The notes beneath the pieces are model-generated. The model was not told the origin of the DNA. It searched no databases and saw only the letters and a list, made by a program, of their open reading frames with translations. Both the position numbers and the translations under genes were made by a program. A stretch of DNA of 40,965 nucleotides, from the IMG/VR virus record IMGVR_UViG_3300036760_000062, positions 1 to 40,965 of that record. One strand, written 5' to 3'. The stretch is from a virus. Shown here one piece after another: positions 1-40,965 of this stretch. Position 1 is the first letter of the stretch, and the number at the start of each line of letters is the position of its first letter.

Positions 1-152
1 GCACCCCCAAGATTCGCACGCTCAAGATTCGCACCCCCAAGATTCGCACCAGCAAGATACGCATCCCTATTTTTCTCTAAACAATCCTTAGTGCTTTCGT
101 ACTCCCCACAGATTATTTTATCGTCGAATCTATTCTTGATTTCTATTTTCAC
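1..152 (-). CDS. Pentapeptide-repeat protein, N-terminal part (runs off window)
   Basis: The frame starts with GTG at 152 behind a strong Shine-Dalgarno sequence (AAAAGGAGGAGA) and stays open to the window edge. It reads VKIEIKNRFDDKIICGEYES and then, from about residue 33, enters an A(N/Y)LxG repeat (AYLAGANLGGANLERANLGG), the pentapeptide-repeat signature that forms a right-handed quadrilateral beta-helix. The 15-nt DNA periodicity is visible at 1-65. Phage proteins of this build usually have a short beta-type head before the repeats, as here. Their role is unknown; some relatives mimic DNA. The gene follows the hendecad-repeat gene and carries the same leader, TTAACCTTAAAAGGAG. The C-terminus is outside the window. 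Confidence 0.8.
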   Translation of the reverse strand, partial: MKIEIKNRFDDKIICGEYESTKDCLEKNRDAYLAGANLGGANLERANLGG

Positions 153-160
153 TCTCTCCT

Positions 161-174
161 CCTTTTAAGGTTAA
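161..174 (-). promoter_or_regulatory. Repeated translation-start leader, copy 1
   Basis: On the minus strand the 14-nt block TTAACCTTAAAAGG supplies the Shine-Dalgarno of the pentapeptide gene. The same block recurs at 962-975 before the next gene upstream, and a copy without the final GG occurs at 1077-1088. It looks like a cassette boundary shared by accessory genes. Confidence 0.5.
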
Positions 175-953
175 ATCCACTTCTCATTTGTATATCTTTT
201 TTGTTTGAATATTTCCCAAAAAGCAGGTTGTTTAATCTTCTCGTACTCTGCCAAAGCAGTTTGTTGAATCTTCTTGTACTCTGCCAAAGCAGTTTGTTGA
301 ATCTTCTCGTACTCTGCCAAAGCAGGTTGTTTAATCTTCACGTACTCTGCCAAAGCAGTTTGTTGAATCTTCTCGTACTCTGCCAAAGCAGTTTGTTGAA
401 TCTTCTCGTACTCTGCCAAAGCAGGTTGTTTAATCTTCACGTACTCTGCCAAAGCAGTTTGTTGAATCTTCACGTATTCTGCCAAAGCAGGTTGTTGAAT
501 CTTCTCGTACTCTGCCAAAGCAGGTTGTTTAATCTTCTCGTACTCTGCCAAAGCAGTTTGTTGAATCTTCACGTACTCTGCCAAAGCAGTTTGTTGAATC
601 TTCTTGTACTCTGCCAAAGCAGGTTGTTTAATCTTCTCGTATTCTGCGTTTCCCTTACTGTTTAGTAAATCAAAACTACTCCCTATTAGTGTCATCTTTG
701 ATAGCTTTATAGCCTTAACAATATCAGGTGGGAAGTTATCGGGAGAGGAAAAATCCGTACATTCTTTTTCTTTTCCTAATTTCAATTCTTGGTAGAAAGC
801 TCTGATAGCCCCATGTCCTTTTATATCTTCAACATAAGTTCCTTCTTCCTTCATCTTTTTAACAATCTTTCTGCCATCTTTAGTGTCTAAATCAGCATCA
901 GTTAAAAAATAGTTTTTCTTTCCATGTTCTATCCAACTTATAAATTCACACAT
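171..953 (-). CDS. Two-part protein: conserved-looking head plus 13 hendecad repeats
   Basis: This is a 260-residue protein. Residues 1-100 (starting MCEFISWIEHGKKNYFLTDAD) form a globular-looking domain with a GHGAIRAFY segment, a style I associate with uncharacterised phage proteins. From about residue 102 it becomes a tandem array of 11-residue units, consensus ALAEYEKIQQT, with about 12 full units plus a degenerate first one. An 11-residue period with A, L, Y and I in fixed places fits a hendecad, slightly right-handed coiled coil. It ends with a short basic-aromatic tail (AFWEIFKQKRYTNEKWI). The start follows AAAAGGAGAATAAA. I do not recognise a function. A rod-like spacer or multimerisation stalk is inference. 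Unit number probably varies between relatives, because the DNA repeat is nearly perfect. Confidence 0.85.
   Translation of the reverse strand: MCEFISWIEHGKKNYFLTDADLDTKDGRKIVKKMKEEGTYVEDIKGHGAIRAFYQELKLGKEKECTDFSSPDNFPPDIVKAIKLSKMTLIGSSFDLLNSKGNAEYEKIKQPALAEYKKIQQTALAEYVKIQQTALAEYEKIKQPALAEYEKIQQPALAEYVKIQQTALAEYVKIKQPALAEYEKIQQTALAEYEKIQQTALAEYVKIKQPALAEYEKIQQTALAEYKKIQQTALAEYEKIKQPAFWEIFKQKRYTNEKWI
223..648. repeat. 33-bp tandem repeat, about 13 copies, coding
   Basis: The core CTCTGCCAAAGCAG recurs every 33 bp and variation is confined to a few positions (TTGTTGAATC/TTGTTTAATC, CTCG/CACG/CTTG). The unit encodes the 11-residue repeat of the overlapping gene. Because 33 is divisible by three, the opposite strand is also open, which creates a spurious 154-residue ORF. 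Confidence 0.95.
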
Positions 954-961
954 TTTATTCT

Positions 962-975
962 CCTTTTAAGGTTAA
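962..975 (-). promoter_or_regulatory. Repeated translation-start leader, copy 2
   Basis: TTAACCTTAAAAGG on the minus strand, followed by AGAATAAA and the ATG of the hendecad-repeat gene. It is identical over 14 nt to the leader at 161-174. Confidence 0.5.
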
Positions 976-1042
976 TCGGTTTAGTGGTGAGCGATTTTTC
1001 TCGCTCTGCTTTCCGTAGTTAGCCCATGGCTTTCTATTCCTT

Positions 1043-1068
1043 GACTGAGTACCAAGACTGAGTACCAA
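1043..1068. repeat. 13-bp perfect tandem duplication
   Basis: GACTGAGTACCAA occurs twice back to back in the non-coding stretch between the hendecad-repeat gene and the 38-residue membrane peptide. It is probably a slippage product; I see no function. Confidence 0.7.
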
Positions 1069-1083
1069 GCACTAAATTTTAAG

Positions 1084-1166
1084 GTTAATGGGGTGGCTAC
1101 CTGCTCCGTTTATTGCTCTTGAGCTTTGAGGCGTCCTGATATCGCCCTTTCACTCACCCCACTAAC
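1084..1166 (-). ncRNA. Candidate structured RNA closed by a 12-bp stem
   Basis: On the minus strand GTTAGTGGGGTG (1166-1155) pairs with CACCCCATTAAC (1095-1084) over 12 bp with one G-U pair. The 59-nt interior can form a GGCG/CGCC hairpin and a small GCTC/GAGC hairpin. The element starts immediately after the stop of the upstream microgene in the only sizeable non-coding gap of the early region (954-1166). There is no U-run after the stem, so it is not a simple terminator. It could be a processed RNA, an mRNA stabiliser or chance. A 15-codon GTG frame inside it is not convincing. Confidence 0.35.
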
Positions 1167-1283
1167 TTAATCTTTTGGTTTTCTCGCTGTCCAATCAGGC
1201 AACAATTCACTCCCAGAAATCACTAAAAAAACAGATATAAGAAACAGCCAATCAGCAATAAATACTAATAAAATTATTTTCAT
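1167..1283 (-). CDS. 38-residue single-pass membrane peptide (paralogue A)
   Basis: ATG at 1283 overlaps the stop of the 84-residue gene as ATGA. The peptide begins MKIILLVFIADWLFLISVFL, a hydrophobic helix interrupted by Asp-Trp, and ends in a polar tail with several lysines. It is clearly related to the 30-residue peptide at 1531-1623: both share the pattern IIL-VFIADWL-LIS and both sit at the end of a preceding gene with tight coupling. Its function is unknown. A small inner-membrane effector, for example a holin-like or superinfection-exclusion peptide, is inference. Confidence 0.65.
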   Translation of the reverse strand: MKIILLVFIADWLFLISVFLVISGSELLPDWTARKPKD

Positions 1284-1534
1284 CCCTCAATCCCCAGAGC
1301 CTTTCTCACTTCTTGGTTGCATTGGTTGAAGCCTGTATCAAACCCTAAACAATACTGTGTATTACATTCATGTGCTTTATTTTCATCCTTCGGCAAATAC
1401 TCGGAGAGAAGGGAGAGTATTTTTTCCGTCATTTCCTCATACCAGTCTTTATGATCAAAATCTAAATTCTTTAGCTCATCACCAATTATTTCCTTACATA
1501 AATATTCAGCAATCTGTTGTTTGAGGTTTGTCAT
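1280..1534 (-). CDS. Hypothetical early protein, 84 residues
   Basis: The protein starts MTNLKQQIAEYLCKEIIGDE and ends with a Cys-containing stretch (HECNTQYCLGFDTGFNQC) and a short helix EVRKALGIEG. The acidic, helical composition and the terminal YxxGxxxGxNQ-type segment resemble many small uncharacterised phage proteins. Its ATG overlaps the stop of the upstream 30-residue peptide (ATGA), and its own stop overlaps the start of the downstream 38-residue peptide, so it is sandwiched between two paralogous membrane peptides and probably coupled to both. I do not recognise a function. Confidence 0.8.
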   Translation of the reverse strand: MTNLKQQIAEYLCKEIIGDELKNLDFDHKDWYEEMTEKILSLLSEYLPKDENKAHECNTQYCLGFDTGFNQCNQEVRKALGIEG

Positions 1535-1623
1535 TTAAACCTTTCCGCTAAGCAACAAATAATAGCTAGAGATATTAAGACCAGCCAGTCTGCTATAAAA
1601 ACACACAAGATTATTTTAATCAT
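1531..1623 (-). CDS. 30-residue single-pass membrane peptide (paralogue B)
   Basis: ATG at 1623 lies two bases below the stop of the zinc-finger gene upstream. The peptide MIKIILCVFIADWLVLISLA continues IICCLAERFK. It is one hydrophobic helix with an embedded Asp-Trp and a basic end. The pattern matches the 38-residue peptide at 1167-1283, so this is a small duplicated family. The conserved reading frame, conserved ADWL core and ATGA coupling to the next gene argue for real translation. Confidence 0.65.
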   Translation of the reverse strand: MIKIILCVFIADWLVLISLAIICCLAERFK

Positions 1624-1624
1624 C

Positions 1625-2041
1625 TCATCCATCCAGTCCTTTCAATCCCTTTTTAATCTCCTCTATCTTACTTGGTATAATCCCCAACTCAGGTATATAT
1701 CCTCCATGATACCCTGCTAGGGCTAGTTTTGCTTCGGCTAGCTCAAGGACTTCTAGTTGACCTTCGAGGATTAGTTTTCTAGTAGCTTTATCCATTTTAT
1801 TTGCCCTCAATCCCTTAATCTTTTGGTTTTTATCCTTTTTGTTAAGTTTCGGAATCGGTTTTAAATACCCACACCCTGACTTACAACACCACCGTCCGTT
1901 AGCTTCTCCATAGCGTTCCTTAAGTAGCCAGAATCCTTTGTCGTGCTTACAGCAATCTGGACAAGGAGAGGAGTGGTTATCGTACATATAAAAACCCAGT
2001 CCGTTGCATCCTTTACACTTATGGTCTAGTAAGTCGTGCAT
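1625..2041 (-). CDS. DnaJ-type zinc-finger-like protein, 138 residues
   Basis: I chose ATG at 2041 because GGAGAATAAA precedes it, the same spacing used by the hendecad-repeat gene; an in-frame TTG/ATG lies 4-5 codons upstream. The N-terminal 35 residues carry CKGCNGLGF and then CPDC, the CxxCxGxG plus CxxC arrangement of half a DnaJ zinc domain. A second pair of cysteines follows (WCCKSGCGYL). The C-terminal half is helical (ILEGQLEVLELAEAKLALAG). A zinc-bound small regulator or recruitment protein is plausible; its function is unknown. Confidence 0.75.
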   Translation of the reverse strand: MHDLLDHKCKGCNGLGFYMYDNHSSPCPDCCKHDKGFWLLKERYGEANGRWCCKSGCGYLKPIPKLNKKDKNQKIKGLRANKMDKATRKLILEGQLEVLELAEAKLALAGYHGGYIPELGIIPSKIEEIKKGLKGLDG

Positions 2042-2042
2042 T

Positions 2043-2099
2043 TTATTCTCCATCAACCAAAATAGATATAGAAGAATTTGTTGGCTTAATCTTTTTCAT
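2043..2099 (-). CDS. 18-residue micro-ORF MKKIKPTNSSISILVDGE
   Basis: ATG at 2099 overlaps the TGA of the upstream 118-residue gene (ACATGA), and the TAA stop falls just before the ATG of the next gene. It fills the gap exactly. It may be a real peptide or a device that keeps ribosomes on the message; the coupling geometry is the only evidence. Confidence 0.35.
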   Translation of the reverse strand: MKKIKPTNSSISILVDGE

Positions 2100-2452
2100 G
2101 TATTAACCTCTTGACCACATTTTCGACAAACTTCTTTTCGTTTTACTTGAAAGGCTTCGTCAATAACTTCATTATAACTTCTTAAAGTTCCTCCATTATT
2201 TATTTCTTTCTTACACCACTCCGCCTGTTCCCTGCGTTTTTCTATACCCCAGAAATCTATGGCAGTTTCTACTTTAGCCCTTCTTTTTTCTTGCTCTTTT
2301 ATATAAGGCAAGAGGACTTTCTCTTCCCAAGAATGTTTATACTCACAAAATTTCATTAAATGCCAACCTTTATTACTTAACCACTCTTCTGTTTTTTTAG
2401 TTAATTCGTGCATTCTCTCCTTTTTTAGACAGGGCGACTTAGTTTTAATCAT
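2096..2452 (-). CDS. Hypothetical helical protein with C-terminal CxxC
   Basis: Two starts are possible. ATG at 2452 overlaps the previous stop as ATGA and gives 118 residues. ATG at 2413 has the better Shine-Dalgarno (AAAAGGAGAGA) and gives 105 residues beginning MHELTKKTEEWLSNKGWHLM. The body is rich in Lys, Glu and Trp and strongly helical. It ends CRKCGQEVNT, one half of a zinc ribbon, so it may bind zinc as a dimer. I do not recognise the family. The shared MH(E/D)L start with the next gene downstream may be coincidental. Confidence 0.75.
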   Translation of the reverse strand: MIKTKSPCLKKERMHELTKKTEEWLSNKGWHLMKFCEYKHSWEEKVLLPYIKEQEKRRAKVETAIDFWGIEKRREQAEWCKKEINNGGTLRSYNEVIDEAFQVKRKEVCRKCGQEVNT

Positions 2453-2625
2453 CCTTTCGGTTTTCCTTTCGGTCTACCTATTCTTTGTGTGTTCCATTTT
2501 CCCTGTATATGCAAAGTATACCCACATTTACTATAATCATTCCCATCGGCAATTTCTACAGATGGCCCAAAGGTATGGCCACTCTTGTTCTTCCTCTTGC
2601 CACGATACCATACCAAAATCTTCAT
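2449..2625 (-). CDS. Basic 58-residue hypothetical protein
   Basis: ATG at 2625 overlaps the stop of the 48-residue gene (CGATGA). The protein starts MKILVWYRGKRKNKSGHTFG and ends IGRPKGKPKG, an AT-hook-like GRPKG tail. The beta-rich middle plus the basic tail suggest nucleic-acid contact, but this is inference. Its stop is coupled by ATGA to the next gene. Confidence 0.6.
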   Translation of the reverse strand: MKILVWYRGKRKNKSGHTFGPSVEIADGNDYSKCGYTLHIQGKWNTQRIGRPKGKPKG

Positions 2626-2768
2626 CGCAGTTTCCTCAAGGAACGATGGGTATTGTAATCAAAGAGGCTCTTCTGTGCCGGCATTTCAGAAGACGAGTGG
2701 TTCTTAAAGTTCAACCTTTTTGTAAGATACTTGTATAACTTATGTATTCTTTTCTCTCTCTCGGTCAT
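2622..2768 (-). CDS. 48-residue basic hypothetical protein
   Basis: The start is coupled to the upstream gene as TAATG. It begins MTEREKRIHKLYKYLTKRLN and ends in a basic helix (NTHRSLRKLR). It is strongly positively charged and helical. Overlaps at both ends support it as a member of the chain. I do not recognise a function. Confidence 0.6.
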   Translation of the reverse strand: MTEREKRIHKLYKYLTKRLNFKNHSSSEMPAQKSLFDYNTHRSLRKLR

Positions 2769-2953
2769 TATTTTTCCTCAATATTACCCATGAAGAACAT
2801 AACGCATGCTAAAGCAAGGACGTCCCTTTTAGAAATTTTAGAGGCAGGAACACTGCACCCGCATAAGATAAGTTTCCTTCTTAGCCGTTTCTTCTTATCC
2901 CATGCTTTCTTGTCGACCTTAAAGCGTTCTTTGTATTCTTTCGAGCGTTTCAT
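2768..2953 (-). CDS. 61-residue basic protein with hydrophobic C-terminal segment
   Basis: It begins MKRSKEYKERFKVDKKAWDK, a highly charged helix, continues with more Lys/Arg (KKRLRRKLILCGCSV) and then has a moderately hydrophobic segment, VLALACVMFFMGNIEEK. ATG overlaps the upstream stop as ATGA, and its TAA is shared with the next ATG. A peripheral membrane or RNA-binding peptide is possible; its function is unknown. Confidence 0.65.
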   Translation of the reverse strand: MKRSKEYKERFKVDKKAWDKKKRLRRKLILCGCSVPASKISKRDVLALACVMFFMGNIEEK

Positions 2954-3393
2954 TTCATATCCCCCAGTATTGAATACTCAAACAACTTGTCTTTAACCTG
3001 AAGTATCTCTTCTGCGTCTTCCACTGGGTCTAACCACTGCTTTAGATTCTGAAGCCATAACTTATTGTCCTTATTCTGTTGGTCTACCCACTTGGATTCC
3101 TTCAGATAGGTGTCAACCTCAGGACTATTGTCAAATTCCATGCGTTTCTTTTGCTCGGGATTCAGATGTCGCCATTTAATTAGGGAAGGTGGGGGGAAAA
3201 GTTTGCACCGCCTTGGGCTTAAATCTAAAAAGTCTCTATGGACAGCCCACAGAGCGATGAACCTAGGCCTAAAGTGGGGTGCTTCCATAGGAATCTCTTC
3301 GATAATCTTCCTGATCTCTGGTGGTGTCTTATCTTTTATATCCAGAAGAAACTGGCTTTTTGATAAGGTGTCTGAGCTCTGCGGGGATGTCAC
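2950..3393 (-). CDS. Hypothetical early protein, 147 residues
   Basis: The start is GTG at 3393 with an excellent Shine-Dalgarno (AAAAGGAGG, 7 nt away), inside the 3' end of the replisome-organiser gene (65-nt overlap). The protein has a central Pro/Arg-rich stretch (HFRPRFIALWAVHRDFLDLS) and an acidic, Trp-containing C-terminal half. Its position directly after the replication initiator suggests a role in replication, such as helicase loading, but I see no diagnostic motif; there is no Walker motif, so a DnaC-type ATPase can be excluded. Confidence 0.75.
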   Translation of the reverse strand: MTSPQSSDTLSKSQFLLDIKDKTPPEIRKIIEEIPMEAPHFRPRFIALWAVHRDFLDLSPRRCKLFPPPSLIKWRHLNPEQKKRMEFDNSPEVDTYLKESKWVDQQNKDNKLWLQNLKQWLDPVEDAEEILQVKDKLFEYSILGDMK

Positions 3394-4063
3394 TGTTGGC
3401 CTCCTTTTCGTTTAAGTATTCGTCGAAGTGGGAAGGACGGAATAACGTGTTGATACGGACATACTTACACATCTTTTCGTCATCCTTCCACACCTCCCAC
3501 TTTTTTCTAATAACGGTCTTGCAGTCTTCCACTGAAAAACTGTCTTTAAGCCTAGCATTAATTATCTCACTTAACTCCTTGTTGGTCTCCTTCAGGTGGC
3601 TACCCGTAAGTTCGTTGAAGTACCTGATTACCTCTTGGGTATTACTATTTGTTGTGTTAGATATATTACCTTTACCTATACCTATACCTGTGGGGCTTTG
3701 AAGCCCCTTTCTAGCCCCTTTCATTTTAATTAAGCCCCTTGCAGCTAATATTCTTTTTATACCTAAATGACACTTATTCTCATCTTTTAACTCATTGATA
3801 CTGTTAATCTTCTGTTGGAAAAGAACAAACTTCTCAATAAACCAATGACCTCCACCATCAAGAATGACTATTCTGTCCTTAAAAACATCCATATTGACCT
3901 TGTACTCAGGTATATAGAACTCAAGAAGAGGGATATTTACCTTCCAGATACCTGCGTGGTCACAGTTATCTAGAAGGTAAGTCCAAAACAACTTATCGTC
4001 CTTGCTTAAACTACAGAACCAAGGGTCGCTCCATTTGTTGCTATCTGTGAAACGTTTCGCCAC
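3329..4063 (-). CDS. Phage replisome organiser (winged-helix head, Phg_2220_C-like tail)
   Basis: I place the start at GTG 4063 (MAKRFTDSNKWSDPWF), which has AGAAGGGAAG in front and matches the usual family opening; a GTG nine codons upstream lies inside the previous gene. Residues 1-110 resemble the DNA-binding head of DnaD/phage-type initiators (KLFWTYLLDNCDHAGIW). A low-complexity linker near residues 115-140 is followed by a C-terminal domain (VIRYFNELTGSHLKET, then RPSHFDEYLNE) characteristic of the conserved phage C-terminus family Phg_2220_C. Such proteins bind iterons at the phage origin and recruit host helicase. The linker-coding DNA holds phased repeats and a palindrome (see the origin entry). 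No helicase or polymerase gene is seen nearby. Confidence 0.85.
   Translation of the reverse strand: MAKRFTDSNKWSDPWFCSLSKDDKLFWTYLLDNCDHAGIWKVNIPLLEFYIPEYKVNMDVFKDRIVILDGGGHWFIEKFVLFQQKINSINELKDENKCHLGIKRILAARGLIKMKGARKGLQSPTGIGIGKGNISNTTNSNTQEVIRYFNELTGSHLKETNKELSEIINARLKDSFSVEDCKTVIRKKWEVWKDDEKMCKYVRINTLFRPSHFDEYLNEKEANSDIPAELRHLIKKPVSSGYKR
3640..3740. other. Candidate lambda-type replication origin inside the initiator gene
   Basis: Three direct copies of AGCCCCTT start at 3702, 3713 and 3733 (spacing 11 and 20 bp, i.e. near whole helical turns). An inverted copy GGGGCTT at 3692-3698 forms a palindrome with the first. Next to them lie tandem ACCTAT hexamers (about 3667-3690) and an A+T-rich segment (3640-3670). 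Phage initiators of the O/replisome-organiser class commonly carry their origin within the linker-coding part of their own gene, which is exactly where this is. The assignment is inferred from layout. Confidence 0.5.
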
Positions 4064-4065
4064 AG

Positions 4066-4554
4066 TTACTTCCCTTCTTTTCCATCCCACGTTTCCCCCT
4101 TAACAAAGGAAGGTGCATCTGAGTCACCACTAAAAACCTCTACACTCTGCTTAGGGTCAGGCCTATACTCCACAATGTTGTTACGAGGATTGCCGTCCTG
4201 AGATACACCGGCAGCGTTCCTCCACATTGCTGTCCTCCCAACGCAAGTATGGCAGACCTTATCGAACAACGCTGTGTCTGTTCCCATATTCTCTAACTTG
4301 GTGGTGTCTATACCACAAGCCGAGATTAAACCTGCAACCTTCCACAGAGACTTGTCTGTAAGAGGTGTGTGCTCAACGAAGCTACGTCCTGCGTGTTCCT
4401 CTGGCAATACAATAGTTGCTCTCCAACGCAACTGCTTGGTACCTGTCTTAGCTGTGACCCTCTCAAATGACGCTATCCTAACCTTATATGTACCCTCTGG
4501 GTAGATAGGGTTGTTACTGCTTGTTTCTTTACGCCAATTCATTACTGGACTCAT
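4066..4554 (-). CDS. Single-strand DNA-binding-like protein (DUF669 type)
   Basis: The protein has 162 residues. The N-terminal core, YPEGTYKVRIASFERVTAKT followed by KQLRWRATIVLPEE, has the 'yPEGxYxVrI...TK.GtkqlrwraxI' layout of DUF669/SSB-like phage proteins, which pair with Sak4-like ATPases. The C-terminus is acidic and disordered-looking (FSGDSDAPSF), as in other SSBs whose tails recruit partners. ATG overlaps the ATPase stop as ATGA, with AAGAGGAG upstream. In the recombination module it would coat ssDNA for the ATPase and exonuclease. Confidence 0.7.
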   Translation of the reverse strand: MSPVMNWRKETSSNNPIYPEGTYKVRIASFERVTAKTGTKQLRWRATIVLPEEHAGRSFVEHTPLTDKSLWKVAGLISACGIDTTKLENMGTDTALFDKVCHTCVGRTAMWRNAAGVSQDGNPRNNIVEYRPDPKQSVEVFSGDSDAPSFVKGETWDGKEGK

Positions 4555-5282
4555 TTCTCACTCCTCTTATAATCAAACTCTTTTAACTTGTTAATAATCA
4601 ACGGCAAGTCAGCTGGTTCACCGTTCTCAAGCCCGCGAAACTGGCTTTTTGTCAGATACTGCTTGCTAGGCCCAAAGCGAACCCAACGCTTACCTGTCTT
4701 CTCGAACACTTCCAAGTGCCCCACTACGTCTACTAGACCGCAGACTCTAAAGCAGGAAGCCTTACCCACCATAGGGCAGGTCTTTGTAACCACAGTTCCC
4801 TCTGAACTCTGGATCTCATACGGGTATTCCCACGCATTGAAGATAACGTTGATACCCATATCCACCAAGTCTCGCCAGTTATGGAACCACTCCATCATTT
4901 TATAGGCCGTATCTCCTCTCTCCCTAAGTTCAGGGAATTCTTTCTTTCTGGTGTCTGTGTAGTGAATGGTCAACTGGTCTACAAGCTCGCTTACGTTGTC
5001 CACCACTACGTTCTTAATGCCAGGTAATTCCTTAGTCCTAATCATGCGGTAGATATCTGACATGACCTTCTCTAAGCCTACGTTGAGCGTGGCTGCACGA
5101 ACGTTGAAGACAAGGTGTCCAGTGCCCAATAGAGGCCCAAGCCCACATTCTGTGTTTATAATCAAAGTTTCACCTACAGGCAAAGTTGTTGACATTGTCG
5201 TTTTCCCTACGCCAGGGTCCCCATAAATGATAAAAGAGATACCTCGGTCTAATTTATCTGGTGATTTGTTTAGGTGTTCCAT
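4551..5282 (-). CDS. RecA-like P-loop ATPase, Sak4/AAA_24 type recombinase
   Basis: This is a 243-residue protein with Walker A GDPGVGKTT at residues 21-29 and a Walker B strand, NVVVDNVSEL (Asp95). It has the short single-domain RecA-core architecture typical of phage Sak4 single-strand-annealing/ATPase proteins (family AAA_24). The middle region KKEFPELRERGDTAYKMMEW and the following GINVIFNAWE strand fit that family. It lies between a Cas4-like nuclease and an SSB-like protein, the usual recombination cassette. The start follows AAAAGGAGAAAG. Its role is homologous recombination or annealing at phage DNA ends. It may also fill an early replication role; that part is inference. Confidence 0.8.
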   Translation of the reverse strand: MEHLNKSPDKLDRGISFIIYGDPGVGKTTMSTTLPVGETLIINTECGLGPLLGTGHLVFNVRAATLNVGLEKVMSDIYRMIRTKELPGIKNVVVDNVSELVDQLTIHYTDTRKKEFPELRERGDTAYKMMEWFHNWRDLVDMGINVIFNAWEYPYEIQSSEGTVVTKTCPMVGKASCFRVCGLVDVVGHLEVFEKTGKRWVRFGPSKQYLTKSQFRGLENGEPADLPLIINKLKEFDYKRSEK

Positions 5283-5329
5283 CTTTCTCCTTTTGGGTAC
5301 CCTTTCGGGTCACCTGGTGTATAAGCCAT
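5270..5329 (-). CDS. 19-residue micro-ORF MAYTPGDPKGYPKGERWNT
   Basis: ATG at 5329 has a strong Shine-Dalgarno (GGGAGGTTTTAA) and the frame ends 13 nt inside the ATPase gene, so ribosomes finishing it are delivered to the ATPase start. The start site is better than that of several longer genes. It is a leader peptide or coupling ORF, or possibly a functional microprotein; the PKG-rich sequence resembles the tail of the basic protein at 2449-2625. Confidence 0.45.
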   Translation of the reverse strand: MAYTPGDPKGYPKGERWNT

Positions 5330-5464
5330 TTAAAACCTCCCTGATTTACGTAGTTTCTCTTGCTCTACTTTTAGAGCAGCGATTTCTTTGGTTAACTCCT
5401 TCAACGCATCGAGAACTCCCCCGATGTCCTTCTTCAACTCTTCTAATGTGTTATCCTTTACCAA
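5330..5464 (-). CDS. 44-residue coiled-coil microprotein (TTG start)
   Basis: The frame starts TTG at 5464, eight bases after AAGGAGG. It is almost entirely helix: LEELKKDIGGVLDALKELTK, then EIAALKVEQEKLRK, with leucines and isoleucines in heptad spacing. Its stop abuts the ATG of the 19-residue ORF. It is probably an oligomerising small protein of the recombination module; an analogue of small phage recombination mediators is inference only. Confidence 0.6.
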   Translation of the reverse strand: MVKDNTLEELKKDIGGVLDALKELTKEIAALKVEQEKLRKSGRF

Positions 5465-5503
5465 CTGAACCACCTCCTTCTAAGTTAATGTCTATCTTAA
5501 AAA

Positions 5504-6382
5504 CTATCCTTTGTTAACCGTTGGCTTCTTCTCGAAGTACAGGTCAAGAGTCAGGGGATCTGGCTCTTTGGTGAAACATATCTTTCTAAATGGGCATTCG
5601 CTGTTAAAGTTCCAGCACTGGTCGGGGTTGCGTGGCCATGAGACAAGGTCAATCCTCGTCTGTAGCTCAGCTAGTGAAGAGATTAAATCCTTCTCGAATA
5701 GCTCAATAGCCTCTGGGCTTCGGTAAGAGTAGTGCCTCTTAAAGTATTCAGAAGGTCTCTCCTTGTAGTCGTTGATAATCCTAGAGCCGAACTGGTCAAT
5801 CGTCTCGTTCCTGCCCTTCCTTAAAAGAGGCTTCTTAACAAAGTCGTAGATAATGCCCTGCACAGGATAGGCTAATTTCTGCATAGCCCACACGTAGGCA
5901 GTACCTTGAGAGGCGTTGAGACTGCGCTTCTCGAACTGCTCGAAGGACATGGACGTAGTCTTTAGCTCTCGTATCCAGAGCTTCCCGTCCTTCTCGACGA
6001 GCCCATCAATCTTCCCAACGAACACTATGTCTTTACCGATAGGAATTCTGAACTCCTTTTCAGCTTGAATAGATGCGAACGCAGAAAGATTCTTAGGATA
6101 GTAAATCCACATACCGAGCAGGGTGTTCTTAACGTTGACAAGGTCTTCCGATTCTTCGGGGCTAGCCTTGGCTATTTCCTCGTCGATAGTAACAAGTATA
6201 TAATTAAGAACATCGTCGGCAGTGAAGCCTTTGTAGTGCATATCAAATGCTTGGTGAAGGATTGAGCCGAGGGAGAGGTGGTGTGACTTCTTGAAAGGGG
6301 TGAGGCCGTGAATGTAGTGCCACTCATACTTCTTTGGGCAGGCCCTTAGAATACTGAGAGAATTATTAGATACCTCGAGCAT
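5504..6382 (-). CDS. Cas4/RecB-like PD-(D/E)XK exonuclease with Fe-S type cysteines
   Basis: I chose ATG at 6382 (MLEVSNNSLSILRACPKKYE), where the family normally begins; an in-frame ATG 17 codons upstream lies fully inside the preceding microgene. Numbered from 6382, the motifs are GSILH (His43), GKID (Asp126), ELK (Glu139, Lys141) and QGTAYVWA, the H...D...ExK...QxxxY order of the PDDEXK_1 family. Cys15 plus a C-terminal C-x6-C-x5-C (256, 263, 269) match the four-cysteine [4Fe-4S] staple of AddB/Cas4-type nucleases. Next to the Sak4-like ATPase and SSB it would resect DNA ends for phage recombination. Confidence 0.85.
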   Translation of the reverse strand: MLEVSNNSLSILRACPKKYEWHYIHGLTPFKKSHHLSLGSILHQAFDMHYKGFTADDVLNYILVTIDEEIAKASPEESEDLVNVKNTLLGMWIYYPKNLSAFASIQAEKEFRIPIGKDIVFVGKIDGLVEKDGKLWIRELKTTSMSFEQFEKRSLNASQGTAYVWAMQKLAYPVQGIIYDFVKKPLLRKGRNETIDQFGSRIINDYKERPSEYFKRHYSYRSPEAIELFEKDLISSLAELQTRIDLVSWPRNPDQCWNFNSECPFRKICFTKEPDPLTLDLYFEKKPTVNKG

Positions 6383-6533
6383 CGGGCTCCATTCTTTTAA
6401 AGGCATGAGGATTAGAGTCGTAGAACTTCTCATCTAACTTTATCGTCATCCAATGAACTTCTTTATCCGTATCGATAATTGTTCCTTTTAGCATGGATGC
6501 CTCAAGAACGTCTTTGATAACTAGGTATTTCAT
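6366..6533 (-). CDS. 55-residue hypothetical protein overlapping the nuclease start
   Basis: ATG at 6533 overlaps the stop of the zinc-ribbon gene (GAATGA). The peptide begins MKYLVIKDVLEASMLKGTII, then DTDKEVHWMTIKLDEKFYDS; a beta-rich small fold with a normal amino-acid composition. It overlaps the chosen nuclease start by 17 nt. It does not resemble a family I know. Confidence 0.6.
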   Translation of the reverse strand: MKYLVIKDVLEASMLKGTIIDTDKEVHWMTIKLDEKFYDSNPHAFKRMEPDARGI

Positions 6534-6814
6534 TCCTCTATTATCACCTTACAGTCGTTAGCTTCTTGGGAAGGGTCTATTGTCCACCCCTGAATAAAGC
6601 AAGTCCTAAAATCTCTCTTCCAGTATTGCACACTCCAGTCCAGGTAATGATTATTTAGAGCAATGGGGATAGCTCCTGGAGATATGTGCATAATCTCACA
6701 CTGGTCAGTCAGTTTATCTTCAAGATAGGCGTAGTTCTTTTTACATAAACAACGCCTTACCTTAAAGGTAGCTTTCTGAATATCAGAACAAAGAGGGCAG
6801 AAGAATAATTTCAT
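6530..6814 (-). CDS. Zinc-ribbon phage protein, 94 residues
   Basis: ATG at 6814 shares its first base with the upstream stop (TAATG) and has CGAGGTAC in front; an in-frame ATG 19 codons upstream would overlap the whole 27-residue gene, so I rejected it. The sequence opens MKLFFCPLCSDIQKATFKVR and continues RCLCKKNYAYLEDKL. The MKLxFCPxC...(R)xCxC...Y.ED layout belongs to a common uncharacterised group of short phage/bacterial zinc-ribbon proteins. The C-terminal half has HISPGAIPIALNN. The metal site is likely; the function is unknown. Confidence 0.75.
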   Translation of the reverse strand: MKLFFCPLCSDIQKATFKVRRCLCKKNYAYLEDKLTDQCEIMHISPGAIPIALNNHYLDWSVQYWKRDFRTCFIQGWTIDPSQEANDCKVIIEE

Positions 6815-6897
6815 TAGTACCTCGAGTGGACCGGACAGAGCTTGTGAGATAATTTCTTGCATCCGCAACATACGGGGATATTATCTATTAGTCGCAT
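6814..6897 (-). CDS. 27-residue Cys/His microprotein
   Basis: ATG at 6897 is joined to the upstream stop as TGATG behind CAGGAGGGG, and its stop joins the next start as TAATG. The peptide MRLIDNIPVCCGCKKLSHKL ends CPVHSRY. C-C-x-C plus C-x2-H gives a plausible mini zinc site. The perfect chaining on both sides and a strong Shine-Dalgarno make translation likely. Confidence 0.55.
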   Translation of the reverse strand: MRLIDNIPVCCGCKKLSHKLCPVHSRY

Positions 6898-7229
6898 CAC
6901 CCCTCCTGTTCATAGAGCTTTTGAATGGCTTGGGCAAACCACATAATTCCAGGTTCAAAAAATTCTTTTGTTTTTAAATCTCTCTTTGCAACATCGGGCA
7001 TATCATCCCATTTTTTCTTAGCCTTATAAATAGCCTTTGCTATATCCTTTATCTCCACCCTCTTAACTGGTTTTTGGGAGAAGTGTGATACAGCCTTCCA
7101 AGCAATTTCTTTAACATAAAAATCTTGTAAATTCATATATTCTGGGTTGCTTAAAATTATTTCAAATATTTTGTTTTTAAAATCTTCCTCGTTTACTCCC
7201 ACCATCCCCTTATTGCCTTCCTGAATCAT
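6897..7229 (-). CDS. Hypothetical early protein, 110 residues
   Basis: ATG at 7229 follows TTAAGGAGACCT. The protein is helical and basic: residues 15-35 (DFKNKIFEIILSNPEYMNLQ) precede a lysine-rich stretch (AKAIYKAKKKWDDMPDVAKR) and a Trp/Phe-rich end (FFEPGIMWFAQAIQKLYEQE). I do not recognise it. It lies in the cluster of small early genes between the promoter and the recombination module, where host-takeover and anti-defence genes are common; that assignment is positional only. Confidence 0.75.
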   Translation of the reverse strand: MIQEGNKGMVGVNEEDFKNKIFEIILSNPEYMNLQDFYVKEIAWKAVSHFSQKPVKRVEIKDIAKAIYKAKKKWDDMPDVAKRDLKTKEFFEPGIMWFAQAIQKLYEQEG

Positions 7230-7241
7230 AGGTCTCCTTAA

Positions 7242-7403
7242 TTACCTGCTCCATAATAGTCTAATAATCCCTATATCCATACAAGCTGAAGCACCCACGC
7301 AGAATAAAAAACAATAAGCAAATACAGCCTTTGTAGAATCCGACATAGTATCGAAAGGTTCTGTATTCTTGCTAAATAAATATAGTGTAATTGCGGTTAT
7401 CAC
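7242..7403 (-). CDS. 53-residue membrane protein, two hydrophobic segments
   Basis: GTG at 7403 overlaps the previous TGA as GTGA, with AAGGGGGTAAA in front. Segment one is ITAITLYLF and segment two is AVFAYCFLFCVGASACMDIG, separated by a polar loop (SKNTEPFDTMSD). It ends RLLWSR. It could be a small inner-membrane effector of early infection; its function is unknown. It fills what would otherwise look like an empty 170-nt gap. Confidence 0.55.
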   Translation of the reverse strand: MITAITLYLFSKNTEPFDTMSDSTKAVFAYCFLFCVGASACMDIGIIRLLWSR

Positions 7404-7714
7404 TTTACCCCCTTAATTACCTGCTCTAACATTAAAAACGGTTCTTCAAATTCCCATAACGCCCAACCATCGGGAGAGAATGCGTGCCTTCTGTTTATAT
7501 GATGAAACTTCAACTTTCCATCATAAATATAAAAATTAGTGTATCTTTCGGGACATTCTTCTTTAGTCATAGCATCATAGACTTTATTCTCATCGTTCCA
7601 TTTTTTACTTACCCTGTTAGCATCTTCGATACTTTTGCAAGTTTCGGTCAATAACTTCTTAATTTCTTCCCTTGTTCTTTCTTCAACCGAACCAAAACCC
7701 AAGATTATTCCCAT
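7400..7714 (-). CDS. Hypothetical early protein, 104 residues
   Basis: I use ATG at 7714 (MGIILGFGSVEERTREEIKK); a GTG one codon earlier is also possible. AGGGGGTAAAGT precedes. A helical N-terminal half with TCKSIEDANRVSKKWNDEN is followed by a beta-like half (NFYIYDGKLKFHHINRRHAF) and an acidic aromatic segment (WALWEFEEPFLMLEQV). I do not recognise the family. Its stop is shared with the GTG of the next gene. Confidence 0.75.
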   Translation of the reverse strand: MGIILGFGSVEERTREEIKKLLTETCKSIEDANRVSKKWNDENKVYDAMTKEECPERYTNFYIYDGKLKFHHINRRHAFSPDGWALWEFEEPFLMLEQVIKGVK

Positions 7715-7757
7715 CACTTTACCCCCTGAATTTATTCAAAAACTCTTTTTTATCCAT

Positions 7758-7877
7758 CTAAATATACCTATCTTCAATCTGTTTGAATATCTCTAATATT
7801 CGTGTTTTATCTGGTATAGCTTTTTCAAACATATCTGTAAGAATATTTTTTATATCTTCTTCCGTGTATCCTTCCAT
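7758..7877 (-). CDS. 39-residue acidic helical microprotein
   Basis: ATG at 7877 is joined to the upstream stop as TAATG behind AGGGAGGTAGATA. The peptide MEGYTEEDIKNILTDMFEKA continues IPDKTRILEIFKQIEDRYI, two amphipathic helices. It is followed at 7757-7719 by a 12-codon frame (MDKKEFLNKFRG) whose start overlaps its stop; I do not list that separately. The function is unknown. Confidence 0.55.
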   Translation of the reverse strand: MEGYTEEDIKNILTDMFEKAIPDKTRILEIFKQIEDRYI

Positions 7878-8149
7878 TATCTACCTCCCTTATTGAATTT
7901 AGAGCGGAAGAAGGATTTTATTAAGTCTGTATTTATTATTCTTGTATTACCATCAATCCTCGATAATGGAAGATTAGAAAAAACTTTATCAAACTCCCTC
8001 TCAATCTCTGACCACCCTTGAGGTTCTGTGGGTTGGGGCATAAAATTAATTTCTACATAATCCACAATATTCTCTGTGTCTAAAGTATCAATGCCTAAAC
8101 CTGTTACATATCTACGTAAATCTTTCAACTTCTCTTTTTTATTCTTCAT
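7877..8149 (-). CDS. Hypothetical early protein, 90 residues
   Basis: It begins with a lysine-rich helix (MKNKKEKLKDLRRYVTGLGI) and ends KSFFRSKFNKGGR. The middle is acidic with a Pro/Gln loop (NFMPQPTEPQGWSEIEREFD). It overlaps the preceding 21-residue frame by 11 nt. I do not recognise a domain. It is among the first genes expressed from the promoter at 8379-8407, so a host-interaction role is conceivable. Confidence 0.75.
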   Translation of the reverse strand: MKNKKEKLKDLRRYVTGLGIDTLDTENIVDYVEINFMPQPTEPQGWSEIEREFDKVFSNLPLSRIDGNTRIINTDLIKSFFRSKFNKGGR

Positions 8150-8204
8150 TTAACCCCACCACCCCCATGAAATCTACCAAAGCATCAAAATCTTTACACT
8201 TCAT
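8139..8204 (-). CDS. 21-residue micro-ORF MKCKDFDALVDFMGVVGLNE(E)
   Basis: ATG at 8204 overlaps the stop of the 51-codon leader frame as ATGA, and its stop lies 11 nt inside the next gene. Upstream, GATGAAGAT is a weak ribosome site, so coupling is probably needed. It may be a coupling ORF. Confidence 0.4.
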   Translation of the reverse strand: MKCKDFDALVDFMGVVGLNEE

Positions 8205-8356
8205 ATCTTCATCAAAAAATTGAGTACGGGCGGTGGCTGAGAAGGCCGTTTATTCCCAAGGGTGGGATCCGCCCGTACCCGTACAATAGAAAAAGGAACC
8301 CTGACTTCCGTCGAGATTCCCTTTGATTTTTCTTTTCCTAGATTTTCTTTTCTCAT
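8201..8356 (-). CDS. 51-codon leader frame of the early operon
   Basis: The first ATG (8356) of the early transcript lies about 16 nt from the predicted start of transcription, behind AAAGGGTGGGATAA. The frame reads MRKENLGKEKSKGISTEVRV and later RADPTLGNKRPSQPPPVLNF. Both strong hairpins of the leader lie inside it. A peptide whose translation influences these hairpins (attenuation) would explain the layout; alternatively the segment is a non-coding leader and the frame is chance. The Pro/Arg-rich composition is unlike neighbouring genes. Confidence 0.4.
   Translation of the reverse strand: MRKENLGKEKSKGISTEVRVPFSIVRVRADPTLGNKRPSQPPPVLNFLMKI
8214..8278 (-). terminator. Branched hairpin plus U6, terminator/attenuator
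   Basis: GTACGGGCGG (8278-8269 on the minus strand) pairs perfectly with CCGCCCGTAC (8233-8224). The stem can be extended by ATTG/CAAT across a small bulge, and T6 follows directly (8219-8214). The 35-nt loop can hold two further small hairpins (TCCC/GGGA and GGC/GCC). The geometry is that of an intrinsic terminator with a branched loop. It could stop late read-through and attenuate early transcription. Confidence 0.5.
8290..8324 (-). terminator. Hairpin with U-run in early leader
   Basis: On the minus strand AAAGGGAA pairs with TTCCTTTT (8 bp, one G-U). The loop contains GAC-GGAA-GTC, and the 3' arm runs into TTTTTC. The opposite strand also ends in a T-rich run (GATTTTTCTTTT), so it may act in both directions. 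The U-run overlaps the stem, which makes termination weaker than at 8214-8278. Confidence 0.35.
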
Positions 8357-8378
8357 TTATCCCACCCTTTGTACAATG

Positions 8379-8407
8379 AATATAGCAAAGGGATGGTGTG
8401 GTGTCAA
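8379..8407 (-). promoter_or_regulatory. Early promoter (sigma70-type, extended -10)
   Basis: On the minus strand TTGACA (8407-8402), 17-nt spacer, TATATT (8384-8379), preceded by TG one base before the -10 (TGCTATATT). Transcription should start near 8372 and drive the genes from 8356 to the left end. The TGA stop of the giant virion gene lies within the -35 box. The design matches the late promoter at 40813-40841. Confidence 0.85.
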
Positions 8408-11400
8408 GGGTTATTTCTATCAAAATATTTTCTTAATTTTGAGTGATTAGCTTTTAGGTATTCTTCGTCGCTTTTTGGAAACTGCCCTCGCATTTGTTGT
8501 AGGGTAAGAATTCCTTGATCCCTGGCTTCTCTAGCTTGTTCTTCCGTTTGGATTTCTCTAGAAAGATTTTTAGATTCCCAATTTAAGGAACGCACCATCC
8601 TCTCAGCATCTTGCCTCTCCTGTGACTTTACAGGTCTCAGGGTATACCCAAACATAGCAGGAAACTTAAGAGCGATGTCTGCTAAAAGGTTATCGTTTAA
8701 TGGTACGTTAAGTCTGCCTGGTCCAAAGTAAGGATTGAGAGGAAGAAGATTGATCGATTTCTTAAGGAATCTCTCGACGTTATTCCACAGGTTTGTGTCG
8801 TCTGGATTATAGGTGTCTGTGTTAAACGGAGATAGCTCATTCAGATTACTTAGGACACCTAACTTGCCTTGTAAAAATTTAAGTATGCCTCGGCCAGTCG
8901 TAACATTCTCAAACCCAGGGATCATTCGTATTAAGGGATCGGCTGTGGCTAAGATATCAATAATATTTCTTTGCATCTTATCTGTTCCGAGGTCGAGATA
9001 GAGTTGCTGCCCATTGACATCTGTCCAATCACTCATTTTAATGAGCCACTCGGCCCCCTTAGGATTATCCCAAGGTCCCCGCAGCTCTCCTGTAGCCATA
9101 CCCTGAATTGACGACTGAATTATAAACCGACTAAACAATCCTAATGCCGTTACTCTAACCATAAGAGAGAGCATTCCCCATCCCCACGCTGGCATAAGTC
9201 TCGCTGGAATATCTGAACCAAGAAGAGTGTTCATCCACTCCCCTCCTCCTGTAGCTGCAGTCCTGAACACGGGAGGTTTACCTCCTGAGCCAGCTAATCT
9301 TGCCATAACCAGCATAACTCTTAATGGGGTCATGGCCATATTCCTAGAAGTAGAAATTGCTTTTAAAATAAAGCCAAGATCATTGCTAAAATCTCTCCTA
9401 TTGAGCATAAAAGCAGCGGAGTTGAGGAATGAAGCAGTGAAAGTAGCGGCCTCTTCTACAGACATACCCTGAGATACCTGGTGCTCTATCATAGTTATAC
9501 CTATGTTGGTAATATCTTGCTCCACAAAGTTTCTCATGACCTCTTCGCCAGTTCCAAAGAAGGAGAAGAAGTAATCCTTTATGTCTTCTTTTTTGCCTTG
9601 TATTTGAGAGAACTTTCCTGGGTCAGTCTTGTCAAACATGCTTGCAAGATAAGCCTTCCACCCACCTGCGGCGACTAGTCCCTTTTCCTGAAGAAGCCTA
9701 ACCATGCGGTACTGGTAGTCTGTTTTGTTCCCGAGATTACCTGAGTAAGTTCCTTTTATAATACTAGGTCCCGTTACGGACAACCCCTTCGCAAGGTGAT
9801 AGACCTTCCTAAATGGCACGGCTGCAATATAAGGAAGAATTTTCCCTACTGGTTGAGATACGGCTACATTGGAGAGATACTGGTCAACACTGTCTGTTGG
9901 GATAGACAAGAAAACGAACTTAGCCATTTGTATTCTAGCTGCCAGTTTTCCTAGAATCCCCCAGTCATGATCCTTAAACAAGGTCTTAGTTTCTTCTTCA
10001 AGGGTATAGTAAAGCCAGGGTGGTGAGAATTTGGCACCTTTCCATGAAGCCAGACCTTGCTCATGTCCCTTGACCCACCCACCCTCTGAAAGTATCTTTT
10101 CTGGATGGACTTCCCTGCCCAATATACCACTAATCCTTTTAGCTTCGTCTCGTATGTTTATATCAGCAGATGTCTGCACCCAAAAGAATTTTTCTTTTGT
10201 AGGGTTTTCCTTAAGGACTTTAGCAAATTCTTCTGATTCGTATTCCAACGCAGGTAGCTCTACCTTTTTAAACATGCTGAGAAGTTGGTATTGCTTCAGT
10301 TCCCTATACCCTTCTTGCATGTAGTCTAGCGCACTTGTAAAGAAATTGTCGGTAGAAATATACCCTCTAGACATTGCGTCTTCCGAGAAATCTTCCGGTG
10401 TCCTTATCTCCCTCTTCTTTCCTTGCGGACCCTCTAATGGGTTTCTACCAAAGCCCTCAGGACTTATCGACTGCGGTCCCGTAAGGCCGAAGGAACTCTT
10501 TGCATAACCATTAAGAACGTTTGTTGTCATGTCTGTACTCGCATACTTACCTAGTTTCATAAGATTCTCGAGCAAGGGGGTTTCTATTTGTGCCTTATAG
10601 AAGAGAATAGCCCTATGCAGGCTTTCATTCTTCATTACATTGGGGTGAGATAAAAGCCCCCAGTAAACAGGTATCCCGTCTTTCCCTTCACGGGAGTATC
10701 TTAATGTCCCTGGAAGAATATTATTAGGGTCACCGTCTGGTAGCCTATCCGAAGGAGGTATAGAAAACTTCTCGTAGAATTTGTTTACATACTTAACATA
10801 ACTTTCTCTCTCCTCAATATCTTTGTGGGGGCCATTCCCCATAAAGCTCCACGCAAAGTTGTTAGGGTCATAGGAATTCGTGACTACCGTGGAGGCTGCT
10901 TTATGGAGCAATTCAGCGTAGGCATCAAACCAAGGCAAGTAGACTTCCTTGCTCTTTTCTTTCTCAACACCCATAGACTTCAAGTGTTCTTGGATATTCT
11001 TTAGGACATCGTCGAGAACTGGCTGTAGGTCTTCTCTGCTTATATTGGCTACAGCATCCTGATACTTTATGTAATCGAATAAGTTGTCATGTAGTTCTTC
11101 GTGAACAGTAAAGAATTCCCTGATCTTTGACCTAACCTTAGCTTTTACTTGAGGGGTTTCCCATATCTCATTTAGCTTAGATACCCAGGGATGATTGAGT
11201 ATCCACCTGACAACCAACGGGGTAGGAGATACCCGTGGAGTGTCAGTGTGTTTCAGTATAGGGATTGATTTTAAGGAACCCAACGTTCCCTTCTCCCCTA
11301 ACACCCATGGCTTGTCATTGTCGTCTCCCTCGAAGGGTATATTCTCGTCTTTCTCATACCAAGGGATGTTGCCCTCTAAGTCCTTTGCCGCATCCTTAAC

Positions 11401-14253
11401 AGCATGAAGAACAGAGAGCACCTTATCTGCATCTGAGGTATCCTTCAAACTCAAGATAGCGTCTTTAACAAGTTCCCACGTTTGAGGAGAGACTAACTGC
11501 TGTGAGGTGCTGAGGTCTTGGATAAGTTGATTCATATAATAGGGCCACTGTGCCTTAATCCCTTCAGCTAAGGCATGGAGGTTCTTTATCTGTTCCTGAA
11601 CATCCTTGAATATTTGGGAATTTATATACGACCTAGTCTTTGCGTCAAGATTACTTCCTCTCTGGGAATGATTAAATCCCCATCGACCATAGATATCTTC
11701 TTTTGATTTATCTGCACTCGTTCTTAAGAATAGGCTCTCAAATACCATCTTCCTTCCCTGCATCTTAGGAGATCGCCTTTTCTTTAAATCCTCAAGCTTC
11801 TGCTCAATGTCTCTAACAGACATACTATTATAGGCTTCATCAAGGGTATCCCTAATGTAGGATAGGCCTATAGCATCCTCTGATACATTAGCATTAACCC
11901 CTGTAGGCAAGTCTTCTCTGAATGCACTCCCCACCTCTCCTTCTTGAGTTGGGATTTCTGTTGCCTTGGCAGCCTCTTCATCGTAAGCTCCTTTAGACTG
12001 AGGTTGCTCTATCCCTTGCCCTTCGTACATTGGAGCCATGATATCTTGTAGTGTACGAACGTTGGTTCCTACAGCATGGGCAAGTTCTTCAGGAGAAGGT
12101 TGATGCCCGAGGGTCTTAGCAAGATTAACAGCAATATTCTGTAGCTCATGTAAGTCTGGTAGGATGCCCTGTTTGCCCTGTAAATCTTCGCTAGGTTGAA
12201 CGATCGGTGAAGAAGGTAACGTTGGTACTTGATCTACCTTCCCCTCTGGGGGAGACTGCATCTGGGCTACCTTGGCTTTGGCTATGTCTATGGCGGTAGG
12301 TTCGGTGGGTGGTGTAGGTAAGTAAGCCTCTAAGGGGTTATCTTCTGATGGAGGTAAGTAAGATTGTATAATCTTGGCCTTATCATATTCCTTTTGAAAT
12401 ATCTTGCTAATGTCTAGAGCCAACCCTTTCTTCTGGTTCTCTAGTGTGTTCTTATGAAAGACAATGTCGTCAGGCTTAACCTCAGGGAGATGTCTCTTCT
12501 TACGGTCTGCGTTATAGTACTTAAGATTAAGGGCTGCTTCTGTGATAGTTTGTATTCGTAGATTTCTTGAGTCAAATAGTTTGGTAGTAGCTGGGTCTAT
12601 GGCTTGCTTACCCTCATCGTCAAAAGCCTCATGAACGGTCTGCACATAGAAATTGTGCTCTGGGTTAGTTTCGTTTACAGAGAATTTATCACTTAAGAAA
12701 GACTCAAGATTCCCGCCTTTCTCCATTTTCTTTCCATACTCTTGGACAATCTCTCTTAAATAGGTGGGGTCAAGGTTCTCTGCAAAAGGAATATTTCTCT
12801 GAAGTTCAGGAGGCTTGGACGCTTCGTTCTCCCTGGCCTGATCAAGGGCTGCATTGATTGCAGGAAGATACTGCATTATCTGAGAATTACTGGGCTTCGC
12901 TATGCTCGCTTCTGTTTGCCCAAGGCGAGAAGAAGCGATTTCTTTAACTCCCTTGGCAAAGAAGTCTACGGGAAGAAGATTAGGATTAGGGTTACTTTCG
13001 AGATAAGTCTTGTACTCCCCAGGTATATTCCTAGTCATATCCTTCAGAGCAGAAGTTATGTATTCTTTGGTTGATACCTTCTTAGATACCTCATAATTAA
13101 ATAGGACATCAGCAGGGCTTGCACCTTGAGAGATAGCGCCTCTAAACTTCATTAAAACCTGAACCCTCTCGGCTATAATAGGATTCATTTTAGAGTAGTC
13201 CCAATTAAACTGTTGACCATCGGGTGTCATCTGGGGATCACGCCCAGTCGCAGTTTTAACCGTTTTGTAAATCTCATTGTCCAAAACAGCTAACCTGTCT
13301 CTTACATTGCGAGCTTTGTAGACGCCTAACACTGTCTCTTTGGTTACACCTAAGTTAGTTGCTGTCTCTTTTGCGCCAGCAATAGCAGACTTAGTCCGAG
13401 CTTCTGAGATAGCATTTTTCAATACAGGTGACAACTTTTCAATCTCTCCTGGCTTATAGTAAGCTTTCTTTAGTACTGCTTTAGACTCATCAAAGGTTGC
13501 AGACCTACCAAGAAGGCTTGACCCTTCTCTAATAACTGCTTGTCTTAAGGCAGGGACTTCAACAACCGCCCCAAGAAGACCTATCGTCACTGAGTTTATA
13601 GCAGCGTTGACAAGAGCATTGTGGATGTCTGGCTCTCTCCCACTTTCTACGTCTTGAGCTACACTATCAATGGCTGAACCAACCCCGCCTGCAACACTTC
13701 TTGCAGAAACTCTGCTGAGAACAGTAGGCAATATGCCAGCATACTCAAAAGCTTTCCCTGTTAATCCTCCAATAACACCAGCAGTTGCTACCTTGCCCGT
13801 TCTCTGAAAAACATTGAGATTCTCATTTGGAGTGGTAACTTGCCTGACAATCTCATGGATAGAAGGGATAGCTGCAAACTTTATGACAGTTCCGCCTGGG
13901 ACAAGATAAGGAGCGAGACCAGCCCCAGACCTAGCGAAGAAACTCTGGACTGGATATTTAGATTGGAGTTCTGGTGAAGACGGAGCAGCCCCAGTGATAC
14001 CTTGCATAACTGACTCTGTGAGAGCTTGTCCACGCTGTTTCTGTTCAGTGGATTGACTTACGATAGGGTTAGCCTGAGCATCTTGATTTAGTAGGTCACT
14101 TAGGCCTTGTATCTTTGTGTTTAAGGGCTTGACAGATGTGGGGACATAGGAATCCAATGGATTATTAGAGGCAACTTCTTGAGGACTAGAAGACAAGTAA
14201 CTCTCCAGAGGATTTGTCTGAGGTAAATATGCTTCTAGTGGATTATTGGGCAT
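8404..14253 (-). CDS. Giant internal virion / DNA-ejection protein, polyvalent-protein-like
   Basis: A 1949-residue protein, the largest of the genome and the last of the late operon. The N-terminus repeats NPLEAYLP-type motifs (residues about 4-10, 14-20, 31-37) and one more copy occurs near residue 640. A hydrophobic Gly/Ala-rich segment near 115-240 could interact with membranes. The last third (for example GLASWKGAKFSPPWLYYTLE, FLSIPTDSVDQYLSNVAVSQ and NRRDFSNDLGFILKAISTSR) has the look of the large-polyvalent-protein-associated (LPD) modules found in giant phage proteins. An HEELH sequence (HExxH) is at 1051-1055. Position after nozzle and other internal-protein genes fits a podovirus ejection protein. 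I see no lytic transglycosylase motif. Its start overlaps the preceding gene by 11 nt. Confidence 0.7.
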   Translation of the reverse strand: MPNNPLEAYLPQTNPLESYLSSSPQEVASNNPLDSYVPTSVKPLNTKIQGLSDLLNQDAQANPIVSQSTEQKQRGQALTESVMQGITGAAPSSPELQSKYPVQSFFARSGAGLAPYLVPGGTVIKFAAIPSIHEIVRQVTTPNENLNVFQRTGKVATAGVIGGLTGKAFEYAGILPTVLSRVSARSVAGGVGSAIDSVAQDVESGREPDIHNALVNAAINSVTIGLLGAVVEVPALRQAVIREGSSLLGRSATFDESKAVLKKAYYKPGEIEKLSPVLKNAISEARTKSAIAGAKETATNLGVTKETVLGVYKARNVRDRLAVLDNEIYKTVKTATGRDPQMTPDGQQFNWDYSKMNPIIAERVQVLMKFRGAISQGASPADVLFNYEVSKKVSTKEYITSALKDMTRNIPGEYKTYLESNPNPNLLPVDFFAKGVKEIASSRLGQTEASIAKPSNSQIMQYLPAINAALDQARENEASKPPELQRNIPFAENLDPTYLREIVQEYGKKMEKGGNLESFLSDKFSVNETNPEHNFYVQTVHEAFDDEGKQAIDPATTKLFDSRNLRIQTITEAALNLKYYNADRKKRHLPEVKPDDIVFHKNTLENQKKGLALDISKIFQKEYDKAKIIQSYLPPSEDNPLEAYLPTPPTEPTAIDIAKAKVAQMQSPPEGKVDQVPTLPSSPIVQPSEDLQGKQGILPDLHELQNIAVNLAKTLGHQPSPEELAHAVGTNVRTLQDIMAPMYEGQGIEQPQSKGAYDEEAAKATEIPTQEGEVGSAFREDLPTGVNANVSEDAIGLSYIRDTLDEAYNSMSVRDIEQKLEDLKKRRSPKMQGRKMVFESLFLRTSADKSKEDIYGRWGFNHSQRGSNLDAKTRSYINSQIFKDVQEQIKNLHALAEGIKAQWPYYMNQLIQDLSTSQQLVSPQTWELVKDAILSLKDTSDADKVLSVLHAVKDAAKDLEGNIPWYEKDENIPFEGDDNDKPWVLGEKGTLGSLKSIPILKHTDTPRVSPTPLVVRWILNHPWVSKLNEIWETPQVKAKVRSKIREFFTVHEELHDNLFDYIKYQDAVANISREDLQPVLDDVLKNIQEHLKSMGVEKEKSKEVYLPWFDAYAELLHKAASTVVTNSYDPNNFAWSFMGNGPHKDIEERESYVKYVNKFYEKFSIPPSDRLPDGDPNNILPGTLRYSREGKDGIPVYWGLLSHPNVMKNESLHRAILFYKAQIETPLLENLMKLGKYASTDMTTNVLNGYAKSSFGLTGPQSISPEGFGRNPLEGPQGKKREIRTPEDFSEDAMSRGYISTDNFFTSALDYMQEGYRELKQYQLLSMFKKVELPALEYESEEFAKVLKENPTKEKFFWVQTSADINIRDEAKRISGILGREVHPEKILSEGGWVKGHEQGLASWKGAKFSPPWLYYTLEEETKTLFKDHDWGILGKLAARIQMAKFVFLSIPTDSVDQYLSNVAVSQPVGKILPYIAAVPFRKVYHLAKGLSVTGPSIIKGTYSGNLGNKTDYQYRMVRLLQEKGLVAAGGWKAYLASMFDKTDPGKFSQIQGKKEDIKDYFFSFFGTGEEVMRNFVEQDITNIGITMIEHQVSQGMSVEEAATFTASFLNSAAFMLNRRDFSNDLGFILKAISTSRNMAMTPLRVMLVMARLAGSGGKPPVFRTAATGGGEWMNTLLGSDIPARLMPAWGWGMLSLMVRVTALGLFSRFIIQSSIQGMATGELRGPWDNPKGAEWLIKMSDWTDVNGQQLYLDLGTDKMQRNIIDILATADPLIRMIPGFENVTTGRGILKFLQGKLGVLSNLNELSPFNTDTYNPDDTNLWNNVERFLKKSINLLPLNPYFGPGRLNVPLNDNLLADIALKFPAMFGYTLRPVKSQERQDAERMVRSLNWESKNLSREIQTEEQAREARDQGILTLQQMRGQFPKSDEEYLKANHSKLRKYFDRNNP

Positions 14254-14926
14254 TTAACTTATTTAAAAAATCTTCTTTTTGAGCATCAGTCGTTTGGTCC
14301 CACACTGATTGAGGGACATGAGAAGGCTTGATAAACTTAGTCTTTGCAGGCCTCGATCCATTACCCCAAGAACCGTCTGGGTTTTTAATCTCCGTTATGA
14401 TTCCTTTGTCAGTGAGCCTCTGCCTGGTTATCGGAGCTTGTCCAAAGAATGTCTTTTTCCCAGTCACCTCTGGTCCAACCCCAGTTTTCAAAGTGTTAAT
14501 ATTTGCTAACGCCTTCAGAATATCTGAGGTTCCTCCTTGACCTACGGCCCATCCCATCCCAGACCTAGCCGCCCAATCCTGGTTAGCCTTGTCGGGATTT
14601 TCTTGTTCTTGACGCAAGTTCTCGTATTGAACTTTATTCTCAAGTTGGGCATAGTTAGGTGGGGCATCCCCTACCTTGAAAGCCATAGATTTACCATAAG
14701 GCAAAGCCCCTGGAGTACCTGGGTTAACTTGTGTAATATCCCTGTTTTGATTAGCGTAAGCCTGGATCATTAACTTAGCGACATCCATCTGCTCTTGTTG
14801 TTGCTTTGCTTGCTGCGCTTGATTCATCGCTATCTGCCCAGCCCCACCCTGAATCATCCCACCCAACGCTTGCATCCAAGCAGGATTCTGAGGAGCACTG
14901 TATCTTACTGAATTTACCTGTGTCAT
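14243..14926 (-). CDS. Internal virion protein, 227 residues
   Basis: The start follows AAGGAGAATCAA. The N-terminal third is Gln/Ala/Met-rich and helical (GGMIQGGAGQIAMNQAQQAK), typical of podovirus internal core/ejection proteins that sit in the head and traverse the envelope. The remainder is polar and probably flexible, ending SVWDQTTDAQKEDFLNKLNA. The neighbour on each side is also Gln/Gly-rich, so three adjacent genes probably encode the ejection complex. Assignment is by composition and position; no motif is diagnostic. Confidence 0.65.
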   Translation of the reverse strand: MTQVNSVRYSAPQNPAWMQALGGMIQGGAGQIAMNQAQQAKQQQEQMDVAKLMIQAYANQNRDITQVNPGTPGALPYGKSMAFKVGDAPPNYAQLENKVQYENLRQEQENPDKANQDWAARSGMGWAVGQGGTSDILKALANINTLKTGVGPEVTGKKTFFGQAPITRQRLTDKGIITEIKNPDGSWGNGSRPAKTKFIKPSHVPQSVWDQTTDAQKEDFLNKLNAQ

Positions 14927-14936
14927 TTGATTCTCC

Positions 14937-15713
14937 TTATCTATACCAATCTTGGACTGCGTTCCAGTTAATAGAATTGTTTGCGTTCGTAGGGGGGACG
15001 AATGGTTGCGCTCTATTGGCAGCTCCCATATTCAGAAAACTCATTGGGCCAGTATCAGTTTGCATACCACCGTATTGACCATACCCAGTAGCTTTTTCCA
15101 TAGGAGTAGAACCCTTAAACATTTGTGACCAGTCAATCCCGCCCATTCCGAAATCTATGGGTGGCCTGCCTGGGATGTTCACACTCTGCGCTGAACCCCC
15201 AAACCCTAGCTCATTGCTTCTTGGGATAGCGCCTAGCTGAGAATAGGCGTTCTGTCCTGATTGTTGCATAGAATTATAACCCGTATTGTCTATAAACTGT
15301 TGAATCTGCTGGTCTCTATTCTGCCAGTCTTGTAAGGCTGTATTGACCCTAGCGTTGGTTGCCTTAGGACCGATACCTGTCATAGAACCAGCTGATACAG
15401 CAGCATCCATTAGGGAACCACCCGCCTGTCCTTCTCTTCCAAAGGTTCCTATCCTGTTTTGAAGCATTTGGTTTCTCTTGATATTGTCGAGCATTATCTG
15501 CATTCCCTCAGGGAGCTGTCCGGACTGATACCTGGAGAGGTCATTCATGGCACCTTTAGCTCTGGCCTCTTGTATCCCGTAATCCCAAGGAGAAGGATTA
15601 TCTCTTAGGATATCATAACCTCCTGAACCGCCCCCAGCTCCTTTGTTCATAAGCCCCTGGATACCACCCAGTATCGTTGGAGCCGCTAATTGTAATGCCC
15701 ATAATGGTAGCAT
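14937..15713 (-). CDS. Internal virion protein, 258 residues
   Basis: It begins MLPLWALQLAAPTILGGIQG, a hydrophobic helix that is either a membrane-penetrating segment or a weak signal, then a Gly-rich stretch and Gln/Asn-rich helices (ALQDWQNRDQQIQQFIDNTG). Similar openings ('AAPxILGGIQGLMN') occur in podovirus ejection or internal proteins. The start has AAAAGGAGAAGCAT in front. It lies between the small virion protein and the next internal protein. Role: probably part of the ejected channel. Confidence rests on composition and gene order. Confidence 0.65.
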   Translation of the reverse strand: MLPLWALQLAAPTILGGIQGLMNKGAGGGSGGYDILRDNPSPWDYGIQEARAKGAMNDLSRYQSGQLPEGMQIMLDNIKRNQMLQNRIGTFGREGQAGGSLMDAAVSAGSMTGIGPKATNARVNTALQDWQNRDQQIQQFIDNTGYNSMQQSGQNAYSQLGAIPRSNELGFGGSAQSVNIPGRPPIDFGMGGIDWSQMFKGSTPMEKATGYGQYGGMQTDTGPMSFLNMGAANRAQPFVPPTNANNSINWNAVQDWYR

Positions 15714-15725
15714 ATGCTTCTCCTT

Positions 15726-16043
15726 TTAAATGCAAACTCCTGTTGCTATTAAAGCTGCTCTGATTTGATTTAATAATGCTACCGTGTCTGCTGTCGTACT
15801 TGCCGCTGCGTTCACTGCTGTTGCGGCCGATACCAACCCAACGTTTACTAGGATAGGTGTCCCCATGGTGCCGGCTGTCGTGGCATTGATTTGACCTGTA
15901 ATTAAATAAAGCCTCTTTGTCTCATCAGTCCCGTGGTACACGACGAATGTCCCTTCTTCCGCTGTTGTAGCCGTTGGAAGAGTCCTTGTATACTTAATAG
16001 CTGACTTAGGTAACTCATTAGAATCAACTGGTCTATCCGTCAT
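15726..16043 (-). CDS. Small virion-associated protein, 105 residues
   Basis: ATG overlaps the stop of the large tail gene as ATGA. The N-terminus (MTDRPVDSNELPKSAIKYTR) is polar, followed by a beta-rich Ala/Thr/Gly region and a final hydrophobic helix (VALLNQIRAALIATGVCI). The composition is similar to the other small Ala/Thr-rich structural proteins here (27501-27836, 29774-30298). It is possibly a tail accessory or fibre adaptor; I do not recognise a family. Confidence 0.6.
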   Translation of the reverse strand: MTDRPVDSNELPKSAIKYTRTLPTATTAEEGTFVVYHGTDETKRLYLITGQINATTAGTMGTPILVNVGLVSAATAVNAAASTTADTVALLNQIRAALIATGVCI

Positions 16044-19000
16044 ATTATCACATCCGTCGGTGTATAGAGACCTTCTACCTCAGATATTCTGAAGGCGAAG
16101 AGGTCATTCTTAACTATCTTTATATCAAGTTGCTTACCGTAAGCATCTGAGGGGAAATAGCTATCCCAACGTTCAGGGTATGTACCAAGAGGGACGGTGA
16201 ACGTGCCCGAAGCATTCTCTGTCTCCCACGTGATCTCAAAGGAACCCTGAGCTCCCAAATGATTAGTTGCTACCTTCTTAAAAATCTTGTTTATAGAAAG
16301 TCCTGAACTGTCACTGAAGTTTCTAAATCCTACGTGATACTCAAAGTTAACAGAAGTTTCTGCGTTAGAAAAACCACCCTGATAGTTAAACTTAACCACA
16401 TAACCGTCTGTGAAGTAAACCTTTGGAGTAGTTGCAGTGCTATCAGTAGAAGTAAGTTCTATCTTATACTGAATCCATGTAGTGGCCGTAGAGACAATGT
16501 CGCTTCCGTTTGGATTTGTCAAAGCTGCGCTCCACGATGCCGCTTCGCAGAGAGCCTGCGTGGTTCCTGTACGCGTATATAAGGCTACCGTAGTATTCGT
16601 TGGGGCAGATTGATTCCAGTACATCTTATACAAAGACTCCGCTCTTATCTCTGAAGCAGGGGATGTCCATGTACCAGCTGTGTAGACTGTTCCTATAGCT
16701 GCGTTATAGTCTTTCATCTTCCCTAATACCTTCTTGAAGAGTCTAAAGGAAACAGAAGCTGGTGTGCCAGCGCTAGTCGTAGAAGCTGAAAGAGTGACAA
16801 CGTGAGTGTGAGGAGCTGCATAACCTGTAGCCAAGTACCCGCCACCACCAGCCCTAGAGTTCTCTGTACTTGTAGTGAACGTACCAGCGATATGAGTGTG
16901 GGAAGCGTTGGCAGCAGAACCAGTGGCGATAGATCCGCCTATCTTAAGAAACTTCCCATCATAGGTAGAGACCTCTGCCCAATCGTTTCCTGGGGTACCT
17001 GAACTTGCATACAGGGCATAAGCATACTTTGCTACACCATCCCAAGCGGCCGTTTCTCCAATCTTCTTAATTAAGGGAAGAGCTACGTAATCGACTTCCC
17101 ATGTGTCCATAGTAGTTGTGCTTAAGGCACCAGTAACTAAGTGATTATGCCCAAACCTTGGGAGATCCCCATCAAGGAGATTAGCCCCTGGGCCTTCTGA
17201 CTGCCCTAAGTTCCCTGCCGCTGTCCCAGTTGGAATATTAAATGTATGACTATGGGTAGCAGGATTTAACACTGCTAGCCCTGTCGTAGACTGAGATACG
17301 TAGTAGCCTATTTCTGAACTTAACAACTGCCACCCATCAGGTGCAGTAGCTTCACTCCAGGGAACAATAGCTCCATCAGGGAACTCGTACTCAGTTGTAG
17401 TAAGATTCTTTTTAAATACCCTGTACTTAACATTTCTAGGGAAAGGGGTAGTTGCATCAGAAGCAGCTGAAACCTCATGGGTATGGGCCGCTACTATAGA
17501 GGGGTTGCCGTCCCCTGCATTTATCGTAGACCCAAACCACATAGGAATACTTCCCGTAAGCGTGTGGGTATGAGAAGACCCAGCAGCAGTGGTTAAGGCA
17601 GTTACTGTAGAACTTATCTTTAAAAGCCTGCTCTCGTACCCTGTTATCTCTGTCCACCCGCTTCCTGGCGTGGTAAGCTCCTTATCCCAGAAGATACAAA
17701 TGTCATTAGGGATAGAAGAAGCGGAAGTGATAGCACCTATCTCAATAGTCGGTGAGTTCTCTGTCCCTCCTATAAAAGTATTAGTCTTTGTGCCTGCAGA
17801 TACCTCTGTCTTAGTCTTTAGCCTATGAGTACTCTCGGTGTCTTTGTCCTTGACAATGTAACCCTTGGCGGAGTCTCCGTAGTAAAGGTCTCCTACTTCG
17901 TCATCCCCCGACCTAGAGGCAAAGCAGTTGGCACCATTGATATTGGGGCCTGTCCATAGGTCGTAACTCAAGGCTTCTCTTTTCAAGTTATACATCATAA
18001 CCCTGTCATTAACCTGAGAGGCGTATCTCTTGTCCGTATAGGCCGCTAGAAAGATTCCATTGTGGAAGAATCCTACAACGTCAGAGAAGTTAGCCTGAAG
18101 GATATCGTCTATGTTGAACTCATCAAAGATTGGCTGTGCTCCTGCACCATCGAAGATATACCAGTGGTCCCAACCTAAGAAGACAACACCGCTAGGTGTC
18201 TGAGTGATAGACCACGTAGCAGGTGAGCCTACCCAAGCTATCGGGTCATCAGCGTACCAAGTGTTGGGGTCAGCACCAGAGACTGGTGAGGTAATATAAA
18301 GCTTCCTGATAGAATTCTTCTTAATACATACCATCCTCTGAAGCTGAATAGGGATACCCATAATCTGGTCTCCGTCTTCAGGACTTATCTCCATGTAGTC
18401 TGTGCTTGTAGTTACCTGCATGTAGTGGGGAAGGTAAGGGTTGGAATAGTAAATCTTATTAGGATAAGTAGGGTCACCTGAAAGAAACAAACGTTCTCTG
18501 TGGACAGTAAGGAGATTCCCCTTAGGAATGTCATCAGTCACTGCTGGGTAGGCAGTCGTAAGAGATCCATCCGTAATCGTATCTGCGTAAGTAGATGTTG
18601 TGTTATCTGAAATTGTTGCTAATAGTAATAGTGCAGTCCCTCCACCAACGGTACGGTATACCTTCCGAGCTGTAGTTCCAACTGGTCCTAATGGAATATA
18701 GCTTAGGTTCATAGCTCCTGCTGTCCCAGATACAGCTGTATTACTTACAGCCCCGCAGGTATACTGGTCTGCTGAACCTATAGTAACGGCATAGATATAG
18801 TTAGCTGAGACATCCATGCTACCTGAAGCCGTACTAGCAACCGCCTTACACGCTCCTAGCTCCCAAGTGTACCCAACGTTAGAAACGGAGGACACGATAG
18901 AATAAGCCGTTGTGCTTGGGACAAAATCAGATGTCCATCGGGCAAGGCCCTTAGTAACACGAAACTCATCCAGGTATCCATATAGAGAGTAAGTTGAACC

Positions 19001-20623
19001 CTCTGCACCTTTTCCAATATACAAACCTAATGTACTTGTGATACTCCCCGAGTTTGTAATTGAAGCAACGGACGTACCATTAACATAAAGTTTCAAAGAT
19101 GTTCCACTCCTGACAACAGCGATATGATACCAATTATTTATAGCCATGCCATGATTTCCAGTCATATCCAATGACCAAGAACCTCCACTCCCCATCGCAT
19201 GAAAACCTATTTGTGTCGCGTTAAAATCAAGTAACCATCCGGTCCTCGTTGCCGAGGAATTTGTATTTGAAGCTATGGTATAGTTTGTGACGTTTAAAGA
19301 GGTAGGCCTAAGCCGGACATCAATAGTAAAATCTCCGGGGAAATCCCAATCGTCACTATCGGGAACGGAAAGATAATCTCCCCCCGTTGAATACGCCCCT
19401 GTTGGTGGTGTGAAATTAGCTGTCCACCTAGCGATACCTTTAGATATTCTTAACTCATCTATGTAACCATTAAATCCATAAGCTGTTCCTGCTGGATTAC
19501 TTCCTATGTTTAAGAGTTCACCAGAAGTGCTACTTGCACTTGATGCTCCTGAAGCAACAGATACTCCATCTATATAAAGATTAACAGCAGTACCACTTCT
19601 AACAACTGCTACGTGTGCCCAAGTCCCAACAACAAAATTATGAGTACCACTTATCTCCAAAGCATAAGAACCTGTCCCAACAAAATGGAAAGCCAGGACT
19701 GTAGCATTATAATCAAGTAACCATCCACCTGTAGAGGTACCCCAATTAACATTTGAAACTAAGGTATAATTAGATACTGCTAAAGTCCCTGGTCGTACCC
19801 ATAAATCTACAGTAAAATCCCCAGGAAAGTCCCAGTCAGCACTATCTGGTGTACTTAAATAATCCCCTGTTCCATCAAACAACCCAGAAGCCCCACCAAA
19901 CTTACTCTGTGCTGTGCTTATCTGAGCATTTCCATTCGCAGTAACCGTCTTTGGAGTAGTTTCGGAATCCGTGAATGTCGTCGAACTATCTGTCCCATCC
20001 ATATGAAGCATTAGATTAGTATTTGTATCTATGCCTTCCCCTTTAAATAAGGCGGAAGCCCCACCAAACTTACTCTGTGCTGTGCTTATCTGAGCATTTC
20101 CAGCTGCGGTAACTGACTTACCACCACTAGCAGAGTCAGTAAAAGTTGTTGAAGCATTAGCCCCATCCATGTGGAGAAGAAATGTTGTCGTTGATTCATT
20201 TACAGTGACAGCCGTCGTTGCTCCATCCCATACCCAAGGATTGTCATACCCATTAGAGGCTATCAGTAAATCTCTATAGGTAACAAAGGACGTACGCTTC
20301 CCTGTAGTAAGCCCTGTCCGTATAGACGTAGCTACCCCTGCATCAGTTACGTAGCTAGCCTTCGTTCCCTCAACAGCCACCCACGCAGCTATCCCTGTGG
20401 ATGTATAATAACGATATAGCCCAACGACAGGCAGTGTTCCTAAAGCAGTTGTATTAAGGTACGTTACAGGGTCTCTTTTGTCTACGGCCCCAACGACAGG
20501 TTCAAACCGACAGTTCTGAGCAATCTCAACCCACTTGTCTTTAAGGTCCAGGTTTTCAACTTTATTGTTCATACCTGGTTGAATCTTCAATAGGAATCTC
20601 TGTAGCATCTGACTTAGACTCAT
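16040..20623 (-). CDS. Tail nozzle/tube-like protein with LamG and metal-binding collar inserts
   Basis: I use ATG at 20623 (MSLSQMLQRFLLKIQPGMNN), which overlaps the previous stop as ATGA; a start 12 codons earlier lies inside the upstream gene. The N-terminal part and the block after the LamG domains (RERLFLSGDPTYPNKIYYSN, DGDQIMGIPIQLQRMVCIKK, FHNGIFLAAYTDKRY) form the repeating beta-strand pattern of podovirus tail nozzle/stabilisation proteins, probably a beta-propeller. Between them lie LamG/concanavalin-like domains (about 18.89-20.20 kb), one nested in another. The C-terminal third carries three collar-like modules, each with two HxH motifs (HTHT/HTHE, HSHT/HNHL, HTHI/HTHV; about 16.79-17.58 kb). 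LamG modules usually bind carbohydrate, so surface recognition is likely. The upstream neighbour encodes an adaptor-like protein. Confidence 0.75.
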   Translation of the reverse strand: MSLSQMLQRFLLKIQPGMNNKVENLDLKDKWVEIAQNCRFEPVVGAVDKRDPVTYLNTTALGTLPVVGLYRYYTSTGIAAWVAVEGTKASYVTDAGVATSIRTGLTTGKRTSFVTYRDLLIASNGYDNPWVWDGATTAVTVNESTTTFLLHMDGANASTTFTDSASGGKSVTAAGNAQISTAQSKFGGASALFKGEGIDTNTNLMLHMDGTDSSTTFTDSETTPKTVTANGNAQISTAQSKFGGASGLFDGTGDYLSTPDSADWDFPGDFTVDLWVRPGTLAVSNYTLVSNVNWGTSTGGWLLDYNATVLAFHFVGTGSYALEISGTHNFVVGTWAHVAVVRSGTAVNLYIDGVSVASGASSASSTSGELLNIGSNPAGTAYGFNGYIDELRISKGIARWTANFTPPTGAYSTGGDYLSVPDSDDWDFPGDFTIDVRLRPTSLNVTNYTIASNTNSSATRTGWLLDFNATQIGFHAMGSGGSWSLDMTGNHGMAINNWYHIAVVRSGTSLKLYVNGTSVASITNSGSITSTLGLYIGKGAEGSTYSLYGYLDEFRVTKGLARWTSDFVPSTTAYSIVSSVSNVGYTWELGACKAVASTASGSMDVSANYIYAVTIGSADQYTCGAVSNTAVSGTAGAMNLSYIPLGPVGTTARKVYRTVGGGTALLLLATISDNTTSTYADTITDGSLTTAYPAVTDDIPKGNLLTVHRERLFLSGDPTYPNKIYYSNPYLPHYMQVTTSTDYMEISPEDGDQIMGIPIQLQRMVCIKKNSIRKLYITSPVSGADPNTWYADDPIAWVGSPATWSITQTPSGVVFLGWDHWYIFDGAGAQPIFDEFNIDDILQANFSDVVGFFHNGIFLAAYTDKRYASQVNDRVMMYNLKREALSYDLWTGPNINGANCFASRSGDDEVGDLYYGDSAKGYIVKDKDTESTHRLKTKTEVSAGTKTNTFIGGTENSPTIEIGAITSASSIPNDICIFWDKELTTPGSGWTEITGYESRLLKISSTVTALTTAAGSSHTHTLTGSIPMWFGSTINAGDGNPSIVAAHTHEVSAASDATTPFPRNVKYRVFKKNLTTTEYEFPDGAIVPWSEATAPDGWQLLSSEIGYYVSQSTTGLAVLNPATHSHTFNIPTGTAAGNLGQSEGPGANLLDGDLPRFGHNHLVTGALSTTTMDTWEVDYVALPLIKKIGETAAWDGVAKYAYALYASSGTPGNDWAEVSTYDGKFLKIGGSIATGSAANASHTHIAGTFTTSTENSRAGGGGYLATGYAAPHTHVVTLSASTTSAGTPASVSFRLFKKVLGKMKDYNAAIGTVYTAGTWTSPASEIRAESLYKMYWNQSAPTNTTVALYTRTGTTQALCEAASWSAALTNPNGSDIVSTATTWIQYKIELTSTDSTATTPKVYFTDGYVVKFNYQGGFSNAETSVNFEYHVGFRNFSDSSGLSINKIFKKVATNHLGAQGSFEITWETENASGTFTVPLGTYPERWDSYFPSDAYGKQLDIKIVKNDLFAFRISEVEGLYTPTDVII
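16790..17580 (-). other. Three tail-collar-like modules with paired HxH motifs
   Basis: Within the nozzle-like protein, six HxH motifs are arranged as three pairs separated by about 30-40 residues: HTHT+HTHE, HSHT+HNHL, HTHI+HTHV. Phage tail-fibre tips such as T4 gp37 use HxH triplets to coordinate iron along a trimer axis, so metal binding is plausible here. The phrase 'FxLFKKxL' or 'YRVFKKNL' closes two of the modules. Confidence 0.6.
19382..20040 (-). repeat. LamG domain inserted inside another LamG domain
   Basis: The outer domain starts FLLHMDGANASTTFTDS..., reaches FGGASALFKG near 20043 and resumes GDYLSVPDSDDWDFPGDFTI near 19385. Between these points lies a second, nearly complete LamG domain that has its own LMLHMDG start and ends TPPTGAYSTG. 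The inserted unit is about 219 residues. It looks like a duplication that landed in a loop. Confidence 0.75.
19887..19934. repeat. 48-bp perfect direct repeat, copy 1
   Basis: Identical to 20055-20102; begins GAAGCCCCACC and ends GCATTTCCA. It encodes GNAQISTAQSKFGGAS in the inner LamG domain. Perfect DNA identity beside diverged flanks suggests recent duplication or gene conversion. Confidence 0.9.
20055..20102. repeat. 48-bp perfect direct repeat, copy 2
   Basis: Partner of 19887-19934, lying in the outer LamG domain just before the insertion point. The repeats are 168 bp apart. Confidence 0.9.
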
Positions 20624-20760
20624 TTTATTAAGAACTCCTTCTGACAGTGAGGACAGCAAACAGTAGCCTTATGCTCAGGGGTAAAAGGTTTCTTTGGAAC
20701 CCCAAGAAGAGATTCACTGATATGTCGTTTATGTTCTTCTGATAATTTTTGAGCTCTCAT
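20620..20760 (-). CDS. 46-residue NUMOD3-like plus zinc-finger microprotein
   Basis: ATG at 20760 overlaps the adaptor stop as ATGA, and its stop overlaps the tail gene start. The sequence KLSEEHKRHISESLLGVPKK followed by FTPEHKA resembles the NUMOD3 DNA-binding motif of homing endonucleases (SEExxxxIsxxxxGxxxspEhk). It ends CCPHCQKEF, a compact zinc-finger half. It has no nuclease domain. It may be a relic of a homing endonuclease or a domesticated DNA/RNA-binding peptide. Confidence 0.6.
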   Translation of the reverse strand: MRAQKLSEEHKRHISESLLGVPKKPFTPEHKATVCCPHCQKEFLIK

Positions 20761-21494
20761 ATGTTTCGGTAATTTTTTGAAACTATGTTATCGTCTTCTC
20801 GCTCTACTCTACTCTCAACCTTATAATCATTTATCTTCTTATAATACTTCATCCACATATCATTAGCCCGTTCTCCCCATCCTCTGTCCTCTAGGCCTGT
20901 AGCCGCTACATAATCCACAATGGCCGGATGCAAGGGGGTAGGTAACGTTGGAGAGCTTGTATCAGCGGATAGATCAGTGTGATTCTTTGTATAGTAAACC
21001 TTTACATAGTTAGACCCAGAATTATCAGCATTAGCTGGTGGGTAGACACCGAAGACGTCTTCTTCCCTGTTCCAGTAATACATGGTTGGGACCCCGCAGA
21101 CAGCCCCAGAGTTATAGGTTGTGACCCCAGCAGTGCTAGTCGTAGTAACGCCGACTAAGTTCTGCCACAGAGGATTTCTAATATCAAGTTCTTCCCTAAA
21201 AGTTGGGTCCATCCTCACCCAGTTATCTCCTTCAAATAAGAAGTAAGCCTCGTTGATAGCAAAGAAGGTAGAAAGGGTTGTCGATATCGTAACCTCATTA
21301 GAAGCTGCTGCCACTGTATTTGACGTACAGCTTGACACGGGGAGATACCCAACAGCACGTAGGCACTTGCTTCTCCAAGCTAAGTCCTTGCAGGCTTGAT
21401 TTATATAATCGTTTATCTCTGTGTCAGTCCAGAAAGCTGAGGTAGTCTCACCTAATCTTTTCCTAGATGCATTTCTCAATTCTAGTCTTGTCAT
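20757..21494 (-). CDS. Head-tail adaptor / neck protein
   Basis: This 245-residue protein opens MTRLELRNASRKRLGETTSA and WTDTEINDYINQACKDLAWR, the helical opening (LxLRxxxRxRLGE...W.D.eI..yInqa...la) of phage adaptor proteins that plug into the portal. A beta-rich middle and a C-terminal helical segment (PLHPAIVDYVAATGLEDRGW, then RANDMWMKYYKKINDYKVES) complete the usual adaptor layout. AAGGAGTTAAA precedes the start. Its place directly before the nozzle-like gene supports a portal-to-nozzle connector. Confidence 0.75.
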   Translation of the reverse strand: MTRLELRNASRKRLGETTSAFWTDTEINDYINQACKDLAWRSKCLRAVGYLPVSSCTSNTVAAASNEVTISTTLSTFFAINEAYFLFEGDNWVRMDPTFREELDIRNPLWQNLVGVTTTSTAGVTTYNSGAVCGVPTMYYWNREEDVFGVYPPANADNSGSNYVKVYYTKNHTDLSADTSSPTLPTPLHPAIVDYVAATGLEDRGWGERANDMWMKYYKKINDYKVESRVEREDDNIVSKNYRNI

Positions 21495-21503
21495 TTTAAC
21501 TCC

Positions 21504-21989
21504 TTATATTGACTTAGTAGCAAACAGACTCACCATACAGCCGTATGAAGTAGCACAAGAAGCCTTCACTACAGCCACCGCTAAATTAGCTGCTATCGTG
21601 GTAGTCCCTGAAGTATTAGTAAAGGTAAGTATCTGACTACCTGCAGTCCCTGCCGAAGTAAACGTTCCTGTTACCAGAATAGCTCCAGCCGTGTTAGTCA
21701 CATAGCAGTTAATCGTAGCCCCTGTTCCTGTCGTCCCACTTGTAACAACTGCCTTAGCGTTCACTGTACAAGCGTAGGGGATGATAACATACGATGTCTT
21801 TGCAGCGGGTGAGTCCTGGTACTCGATATTAAAGCTACCTGCAGTATTTAACACAGACTTTAAGGAAGTCTCTATAGCAATTACCTCAGCATTAAGAGTT
21901 GTATGTTGAGTAGCGTGAGAAGGACTATTTAGCTTACTGGTTGATGTTGGATCTGTTATTGTTACTACACTTCCTGGAAATGTTGCCAT
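21504..21989 (-). CDS. Fibre-like or decoration protein, 161 residues
   Basis: CAGGAGGACGT precedes the ATG. The N-terminus (MATFPGSVVTITDPTSTSKL) contains NSPSHATQHTTLNAEVIAIE, a motif often seen at the N-terminus of phage fibre-type proteins where the coiled segment starts. The rest is Thr/Ala/Gly-rich beta structure (SGTTGTGATINCYVTNTAGA). It is a likely virion surface protein, either a short fibre or a receptor-binding adaptor. The family is not identified beyond that. Confidence 0.6.
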   Translation of the reverse strand: MATFPGSVVTITDPTSTSKLNSPSHATQHTTLNAEVIAIETSLKSVLNTAGSFNIEYQDSPAAKTSYVIIPYACTVNAKAVVTSGTTGTGATINCYVTNTAGAILVTGTFTSAGTAGSQILTFTNTSGTTTIAANLAVAVVKASCATSYGCMVSLFATKSI

Positions 21990-22000
21990 ACGTCCTCCTG

Positions 22001-22459
22001 TTATTTATAAAGTAAAGTCCCACACTGGGCACACCCACCAAAGACTACTGGGTCATAGATAGTCCTTGTCACCCCATCATAGGTTGGTCCGTTAGTAATG
22101 TTGTTCCCTGTGCCACTTGTACTGCCATCATAATTAAGGTTAAGACCGCTGTAAGTAGATTGGTCGTATGAGCCTATCCCTACATCCTCGTACTCTAAGC
22201 TGAACCCTTGGTCGTAATTAAGGCTTGCGTCATCATAAGTTAAGCTTGAGACCTCAAACGCTGTCATCTTTGTGCCCCAGCCAGTCCTATCTCCTGGCTT
22301 AGCAGAAAAGTTCTTTAAGGTATCATTGATAAAACCGCATCTTCTGCAGTGTACTTTATGCTCTTTTTGGTCAGGGAATATTCTTGGGACTGATACAGTA
22401 CCGCTACCAGTGTCCCCACCATAATCTCCTGCTCCATAATCTCCACCACCGTATCCCAT
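22001..22459 (-). CDS. Gly/Tyr-rich protein with split zinc ribbon, 152 residues
   Basis: The N-terminus is GYGGGDYGAGDYGGDTGSGT, low-complexity Gly/Asp/Tyr. A CRRCGF pair at residues about 38-43 and a second pair near the C-terminus (GGCAQCGTLLYK) make a two-half zinc ribbon separated by about 100 residues with a Tyr/Asp-rich repeat-like insert (LTYDDASLNYDQGFSLEYED). It starts TAATG-coupled to a small lipoprotein gene. Position among fibre genes suggests a virion or assembly role; unknown. Confidence 0.65.
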   Translation of the reverse strand: MGYGGGDYGAGDYGGDTGSGTVSVPRIFPDQKEHKVHCRRCGFINDTLKNFSAKPGDRTGWGTKMTAFEVSSLTYDDASLNYDQGFSLEYEDVGIGSYDQSTYSGLNLNYDGSTSGTGNNITNGPTYDGVTRTIYDPVVFGGCAQCGTLLYK

Positions 22460-22548
22460 TAGTTTATCCTTAAAATTTCACTCTCAGGCGGACAAGTGGC
22501 ACACCCTATACAAAAGAATATACAAAAAATGTATAATAGTTTTTTCAT
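22459..22548 (-). CDS. 29-residue lipoprotein-like peptide
   Basis: ATG at 22548 shares a base with the previous stop and the TAA shares a base with the next start. MKKLLYIFCIFFCIGC is a signal peptide with a lipobox-like end, and the mature part would be CATCPPESEILRIN, about 14 residues. The GC-xx-CPPExEI segment also occurs in the 64-residue lipoprotein at 25972-26166, with a shared TGTCCGCCTGA at DNA level. It is probably a short envelope lipopeptide or a truncated paralogue. Confidence 0.55.
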   Translation of the reverse strand: MKKLLYIFCIFFCIGCATCPPESEILRIN

Positions 22549-23195
22549 TAGAATATCAACCTCCGATATAACCCACCACCGACATCATCAAATGTCGCAA
22601 CATTATTAAGGGAATACATTTGAACATACCCAGCGCCCGTAACCGCTGAATTTACAACAGAACCTACAGATACCCATCCTGTTCCATTATCACGCCAAGT
22701 TGTAATCGTTGTGCCAACCGCGGATATACCATATTTATATCCATTAACAATTTCTTCGGTATACGTGGCAAGGACAGAATATGTGCCATTGACAATACTA
22801 TAAACCACTAATGTATCTGTCCCTGCAACAGGTAATAAACTTAATTGGTAACCTTTAAATGTCCCGCCAGTTGTTCCTGTTGCCCTAATGATAATTGATA
22901 ATTCATCACCATCTCCGGGCTTAGTCACACAGGTGAAATAACCTTCCATATCAGGACCAAAAGTTGATACATTATACCTTGAATCATTATCTATTGTACC
23001 AGAACCAACAGCTTGGTTACTTAGTACTTTATGTCCTGTTGCACCATAACCTTCAGGGTCAGTAGTCCATGAAGAAGATAAAGGAGGACCTTCATTAGCT
23101 CTGTTAAAATTATCTAATATACCTGTTGTTGGGAATCCAGCAAAGGCATTAAGAGGTAAGAGGCATAGTAAAATTGTTAGGATAAACTTAATCAT
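22548..23195 (-). CDS. Secreted LamG-like beta-sandwich protein with Sec signal
   Basis: A clear Sec signal peptide MIKFILTILLCLLPLNAFAG (cleavage probably after AFA) is followed by about 195 residues in a LamG/3-keto-disaccharide-hydrolase-like beta-sandwich pattern: LDNFNRANEGPPLSSSWTTD, the typical 'DnFnRan.GPl...W' opening, then GYQLSLLPVAGTDTLVVYSI and the closing ATFDDVGGG. The domain commonly binds glycans. A signal peptide is unusual for a virion protein, so this product may be exported to the periplasm or cell surface of the infected host, or the signal is removed or ignored and the protein joins a fibre. Confidence 0.7.
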   Translation of the reverse strand: MIKFILTILLCLLPLNAFAGFPTTGILDNFNRANEGPPLSSSWTTDPEGYGATGHKVLSNQAVGSGTIDNDSRYNVSTFGPDMEGYFTCVTKPGDGDELSIIIRATGTTGGTFKGYQLSLLPVAGTDTLVVYSIVNGTYSVLATYTEEIVNGYKYGISAVGTTITTWRDNGTGWVSVGSVVNSAVTGAGYVQMYSLNNVATFDDVGGGLYRRLIF

Positions 23196-24552
23196 CTCTT
23201 GTTCCCTTTATCGTAACCGTAACGTGTCCGACTGTTCCCGAAGTTGCTGTTACGACAAGCCGTAGTGTATCACCAGCGTCTATTGCTGCGTTGCTTAATG
23301 CCCCGTCATCTGCTTGTCCCCCGACATCGCAAACGATTGTTGTTGCTCCGTCAATTCCAGCACAAGTGTCCCCAGCCACATCACACTCGTCTATTCTGAT
23401 TGTAGCGGAAGTAGCATTTTCAACGATACATTGGATGTTTGTAATTGTAGATGCTAAAGGGACTAGTGCTTGGATAATAAAATTATCCGCACTTGTAGGG
23501 TTTTCAATAGTCTTGTCTAAAGTCCAAGTATAAAGTTCTGCGTCGGCGTCGCAAGAACCAGAGGCACAAGCTAATGACCTTCCACCTGCGGCGTTTAATT
23601 CTGTCTGTGTATAAGCCGTAGTAGCTAAAGAAGTATCATTGTCATCTGCGGCAGGGGTAGTGGCTACACTCGCCCCCATTGTCCACCCTGTTACAGTGGC
23701 ATTATCAGGCAAAAGCCCTTCTTCAAGAGTTCCCGAAGGGAAGAAAGCCGTTGCTGAATCTCCCGTTGTCGCTACGGTGTTATCGCCCGTATTCGTTCCA
23801 GAGAGATTTGAGCCTGTGACTGCCCCACCTGCGTTTAATGCCCCTGACACTTGCATTATTTCTGAGGCGTCCACAGATAAAGTTACATCTGCCCCTGCGG
23901 GAGAGGCTTCCCATTCTATTAGTTCAGTATTGCCTAATCGTATTGCACCAGCGTCTGCTGTATCTGCATTATCACTTTTAGTATAAGTTCCAAATTGAAT
24001 AGGTGCGGTAGAGGCAAGAATATCGCTTGCGTTTACACCTAAATTCCAGTCCGTTCCTGTTGCGGCTTTTTCCCAAGCTACTAACTCTGCGTTGCCAAGC
24101 CTGAATATTCCTGAGTCGGCGGGGTCGGCGACATTTGACTTAAATATCGGAGACGTTAAAGAAGTCCCCGCTGTTGAGGCTCCGAGTTCCCAACCCGTGA
24201 CCGTAACCGAGTCGTCTAGTGTCGGTGCGGCCCACGTACCGCCCAATTCTCCACCTGGAGCTGTTCCTACGACTATCTCTGCGCTAAGATCGCCATTAGC
24301 TGTTCCGACAAGGTAATCGGCGTCTGTGGGTCCACCACCGCTTGTGAGTGAGCCACATTCTCCATTCCCCTTAATCGTTTGAGTTGCTCCGCATTTCTTA
24401 ACGTTCCAAGTGTCTATGATATCAAAGTTAGTATTTAGCTGATTTCCCCATGTCCCTGTAGAGGTAGGCTTAGTGAGGCCTAGATTAGTTGTGGTACTGT
24501 CCGCATAAGCTAGGGTACAAAAGAAAAAAAACAGTATTAGCGCCTTCTTCAT
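23188..24552 (-). CDS. Tail-fibre-like protein with N-terminal Sec signal
   Basis: The protein has 454 residues. The first 17 residues, MKKALILFFFFCTLAYA, are a good Sec signal with AYA|DS cleavage. Directly after comes TTNLGLTKPTSTGTWGNQLN (then TNFDIID), the N-terminal motif of many phage fibre or spike proteins. The rest is Thr/Ala/Gly/Asp-rich with repeats such as FRLGNAELVAWE and IRLGNTELIEWE, consistent with a trimeric beta-rich fibre. It lacks a chaperone domain. The ATG overlaps the o-spanin-like gene stop as ATGA. The signal peptide on a fibre module is odd; it may act as a decoy secreted protein. Confidence 0.7.
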   Translation of the reverse strand: MKKALILFFFFCTLAYADSTTTNLGLTKPTSTGTWGNQLNTNFDIIDTWNVKKCGATQTIKGNGECGSLTSGGGPTDADYLVGTANGDLSAEIVVGTAPGGELGGTWAAPTLDDSVTVTGWELGASTAGTSLTSPIFKSNVADPADSGIFRLGNAELVAWEKAATGTDWNLGVNASDILASTAPIQFGTYTKSDNADTADAGAIRLGNTELIEWEASPAGADVTLSVDASEIMQVSGALNAGGAVTGSNLSGTNTGDNTVATTGDSATAFFPSGTLEEGLLPDNATVTGWTMGASVATTPAADDNDTSLATTAYTQTELNAAGGRSLACASGSCDADAELYTWTLDKTIENPTSADNFIIQALVPLASTITNIQCIVENATSATIRIDECDVAGDTCAGIDGATTIVCDVGGQADDGALSNAAIDAGDTLRLVVTATSGTVGHVTVTIKGTRDD

Positions 24553-24749
24553 TTCCCAAACCTCTCTATCTTGACCTGAACAACCTCGTTAAGGTACCTC
24601 TCTGAGAAACAGGTATCCCCGTTTTCTTTGAAGTAAATATCAGTACTCAGAACAGGGTACATCTTGATCACTCTATTGGCGCAGCTTTGAAAGCAGGCTA
24701 TTAAGAGCAGAAACATCCCTACTTGCAATAGCAGTTTTAGCTTCCTCAT
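24549..24749 (-). CDS. o-spanin-like lipoprotein (Rz1-type)
   Basis: 66 residues: MRKLKLLLQVGMFLLLIAC is a lipoprotein signal with lipobox LIAC (a second Cys follows in FQSC). The mature part is short (NRVIKMYPVLSTDIYFKENG). The gene starts inside the i-spanin-like gene in another frame (77-nt overlap), the classical Rz/Rz1 embedding. Its mature part is poor in proline, unlike lambda Rz1. Role: outer-membrane half of the spanin that fuses membranes at lysis. Assignment rests on lipobox plus architecture. Confidence 0.6.
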   Translation of the reverse strand: MRKLKLLLQVGMFLLLIACFQSCANRVIKMYPVLSTDIYFKENGDTCFSERYLNEVVQVKIERFGK

Positions 24750-24849
24750 GGAGATCCTCTCTCTTCTTTTTCAGCTCAGCGTCCTTCTCAAACTTGTTCT
24801 TGAGAAGGAGGTATATTATCTGTACTACACCTGAAATAACAGCCCACAT
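24673..24849 (-). CDS. i-spanin-like protein (Rz-type), 58 residues
   Basis: ATG at 24849 is shared with the stop of the holin-like gene (TAATG). An N-terminal transmembrane helix (MWAVISGVVQIIYLLL) is followed by a charged coiled-coil (EKDAELKKKREDLHEEAKTA and a final leucine-rich helix). Its 3' half overlaps the lipoprotein gene in a different frame. This is the expected topology of an inner-membrane spanin, though it is short compared with the usual 100-150 residues. Confidence 0.55.
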   Translation of the reverse strand: MWAVISGVVQIIYLLLKNKFEKDAELKKKREDLHEEAKTAIASRDVSALNSLLSKLRQ

Positions 24850-25049
24850 TATGAAGGAGTAGTTCCCTTATTCGTATTCAAAGCGATGTATTTACCCAAG
24901 AACCTGAGAATACCCTTGAGAACGTCATCATCTTTGAGTGTAGGGGTTAGCTTCACAATAACAGAGGCAGTTCCTATAATCTGTAAAACAATCTTGATAA
25001 GTTCTGCCCAGTTAGTAGTAAACCATGCAACGATTCCAGCTATGTCCAT
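24849..25049 (-). CDS. Holin-like small membrane protein, 66 residues
   Basis: AAGGAGAAATAAT precedes the ATG. The N-terminus (MDIAGIVAWFTTNWAELIKI) and the hydrophobic helix VLQIIGTASVIVKL are followed by TPTLKDDDVLKGILRFLGKY. The 'NWxxIixvvxqiigxasiIvKLTPTxKDD' pattern is a frequent phage protein near lysis genes and is often labelled holin-like. One transmembrane helix, then an amphipathic helix. The immediate downstream neighbours are spanin-like, which supports a lysis role. Confidence 0.6.
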   Translation of the reverse strand: MDIAGIVAWFTTNWAELIKIVLQIIGTASVIVKLTPTLKDDDVLKGILRFLGKYIALNTNKGTTPS

Positions 25050-25050
25050 A

Positions 25051-25506
25051 TTATTTCTCCTTTTTTTTGATTAGTAATAATGGAATTGTAAGAATTAAAA
25101 TAGCATATCTTCCTACTTCTTCCCACACAACATTTCCTATAAGTACACACCAGCCCATAACGGCTAGTGGAAGAATGATGGAGCGGATTCCAAGTCCAAC
25201 CCATAGCCCCTGCACCCATATATAGGGCAGGAACGCTACGCTCCACGCTAGACCTACTATCAACCAGTTGTACCACCTAGCAGGCTGACCCTTCTTTTTA
25301 AAATAAGTTGTTAATGCCCCAAACTGTAATCCAAAGGCAATGATAAGTGTCCAGTGCCACCCGAACCATAGCCAAGCAACAGCACAGGCTACGAGAGAGC
25401 ACCCTATATCACGCCATTTTGTGTTGTACTTATCGCTCCCTCCCATGCGACCGAGAGTACCGCTTAAACCTGCGGCAAGGATAGTTAGAGCAATTTTTAA
25501 AATCAT
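25051..25506 (-). CDS. Polytopic membrane protein, possible holin/antiholin
   Basis: 151 residues with four or five hydrophobic segments, for example MILKIALTILAAGLSGTLGR, GCSLVACAVAWLWFGWHWTL, WYNWLIVGLAWSVAFLPYIW and YAILILTIPLLLI, and a Lys-rich tail. The motif GGSDKYNTKWRDIGCSLV follows the first helix. It is placed in a lysis/envelope block, just before the holin-like gene. Its start overlaps the previous stop (ATGA). I do not recognise a defined family, so holin function is tentative. Confidence 0.65.
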   Translation of the reverse strand: MILKIALTILAAGLSGTLGRMGGSDKYNTKWRDIGCSLVACAVAWLWFGWHWTLIIAFGLQFGALTTYFKKKGQPARWYNWLIVGLAWSVAFLPYIWVQGLWVGLGIRSIILPLAVMGWCVLIGNVVWEEVGRYAILILTIPLLLIKKKEK

Positions 25507-25670
25507 ATTATTTTTTCTTCCTGAAAAAATTTAAGATGTGGTGCATAAAATGTATCATACTCAAACTCTGCGTCTAGCCAATTCTTAATAGGATTATTTT
25601 CTATATTCATAACATTTCTAAAACACCAAAGAGCATAAGCCCTATTCCTTATCCATTGTTCTCTTATCAT
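25503..25670 (-). CDS. 55-residue DUF2934-like protein
   Basis: ATG at 25670 lies inside the end of the previous gene (29-nt overlap), and its stop overlaps the next start as ATGA. The core IREQWIRNRAYALWCFRNVM plus NWLDAEFEYDTFY matches the 'IRxRAYxLWxxxG...WLxAExE' pattern of DUF2934, a short helical domain common in Gram-negative genomes, but with IENNPIK in place of the usual Gly-rich loop. Its function is unknown. It fills what otherwise looks like a non-coding gap. Confidence 0.55.
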   Translation of the reverse strand: MIREQWIRNRAYALWCFRNVMNIENNPIKNWLDAEFEYDTFYAPHLKFFQEEKII

Positions 25671-25914
25671 TTGATTGACTTCTCCTGAGAATTTCTTTAA
25701 TATCTAGTTTAATATCGATAATAGACCTTGAGAAATTTTCATAGTTAGCGTTGATTACAGCTATATTCTTACTGTTTTCCTCGCCCATCCGTTTTCCGTC
25801 ATTAGCCGTAACCCAAGCCGCATTAACAAAAAGAGTTGATAAAAGCCCAACTAAGCCTATAAAAATCCCTACCATAATTTTCATTCCTACGTCCTTCCTT
25901 CTGTCATCTGTCAT
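25642..25914 (-). CDS. Single-pass membrane protein with coiled-coil tail
   Basis: I use ATG at 25914 (MTDDRRKDVGMKIMVGIFIG) behind TTGGAGATACC; a TTG five codons upstream overlaps that ribosome site. One transmembrane helix (MVGIFIGLVGLLSTLFV) is followed by a helical charged region (NYENFSRSIIDIKLDIKEIL). The topology N-in, TM, coiled coil resembles i-spanins and phage hemolysin XhlA-type proteins. In a lysis block it could be an alternative spanin or holin accessory. Confidence 0.65.
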   Translation of the reverse strand: MTDDRRKDVGMKIMVGIFIGLVGLLSTLFVNAAWVTANDGKRMGEENSKNIAVINANYENFSRSIIDIKLDIKEILRRSQSNDKRTMDKE

Positions 25915-25971
25915 AAATGGTATCTCCAAAGTAACATTGTAGCTGTTTGAATCACGTATCTAGCAAATACC

Positions 25972-26166
25972 TCAAATCCCGTTAGTTGAATCGTTTGGTA
26001 CACGGCAACCTTCTCCTCTACATTCATTCCAAGTATCGTATCCGTAACATTTACCTGCATAAGTACAGTCTGATTCTTTACAAGTTTCGGTGAAGTTAAA
26101 TATGTGTTCTTCAGGCGGACACTCGGGAGTACAACCTACCAAGAAAATAAGAAGTATGAATATCAT
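25972..26166 (-). CDS. Cys-rich lipoprotein, 64 residues
   Basis: The ATG overlaps the upstream stop as ATGA. MIFILLIFLVGC is a minimal lipoprotein signal with lipobox LVGC; the mature chain is CTPECPPEEHIFNFTETCKE followed by SDCTYAGKCYGYDTWNECRG and GCRVPND, about ten cysteines in total, likely disulfide-bonded in the periplasm. It shares GC-xx-CPPExxI with the 29-residue peptide at 22459-22548. Possible roles are superinfection exclusion or lysis timing; both are inference. Confidence 0.65.
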   Translation of the reverse strand: MIFILLIFLVGCTPECPPEEHIFNFTETCKESDCTYAGKCYGYDTWNECRGEGCRVPNDSTNGI

Positions 26167-26897
26167 TGCCCAACTCCTAAAAGTGTTAAAAGATTAGGTT
26201 CTGCTGAAGCCCCCGCTGTAGCTCCCACTTCCATAGCATAAGTCGCCCAAGTTTTATTTGCTGATTCCGTCCAACTCATCACACCGCCATCCGCTGGGTC
26301 TTGGACAGATGAGCCTTGTCTTTGAGTTGCCCCTAAAGTTCCTGCTGGAAAGTTTGTCTTCTGTGTCTGATTAGCCCCAACAGTCAAAGTAGCTGTCGTT
26401 TCAATGCAGGTATCTAAAATCATATTTCCCGTTACTGTTCCTGATAATGTCACTGTGATTGGACTTGTGCTTCCCGTGGCTGTACCACTCTGCACAATAG
26501 GCACTGATTGATTAACTCCAGCGAAAGAGTTATTTGAAATGTTGGCGGTAATTATAACGTCCGACGCTTCATCTGAACTATGAAAATTAACGTTCACATT
26601 ATGTGTTCCTGTGTCTGGATTGATAAGATAATAAAGGCTAACAATTCTCGAAACATTGCTTACTGTGCCGAGATAAGTCATGGCTGTTCCATTATAATCC
26701 ACAGAGTAAATGTAATTTGATATGTCTGAAAAAACATCTCCCACTCCGTCATAGAAAGAAATGCCCGACACAAGAAAAGTATTAGAGCCAGTGATTATAT
26801 GAGATATGGATTTTATAACTTCAGTTATGGGTGGGTCGTGAGGTATGGTGGAAGTCACCAATGTCCCCAAAGAAACTGCGTCGTAGGTTACAGCCAT
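26163..26897 (-). CDS. Virion surface / fibre-like beta protein, 244 residues
   Basis: It begins MAVTYDAVSLGTLVTSTIPH and has alternating beta strands rich in Ser, Thr, Asn and Val, for example FLVSGISFYDGVGDVFSDIS, DYNGTAMTYLGTVSNV, HNVNVNFHSSDEASDVIITA and GTATGSTSPITVTLSGT. That pattern (YNGtamt.lgtv...sL.YLinPdtGthnV.V.f) occurs in phage and secreted adhesion proteins with Ig-like or carbohydrate-binding sandwiches. It is probably a decoration or short-fibre protein; the C-terminus (EPNLLTLLGVGQ) could be an attachment peptide. No catalytic motif is seen. Confidence 0.6.
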   Translation of the reverse strand: MAVTYDAVSLGTLVTSTIPHDPPITEVIKSISHIITGSNTFLVSGISFYDGVGDVFSDISNYIYSVDYNGTAMTYLGTVSNVSRIVSLYYLINPDTGTHNVNVNFHSSDEASDVIITANISNNSFAGVNQSVPIVQSGTATGSTSPITVTLSGTVTGNMILDTCIETTATLTVGANQTQKTNFPAGTLGATQRQGSSVQDPADGGVMSWTESANKTWATYAMEVGATAGASAEPNLLTLLGVGQ

Positions 26898-26948
26898 TAT
26901 TAAGCTCCTGCTTCTGTCATGTTCTCTGAGTACTTACCAAAAGTTTAA

Positions 26949-27278
26949 TTATTCCAATGCGCATACTATCCACCCCCCAAGAGTACCTGCTGAAGACATG
27001 TTCAGCACCAAAGGCTGACCTACAGCCGTACGAAAGTTCCCTACCGGAATATAAGGTATTATATGCCCCATTGAAGCCCCCACTGCCAGAACTCCCGATA
27101 AGGCTGTTCCGGCAGAAGAAGTGCTCCACCACCGTATATTCGTAGCAGCACTACATATCACAAGACCGCCCTTAACATGGATCTTTTTACCAGGGGTTGC
27201 CGCAACAACGGTGTTATCCCCTGTGGTTGAGGTAGAAAGAACTGCGTCGAAGTAATCCTCTGTTCTAGTCTTAAGCAT
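26949..27278 (-). CDS. Small virion protein, 109 residues
   Basis: ATG at 27278 (MLKTRTEDYFDAVLSTSTTG) overlaps the previous gene by 8 nt; an alternative ATG at 27323 would add 15 residues but lies deep inside that gene. The chain is beta-rich (KIHVKGGLVICSAATNIRWW, HIIPYIPVGNFRTAVGQPLV) and resembles small jelly-roll head-decoration or trimer-capping proteins in composition. It belongs to a run of three similar small structural genes after the capsid. The family is not recognised. Confidence 0.6.
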   Translation of the reverse strand: MLKTRTEDYFDAVLSTSTTGDNTVVAATPGKKIHVKGGLVICSAATNIRWWSTSSAGTALSGVLAVGASMGHIIPYIPVGNFRTAVGQPLVLNMSSAGTLGGWIVCALE

Positions 27279-27492
27279 TTTTCTTTTTATATTCTTCCAT
27301 ATAGAACTCTGCGTCCTTGCCATTGTCTCGAGGCTTCATCTCCCACTTGTCGCACACAGCGTCAGATGAGATGTTGCCATCCACGATGTCGCAACTGTTC
27401 ATGGGATAGAAGTGCATACAGGTCTTGCACTGTTCATGCTGTCTATAATTTACTTCTTCCTTACTCAACCCCTTACCTGCAAGTATAGACAT
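27271..27492 (-). CDS. Cys-rich HiPIP-like or zinc protein, 73 residues
   Basis: TTAGGAGGATCA precedes the ATG. The core is CKTCMHFYPMNSCDIVDGNI then SSDAVCDKWE: C-x2-C-x6-C-x13-C. This spacing and the closing 'G.I....vCdkwe' recall a group of short phage/bacterial proteins labelled high-potential-iron-sulfur-like, which normally occur beside capsid genes as here. The metal may instead be zinc. The start of the next gene overlaps its end. Its role in the head is unknown. Confidence 0.65.
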   Translation of the reverse strand: MSILAGKGLSKEEVNYRQHEQCKTCMHFYPMNSCDIVDGNISSDAVCDKWEMKPRDNGKDAEFYMEEYKKKNA

Positions 27493-27500
27493 TGATCCTC

Positions 27501-27836
27501 CTAATCATTACTAGTAAATATTGAACAATACCCCGTAGTGGCACCTGCTGCCCCAACCTTTATTCCATCCATTTCAATCGGCTGAGAAAAACAGACCACT
27601 GTAGGCGTAAAGCTAACCGCTACCCCAGAAGCCATGCCTGCAGCAGTCATTAAGGTAACATTATTCCCATCTGTCACTGTATAGAAATCTGCAGTAGTTG
27701 CTGTCACAGAATACCCTACCACTATCGCTGAAACCTTTACCCTAGTCCCTTTTGGGACAATAGTGGTTAAAGCAGCCGTTGCTGTTCCATCTGAAGCTAA
27801 CACTGAATATCCCCATGACGTTACTGTTGTTAACAT
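27501..27836 (-). CDS. Small structural protein, 111 residues
   Basis: AAAGGACAAATA precedes ATG at 27836. The sequence is Thr/Val/Ala-rich with alternating strands, MLTTVTSWGYSVLASDGTAT, KVSAIVVGYSVTATTADFYT and KVGAAGATTGYCSIFTSND, a compact beta-barrel-like pattern seen in phage decoration or fibre-adaptor proteins. It lies in the small-structural-gene cluster downstream of the capsid and glycosyltransferase-like gene. I cannot place it in a specific family. Confidence 0.6.
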   Translation of the reverse strand: MLTTVTSWGYSVLASDGTATAALTTIVPKGTRVKVSAIVVGYSVTATTADFYTVTDGNNVTLMTAAGMASGVAVSFTPTVVCFSQPIEMDGIKVGAAGATTGYCSIFTSND

Positions 27837-27848
27837 TTATTTGTCCTT

Positions 27849-28298
27849 TCATTTGTCTTTTCGAAGCACTTCTATAGACTTAGGCTCCATTGGCCTCAAT
27901 ATCCTCTGAATCTTTACATACCGCTCAATCCTTGACTGATTCCTTTTCCCCCACTCCATATGCTTCCTAACTGCACCTGGGTTCTCTGTTGGTCTTCTCA
28001 TCTCGAACCTCGTAGGCATGCCGGCAGCGATAGCTTCTTCGAGTTCTTTCTCTTCCTTTAACAAGGCGTCCTTTTCAATCCCCCTGGCCTTTACTGGGGT
28101 TCTTTCATTGATAGCGTTATCTATCCTGGCTATCTCTCTATTTAGCTGACCCGCCTGAACCTCTGAACCCCTGTTCCCTGAACCTGCTCCCTCCTCTAGT
28201 TCCTTAAGGGTAGACCTCAGTTCAGCCTTCTCATCGTTAAGATTTATCAACTCCGATGGGCTCAAGTATTCCTTCTGCTTCTTTTGTCCTCGTACCAT
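27849..28298 (-). CDS. Helical, charged hypothetical protein, 149 residues
   Basis: I chose ATG at 28298 (MVRGQKKQKEYLSPSELINL) behind GAAGGAAGAGACC; the frame is open further upstream but there it lies wholly inside the membrane-protein gene (the overlap is still 62 nt). It is predominantly coiled-coil (DEKAELRSTLKELEEGAGSG, EKDALLKEEKELEEAI). The charged, helical build and position suggest an assembly or scaffolding accessory. It has no recognised domain. Confidence 0.65.
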   Translation of the reverse strand: MVRGQKKQKEYLSPSELINLNDEKAELRSTLKELEEGAGSGNRGSEVQAGQLNREIARIDNAINERTPVKARGIEKDALLKEEKELEEAIAAGMPTRFEMRRPTENPGAVRKHMEWGKRNQSRIERYVKIQRILRPMEPKSIEVLRKDK

Positions 28299-29745
28299 GG
28301 TCTCTTCCTTCTTCCTGAGTCTTAGACTCATTCGTGGGGAGAGAAAGAGAATCAACCAAGCCCTCCCCTTGTTTAACAGGTGCCACATTAGCACTTGCCT
28401 TTTCCTTATCAACTATTTCCTTAACTCCATCTCTTTGTTTTAATAATAGCTCCATAGGGAGAGTAATCCCCCCTAATGGCTTTAAACTTGCGATAGATTT
28501 CTCAGTCCACTCTAAACACATCGCAGCACTCCCTATTCTTGAGAACCAGCAAGCAATATTCATTTGAATCTCCCATGCATCAGGCTCCAACTCAAGAGCC
28601 CTAAAGAGCAAAGCACCCTGCTCGTTAATTAACCACGCTGGTTGTTCCTTTAGATTCAGAAGACATTGCGCTAAGTTATTCAGAGACTGTCCGTAATTAG
28701 GTACCTGCTCCACATCGTTTCTCCACAACGATTCGATGTTCTTCCATGTCCCAATAAAAAGAATCGACCTAACAGTAAGTACGGTCGCAAGAACAGTCAA
28801 TAGTATTGGGTATTGACCCAACGCAGTCCCTAGAACAATGCAAATACCTATGATAGATAGGTAGAGATACCTCTGGGCATAGAACTGACCCGTTAGATTA
28901 AACTGTGAATGAAGAGAGATACATACGAAGAACCAGAGTATTCCCACTGGGCTTATCAGCATGCCTGCCATAAATACTGTTATGATTAAAACAAGGCTTA
29001 CCCAGAACCCCACACTAAAGCTATGGTATTTACTCCATATCTCTGGTCTCTCTTTTAACTTTCTTCCGAATCCGTCAAAGAAGTAAAGCCTGTCAGGACA
29101 GAGGGCTTGATAGGTATACTTCCCTATGACTCTCACCATACAAGCAAATCTTCTTAAGTAACTAAATTTAACAGACCCTTCTCTCAAAACTTTATCATTA
29201 TTTATGTCGTATCTTATCTTTATCCCTGTAGTAAATTTCCTTCCCCTAAGGTAGATAACTAGGGGAATGAAGAGAGATAACCCCCAAGGTGTACCTGTAA
29301 ACAAGAATAAGAATGGAAAGGTTATTGGGCACACTGTGGAGTTAAGAGCAGCAGCAAAGATTGGCATAGCCACTAGAGCACCCCAAACATTAGGAAAAGT
29401 ATGCAGGATATAGTAAGCTATCAGGGTAAAATAAGTTGCCGTAGCATAATAGTTCCCTGTAACCCACGCTGTACCCCATACTGCCATAGGATGGACTGCA
29501 AAGAGTAAGGCAGGAGCCCACCCCCAGAGAAGGTATATTACTGAAGTATTGACACAATGCATCCCTATCATGAATACCCTATACCAAGCGCTTGGCCTAG
29601 TGTAAAAGAAGTCCGGCTTTGGAGCAGTGAGGGGTACCTCGTACATGTAGCCGCTTCTTTTTACATTATCGTCTATAACGTAATTATATTTTATTGTACG
29701 AATATACAGGGCAAAGATTATAGCCCATATCCATATTAAAGACAT
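28237..29745 (-). CDS. Multi-pass GT-C glycosyltransferase-like protein (TMTC type)
   Basis: 502 residues. AAGGAGGAAAGTTT precedes the ATG. The first helix (SLIWIWAIIFALYI) is followed by YNYVIDDN with Asp25-Asp26, the position of the catalytic DD in GT-C enzymes. HPMAVWGTAWVTGNYYATAT (His85-Pro86) matches the 'HPxxxExvAWxxGrxxxLaaxF' helix of TMTC/DUF1736 mannosyltransferase-like proteins. About ten hydrophobic segments extend to residue 335. Residues about 350-425 look like two TPR repeats (SLNNLAQCLLNLKEQPAWLI, FRALELEPDAWEIQMN), and the tail is polar. TMTC proteins transfer lipid-linked sugars to proteins outside the cytoplasm. It sits in the structural operon, so virion glycosylation, O-antigen modification or surface conversion are possibilities. 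The usual HPxxxE glutamate is a Trp here (VW), so activity is uncertain. Confidence 0.6.
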   Translation of the reverse strand: MSLIWIWAIIFALYIRTIKYNYVIDDNVKRSGYMYEVPLTAPKPDFFYTRPSAWYRVFMIGMHCVNTSVIYLLWGWAPALLFAVHPMAVWGTAWVTGNYYATATYFTLIAYYILHTFPNVWGALVAMPIFAAALNSTVCPITFPFLFLFTGTPWGLSLFIPLVIYLRGRKFTTGIKIRYDINNDKVLREGSVKFSYLRRFACMVRVIGKYTYQALCPDRLYFFDGFGRKLKERPEIWSKYHSFSVGFWVSLVLIITVFMAGMLISPVGILWFFVCISLHSQFNLTGQFYAQRYLYLSIIGICIVLGTALGQYPILLTVLATVLTVRSILFIGTWKNIESLWRNDVEQVPNYGQSLNNLAQCLLNLKEQPAWLINEQGALLFRALELEPDAWEIQMNIACWFSRIGSAAMCLEWTEKSIASLKPLGGITLPMELLLKQRDGVKEIVDKEKASANVAPVKQGEGLVDSLSLPTNESKTQEEGRDHGTRTKEAEGILEPIGVDKS

Positions 29746-29773
29746 AAACTTTCCTCCTTGCCCTGTATAAACA

Positions 29774-30298
29774 TTATGCTGTCCTTGTGACAGTTACAAC
29801 ACAGGCTATTGTCTGAGCTGTGGCCTCTGCAACTGAAGGGCAAGCAACTCGATACAATGTACCAGCAACGCAGGCCGTGCTACCACCAGATACCACCAAA
29901 GCAACACCAACATCAATGCCAGCTGTGGTATTAGATGTGGCAAAGCTCGTACCGCCGGTAGAAAGAATGATAGCCCCGCCAGTACCAGCAGAACAGTTAG
30001 TGATTGTAACTGTTCTAGCTGAACCGTCAGATGCCGTAGACATGGCCTTGGCTGTGATAGTCCCAGCAAACGGAGCAATGAAATACCCAGCAGCTATTGC
30101 CGCAGCAGTGTTGGAATGGAAACTATAAGTAACTATGTCCCCAACCACACCTGCTGTTGCTGACATTGTTCCCGTAACAGTCAGGTTAGTAAAAGTACCC
30201 GAACCGCTTGAGTTTGCTATGATTACTTCTGATCCTAGCGCACCAACATAGACTCCAGTGACTCCAGTCGGCTTGTCAAAATGTGTGTAACCGATAAT
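29774..30298 (-). CDS. Structural protein apparently separated from its start codon by HNH gene
   Basis: An ATG at 30166 gives 130 residues (MSATAGVVGDIVTYSFHSNT), but the same frame is open back to 30304 and its sequence looks coding: IIGYTHFDKPTGVTGVYVGA then LGSEVIIANSSGSGTFTNLT and VTGT. No ATG/GTG/TTG precedes it; ATT at 30298 (after AGGTTAGGGG) is the only plausible start. Joining the ATG of the upstream HNH gene directly to TCG at 30301 would restore 'ATG TCG ATT ATC'. The Ala/Thr/Gly-rich beta sequence and position suggest a head fibre or decoration protein. Whether the full-length product is still made is open. Confidence 0.55.
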   Translation of the reverse strand: MIGYTHFDKPTGVTGVYVGALGSEVIIANSSGSGTFTNLTVTGTMSATAGVVGDIVTYSFHSNTAAAIAAGYFIAPFAGTITAKAMSTASDGSARTVTITNCSAGTGGAIILSTGGTSFATSNTTAGIDVGVALVVSGGSTACVAGTLYRVACPSVAEATAQTIACVVTVTRTA

Positions 30299-30313
30299 CG
30301 ACCCCTAACCTTT

Positions 30314-30739
30314 CTAACCTTTTAAGTCAGGTGGTTTAAAACCACCCAGGTTAATCTTATCAACCCAACTTTTTAAGTCGTAGATCGAAAGATTTTGTTT
30401 AATTCTGTTTATAATATTGCAACATAGAACGATGTTGCCATCTACATACCCTAACTCAGGAATTATTCTATCTACAGTAAACGCATGATGGTCATTGTCA
30501 AGGTAACCCTTCAGTTTCATTGGTTCATCAGTATAGAAACAACGACCACCCTGTTTTACCCAAAGCGACTGGAGGAAATCGCTTAATTCTCGAGTTTCTT
30601 TGAATCCGATGGGTGAGCTTCCTCTCCTACCCTTTCGTAAGTCACGTAAGATAGTATAAGAACGCTGGTAAAAGATATAACGAGGGTCTGATAGCCACTT
30701 CTGGTATCGTTCCATATTCGTTCTATCCTTCCATCCCAT
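30314..30739 (-). CDS. Free-standing HNH homing endonuclease
   Basis: 141 residues. A helical basic N-terminus (MGWKDRTNMERYQKWLSDPR) is followed by the nuclease core: GGRCFYTDEPMKLKG, HAFTVDRIIPELGYVDGNIV, CNIINRIKQNLS. 'C..t..pm...(x)n..vDRi....GY..gNiv..C..iN..K' is the HNH layout of phage endonucleases. Unlike its two neighbours it is not in a group I intron: no P/Q/R/S core elements flank it. Its Shine-Dalgarno GGGAGG is in the 3' arm of a strong hairpin (30743-30783), so translation is likely throttled on long mRNAs. A 17-nt palindrome (GGTGGTTTTAAACCACC) lies near its end. Confidence 0.8.
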   Translation of the reverse strand: MGWKDRTNMERYQKWLSDPRYIFYQRSYTILRDLRKGRRGSSPIGFKETRELSDFLQSLWVKQGGRCFYTDEPMKLKGYLDNDHHAFTVDRIIPELGYVDGNIVLCCNIINRIKQNLSIYDLKSWVDKINLGGFKPPDLKG

Positions 30740-30742
30740 AAT

Positions 30743-30783
30743 AAACCTCCCTGCACTCCCGAAGGAGCAGTAGGAGGCTTTTA
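30743..30783 (-). promoter_or_regulatory. UUCG-capped hairpin occluding the HNH Shine-Dalgarno
   Basis: On the minus strand AAA(G)CCTCC pairs with GGAGGTTT, and CTCC-TTCG-GGAG forms the cap. The GGAGG arm is the HNH ribosome site, 6-7 nt before its ATG. Homing endonuclease genes in T4-like phages are commonly restrained by such mRNA structures. Confidence 0.55.
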
Positions 30784-30810
30784 GGGCCCCCTACCACAAG
30801 TTAAACTACG

Positions 30811-30901
30811 TTAAGCAACATTATGTCCGTACAACCAGCTCCAGTCACTGAAACCATAGCTGTATCTTGTATAGACAGACCATTTGCTGATGTCACCATA
30901 T
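30811..30901 (-). CDS. Major capsid protein, exon 3 (C-terminus)
   Basis: Codes for the end of the capsid: YGDISKWSVYTRYSYGFSDW then SWLYGHNVA and TAA. This 'YxRYSxGfSDWrW.yG' end is the normal C-terminus of Mu gpT-like capsid proteins and is missing from the frame of exon 2. I place the junction after G30902 because it keeps the frame (CT|A, Leu); a position five or six bases later is the main alternative. Joined product with exons 1 and 2: 306 residues. Confidence 0.75.
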
Positions 30902-31533
30902 CTGAGCTATTTCTTCTCAGGGTGGACTATACCTTCATCCCTCACGGGAGCAGATATTATAGTCTCTGGACCTTCACTAAAGCTCTTGAGTGATTTTAAT
31001 TGTTCAAAGGCAATAGGTAAATACTCCTGCCTACCCCTTTGCTGTTTTAAAATAACACAAGTTCTCCAAATGGCATATTCTCTTGCCTTCTTGGCTCGAA
31101 GCGGACAAACCTCAAGAACTTCAATAATCTTGAGTAAATCCTTAACATTGTCTATCTGATAAGAAACCATAGGGTTTCTATCAATGTTATTGTGGAAGTA
31201 AAGTTTACCCACACCAAGAAACTTCTGTATCTGGAGTAAGATGGGCATATCATCTGCCCTTAAATGAATATTGAACCTCGGATAATACATAGGAGCCAAG
31301 TGTTTATGTTGGGTATGTTTGTGTAATCCAAATGAACCTTCCCCGTCGATAAGCCCTGCTAAGTAATTCCCGAAGTTAATATCCATTATTCCACCTGCTC
31401 TAATGCTTGGCTGCTGATTGTCCAATCTTCAACATTTTCACTGTTCGCAATATATTTTGCCTCTGCGATGAGTAGTTGAAGCTCTAAGGAGTTTCCAGCA
31501 ATTTCATCTGTTTCCTTCTCACCGTTACCGATG
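30902..31533 (-). ncRNA. Group I intron 2 in the capsid gene
   Basis: About 632 nt. P1: exon TCACT pairs with GGTGA, with U-G at the splice site and a 10-nt loop. Conserved core: P AAATTGCTGGAAACTCC (31504-31488), Q AATCAGCAGCCAAGC (31419-31405), R AAGGTCCAGAGACTA (up to 30974), S GAAGGTATAGTCC (30936-30924). P9 CTGAG/CTCAG follows S. The LAGLIDADG ORF lies between Q and R and runs into R and S. P10 pairing is weak, so the 3' site has an uncertainty of a few bases. Confidence 0.85.
30907..31386 (-). CDS. LAGLIDADG homing endonuclease in intron 2
   Basis: ATG at 31386 (MDINFGNYLAGLIDGEGSFG) with the single LAGLIDADG helix YLAGLIDGEGSF at residues about 8-19; about 159 residues, the size of a homodimeric single-motif enzyme (I-CreI class). 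Later segments FNIHLRADDMPILLQIQKFL and VSYQIDNVKDLLKIIEVLEV fit the family fold. In-frame codons upstream of 31386 are the intron Q element, so the later start is preferred. The last residues (GPETIISAPVRDEGIV) are encoded by the R and S elements. Role: cleave intronless alleles at the exon 2/3 junction. Confidence 0.85.
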   Translation of the reverse strand: MDINFGNYLAGLIDGEGSFGLHKHTQHKHLAPMYYPRFNIHLRADDMPILLQIQKFLGVGKLYFHNNIDRNPMVSYQIDNVKDLLKIIEVLEVCPLRAKKAREYAIWRTCVILKQQRGRQEYLPIAFEQLKSLKSFSEGPETIISAPVRDEGIVHPEKK

Positions 31534-32318
31534 AGTGACCCTACAATTAAGGTATCGAAGTCTTTGTCCTTATTGAACTCTGTGGGGACTCTTTGGAACC
31601 ACTTCAGATACATCTTCATCATTTTGCTATCAATCATGAACCAGTTATTAGTATCCGTTAAATAATCCCAAACAATAATCTGGTATTTACCCTTTTTAAA
31701 GTTAGGATTATTCTCTGCGGTATCTAGCTTACCAGATGCATTCACGATTTCCCAAGCTGTCTCTTCCAGATTCGGTGGAACCAGCAAAGTGTCACCACGC
31801 GCTACACTGAGATTGTCCGTTTCATCTGTGAACTGTCTCATAAGTAAACGTGTGGCTTCAACTGCTGTGGAAGATAAAGCTGTGGTCCCTGAGTTACCTA
31901 CGGTTGTAGCTGTTCCTACAAACGTATGAGCTGTACTACAGAGGGCTAAACTATCGCCACCTGTAAAGATGGAAGTACCGAAGGCTGAATTAAAAACAGA
32001 CGATCCGTGTTTTTCCATTGTACGTTTAGTAACCAGAGATAATTGAGCAGGTCGTTTATTGATAATGGAATACAAATCATCGTCAACAAGCTTCCTTTCA
32101 ATCTTCATACCCTTCACCCACTCTTTATGAGTGTATGAAGTTCTGTATTGCTGCTTGAAATCATCGTAAGCGATGGTGCCGTCAAACTCAGATAAGTCAC
32201 CAGTTCCGCCGATTCCAAGGTCATACTCTACTGCTTTGCTGGATTTCTCTATGCCGAACAGATTCTCCCTTTGACCTTCAGCTAGACCATACTCGTCCAT
32301 GAAAATCTTCCTTAAACC
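31534..32318 (-). CDS. Major capsid protein, exon 2 (main part)
   Basis: It encodes most of a Mu gpT-like major head protein: GLRKIFMDEYGLAEGQRENL, AVEYDLGIGGTGDLSEFDGT, RTSYTHKEWVKGMKIERKLV (then DDDLY), and near the end VWDYLTDTNNWFMIDSKMMK, MYLKWFQRVPTEFNKDKDFD. The family normally starts with a short N-terminal segment ('...LLDP/APGLRK') and ends '...RYSxGFSDWRW'; neither is in this frame but both are supplied by exons 1 and 3. Without splicing, the frame ends at 31386 in intron sequence (TISSQALEQVE). Total 45 + 785 + 91 nt = 921 nt, 306 residues. It forms the icosahedral shell; the portal and scaffold genes are upstream. Splicing is needed for a complete capsid. Confidence 0.85.
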
Positions 32319-33097
32319 CAATTGTTGCAACTACTTATGCAACTTGGACTATATCATCTCTTACGAGCGGGACGCTCTTGCCTGTTATTAAGGACGGTGT
32401 ACCGTCCTCAGGTAGTCTCTGCACCTTCCGAGTCTCTACTCGGCTTGGCTCAGGATTGTCCTTGAGGAGTTTCCCTGAATTCATCCCGTTTTCTAAAGAG
32501 TGTAGGTTAGCATGACAAGCACCGCAAAGACACATTCCATTACTAATGTCGTGAATTAAATGCGGATATGTACTTTTTGGAAGAATATGATGGGCCTCTA
32601 AATCACTCGTAGCACCACAAGACTTACAACAGCCAACGCTCTTAATAGCTTTAGCCCATGCTTTATATCGTGGATCTCGTTTTATTACAGCCATCTTTTT
32701 TTCATATTCTCTTGTCTTGCCACCTTGCCAATTCCAATGAGTAGAACCTTTTTTAGCCATCTTCCTGTTTGCTTTAGTAATGTTTTCCAAATGTTCTTTA
32801 GAAAACTTTATTCCATTACGAGCCTCAGCCCGACTTCTTTTAGGAATATTAAATCTTACTAAAGCAACGTAAATTGTAGAAGGAACGCAACCAAGCTCTT
32901 TAGCTATTTGAACTGTTGTCTTTTTTAAATCAAGATACTGTTCTCTTAACCAATCACTTGTAAGCTCAACATGTTTCGTAGACGACAACCTGACCTTCTC
33001 TTTTTGCTCAGGAGTCCACTCTCTATGCCCACGCTTATCGTTAATTCTATTTTTAAGATTATTTCCCATTGATTCCTCTTAAGCCCCAGTCTTATTT
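32319..33097 (-). ncRNA. Group I intron 1 in the capsid gene
   Basis: About 779 nt. P1: exon ...GGACCCT pairs with GGGGCTT (U-G at the splice site, 10-nt loop). P10: exon 2 GGTTT pairs with AGACT just before the guide, fixing the 3' site after AATTG. Core: AGGGAAACTCC (P), AATCCTGAGCCAAG (Q, near 32441-32460), AAGGTGCAGAGACTA (R, 32411-32427), GATGATATAGTCC (S, 32358-32346). Extra hairpins GGACGGT/ACCGTCC and GAGCG/CGCTC between R and S suggest a group IA type with P7.1/P7.2. P9 GTTGCA/TGCAAC precedes the 3' end. Confidence 0.9.
32335..33069 (-). CDS. HNH homing endonuclease in intron 1
   Basis: 244 residues, ATG at 33069 behind AAGAGGAATCA. Residues about 40-80 form an AsiA-like/helix-turn-helix DNA-binding unit (LKKTTVQIAKELGCVPSTIY). 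The nuclease core is SVGCCKSCGATSDLEAHHIL, PHLIHDISNGMCLCGACHAN, with two CxxC pairs binding zinc and the H-N-H residues. NWQGGKTREYEKKMAVIKRD is the usual linker. From about residue 200 (MNSGKLLKDNPEPSRVETRK) the protein is translated from the intron P, Q, R and S elements, so ribosomes and ribozyme folding compete for the same RNA. Role: intron homing into capsid genes lacking the intron. Confidence 0.9.
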   Translation of the reverse strand: MGNNLKNRINDKRGHREWTPEQKEKVRLSSTKHVELTSDWLREQYLDLKKTTVQIAKELGCVPSTIYVALVRFNIPKRSRAEARNGIKFSKEHLENITKANRKMAKKGSTHWNWQGGKTREYEKKMAVIKRDPRYKAWAKAIKSVGCCKSCGATSDLEAHHILPKSTYPHLIHDISNGMCLCGACHANLHSLENGMNSGKLLKDNPEPSRVETRKVQRLPEDGTPSLITGKSVPLVRDDIVQVA

Positions 33098-33142
33098 AGG
33101 GTCCAACAAATACCCAAACCCTTCACTCGTTACAATACCCAT
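33098..33142 (-). CDS. Major capsid protein, exon 1 (N-terminus, 15 residues)
   Basis: ATG at 33142 behind AATAGGAGGTTTTAA. It encodes MGIVTSEGFGYLLDP, the N-terminal segment that Mu gpT-like capsids have before GLRK. The unspliced frame adds one Lys and stops (CCT AAA TAA), so the stop is the first in-frame codon pair of the intron. It joins GGT TTA AGG (GLR) at 32318. No other function for this tiny, well-initiated frame fits as well. Confidence 0.85.
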
Positions 33143-33155
33143 TTAAAACCTCCTA

Positions 33156-33989
33156 TTAACTTGTTCCAAAGATATGGTCAGAACAGACGATATCTTGATA
33201 AAGCTTGGTTAATTTAGCTTGAGCCGTACCAGGTGTTTGGAATCTACCACCCGCATGAGCAGACTCGATCAATCTTGCAACACCTGTATTGGATTCAATC
33301 CAGTTCTCAACAATACGGAAGTTCGTGCATGTTTCTGCTGTAACTGAACAATTAGCCGTATAGAGAGAATCTGCATCGATACCATTCGGTCTATGTCCTA
33401 CACCTGCCAGAATAACGCATCTATCTGCTGAAGTAACGGAAGTTAGAGCGGCATCCGCAATCATAGTACCAGCTGAAGCTGACGTTGCAATCTTCCTTAA
33501 GGCTCCAAAGTTAGGGCCTGCAGAAGCGCAGAAGTAAACCCATGACCCGTCAAACTGGCCAGTAGGAGTACTGGAGGCTAGAGAGAATTGCAGTGTCTGC
33601 GAAGAACCGGCAGCAACAATTGTTAAAGGATGAGCACTACCAGTAGAAGCAATGGCCGTATCAACCTGAGCACGATACACTGCAAAGGGATTGACAATAA
33701 CCTTAGCATAACAGAAAGCACCAGTTGTTAAACTGTGAGCCGCAGCGATAGAAGGAACGTCAGCTGTAGTCTTAGCTTCAAGGCTAATACCGATAGCATT
33801 CAATCCGATCGTTGCGCCAACAGTTGTTGTAGCAGCAGTAGAAAAACCACCGCTACCTGAAGACATTGTCAAGTTAGCGTCAGCAAGCGATTGCTGAAGC
33901 AATTCACCTTGAGCAATATTTGTAGCATCGTAAACAGGCAGATCCTTTATGATAGGTTCTGCACCGCATAAGTCATATACCCATTTCAT
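33156..33989 (-). CDS. Head decoration or capsid-associated protein, 277 residues
   Basis: I use ATG at 33989 (MKWVYDLCGAEPIIKDLPVY) behind AAAGGAGCATTACA; the frame is open 18 codons further but there it lies inside the upstream gene. It is Ala/Ser/Thr-rich with beta-type stretches (SGSGGFSTAATTTVGATIGL, AKVIVNPFAVYRAQVDTAIA) and a C-terminal part with cysteines (ANCSVTAETCTNFRIVENWI). It directly precedes the capsid gene, the place of decoration or head-stabilising proteins in similar phages. The family is not recognised. Confidence 0.6.
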   Translation of the reverse strand: MKWVYDLCGAEPIIKDLPVYDATNIAQGELLQQSLADANLTMSSGSGGFSTAATTTVGATIGLNAIGISLEAKTTADVPSIAAAHSLTTGAFCYAKVIVNPFAVYRAQVDTAIASTGSAHPLTIVAAGSSQTLQFSLASSTPTGQFDGSWVYFCASAGPNFGALRKIATSASAGTMIADAALTSVTSADRCVILAGVGHRPNGIDADSLYTANCSVTAETCTNFRIVENWIESNTGVARLIESAHAGGRFQTPGTAQAKLTKLYQDIVCSDHIFGTS

Positions 33990-34297
33990 TGTAATGCTCC
34001 TTTCAACTTCCTCCCACGGACGATATTCTGAATATCGTTCCATATCTTTCCTTTTTGGAAAGCTGCATACGGATTTAGGTCGGTTCTCCCAGAAATGTCA
34101 TACTGAAAAGTCCCACCGCACTTGCGACATCTATAGCGTATGCGGAAGGCGTTGACATCCTCCACGTATCTTATGGCCTTAGAGTTGCAAATCTTCGTAC
34201 CATTGATAGTGGTCTTGCCAGAATCATCGACACTGTGAGGACAAGTTAGCTCGCCCTGATATGCATATTTTGAATTACTAGGATTGAAGATACCCAT
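33986..34297 (-). CDS. Zinc-ribbon head-region protein, 103 residues
   Basis: ATG shares a base with the scaffold stop (TAATG). A CPHS...C pair in the N-terminal half (LTCPHSVDDSGKTTINGTKI, then CNSK) and RCRKCGGTFQYDISG give a four-cysteine zinc ribbon. The C-terminal helix (FQKGKIWNDIQNIVRGRKLK) is basic. Small zinc-ribbon proteins between scaffold and capsid genes occur in other phages; the role is unknown, perhaps assembly or DNA binding. Confidence 0.65.
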   Translation of the reverse strand: MGIFNPSNSKYAYQGELTCPHSVDDSGKTTINGTKICNSKAIRYVEDVNAFRIRYRCRKCGGTFQYDISGRTDLNPYAAFQKGKIWNDIQNIVRGRKLKGALQ

Positions 34298-35061
34298 TAT
34301 CTTCCACCCTGAGTTGTTTTTATGTTTGCTGCATATTGCGCATCTGTCATTCCCATAGCATCTGCCACTGAATGTTGTTCGGGTGTCAGTTGAATACCAG
34401 GGTTAAGCGTAGGTGAAGAGAAAGCCCCTGAAGGTGTTCCAAGTGCCGCTGCACCTATCTCACCTCTTCGGTACCTCTCTAACAAGTCCGCTTCTCTTTG
34501 TTGCAACATAGTATCAGCGTTCTGGCCTCTAACCATGAAATAAGCTGCCTCTAATATCCCCTGAGTACCTCGCTGATTGAGAGGAAGATTCCTCACATAC
34601 CCGAGTGTTGTACTTCGGTAGTTATTAAAGTCAGGGAATCTCTGGGCTAGTTGGTCAGCCTGAATGTCTAAAGAAGAGTCAATCCTGTCACGCCAGTCCA
34701 TAGCATACATAATCTCAACCTGAACAGCCTTGCGTGGATCTTGCTCCCAAAGCTGATCTAACTCTTTGCGAGGATCTACTTGAGGTTGTTGCTGTTGTTG
34801 CTGGTACTGGTTACCAGTGACCATTCTTCTTAATTCAGCTACCTCTGATTCTAGCTGCTGTCTCTTAGTCCGTTCTTCTTGCAATGCAGGCAATGGAACC
34901 ATGCCAGGCTCTGGTTTAACCTCTACAGGCTTTTGAGGAACAACAGCACTTACTGCCGCTGGAGTAGCAGACACAGGTTTCGCTTGTGTGGGCGGTACCA
35001 CGGGCGTAGCTACAGACGGAGGAGCTACCACTGGTTTTACGTCGGATATTGGTTCTACCAT
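34297..35061 (-). CDS. Scaffolding protein
   Basis: 254 residues. The N-terminal 55 residues are Pro/Ala/Val-rich and disordered (VAPPSVATPVVPPTQAKPVS). A coiled coil follows (LPALQEERTKRQQLESEVAE), then a Gln run (YQQQQQQPQ) and a helical body (ELDQLWEQDPRKAVQVEIMY). The C-terminal end (NPGIQLTPEQHSVADAMGMT, then DAQYAANIKTTQGGR) is the type that contacts capsid subunits. 'VPLPALQEERxKRQxLE' is common in podovirus scaffolds. Placed between portal and capsid, it directs prohead assembly. Confidence 0.75.
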   Translation of the reverse strand: MVEPISDVKPVVAPPSVATPVVPPTQAKPVSATPAAVSAVVPQKPVEVKPEPGMVPLPALQEERTKRQQLESEVAELRRMVTGNQYQQQQQQPQVDPRKELDQLWEQDPRKAVQVEIMYAMDWRDRIDSSLDIQADQLAQRFPDFNNYRSTTLGYVRNLPLNQRGTQGILEAAYFMVRGQNADTMLQQREADLLERYRRGEIGAAALGTPSGAFSSPTLNPGIQLTPEQHSVADAMGMTDAQYAANIKTTQGGR

Positions 35062-35106
35062 AAGGCTCTTCTATTATTTAACGCATAATTGCGAACAGTA
35101 GTAAGT

Positions 35107-35313
35107 CTACTGGGACTCCCTGTCAACAACGTCTTGAGGCAAACTCTTTAAAGACTCAAAGCAATTAATCATGAGTTGAATCTTCGCAAGTTCCTCAGGT
35201 TGACAAGTTCTTAACTTCGACATCTCGAAGTGTATCTTTCTGTCTAGTTCTTCTACTACACTGGCCCACATTAAACTTGACTGTAATTCCTTAGCTCTTT
35301 CTAAGTCCATCAT
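35107..35313 (-). CDS. Small helical protein between portal and scaffold, 68 residues
   Basis: The ATG overlaps the portal stop as ATGA. The chain is nearly all helix: MMDLERAKELQSSLMWASVV, EELDRKIHFEMSKLRTCQPE. Similar short helical ORFs accompany podovirus portals. A role in head assembly or as a portal-scaffold linker is inference. Confidence 0.65.
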   Translation of the reverse strand: MMDLERAKELQSSLMWASVVEELDRKIHFEMSKLRTCQPEELAKIQLMINCFESLKSLPQDVVDRESQ

Positions 35314-37223
35314 TGGCGCACCAATACCCCTGGCCTTGGCGTAGGCCTCATAGGCGCCTGTACAGGTTGCCCTGCTTCAGGTGTCTGTCCCCTAGGAGCA
35401 GGCCTGACACCCATAGGAGCAGGACCACCGTCACCTTGAGACTGTCTAGACACTTGTCCTGGGGCTGTGATACCTTGAGGTGGTTGACCTAATAGTTCTA
35501 ACTTAATCTGTTCTGGCGTTGCGCCCTCAGCTAGTCTCTTCTGAATGTGAGCTTGTTCTTCAGGGCTTAACTGACCAGGGCCCATCTGCACTGGAGCTTG
35601 TTCAATGATAATCTTGTTTATATTTTTAAAGCCCATCAACTCGGCAATCCTTCTGTTTATCTCTGCTTGGTTTATAGTTGGGTCATTAACTGATACTTCT
35701 TTGAATCTTAGCAGTTGCCCTATCTGGACTTCTTTATTGAGTGTTTCTGATATACCTGTAGGAATAATCTGTGCCTTAGCCTGTAGGTCCTCTGGTTTTA
35801 CTAGGACTGGTTGAGCAGCGCCCTCGTTAGACGTCAGCTGAATCCACTCAGGCAATACCATGAACTGTTGCAAATGGGATAAGAACATAAACGCAAGGCT
35901 GCCTATGAGGTCTGTTTCAATCTTCTTCAACACTGGTCTGAACCTTATACCAGCAGCACCTTGAAGCAAGTTAATGCCAGCAGCCGTTCCGTGTTGCCCC
36001 TGTTCTGCGGGCATGAGAGGAACTACGGCTCCAGTTGCTTCACGATAGTCAGCCTTAGCCAGTTCTTCTTCTTTATATGATGACGACGTGACATCAGGAG
36101 TATCCATCCATCGGATCGATGCCACAGTATCACTAACCTTATGCCATTGTCCTGGGCGAGATATCTGGAGCTTCTTCGTATTAATGAGAGGGTCGTTTCC
36201 ATTGTAGAATCCTTGCTTGTTAAGCACCAGGTCAACGTTGTCTAACCTCTGGTTGATTATCTTGTTGAGCCTATCTTGTGTAGGCTTTCCCACAACCCCT
36301 AGTCCTACCCCAAACCAGCTGGGCTTACTCTCAGAGAACAGTGTGAACTTGCAATAAGGTGGATACTGGAAGTTGTAAGGATTAGGAATAGACCTAACCA
36401 TGACCTTACGATTGACTATGATTATCCAGTAGGGGACTGCCTTCTTGGTAACTACCTTATCTTCAGTGTCTGTGTAAGACATATCCCATGGGCCCCAATA
36501 CTCTAATAGTTCATACTCATCCCTCTTCTTCATGTCCATGAAGTCACCTGAGGTGCTTAGGATAGCAGTAGTCTCACTCTTGGTGCTGTCTGAGTCCAGG
36601 GCTTCTTTAAGGTTCTCAAACTTCGCCTCAGGGCTTTCTGCCATCTTCTTTAGAAACTCTGCATCGCAGAACCTACGCCTGATAAGAGGCAGTCCATCGT
36701 TCATATGTAACTTAGCTGGGTGAGGGTACATCTCAAAGAAGTTTACTGATTTACAGTCAGGCCTTCGGTCAACTACAGCCATGTATCGCTCTCCCATCCT
36801 GCTTACCTGCCAAGACTTGCGATAAAGATAAGGAGCCTCTATGTACCCCGTACCCAAGAGAGTGTTCTGGGTTAGAGAGGCGATGCTCTCCCCTTGAACA
36901 TCTGCTAATCTAAAATAATGTTGGAGAGTGTTCTTAATAAGGATACCTTGTTGCTCAGAAGACTCACCATAGACAGCTACATCCAGAGGGGCATCGTTAG
37001 GAAACAAGGCTGAGAAGATGCGAGGAGTGACTGTCTGTTCTGCTGCAAAGGTGATCGGGCAGTGGACCTGGTTCATCCAGTCTAACGTCTTGGAAGGAGG
37101 TACGTTGTTCCACTGGTCTATAACGTCCTCTGCTAATTCAAACCTATCGCAGTGAGCCTTTTCATATCTCTCAAACTCACCTACCACATAATTAACTATT
37201 TTTTTCTCTGATTCAGAATTCAT
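35310..37223 (-). CDS. Portal protein (podovirus head-tail connector)
   Basis: 637 residues. Segments typical of large podovirus portals: QVHCPITFAAEQTVTPRIFS, LADVQGESIASLTQNTLLGT (then GYIEAPYLYRKSW), DEYELLEYWGPWDMSYTDTE, YNFQYPPYCKFTLFSESKPS (then WFGVGLGVVGKPTQDRLNKI), and YREATGAVVPLMPAEQGQHG. The last 100 residues are Pro/Gln/Gly-rich (GPGQLSPEEQAHIQKRLAEG, PAPMGVRPAPRGQTPEAGQP) and probably disordered. It is the twelve-subunit DNA gate at the unique vertex, working with TerL and the adaptor. The start lacks a strong Shine-Dalgarno (AAAGGGTTAAA); a 14-codon frame (37269-37225) feeds into it. Confidence 0.85.
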   Translation of the reverse strand: MNSESEKKIVNYVVGEFERYEKAHCDRFELAEDVIDQWNNVPPSKTLDWMNQVHCPITFAAEQTVTPRIFSALFPNDAPLDVAVYGESSEQQGILIKNTLQHYFRLADVQGESIASLTQNTLLGTGYIEAPYLYRKSWQVSRMGERYMAVVDRRPDCKSVNFFEMYPHPAKLHMNDGLPLIRRRFCDAEFLKKMAESPEAKFENLKEALDSDSTKSETTAILSTSGDFMDMKKRDEYELLEYWGPWDMSYTDTEDKVVTKKAVPYWIIIVNRKVMVRSIPNPYNFQYPPYCKFTLFSESKPSWFGVGLGVVGKPTQDRLNKIINQRLDNVDLVLNKQGFYNGNDPLINTKKLQISRPGQWHKVSDTVASIRWMDTPDVTSSSYKEEELAKADYREATGAVVPLMPAEQGQHGTAAGINLLQGAAGIRFRPVLKKIETDLIGSLAFMFLSHLQQFMVLPEWIQLTSNEGAAQPVLVKPEDLQAKAQIIPTGISETLNKEVQIGQLLRFKEVSVNDPTINQAEINRRIAELMGFKNINKIIIEQAPVQMGPGQLSPEEQAHIQKRLAEGATPEQIKLELLGQPPQGITAPGQVSRQSQGDGGPAPMGVRPAPRGQTPEAGQPVQAPMRPTPRPGVLVRQ

Positions 37224-37294
37224 TTTAACCCTTTAGGTAAATTACAACCTTTTCTATAATCTCCGCCATTCCCTATGGTAAGACGCTGGCATCC

Positions 37295-37471
37295 TCATTT
37301 ATACTGGCCTATAGTCCTTCCTGTTCGCTTACTAAAACTCTCATGTAGGTTCCTTACTATTGTTCTTCCTGTGACTACGCTATGCCCCGTTCTCTGCTGG
37401 GCTTCCCTAGCTGCGTCCTTGGGGGTTCTCCCTTGCTTAAGTAATTGGTCATATAGTTCCTTTACGTTCAA
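37295..37471 (-). CDS. 58-residue basic HTH-like microprotein (TTG start)
   Basis: TTG at 37471 overlaps the stop of the Gly-rich gene (TTGA) behind GGTTGGGGG. The peptide (L/M)NVKELYDQLLKQGRTPKDAA continues REAQQRTGHSVVTGRTIVRN and ends GRTIGQYK. 'LYDQLLKQGRTPKDAAREAQxRTG' has the look of a small helix-turn-helix domain. A further 14-codon frame (37298-37254) is coupled to its stop. It fills the 245-nt gap before the portal gene. Confidence 0.55.
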   Translation of the reverse strand: MNVKELYDQLLKQGRTPKDAAREAQQRTGHSVVTGRTIVRNLHESFSKRTGRTIGQYK

Positions 37472-38190
37472 TACTGTCCCCCAACCTTAAAGGTATCTGT
37501 CAACCCAGAGAGAGGATTCTTTCCTGAGTCACCGTACCTACCATAGAGTGATTGATTAACATAGTCTGGGGAAGACTGGCTACCATTGGTATAATTATAG
37601 TCATAAGACCCACCATTCATGGCATTACTCATAGACTGCTGTTGAGGTGCCTGTTTCGCTGGTGCTTGTTGACTGTAGTAGTCTTGTTGAGTCTGATTAG
37701 CAGCCATTCCTTCTTGAGAAGGCTGGTAGTACTGAGGCAGCCCTTCTGCTGGAGTAAACATCGTTCCCTGATAACTTGGAGCGTAGAAGTCGGGGGAAGA
37801 TCGTTTCTTCTTACCTTGGATCAGTCCGAAAGCTGCACCTAACCCTGCTAACCCAAGCCCTAAAGGGCCACCCAAAGCTCCTAGTCCAAGTAATGCTCCA
37901 CCCCCAAGGCCTATCCCAGTAGCGGCTCCAAGACTAGCCCCTTGAGCGGCAGCAAGTCCTCCTCCAATCAAGCCACCTGCGGTAGCACCGCTACCTGAAC
38001 CACCCATAAAGTTAGGGTTACGATAACCAGAGCCACCTTGTCCTGCATACCCAGGTCCATAGTTATTCGCATTAGCCCAAGGTGCTGGAGCAAAGGCTCC
38101 GCCAGTAGGCTGATAACTTGTGCTCTGCGGTATCTGGCTGTATGAACCGCTATTCTGATTGTAGTAATTGTAAGGGTCGTACTGTGGCAT
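37468..38190 (-). CDS. Gly/Gln/Tyr-rich protein with glycine-zipper segment
   Basis: 240 residues. Flanks are low-complexity (NYYNQNSGSYSQIPQSTSYQ; YYSQQAPAKQAPQQQSMSNA). The centre, GGLIGGGLAAAQGASLGAAT to LGGPLGLGLAGLGAAFGLIQ, is a long Gly/Ala/Leu glycine-zipper, similar to membrane-spanning or pore segments of phage ejection proteins and some holins. It follows the lysozyme gene and precedes the portal, so either a virion ejection component or a lysis pore is plausible. It is probably prion-like or disordered outside the zipper. Confidence 0.6.
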   Translation of the reverse strand: MPQYDPYNYYNQNSGSYSQIPQSTSYQPTGGAFAPAPWANANNYGPGYAGQGGSGYRNPNFMGGSGSGATAGGLIGGGLAAAQGASLGAATGIGLGGGALLGLGALGGPLGLGLAGLGAAFGLIQGKKKRSSPDFYAPSYQGTMFTPAEGLPQYYQPSQEGMAANQTQQDYYSQQAPAKQAPQQQSMSNAMNGGSYDYNYTNGSQSSPDYVNQSLYGRYGDSGKNPLSGLTDTFKVGGQY

Positions 38191-38290
38191 ATTCTAATAC
38201 CTCGGTTTTCTTGGTTTCTTCTTGCTTCCCATGTTTAGCCTCCAGTTCCTTGATAAACTTATCTACGTCAAATCTAAACCAATGTTCCAT
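38150..38290 (-). CDS. 46-residue hypothetical protein
   Basis: ATG at 38290 shares a base with the lysozyme stop (TAATG). MEHWFRFDVDKFIKELEAKH, then GKQEETKKTEVLEYATVRPL: an amphipathic helix, a charged segment and a short tail. The end overlaps the next gene by 41 nt. The function is unknown. Confidence 0.55.
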   Translation of the reverse strand: MEHWFRFDVDKFIKELEAKHGKQEETKKTEVLEYATVRPLQLLQSE

Positions 38291-38775
38291 TACTTTGCCC
38301 AATTCTTTACGTTCCTAACACCACGTGACTTTACCTGCCTATACCAATTGCTGTCTACCATATCATTCTGAACCCCTTGGTCATTGCCTGACATGAGGTT
38401 TGCCCGCATATCCTCAAACCCTGATAACTTTCCCTGTAGGTTGTAAGCCATGTCAGCAAGAACTGCCCTCTGAGAATCTGTAATCTGCCTCCACCTCTTA
38501 CCTGCAAACTTCATAGCCCTAGAATCTGCTTCCTTGAAGAACTTATTAAAATAAGGGAGAGCTGATTCCTTGCTCATTACACGAGGCAACTCTGGGTGAG
38601 CGTCTAAATTGAAACCATACCCTATATGACTTACCCCCTTTGTATCTTTGTAAGGGGTAGGACTGAACCCCTCATTACTCATCGTTTGCTGCCCCGCAGT
38701 TGGGTAGTAAGACTCTGTCGGGTCTGCATACGCTGGTTGAACGATATATTGAGCCAGAGCCGTTAAGGGATCCAT
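38290..38775 (-). CDS. GH24-type lysozyme with His at the T4 Thr26 position
   Basis: 161 residues. The catalytic region SNEGFSPTPYKDTKGVSHIG (then YGFNLD) has Glu35 and Asp44 nine residues apart, matching T4 lysozyme Glu11 and Asp20. Six residues after Asp44 is His50, where T4 has Thr26. KRWRQITDSQRAVLADMAYN and MRANLMSGNDQGVQNDMVDS fit the helical lobe. There is no signal peptide; residues 1-20 are moderately hydrophobic. Located after terL and before portal, it may be a virion-associated muramidase or the endolysin. In T4 the T26H substitution makes a retaining transglycosidase, so the chemistry may differ from that of T4. Confidence 0.8.
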   Translation of the reverse strand: MDPLTALAQYIVQPAYADPTESYYPTAGQQTMSNEGFSPTPYKDTKGVSHIGYGFNLDAHPELPRVMSKESALPYFNKFFKEADSRAMKFAGKRWRQITDSQRAVLADMAYNLQGKLSGFEDMRANLMSGNDQGVQNDMVDSNWYRQVKSRGVRNVKNWAK

Positions 38776-40304
38776 TAGAAATTACCTGCCTTTCCCTCTA
38801 CCAGGCTATGATATGAGCCTGTGTTCTCTTTCTTGGCTGGATACTTGGTGTACTTACCTGAGTACTCGACTTCCCCTTCTTCTGTCTCTGGGGCTACATA
38901 CCTAGGGCCATAGTTGTAGATGTACCTTAGACAGTCCATCATATGGTCATTCTTTTTCTTAACCTGCTCTTTAGCGTTGTACTCTTCCTTGTTCCTGCGG
39001 TACTCGTCCCATACGTAATGCTGGAACTCAAAGATAGTCTGGGTGCAGTAGGAAGAGATGCGTAGCTGGGGTGCGTTGCGTTGGAGTAGTGCCGAGTAAC
39101 GTGGGGTTAGCGCTTGTCTAATTTTAGATTTACCCAACATAGTATCTGAGTTGGCTCTTTGGCAAAAGACCCCGTGTCTCATAAGCTCTTTCCGTACATT
39201 GAATCCCCCAGCTACGACGTTGTCCTTATCTGCATGAGGATCTATAAGCTTAACCATGGCTGGTAATAGGCCCTCTTGGACGTGGATTGATTCTGCTATC
39301 TGCTTGATATCCATGTCTTTAAGCCATAGTTCGTCATATAAGTAATGGTTGTCTTTCTCATCTACAGCTAACCAGACTACTGCTGTAGGGTTTCTCTCAT
39401 GAGGGTCAATGGCCATATACCTAGACCAGTTGGGCTTAATGAGAGGGGGCTCAATTACATGAACCGAGGGGTCGAATTCCTTGTAAATGAGCCCCGTGAG
39501 ATGGAGGAAGCGCCCGTGGAGGCGGGCTTCTTTTTCCTCCTGGGTCAAAGTACTCTCAAACTCTTTAATTGATTTATCGTCAAGATAAGTATTCTCACGT
39601 ATATCCACCGTAGTTACGAAGGTATAAGCCTTATCGGTGGTCGTGTATATCTCATCGTATATCCAAGGCTGGGTCAGAGGGGTCAACGTTAGCCAGTGCC
39701 TCCCACTATAGTCTACTAAACCTCTGAGTGTTGCCACATACTTGTCTCGTGGAGGGGGCTCGTCGAACCAGGCTATGTGACCACGCCAGCCTTCAAACTG
39801 TTCTGTTGTCTGTTCATGTGTCAATATGTCGAATACCGAGCCATTCTTCAGCTGGTACTTAGTTGGGATACCCATAGGATTCTTAATCTTACGGGCTATA
39901 ATGCTGGAATCTAGCCATTCTTCGAGGAAAGGGGTGACGACTTCGCCGGTACCCTTCTGAAAGTCCTTGGTGATAATGCGCCCTTTGATAGCCCCACGTA
40001 GTTTCATGTGCTCAGGATACCAGTCAGGGTACTGCCCTGTGATATGGAAGAGGAACTCCATACCACCTGCCGTGGTTTTCCCTGTGCGGTTTCCACCGAA
40101 GAGAGCCCTTCTGGGACAGGGAGACAGATGGAAAGCTCTCTGCTTAGCCATAGGCTCATACATTAAGAGCTTCTTAGTCGTAAGCCAGTTTACTTCTTCA
40201 TTCATTAACTTCAGATAAGTCTCCTGTTGCTCCCTTGGAAGCATCAAGAACTCTTCTTCTGTCAAATGATGACTCTGCAATTCCTTTAAGGCGTTTGAAC
40301 TCAT
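38775..40304 (-). CDS. terL: Terminase large subunit
   Basis: 509 residues. The ATPase has Walker A GGNRTGKTT (70-78) and Walker B IAWFDEPP (Asp181-Glu182). The RNase-H-like nuclease has Asp300 (MAIDPHERNP), Asp355 (KLIDPHADKD) and Asp453/457 (NDHMMDCLRY). 'LTEEEFLMLPREQQETYLKL' at the N-terminus is a common opening of this group. Role: packages DNA into the prohead through the portal and cuts it. It overlaps terS by 107 nt; GAGGAAATGATTC precedes its ATG. The lysozyme gene start shares its final stop base. Confidence 0.95.
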   Translation of the reverse strand: MSSNALKELQSHHLTEEEFLMLPREQQETYLKLMNEEVNWLTTKKLLMYEPMAKQRAFHLSPCPRRALFGGNRTGKTTAGGMEFLFHITGQYPDWYPEHMKLRGAIKGRIITKDFQKGTGEVVTPFLEEWLDSSIIARKIKNPMGIPTKYQLKNGSVFDILTHEQTTEQFEGWRGHIAWFDEPPPRDKYVATLRGLVDYSGRHWLTLTPLTQPWIYDEIYTTTDKAYTFVTTVDIRENTYLDDKSIKEFESTLTQEEKEARLHGRFLHLTGLIYKEFDPSVHVIEPPLIKPNWSRYMAIDPHERNPTAVVWLAVDEKDNHYLYDELWLKDMDIKQIAESIHVQEGLLPAMVKLIDPHADKDNVVAGGFNVRKELMRHGVFCQRANSDTMLGKSKIRQALTPRYSALLQRNAPQLRISSYCTQTIFEFQHYVWDEYRRNKEEYNAKEQVKKKNDHMMDCLRYIYNYGPRYVAPETEEGEVEYSGKYTKYPAKKENTGSYHSLVEGKAGNF

Positions 40305-40734
40305 GAATCATTTCCTCTGCCGTTAGGCCCTTTACATAACTAAACGCTACGCTCCCTATGGAAACGTTGGGTTGACACTTGGAGAGAGCGTTGGTATACA
40401 GCGATACCAGCCTTTTCTCGCCACTATCTAATTTTTTCTTTTGGGTTAGTTCGTCTAAAACTCTTGAAATGATCTTTTGTGCGGTGAGGGTGTTAGCGTT
40501 GGTGATGGTTTTTATTTCTTTATTGCGCTTTGCTTCTATCTTTTGAGATTCTGCCCTAAAGAGTTCTGCGGTATTCCCGCCCTTCTCTGTGTTACCTGTT
40601 TCTAAATCATAGAAGTAATCGTAAGACCACCCCATTTCCTTAGCAATCTCAGAGAAAGAGAGTCTGCCCTCTTCAAGCAAGCTCAAGGCTTTCCAGTGTT
40701 TCTCACTTAATTCAGTCTTTGGACCTCTACTCAA
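40198..40734 (-). CDS. terS: Terminase small subunit
   Basis: 178 residues, TTG start at 40734 behind GACGAGG. An N-terminal helix-turn-helix (LSEKHWKALSLLEEGRLSFS, EIAKEMGWSYDYFYDLETGN) recognises packaging sites, and a central helical region (NKEIKTITNANTLTAQKIIS, RVLDELTQKKK) serves for ring assembly. The C-terminal part (GLTAEEMIHEFKRLKGIAES) normally contacts TerL. It is the first gene after the late promoter. The reading frame overlaps terL for 107 nt, so TerL synthesis is probably coupled. Confidence 0.85.
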   Translation of the reverse strand: MSRGPKTELSEKHWKALSLLEEGRLSFSEIAKEMGWSYDYFYDLETGNTEKGGNTAELFRAESQKIEAKRNKEIKTITNANTLTAQKIISRVLDELTQKKKLDSGEKRLVSLYTNALSKCQPNVSIGSVAFSYVKGLTAEEMIHEFKRLKGIAESSFDRRRVLDASKGATGDLSEVNE

Positions 40735-40760
40735 GCGATAACCTCGTCGGTATAATAAAT

Positions 40761-40793
40761 AAAAAAGACAGTAACCCGTTAGGTATTACTGTC
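40761..40793 (-). terminator. Perfect 8-bp hairpin plus U6 in the late leader
   Basis: GACAGTAA (40793-40786) pairs with TTACTGTC (40774-40767) around an 11-nt loop, and TTTTTT follows (40766-40761). It is an intrinsic terminator in form, only about 15-20 nt downstream of the predicted transcription start. It would yield an RNA of about 45-50 nt unless overcome, so attenuation or antitermination is suggested. Confidence 0.65.
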
Positions 40794-40812
40794 CATTTGC
40801 CTCGATGTCTTA

Positions 40813-40841
40813 AAGATAGCAGGGTGAGAGGCTTGTGTCAA
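40813..40841 (-). promoter_or_regulatory. Late promoter (sigma70-type, extended -10)
   Basis: On the minus strand TTGACA (40841-40836), 17-nt spacer, TATCTT (40818-40813) with TG before it (TGCTATCTT). Transcription should start near 40806 and run through terS and the entire structural operon. It resembles the early promoter at 8379-8407 in -35, spacer length and extended -10, but with a weaker -10. Confidence 0.8.
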
Positions 40842-40870
40842 GTGTTATTTCATATTTCTTTATAACAGAC

Positions 40871-40926
40871 TTACCGCTATTTACCTACTCTCATGGTCTT
40901 CTTACCTATATTTCACCCCAGTTACC
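40871..40926. promoter_or_regulatory. Four helically phased TTACC repeats upstream of the late promoter
   Basis: TTACC starts at 40871, 40881, 40902 and 40922: steps of 10, 21 and 20 bp, near whole turns of DNA, and 30 bp and more from the -35 box. It may be an activator or repressor binding array. The stretch 40842-40965 has no credible gene; nothing else is seen there. Confidence 0.4.
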
Positions 40927-40965
40927 CCCTGAAAGGTATTCTTGGGAAGTTTTCTGTGTCAGGTG

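Follow-up and report, generated by a model that had tools for sequence, protein, structure and literature searches.

Is a phage major capsid gene that lies in three pieces, with an endonuclease reading frame in each gap, a single gene interrupted by mobile introns, and where exactly would its pieces be joined? This question is raised by the virus record IMGVR_UViG_3300036760_000062, which was analysed over its full 40,965 bases (the window) and which, read on the minus strand, carries terminase, portal, capsid, and further genes. With a probability of about 0.94, we consider the capsid gene to be split by two mobile group I introns that were acquired separately and whose homing endonucleases are unrelated; splicing, DNA cutting, and homing are predicted activities. 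This was also the sequence-only reading of the locus, and it is the best-supported one; intronless homologues align across both junctions.

Capsid gene identity and exon junctions

The middle capsid ORF (31386-32330, minus strand; 314 aa when TTG is taken as the start) matches the profiles Phage_capsid_4 (PF25209, 45.7 bits, Pfam cut-off 27) and Mu-like gpT (PF10124, 31.7 bits, cut-off 20.1). Both cut-offs are exceeded and uninterrupted 298-aa homologues were found, which places the gene among the gpT/Phage_capsid_4 capsids. Initial homologue searches used a 307-aa joined protein based on the junctions first proposed. Among isolated phages they gave only relatives of at most 32% identity, and in the whole record they gave no second capsid copy. 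A host search of genome contigs gave a single distant match (37%), in a MAG of candidate division TA06.

Exons were placed by spliced alignment against 22 uninterrupted relatives with a reference length of 298 residues, and all pairs of cut points that keep the total length were scored with no rules on the bases. Exon 1 (33098-33142, minus strand) holds 15 codons, MGIVTSEGFGYLLDP, and runs directly into AAA TAA in the unspliced DNA; the sequence-only reading had described it in this way, and ORF reading bears it out. Exon 2 (31550-32318, minus strand), which carries the PF25209 and PF10124 matches, extends from codon 16 to the first base of codon 272, and exon 3 (30811-30893, minus strand) takes up the other two bases of codon 272 and continues through codon 298 to the stop. 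The top junctions were 33098/32318, with which a 1-nt shift ties, and 31550/30893. In this unconstrained scoring, T is the last exon base and G the last intron base at both.

The joined exons encode 298 residues, the length found in most intronless relatives, and are up to 86% identical to the intronless L004. The exon 1/exon 2 junction LDP/GLRKIF is conserved in intronless relatives, and the exon 2/exon 3 junction DFDT/YISKW matches them as well. The alignment to homologues that had been suggested as a check bore out the joined protein at both junctions, and the pattern named as contrary to it, a homologue that fits only the exon 2 frame, did not appear. Several details had to be revised. Exon 3 does encode the gpT C-terminus, but homology starts it at 30893, 8 nt from the proposed position near 30901; exon 2 ends at 31550 rather than near 31531, 19 nt away; and the product has 298 residues instead of 306. 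Joining at 31531/30901 was rejected, as it gives 307 residues, nine of them extra and found in no homologue.

Two group I introns

Intron 1 (32319-33097, minus strand, 779 nt) lies between codons 15 and 16. Its core (32325-32557) gives a full-length match to Rfam RF00028 of 48.1 bits (E 3e-10 over a 5-kb stretch, E 2.5e-9 over the whole window), 1.9 bits below the gathering score of 50, which is a curator's cut-off and not a biological feature. The codon-16 introns of L065, L066, and L072 score 60-66 bits, above gathering. Helices were placed by reading the sequence: P1 is CCCU/AAAUAAGACU/GGGG, with a U-G pair and a 10-nt loop, P3 is CGGGAUG/CGUCCCG, and P4, P6a, P7, P7.1-P7.1a, P8, and P9 are also present. 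A P7.1-P7.1a extension is typical of group IA, and intron 1 is group IA-like.

Intron 2 (30894-31549, minus strand, 656 nt) interrupts codon 272 in phase 1, with its junction set by homology. It has neither P7.1 nor P7.2, and therefore belongs to a different subgroup from intron 1. Its RF00028 match is partial (18 bits, below gathering), probably because an endonuclease ORF splits P6. The fold was examined in an alignment of five introns at the identical site (window, L039, L064, L065, and L072) after removal of the ORFs. A P1-P8 structure of 39 pairs in 8 helices has 99.5% of its cells paired across the five introns, and 14 of the 39 pairs show double-sided changes, against 6.1 in shuffled and 1-4 in slid controls. 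Covariation is found in P1-P6 and P8, while P7 is invariant.

P1 of intron 2 (31538-31553, minus strand) pairs ACCU with GGGU around UAAUUGUA, an 8-nt loop whose outer two pairs form a covarying P1 extension; the U-G pair at the 5' splice site is invariant in all five introns. P2 (31518-31535, minus strand; CTCATCG-GTAA-CGGTGAG) has compensatory changes in five of its seven pairs. The 3' core (30921-30964, minus strand) comprises the P7 5' strand, the P3 3' strand, P8, and the P7 3' strand. By eye in the alignment, P10 with the 3' exon has 3 bp in the window and 5 bp in L039, L065, and L064. Group I cores had been proposed for both introns. Both stand, the first by RF00028 and the second by covariation with only a partial Rfam match. 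A P1 with a U-G pair and a 10-nt loop had been ascribed to each. This holds for intron 1; in intron 2 the real P1 lies elsewhere with its shorter loop, and the helix previously called P1 is most likely P2.

Endonuclease genes

Both introns contain an intact endonuclease ORF of the predicted family. The HNH ORF of intron 1 (32335-33069, minus strand, 244 aa) exceeds the PF01844 cut-off (27.5 against 21.4 bits) and matches phrog_8446 (E 1.2e-18). In its C-terminal part the frame extends across the ribozyme core, and the ORF is under purifying selection in comparison with its relatives. The LAGLIDADG ORF of intron 2 (30907-31386, minus strand, 159 aa) lies in the P6 loop and matches PF00961 with 65.2 bits (E 1.1e-17; cut-off 23.1). 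It is 77-85% identical to the ORFs of four same-site relatives; dN/dS is 0.08-0.14 against these relatives and about 0.06-0.14 for the LAGLIDADG ORFs, which indicates purifying selection.

Each endonuclease has its dedicated site. In a pattern scan of the viral collection, LAGLIDADG relatives were found only at the codon-272 capsid site. Of the HNH relatives, the closest five occur at codons 16/17, and all others share at most 47% identity, over part of the protein. We infer separate acquisition of the two introns, whose ribozymes, ORF positions, and endonucleases all differ.

Intron distribution and probable mobility

Mapped introns occur in 18 of 58 distinct capsid sequences, about one third, in a set that was found by similarity, contains some near-duplicates, and does not give population frequencies; L070 (contig edge) and L073 (poor alignment) were omitted from this tally. 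The mapped sites are codons 12, 16, 17 (two positions, one base apart), 95/96, 234, 242, and 272. L023, tallied as intron-free, has a further intron near codon 292, as do L053 and L064. This amounts to about nine positions in one gene, with at most three introns per gene, as in L072 (codons 16, 95, and 272). The codon 16/17 and 95 sites are among the most conserved capsid residues. At codons 12, 16, 17, 242, and 292 the group I core is confirmed by Rfam, and the LAGLIDADG introns at codons 95 and 234 were identified from joined proteins. Eleven loci with no mapped capsid intron (139 kb) gave zero RF00028 matches at gathering.

The nearest capsid relatives of the window, L001-L004, are intronless, and the genes that share its intron sites fall in other parts of the tree. 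Seven changes on the tree are needed for the eight carriers at codon 12, and four for the five at codon 272. Such a patchy distribution fits homing. The codon-272 introns are 73-83% identical to each other, against 61-69% for their host genes, and the introns are the more similar in 10 of 10 pairs. No clear co-conversion of exon flanks was seen; the carriers at both sites fall within the range of intronless relatives. There is thus no sign of recent homing, and the idea of a recent event marked by co-converted flanks was rejected.

At neighbouring sites, ribozymes and endonucleases show different relationships. The codon-16 HNH protein of the window shares 50-66% identity with its counterparts in L063 (codon 17), L065, L066, and L072. 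Its ribozyme core gives local scores of 74 and 88 with the ORF-less codon-17 introns of L058 and L059, and of 45-50 with the codon-16 cores of L065, L066, and L072. The latter three score 105-116 with the codon-12 core of L059. Ribozyme and endonuclease have apparently been swapped between sites only a few bases apart.

Further arrangements were observed in the relatives. An internal capsid exon of 15 nt lies between the codon-12 and codon-17 introns of L059 (5764-5778) and L063 (4575-4589). The codon-17 intron of L063 (4590-5999) has a single 446-aa ORF with HNH and LAGLIDADG_2 domains (E 6.9e-8 and 3.7e-24) that runs through the ribozyme core. In L065, the codon-16 HNH ORF (5352-5972) has lost its HNH motif by an in-frame deletion; the endonuclease is decaying while the intron is kept.

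LAGLIDADG group I introns near codon 292, with ends placed by homology alone, were found in L064 (about 1309-1907), L023 (about 6869-7443), and L053 (about 5143-5774). At their own 5' end they re-encode the last six capsid residues and the stop (IMGHEVS*, IFGSEVA*, and IFGSQVS* in L064, L023, and L053), and the true 3' exons lie downstream (YGHQVS*, YGHEVA*, and YGQNVS*, respectively). Because the capsid end and stop are restored, unspliced RNA would still yield a full-length capsid protein. L066 has a LAGLIDADG remnant at this place. L013, L046, and L058 have LAGLIDADG ORFs after the capsid stop, with neither a second capsid end nor a P7-like motif.

Related HNH-like ORFs (endonuclease VII/HNH PHROGs) are located 3' of the capsid gene in the window (30314-30739) and in L004 (6977-7342). 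They seem to occupy the ribosome-binding site and start of the next gene, which begins with ATT/ATC in the window or TTG in L004 instead of ATG. A third group I intron around the ORF of the window was considered and rejected, as the region has no Rfam match.

Splicing, competing explanations, and the open frame of intron 2

In the proposed mechanism, each intron would fold as a group I ribozyme within the transcript and excise itself through two guanosine-dependent transesterifications, with the 5' splice site at the U-G pair of P1 and the 3' splice site past the terminal G. Ligation of the three exons would give one message and a 298-residue capsid protein. The HNH (intron 1) and LAGLIDADG (intron 2) enzymes would cut capsid alleles of co-infecting phages at sites that lack the intron, and the intron would be copied in as the cut allele is repaired.

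A gene in pieces may also function with no splicing at all, if its fragments are translated separately and then assemble. The reductase subunit of phage Aeh1 is a precedent for such an arrangement (cited in PMC7344957), and the middle capsid ORF, at 314 aa from its TTG, is long enough to invite the comparison. Exon 1, with only 15 codons, and exon 3, which has no start codon, are poor candidates for separate translation, both ribozyme folds are conserved, and joining restores exactly the protein of the homologues; we therefore regard this explanation as very improbable. The introns may instead be dead and the gene a decaying or defective copy, a concern that attaches to a metagenomic record known as sequence alone. 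It is hardly credible here, since purifying selection acts on the three exons and on both endonuclease ORFs, none of which is disrupted, compensatory changes keep the pairings, and the record has no other capsid copy. Two active introns that are spliced from a functional capsid message remain the preferred explanation.

Translation of unspliced RNA could take place in addition to splicing. The capsid frame continues stop-free into intron 2 (31386-31549, minus strand) for 54 codons from the junction codon to a TAA that overlaps the LAGLIDADG ATG (TAATG), and AGGUGG lies upstream of this ATG. The frame is open for 38-54 codons in all five codon-272 introns, including L064, and ends in the TAATG overlap or 0-1 nt upstream of the LAGLIDADG ATG. 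In the window, L039, L065, and L072 it has no internal stop, and the other frames of the same stretch have 4-7. In L056 the codon-234 intron likewise ends in TAATG, as does the codon-16 intron in L065. An early in-frame stop is common in bacterial group I introns (PMC3984707), and the HNH introns of this set all stop the capsid frame within 1-6 codons. The long open frame of intron 2, conserved in five relatives, is unusual, and with no early stop, ribosomes could enter the ribozyme core.

Ribosomes that leave exon 2 may read on into the 5' part of intron 2 and stop at the LAGLIDADG start. Synthesis of the endonuclease would then be coupled to translation of the capsid and in competition with splicing. 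The pN/pS of the open stretch (0.51, where the other frames give 0.60 and 1.03) is a weak coding signal that is confounded by RNA structure, and the five sequences are related and not independent; we consider this coupling a serious possibility, somewhat short of even odds. A stronger version is unlikely, namely that intron 2 is a translation-splicing switch, its frame open through P1-P5 so that ribosomes on unspliced RNA block splicing. It is similarly doubtful that a capsid variant with about 53 intron-encoded residues is made while ribosomes are delivered to the LAGLIDADG start.

Relation to known systems and implications

Group I introns in phage capsid genes are already known, both single (PMC3706429) and multiple (PMC7886860). 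In a crAss-like phage of the Zeta group (cMAG OLRF01000054), the major capsid gene is likewise split repeatedly by group I introns with endonuclease-type domains (PMC7886860). With this precedent, and with introns in about one third of the distinct capsid genes of the clade, the description of the two-intron gene as uncommon was overstated. OLRF01000054 belongs to large gut phages, whereas the present record is 41 kb with a gpT/Phage_capsid_4-type capsid, its introns are mapped to exact sites, and intronless alleles are known. The capsid intron of mycobacteriophage LittleE also bears an endonuclease, and its splicing was demonstrated by RT-PCR and N-terminal sequencing (PMC3706429); here, splicing is predicted. 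Unlike the window, LittleE has one intron, with the endonuclease ORF on the opposite strand, in an HK97 gp5-like capsid gene with a delta domain. Several group I introns per gene also occur in Twort, where one gene has three introns and exon skipping takes place (cited in PMC11878797), and in DNA polymerase and terminase genes of Bastillevirinae (two or three; PMC11878797). Exon skipping may occur in the present gene too. Those cases concern other genes, and PMC11878797 mentions no capsid-gene intron. The clade is set apart by its unusually dense intron sites, at about nine positions in one gene.

Gene callers would likely report this locus as a truncated capsid and two endonucleases, while two splicing events are required for the true capsid protein. 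Within the clade, the gene forms a natural series from zero to three introns, and neighbouring sites combine related endonucleases with different ribozymes; here intron gain, loss, and module exchange can be tracked in one essential gene. The open frame through intron 2 makes directly testable the old question of how a ribosome and a group I ribozyme share one RNA. If intron 2 does act as a switch, capsid translation would set the ratio of capsid to endonuclease.
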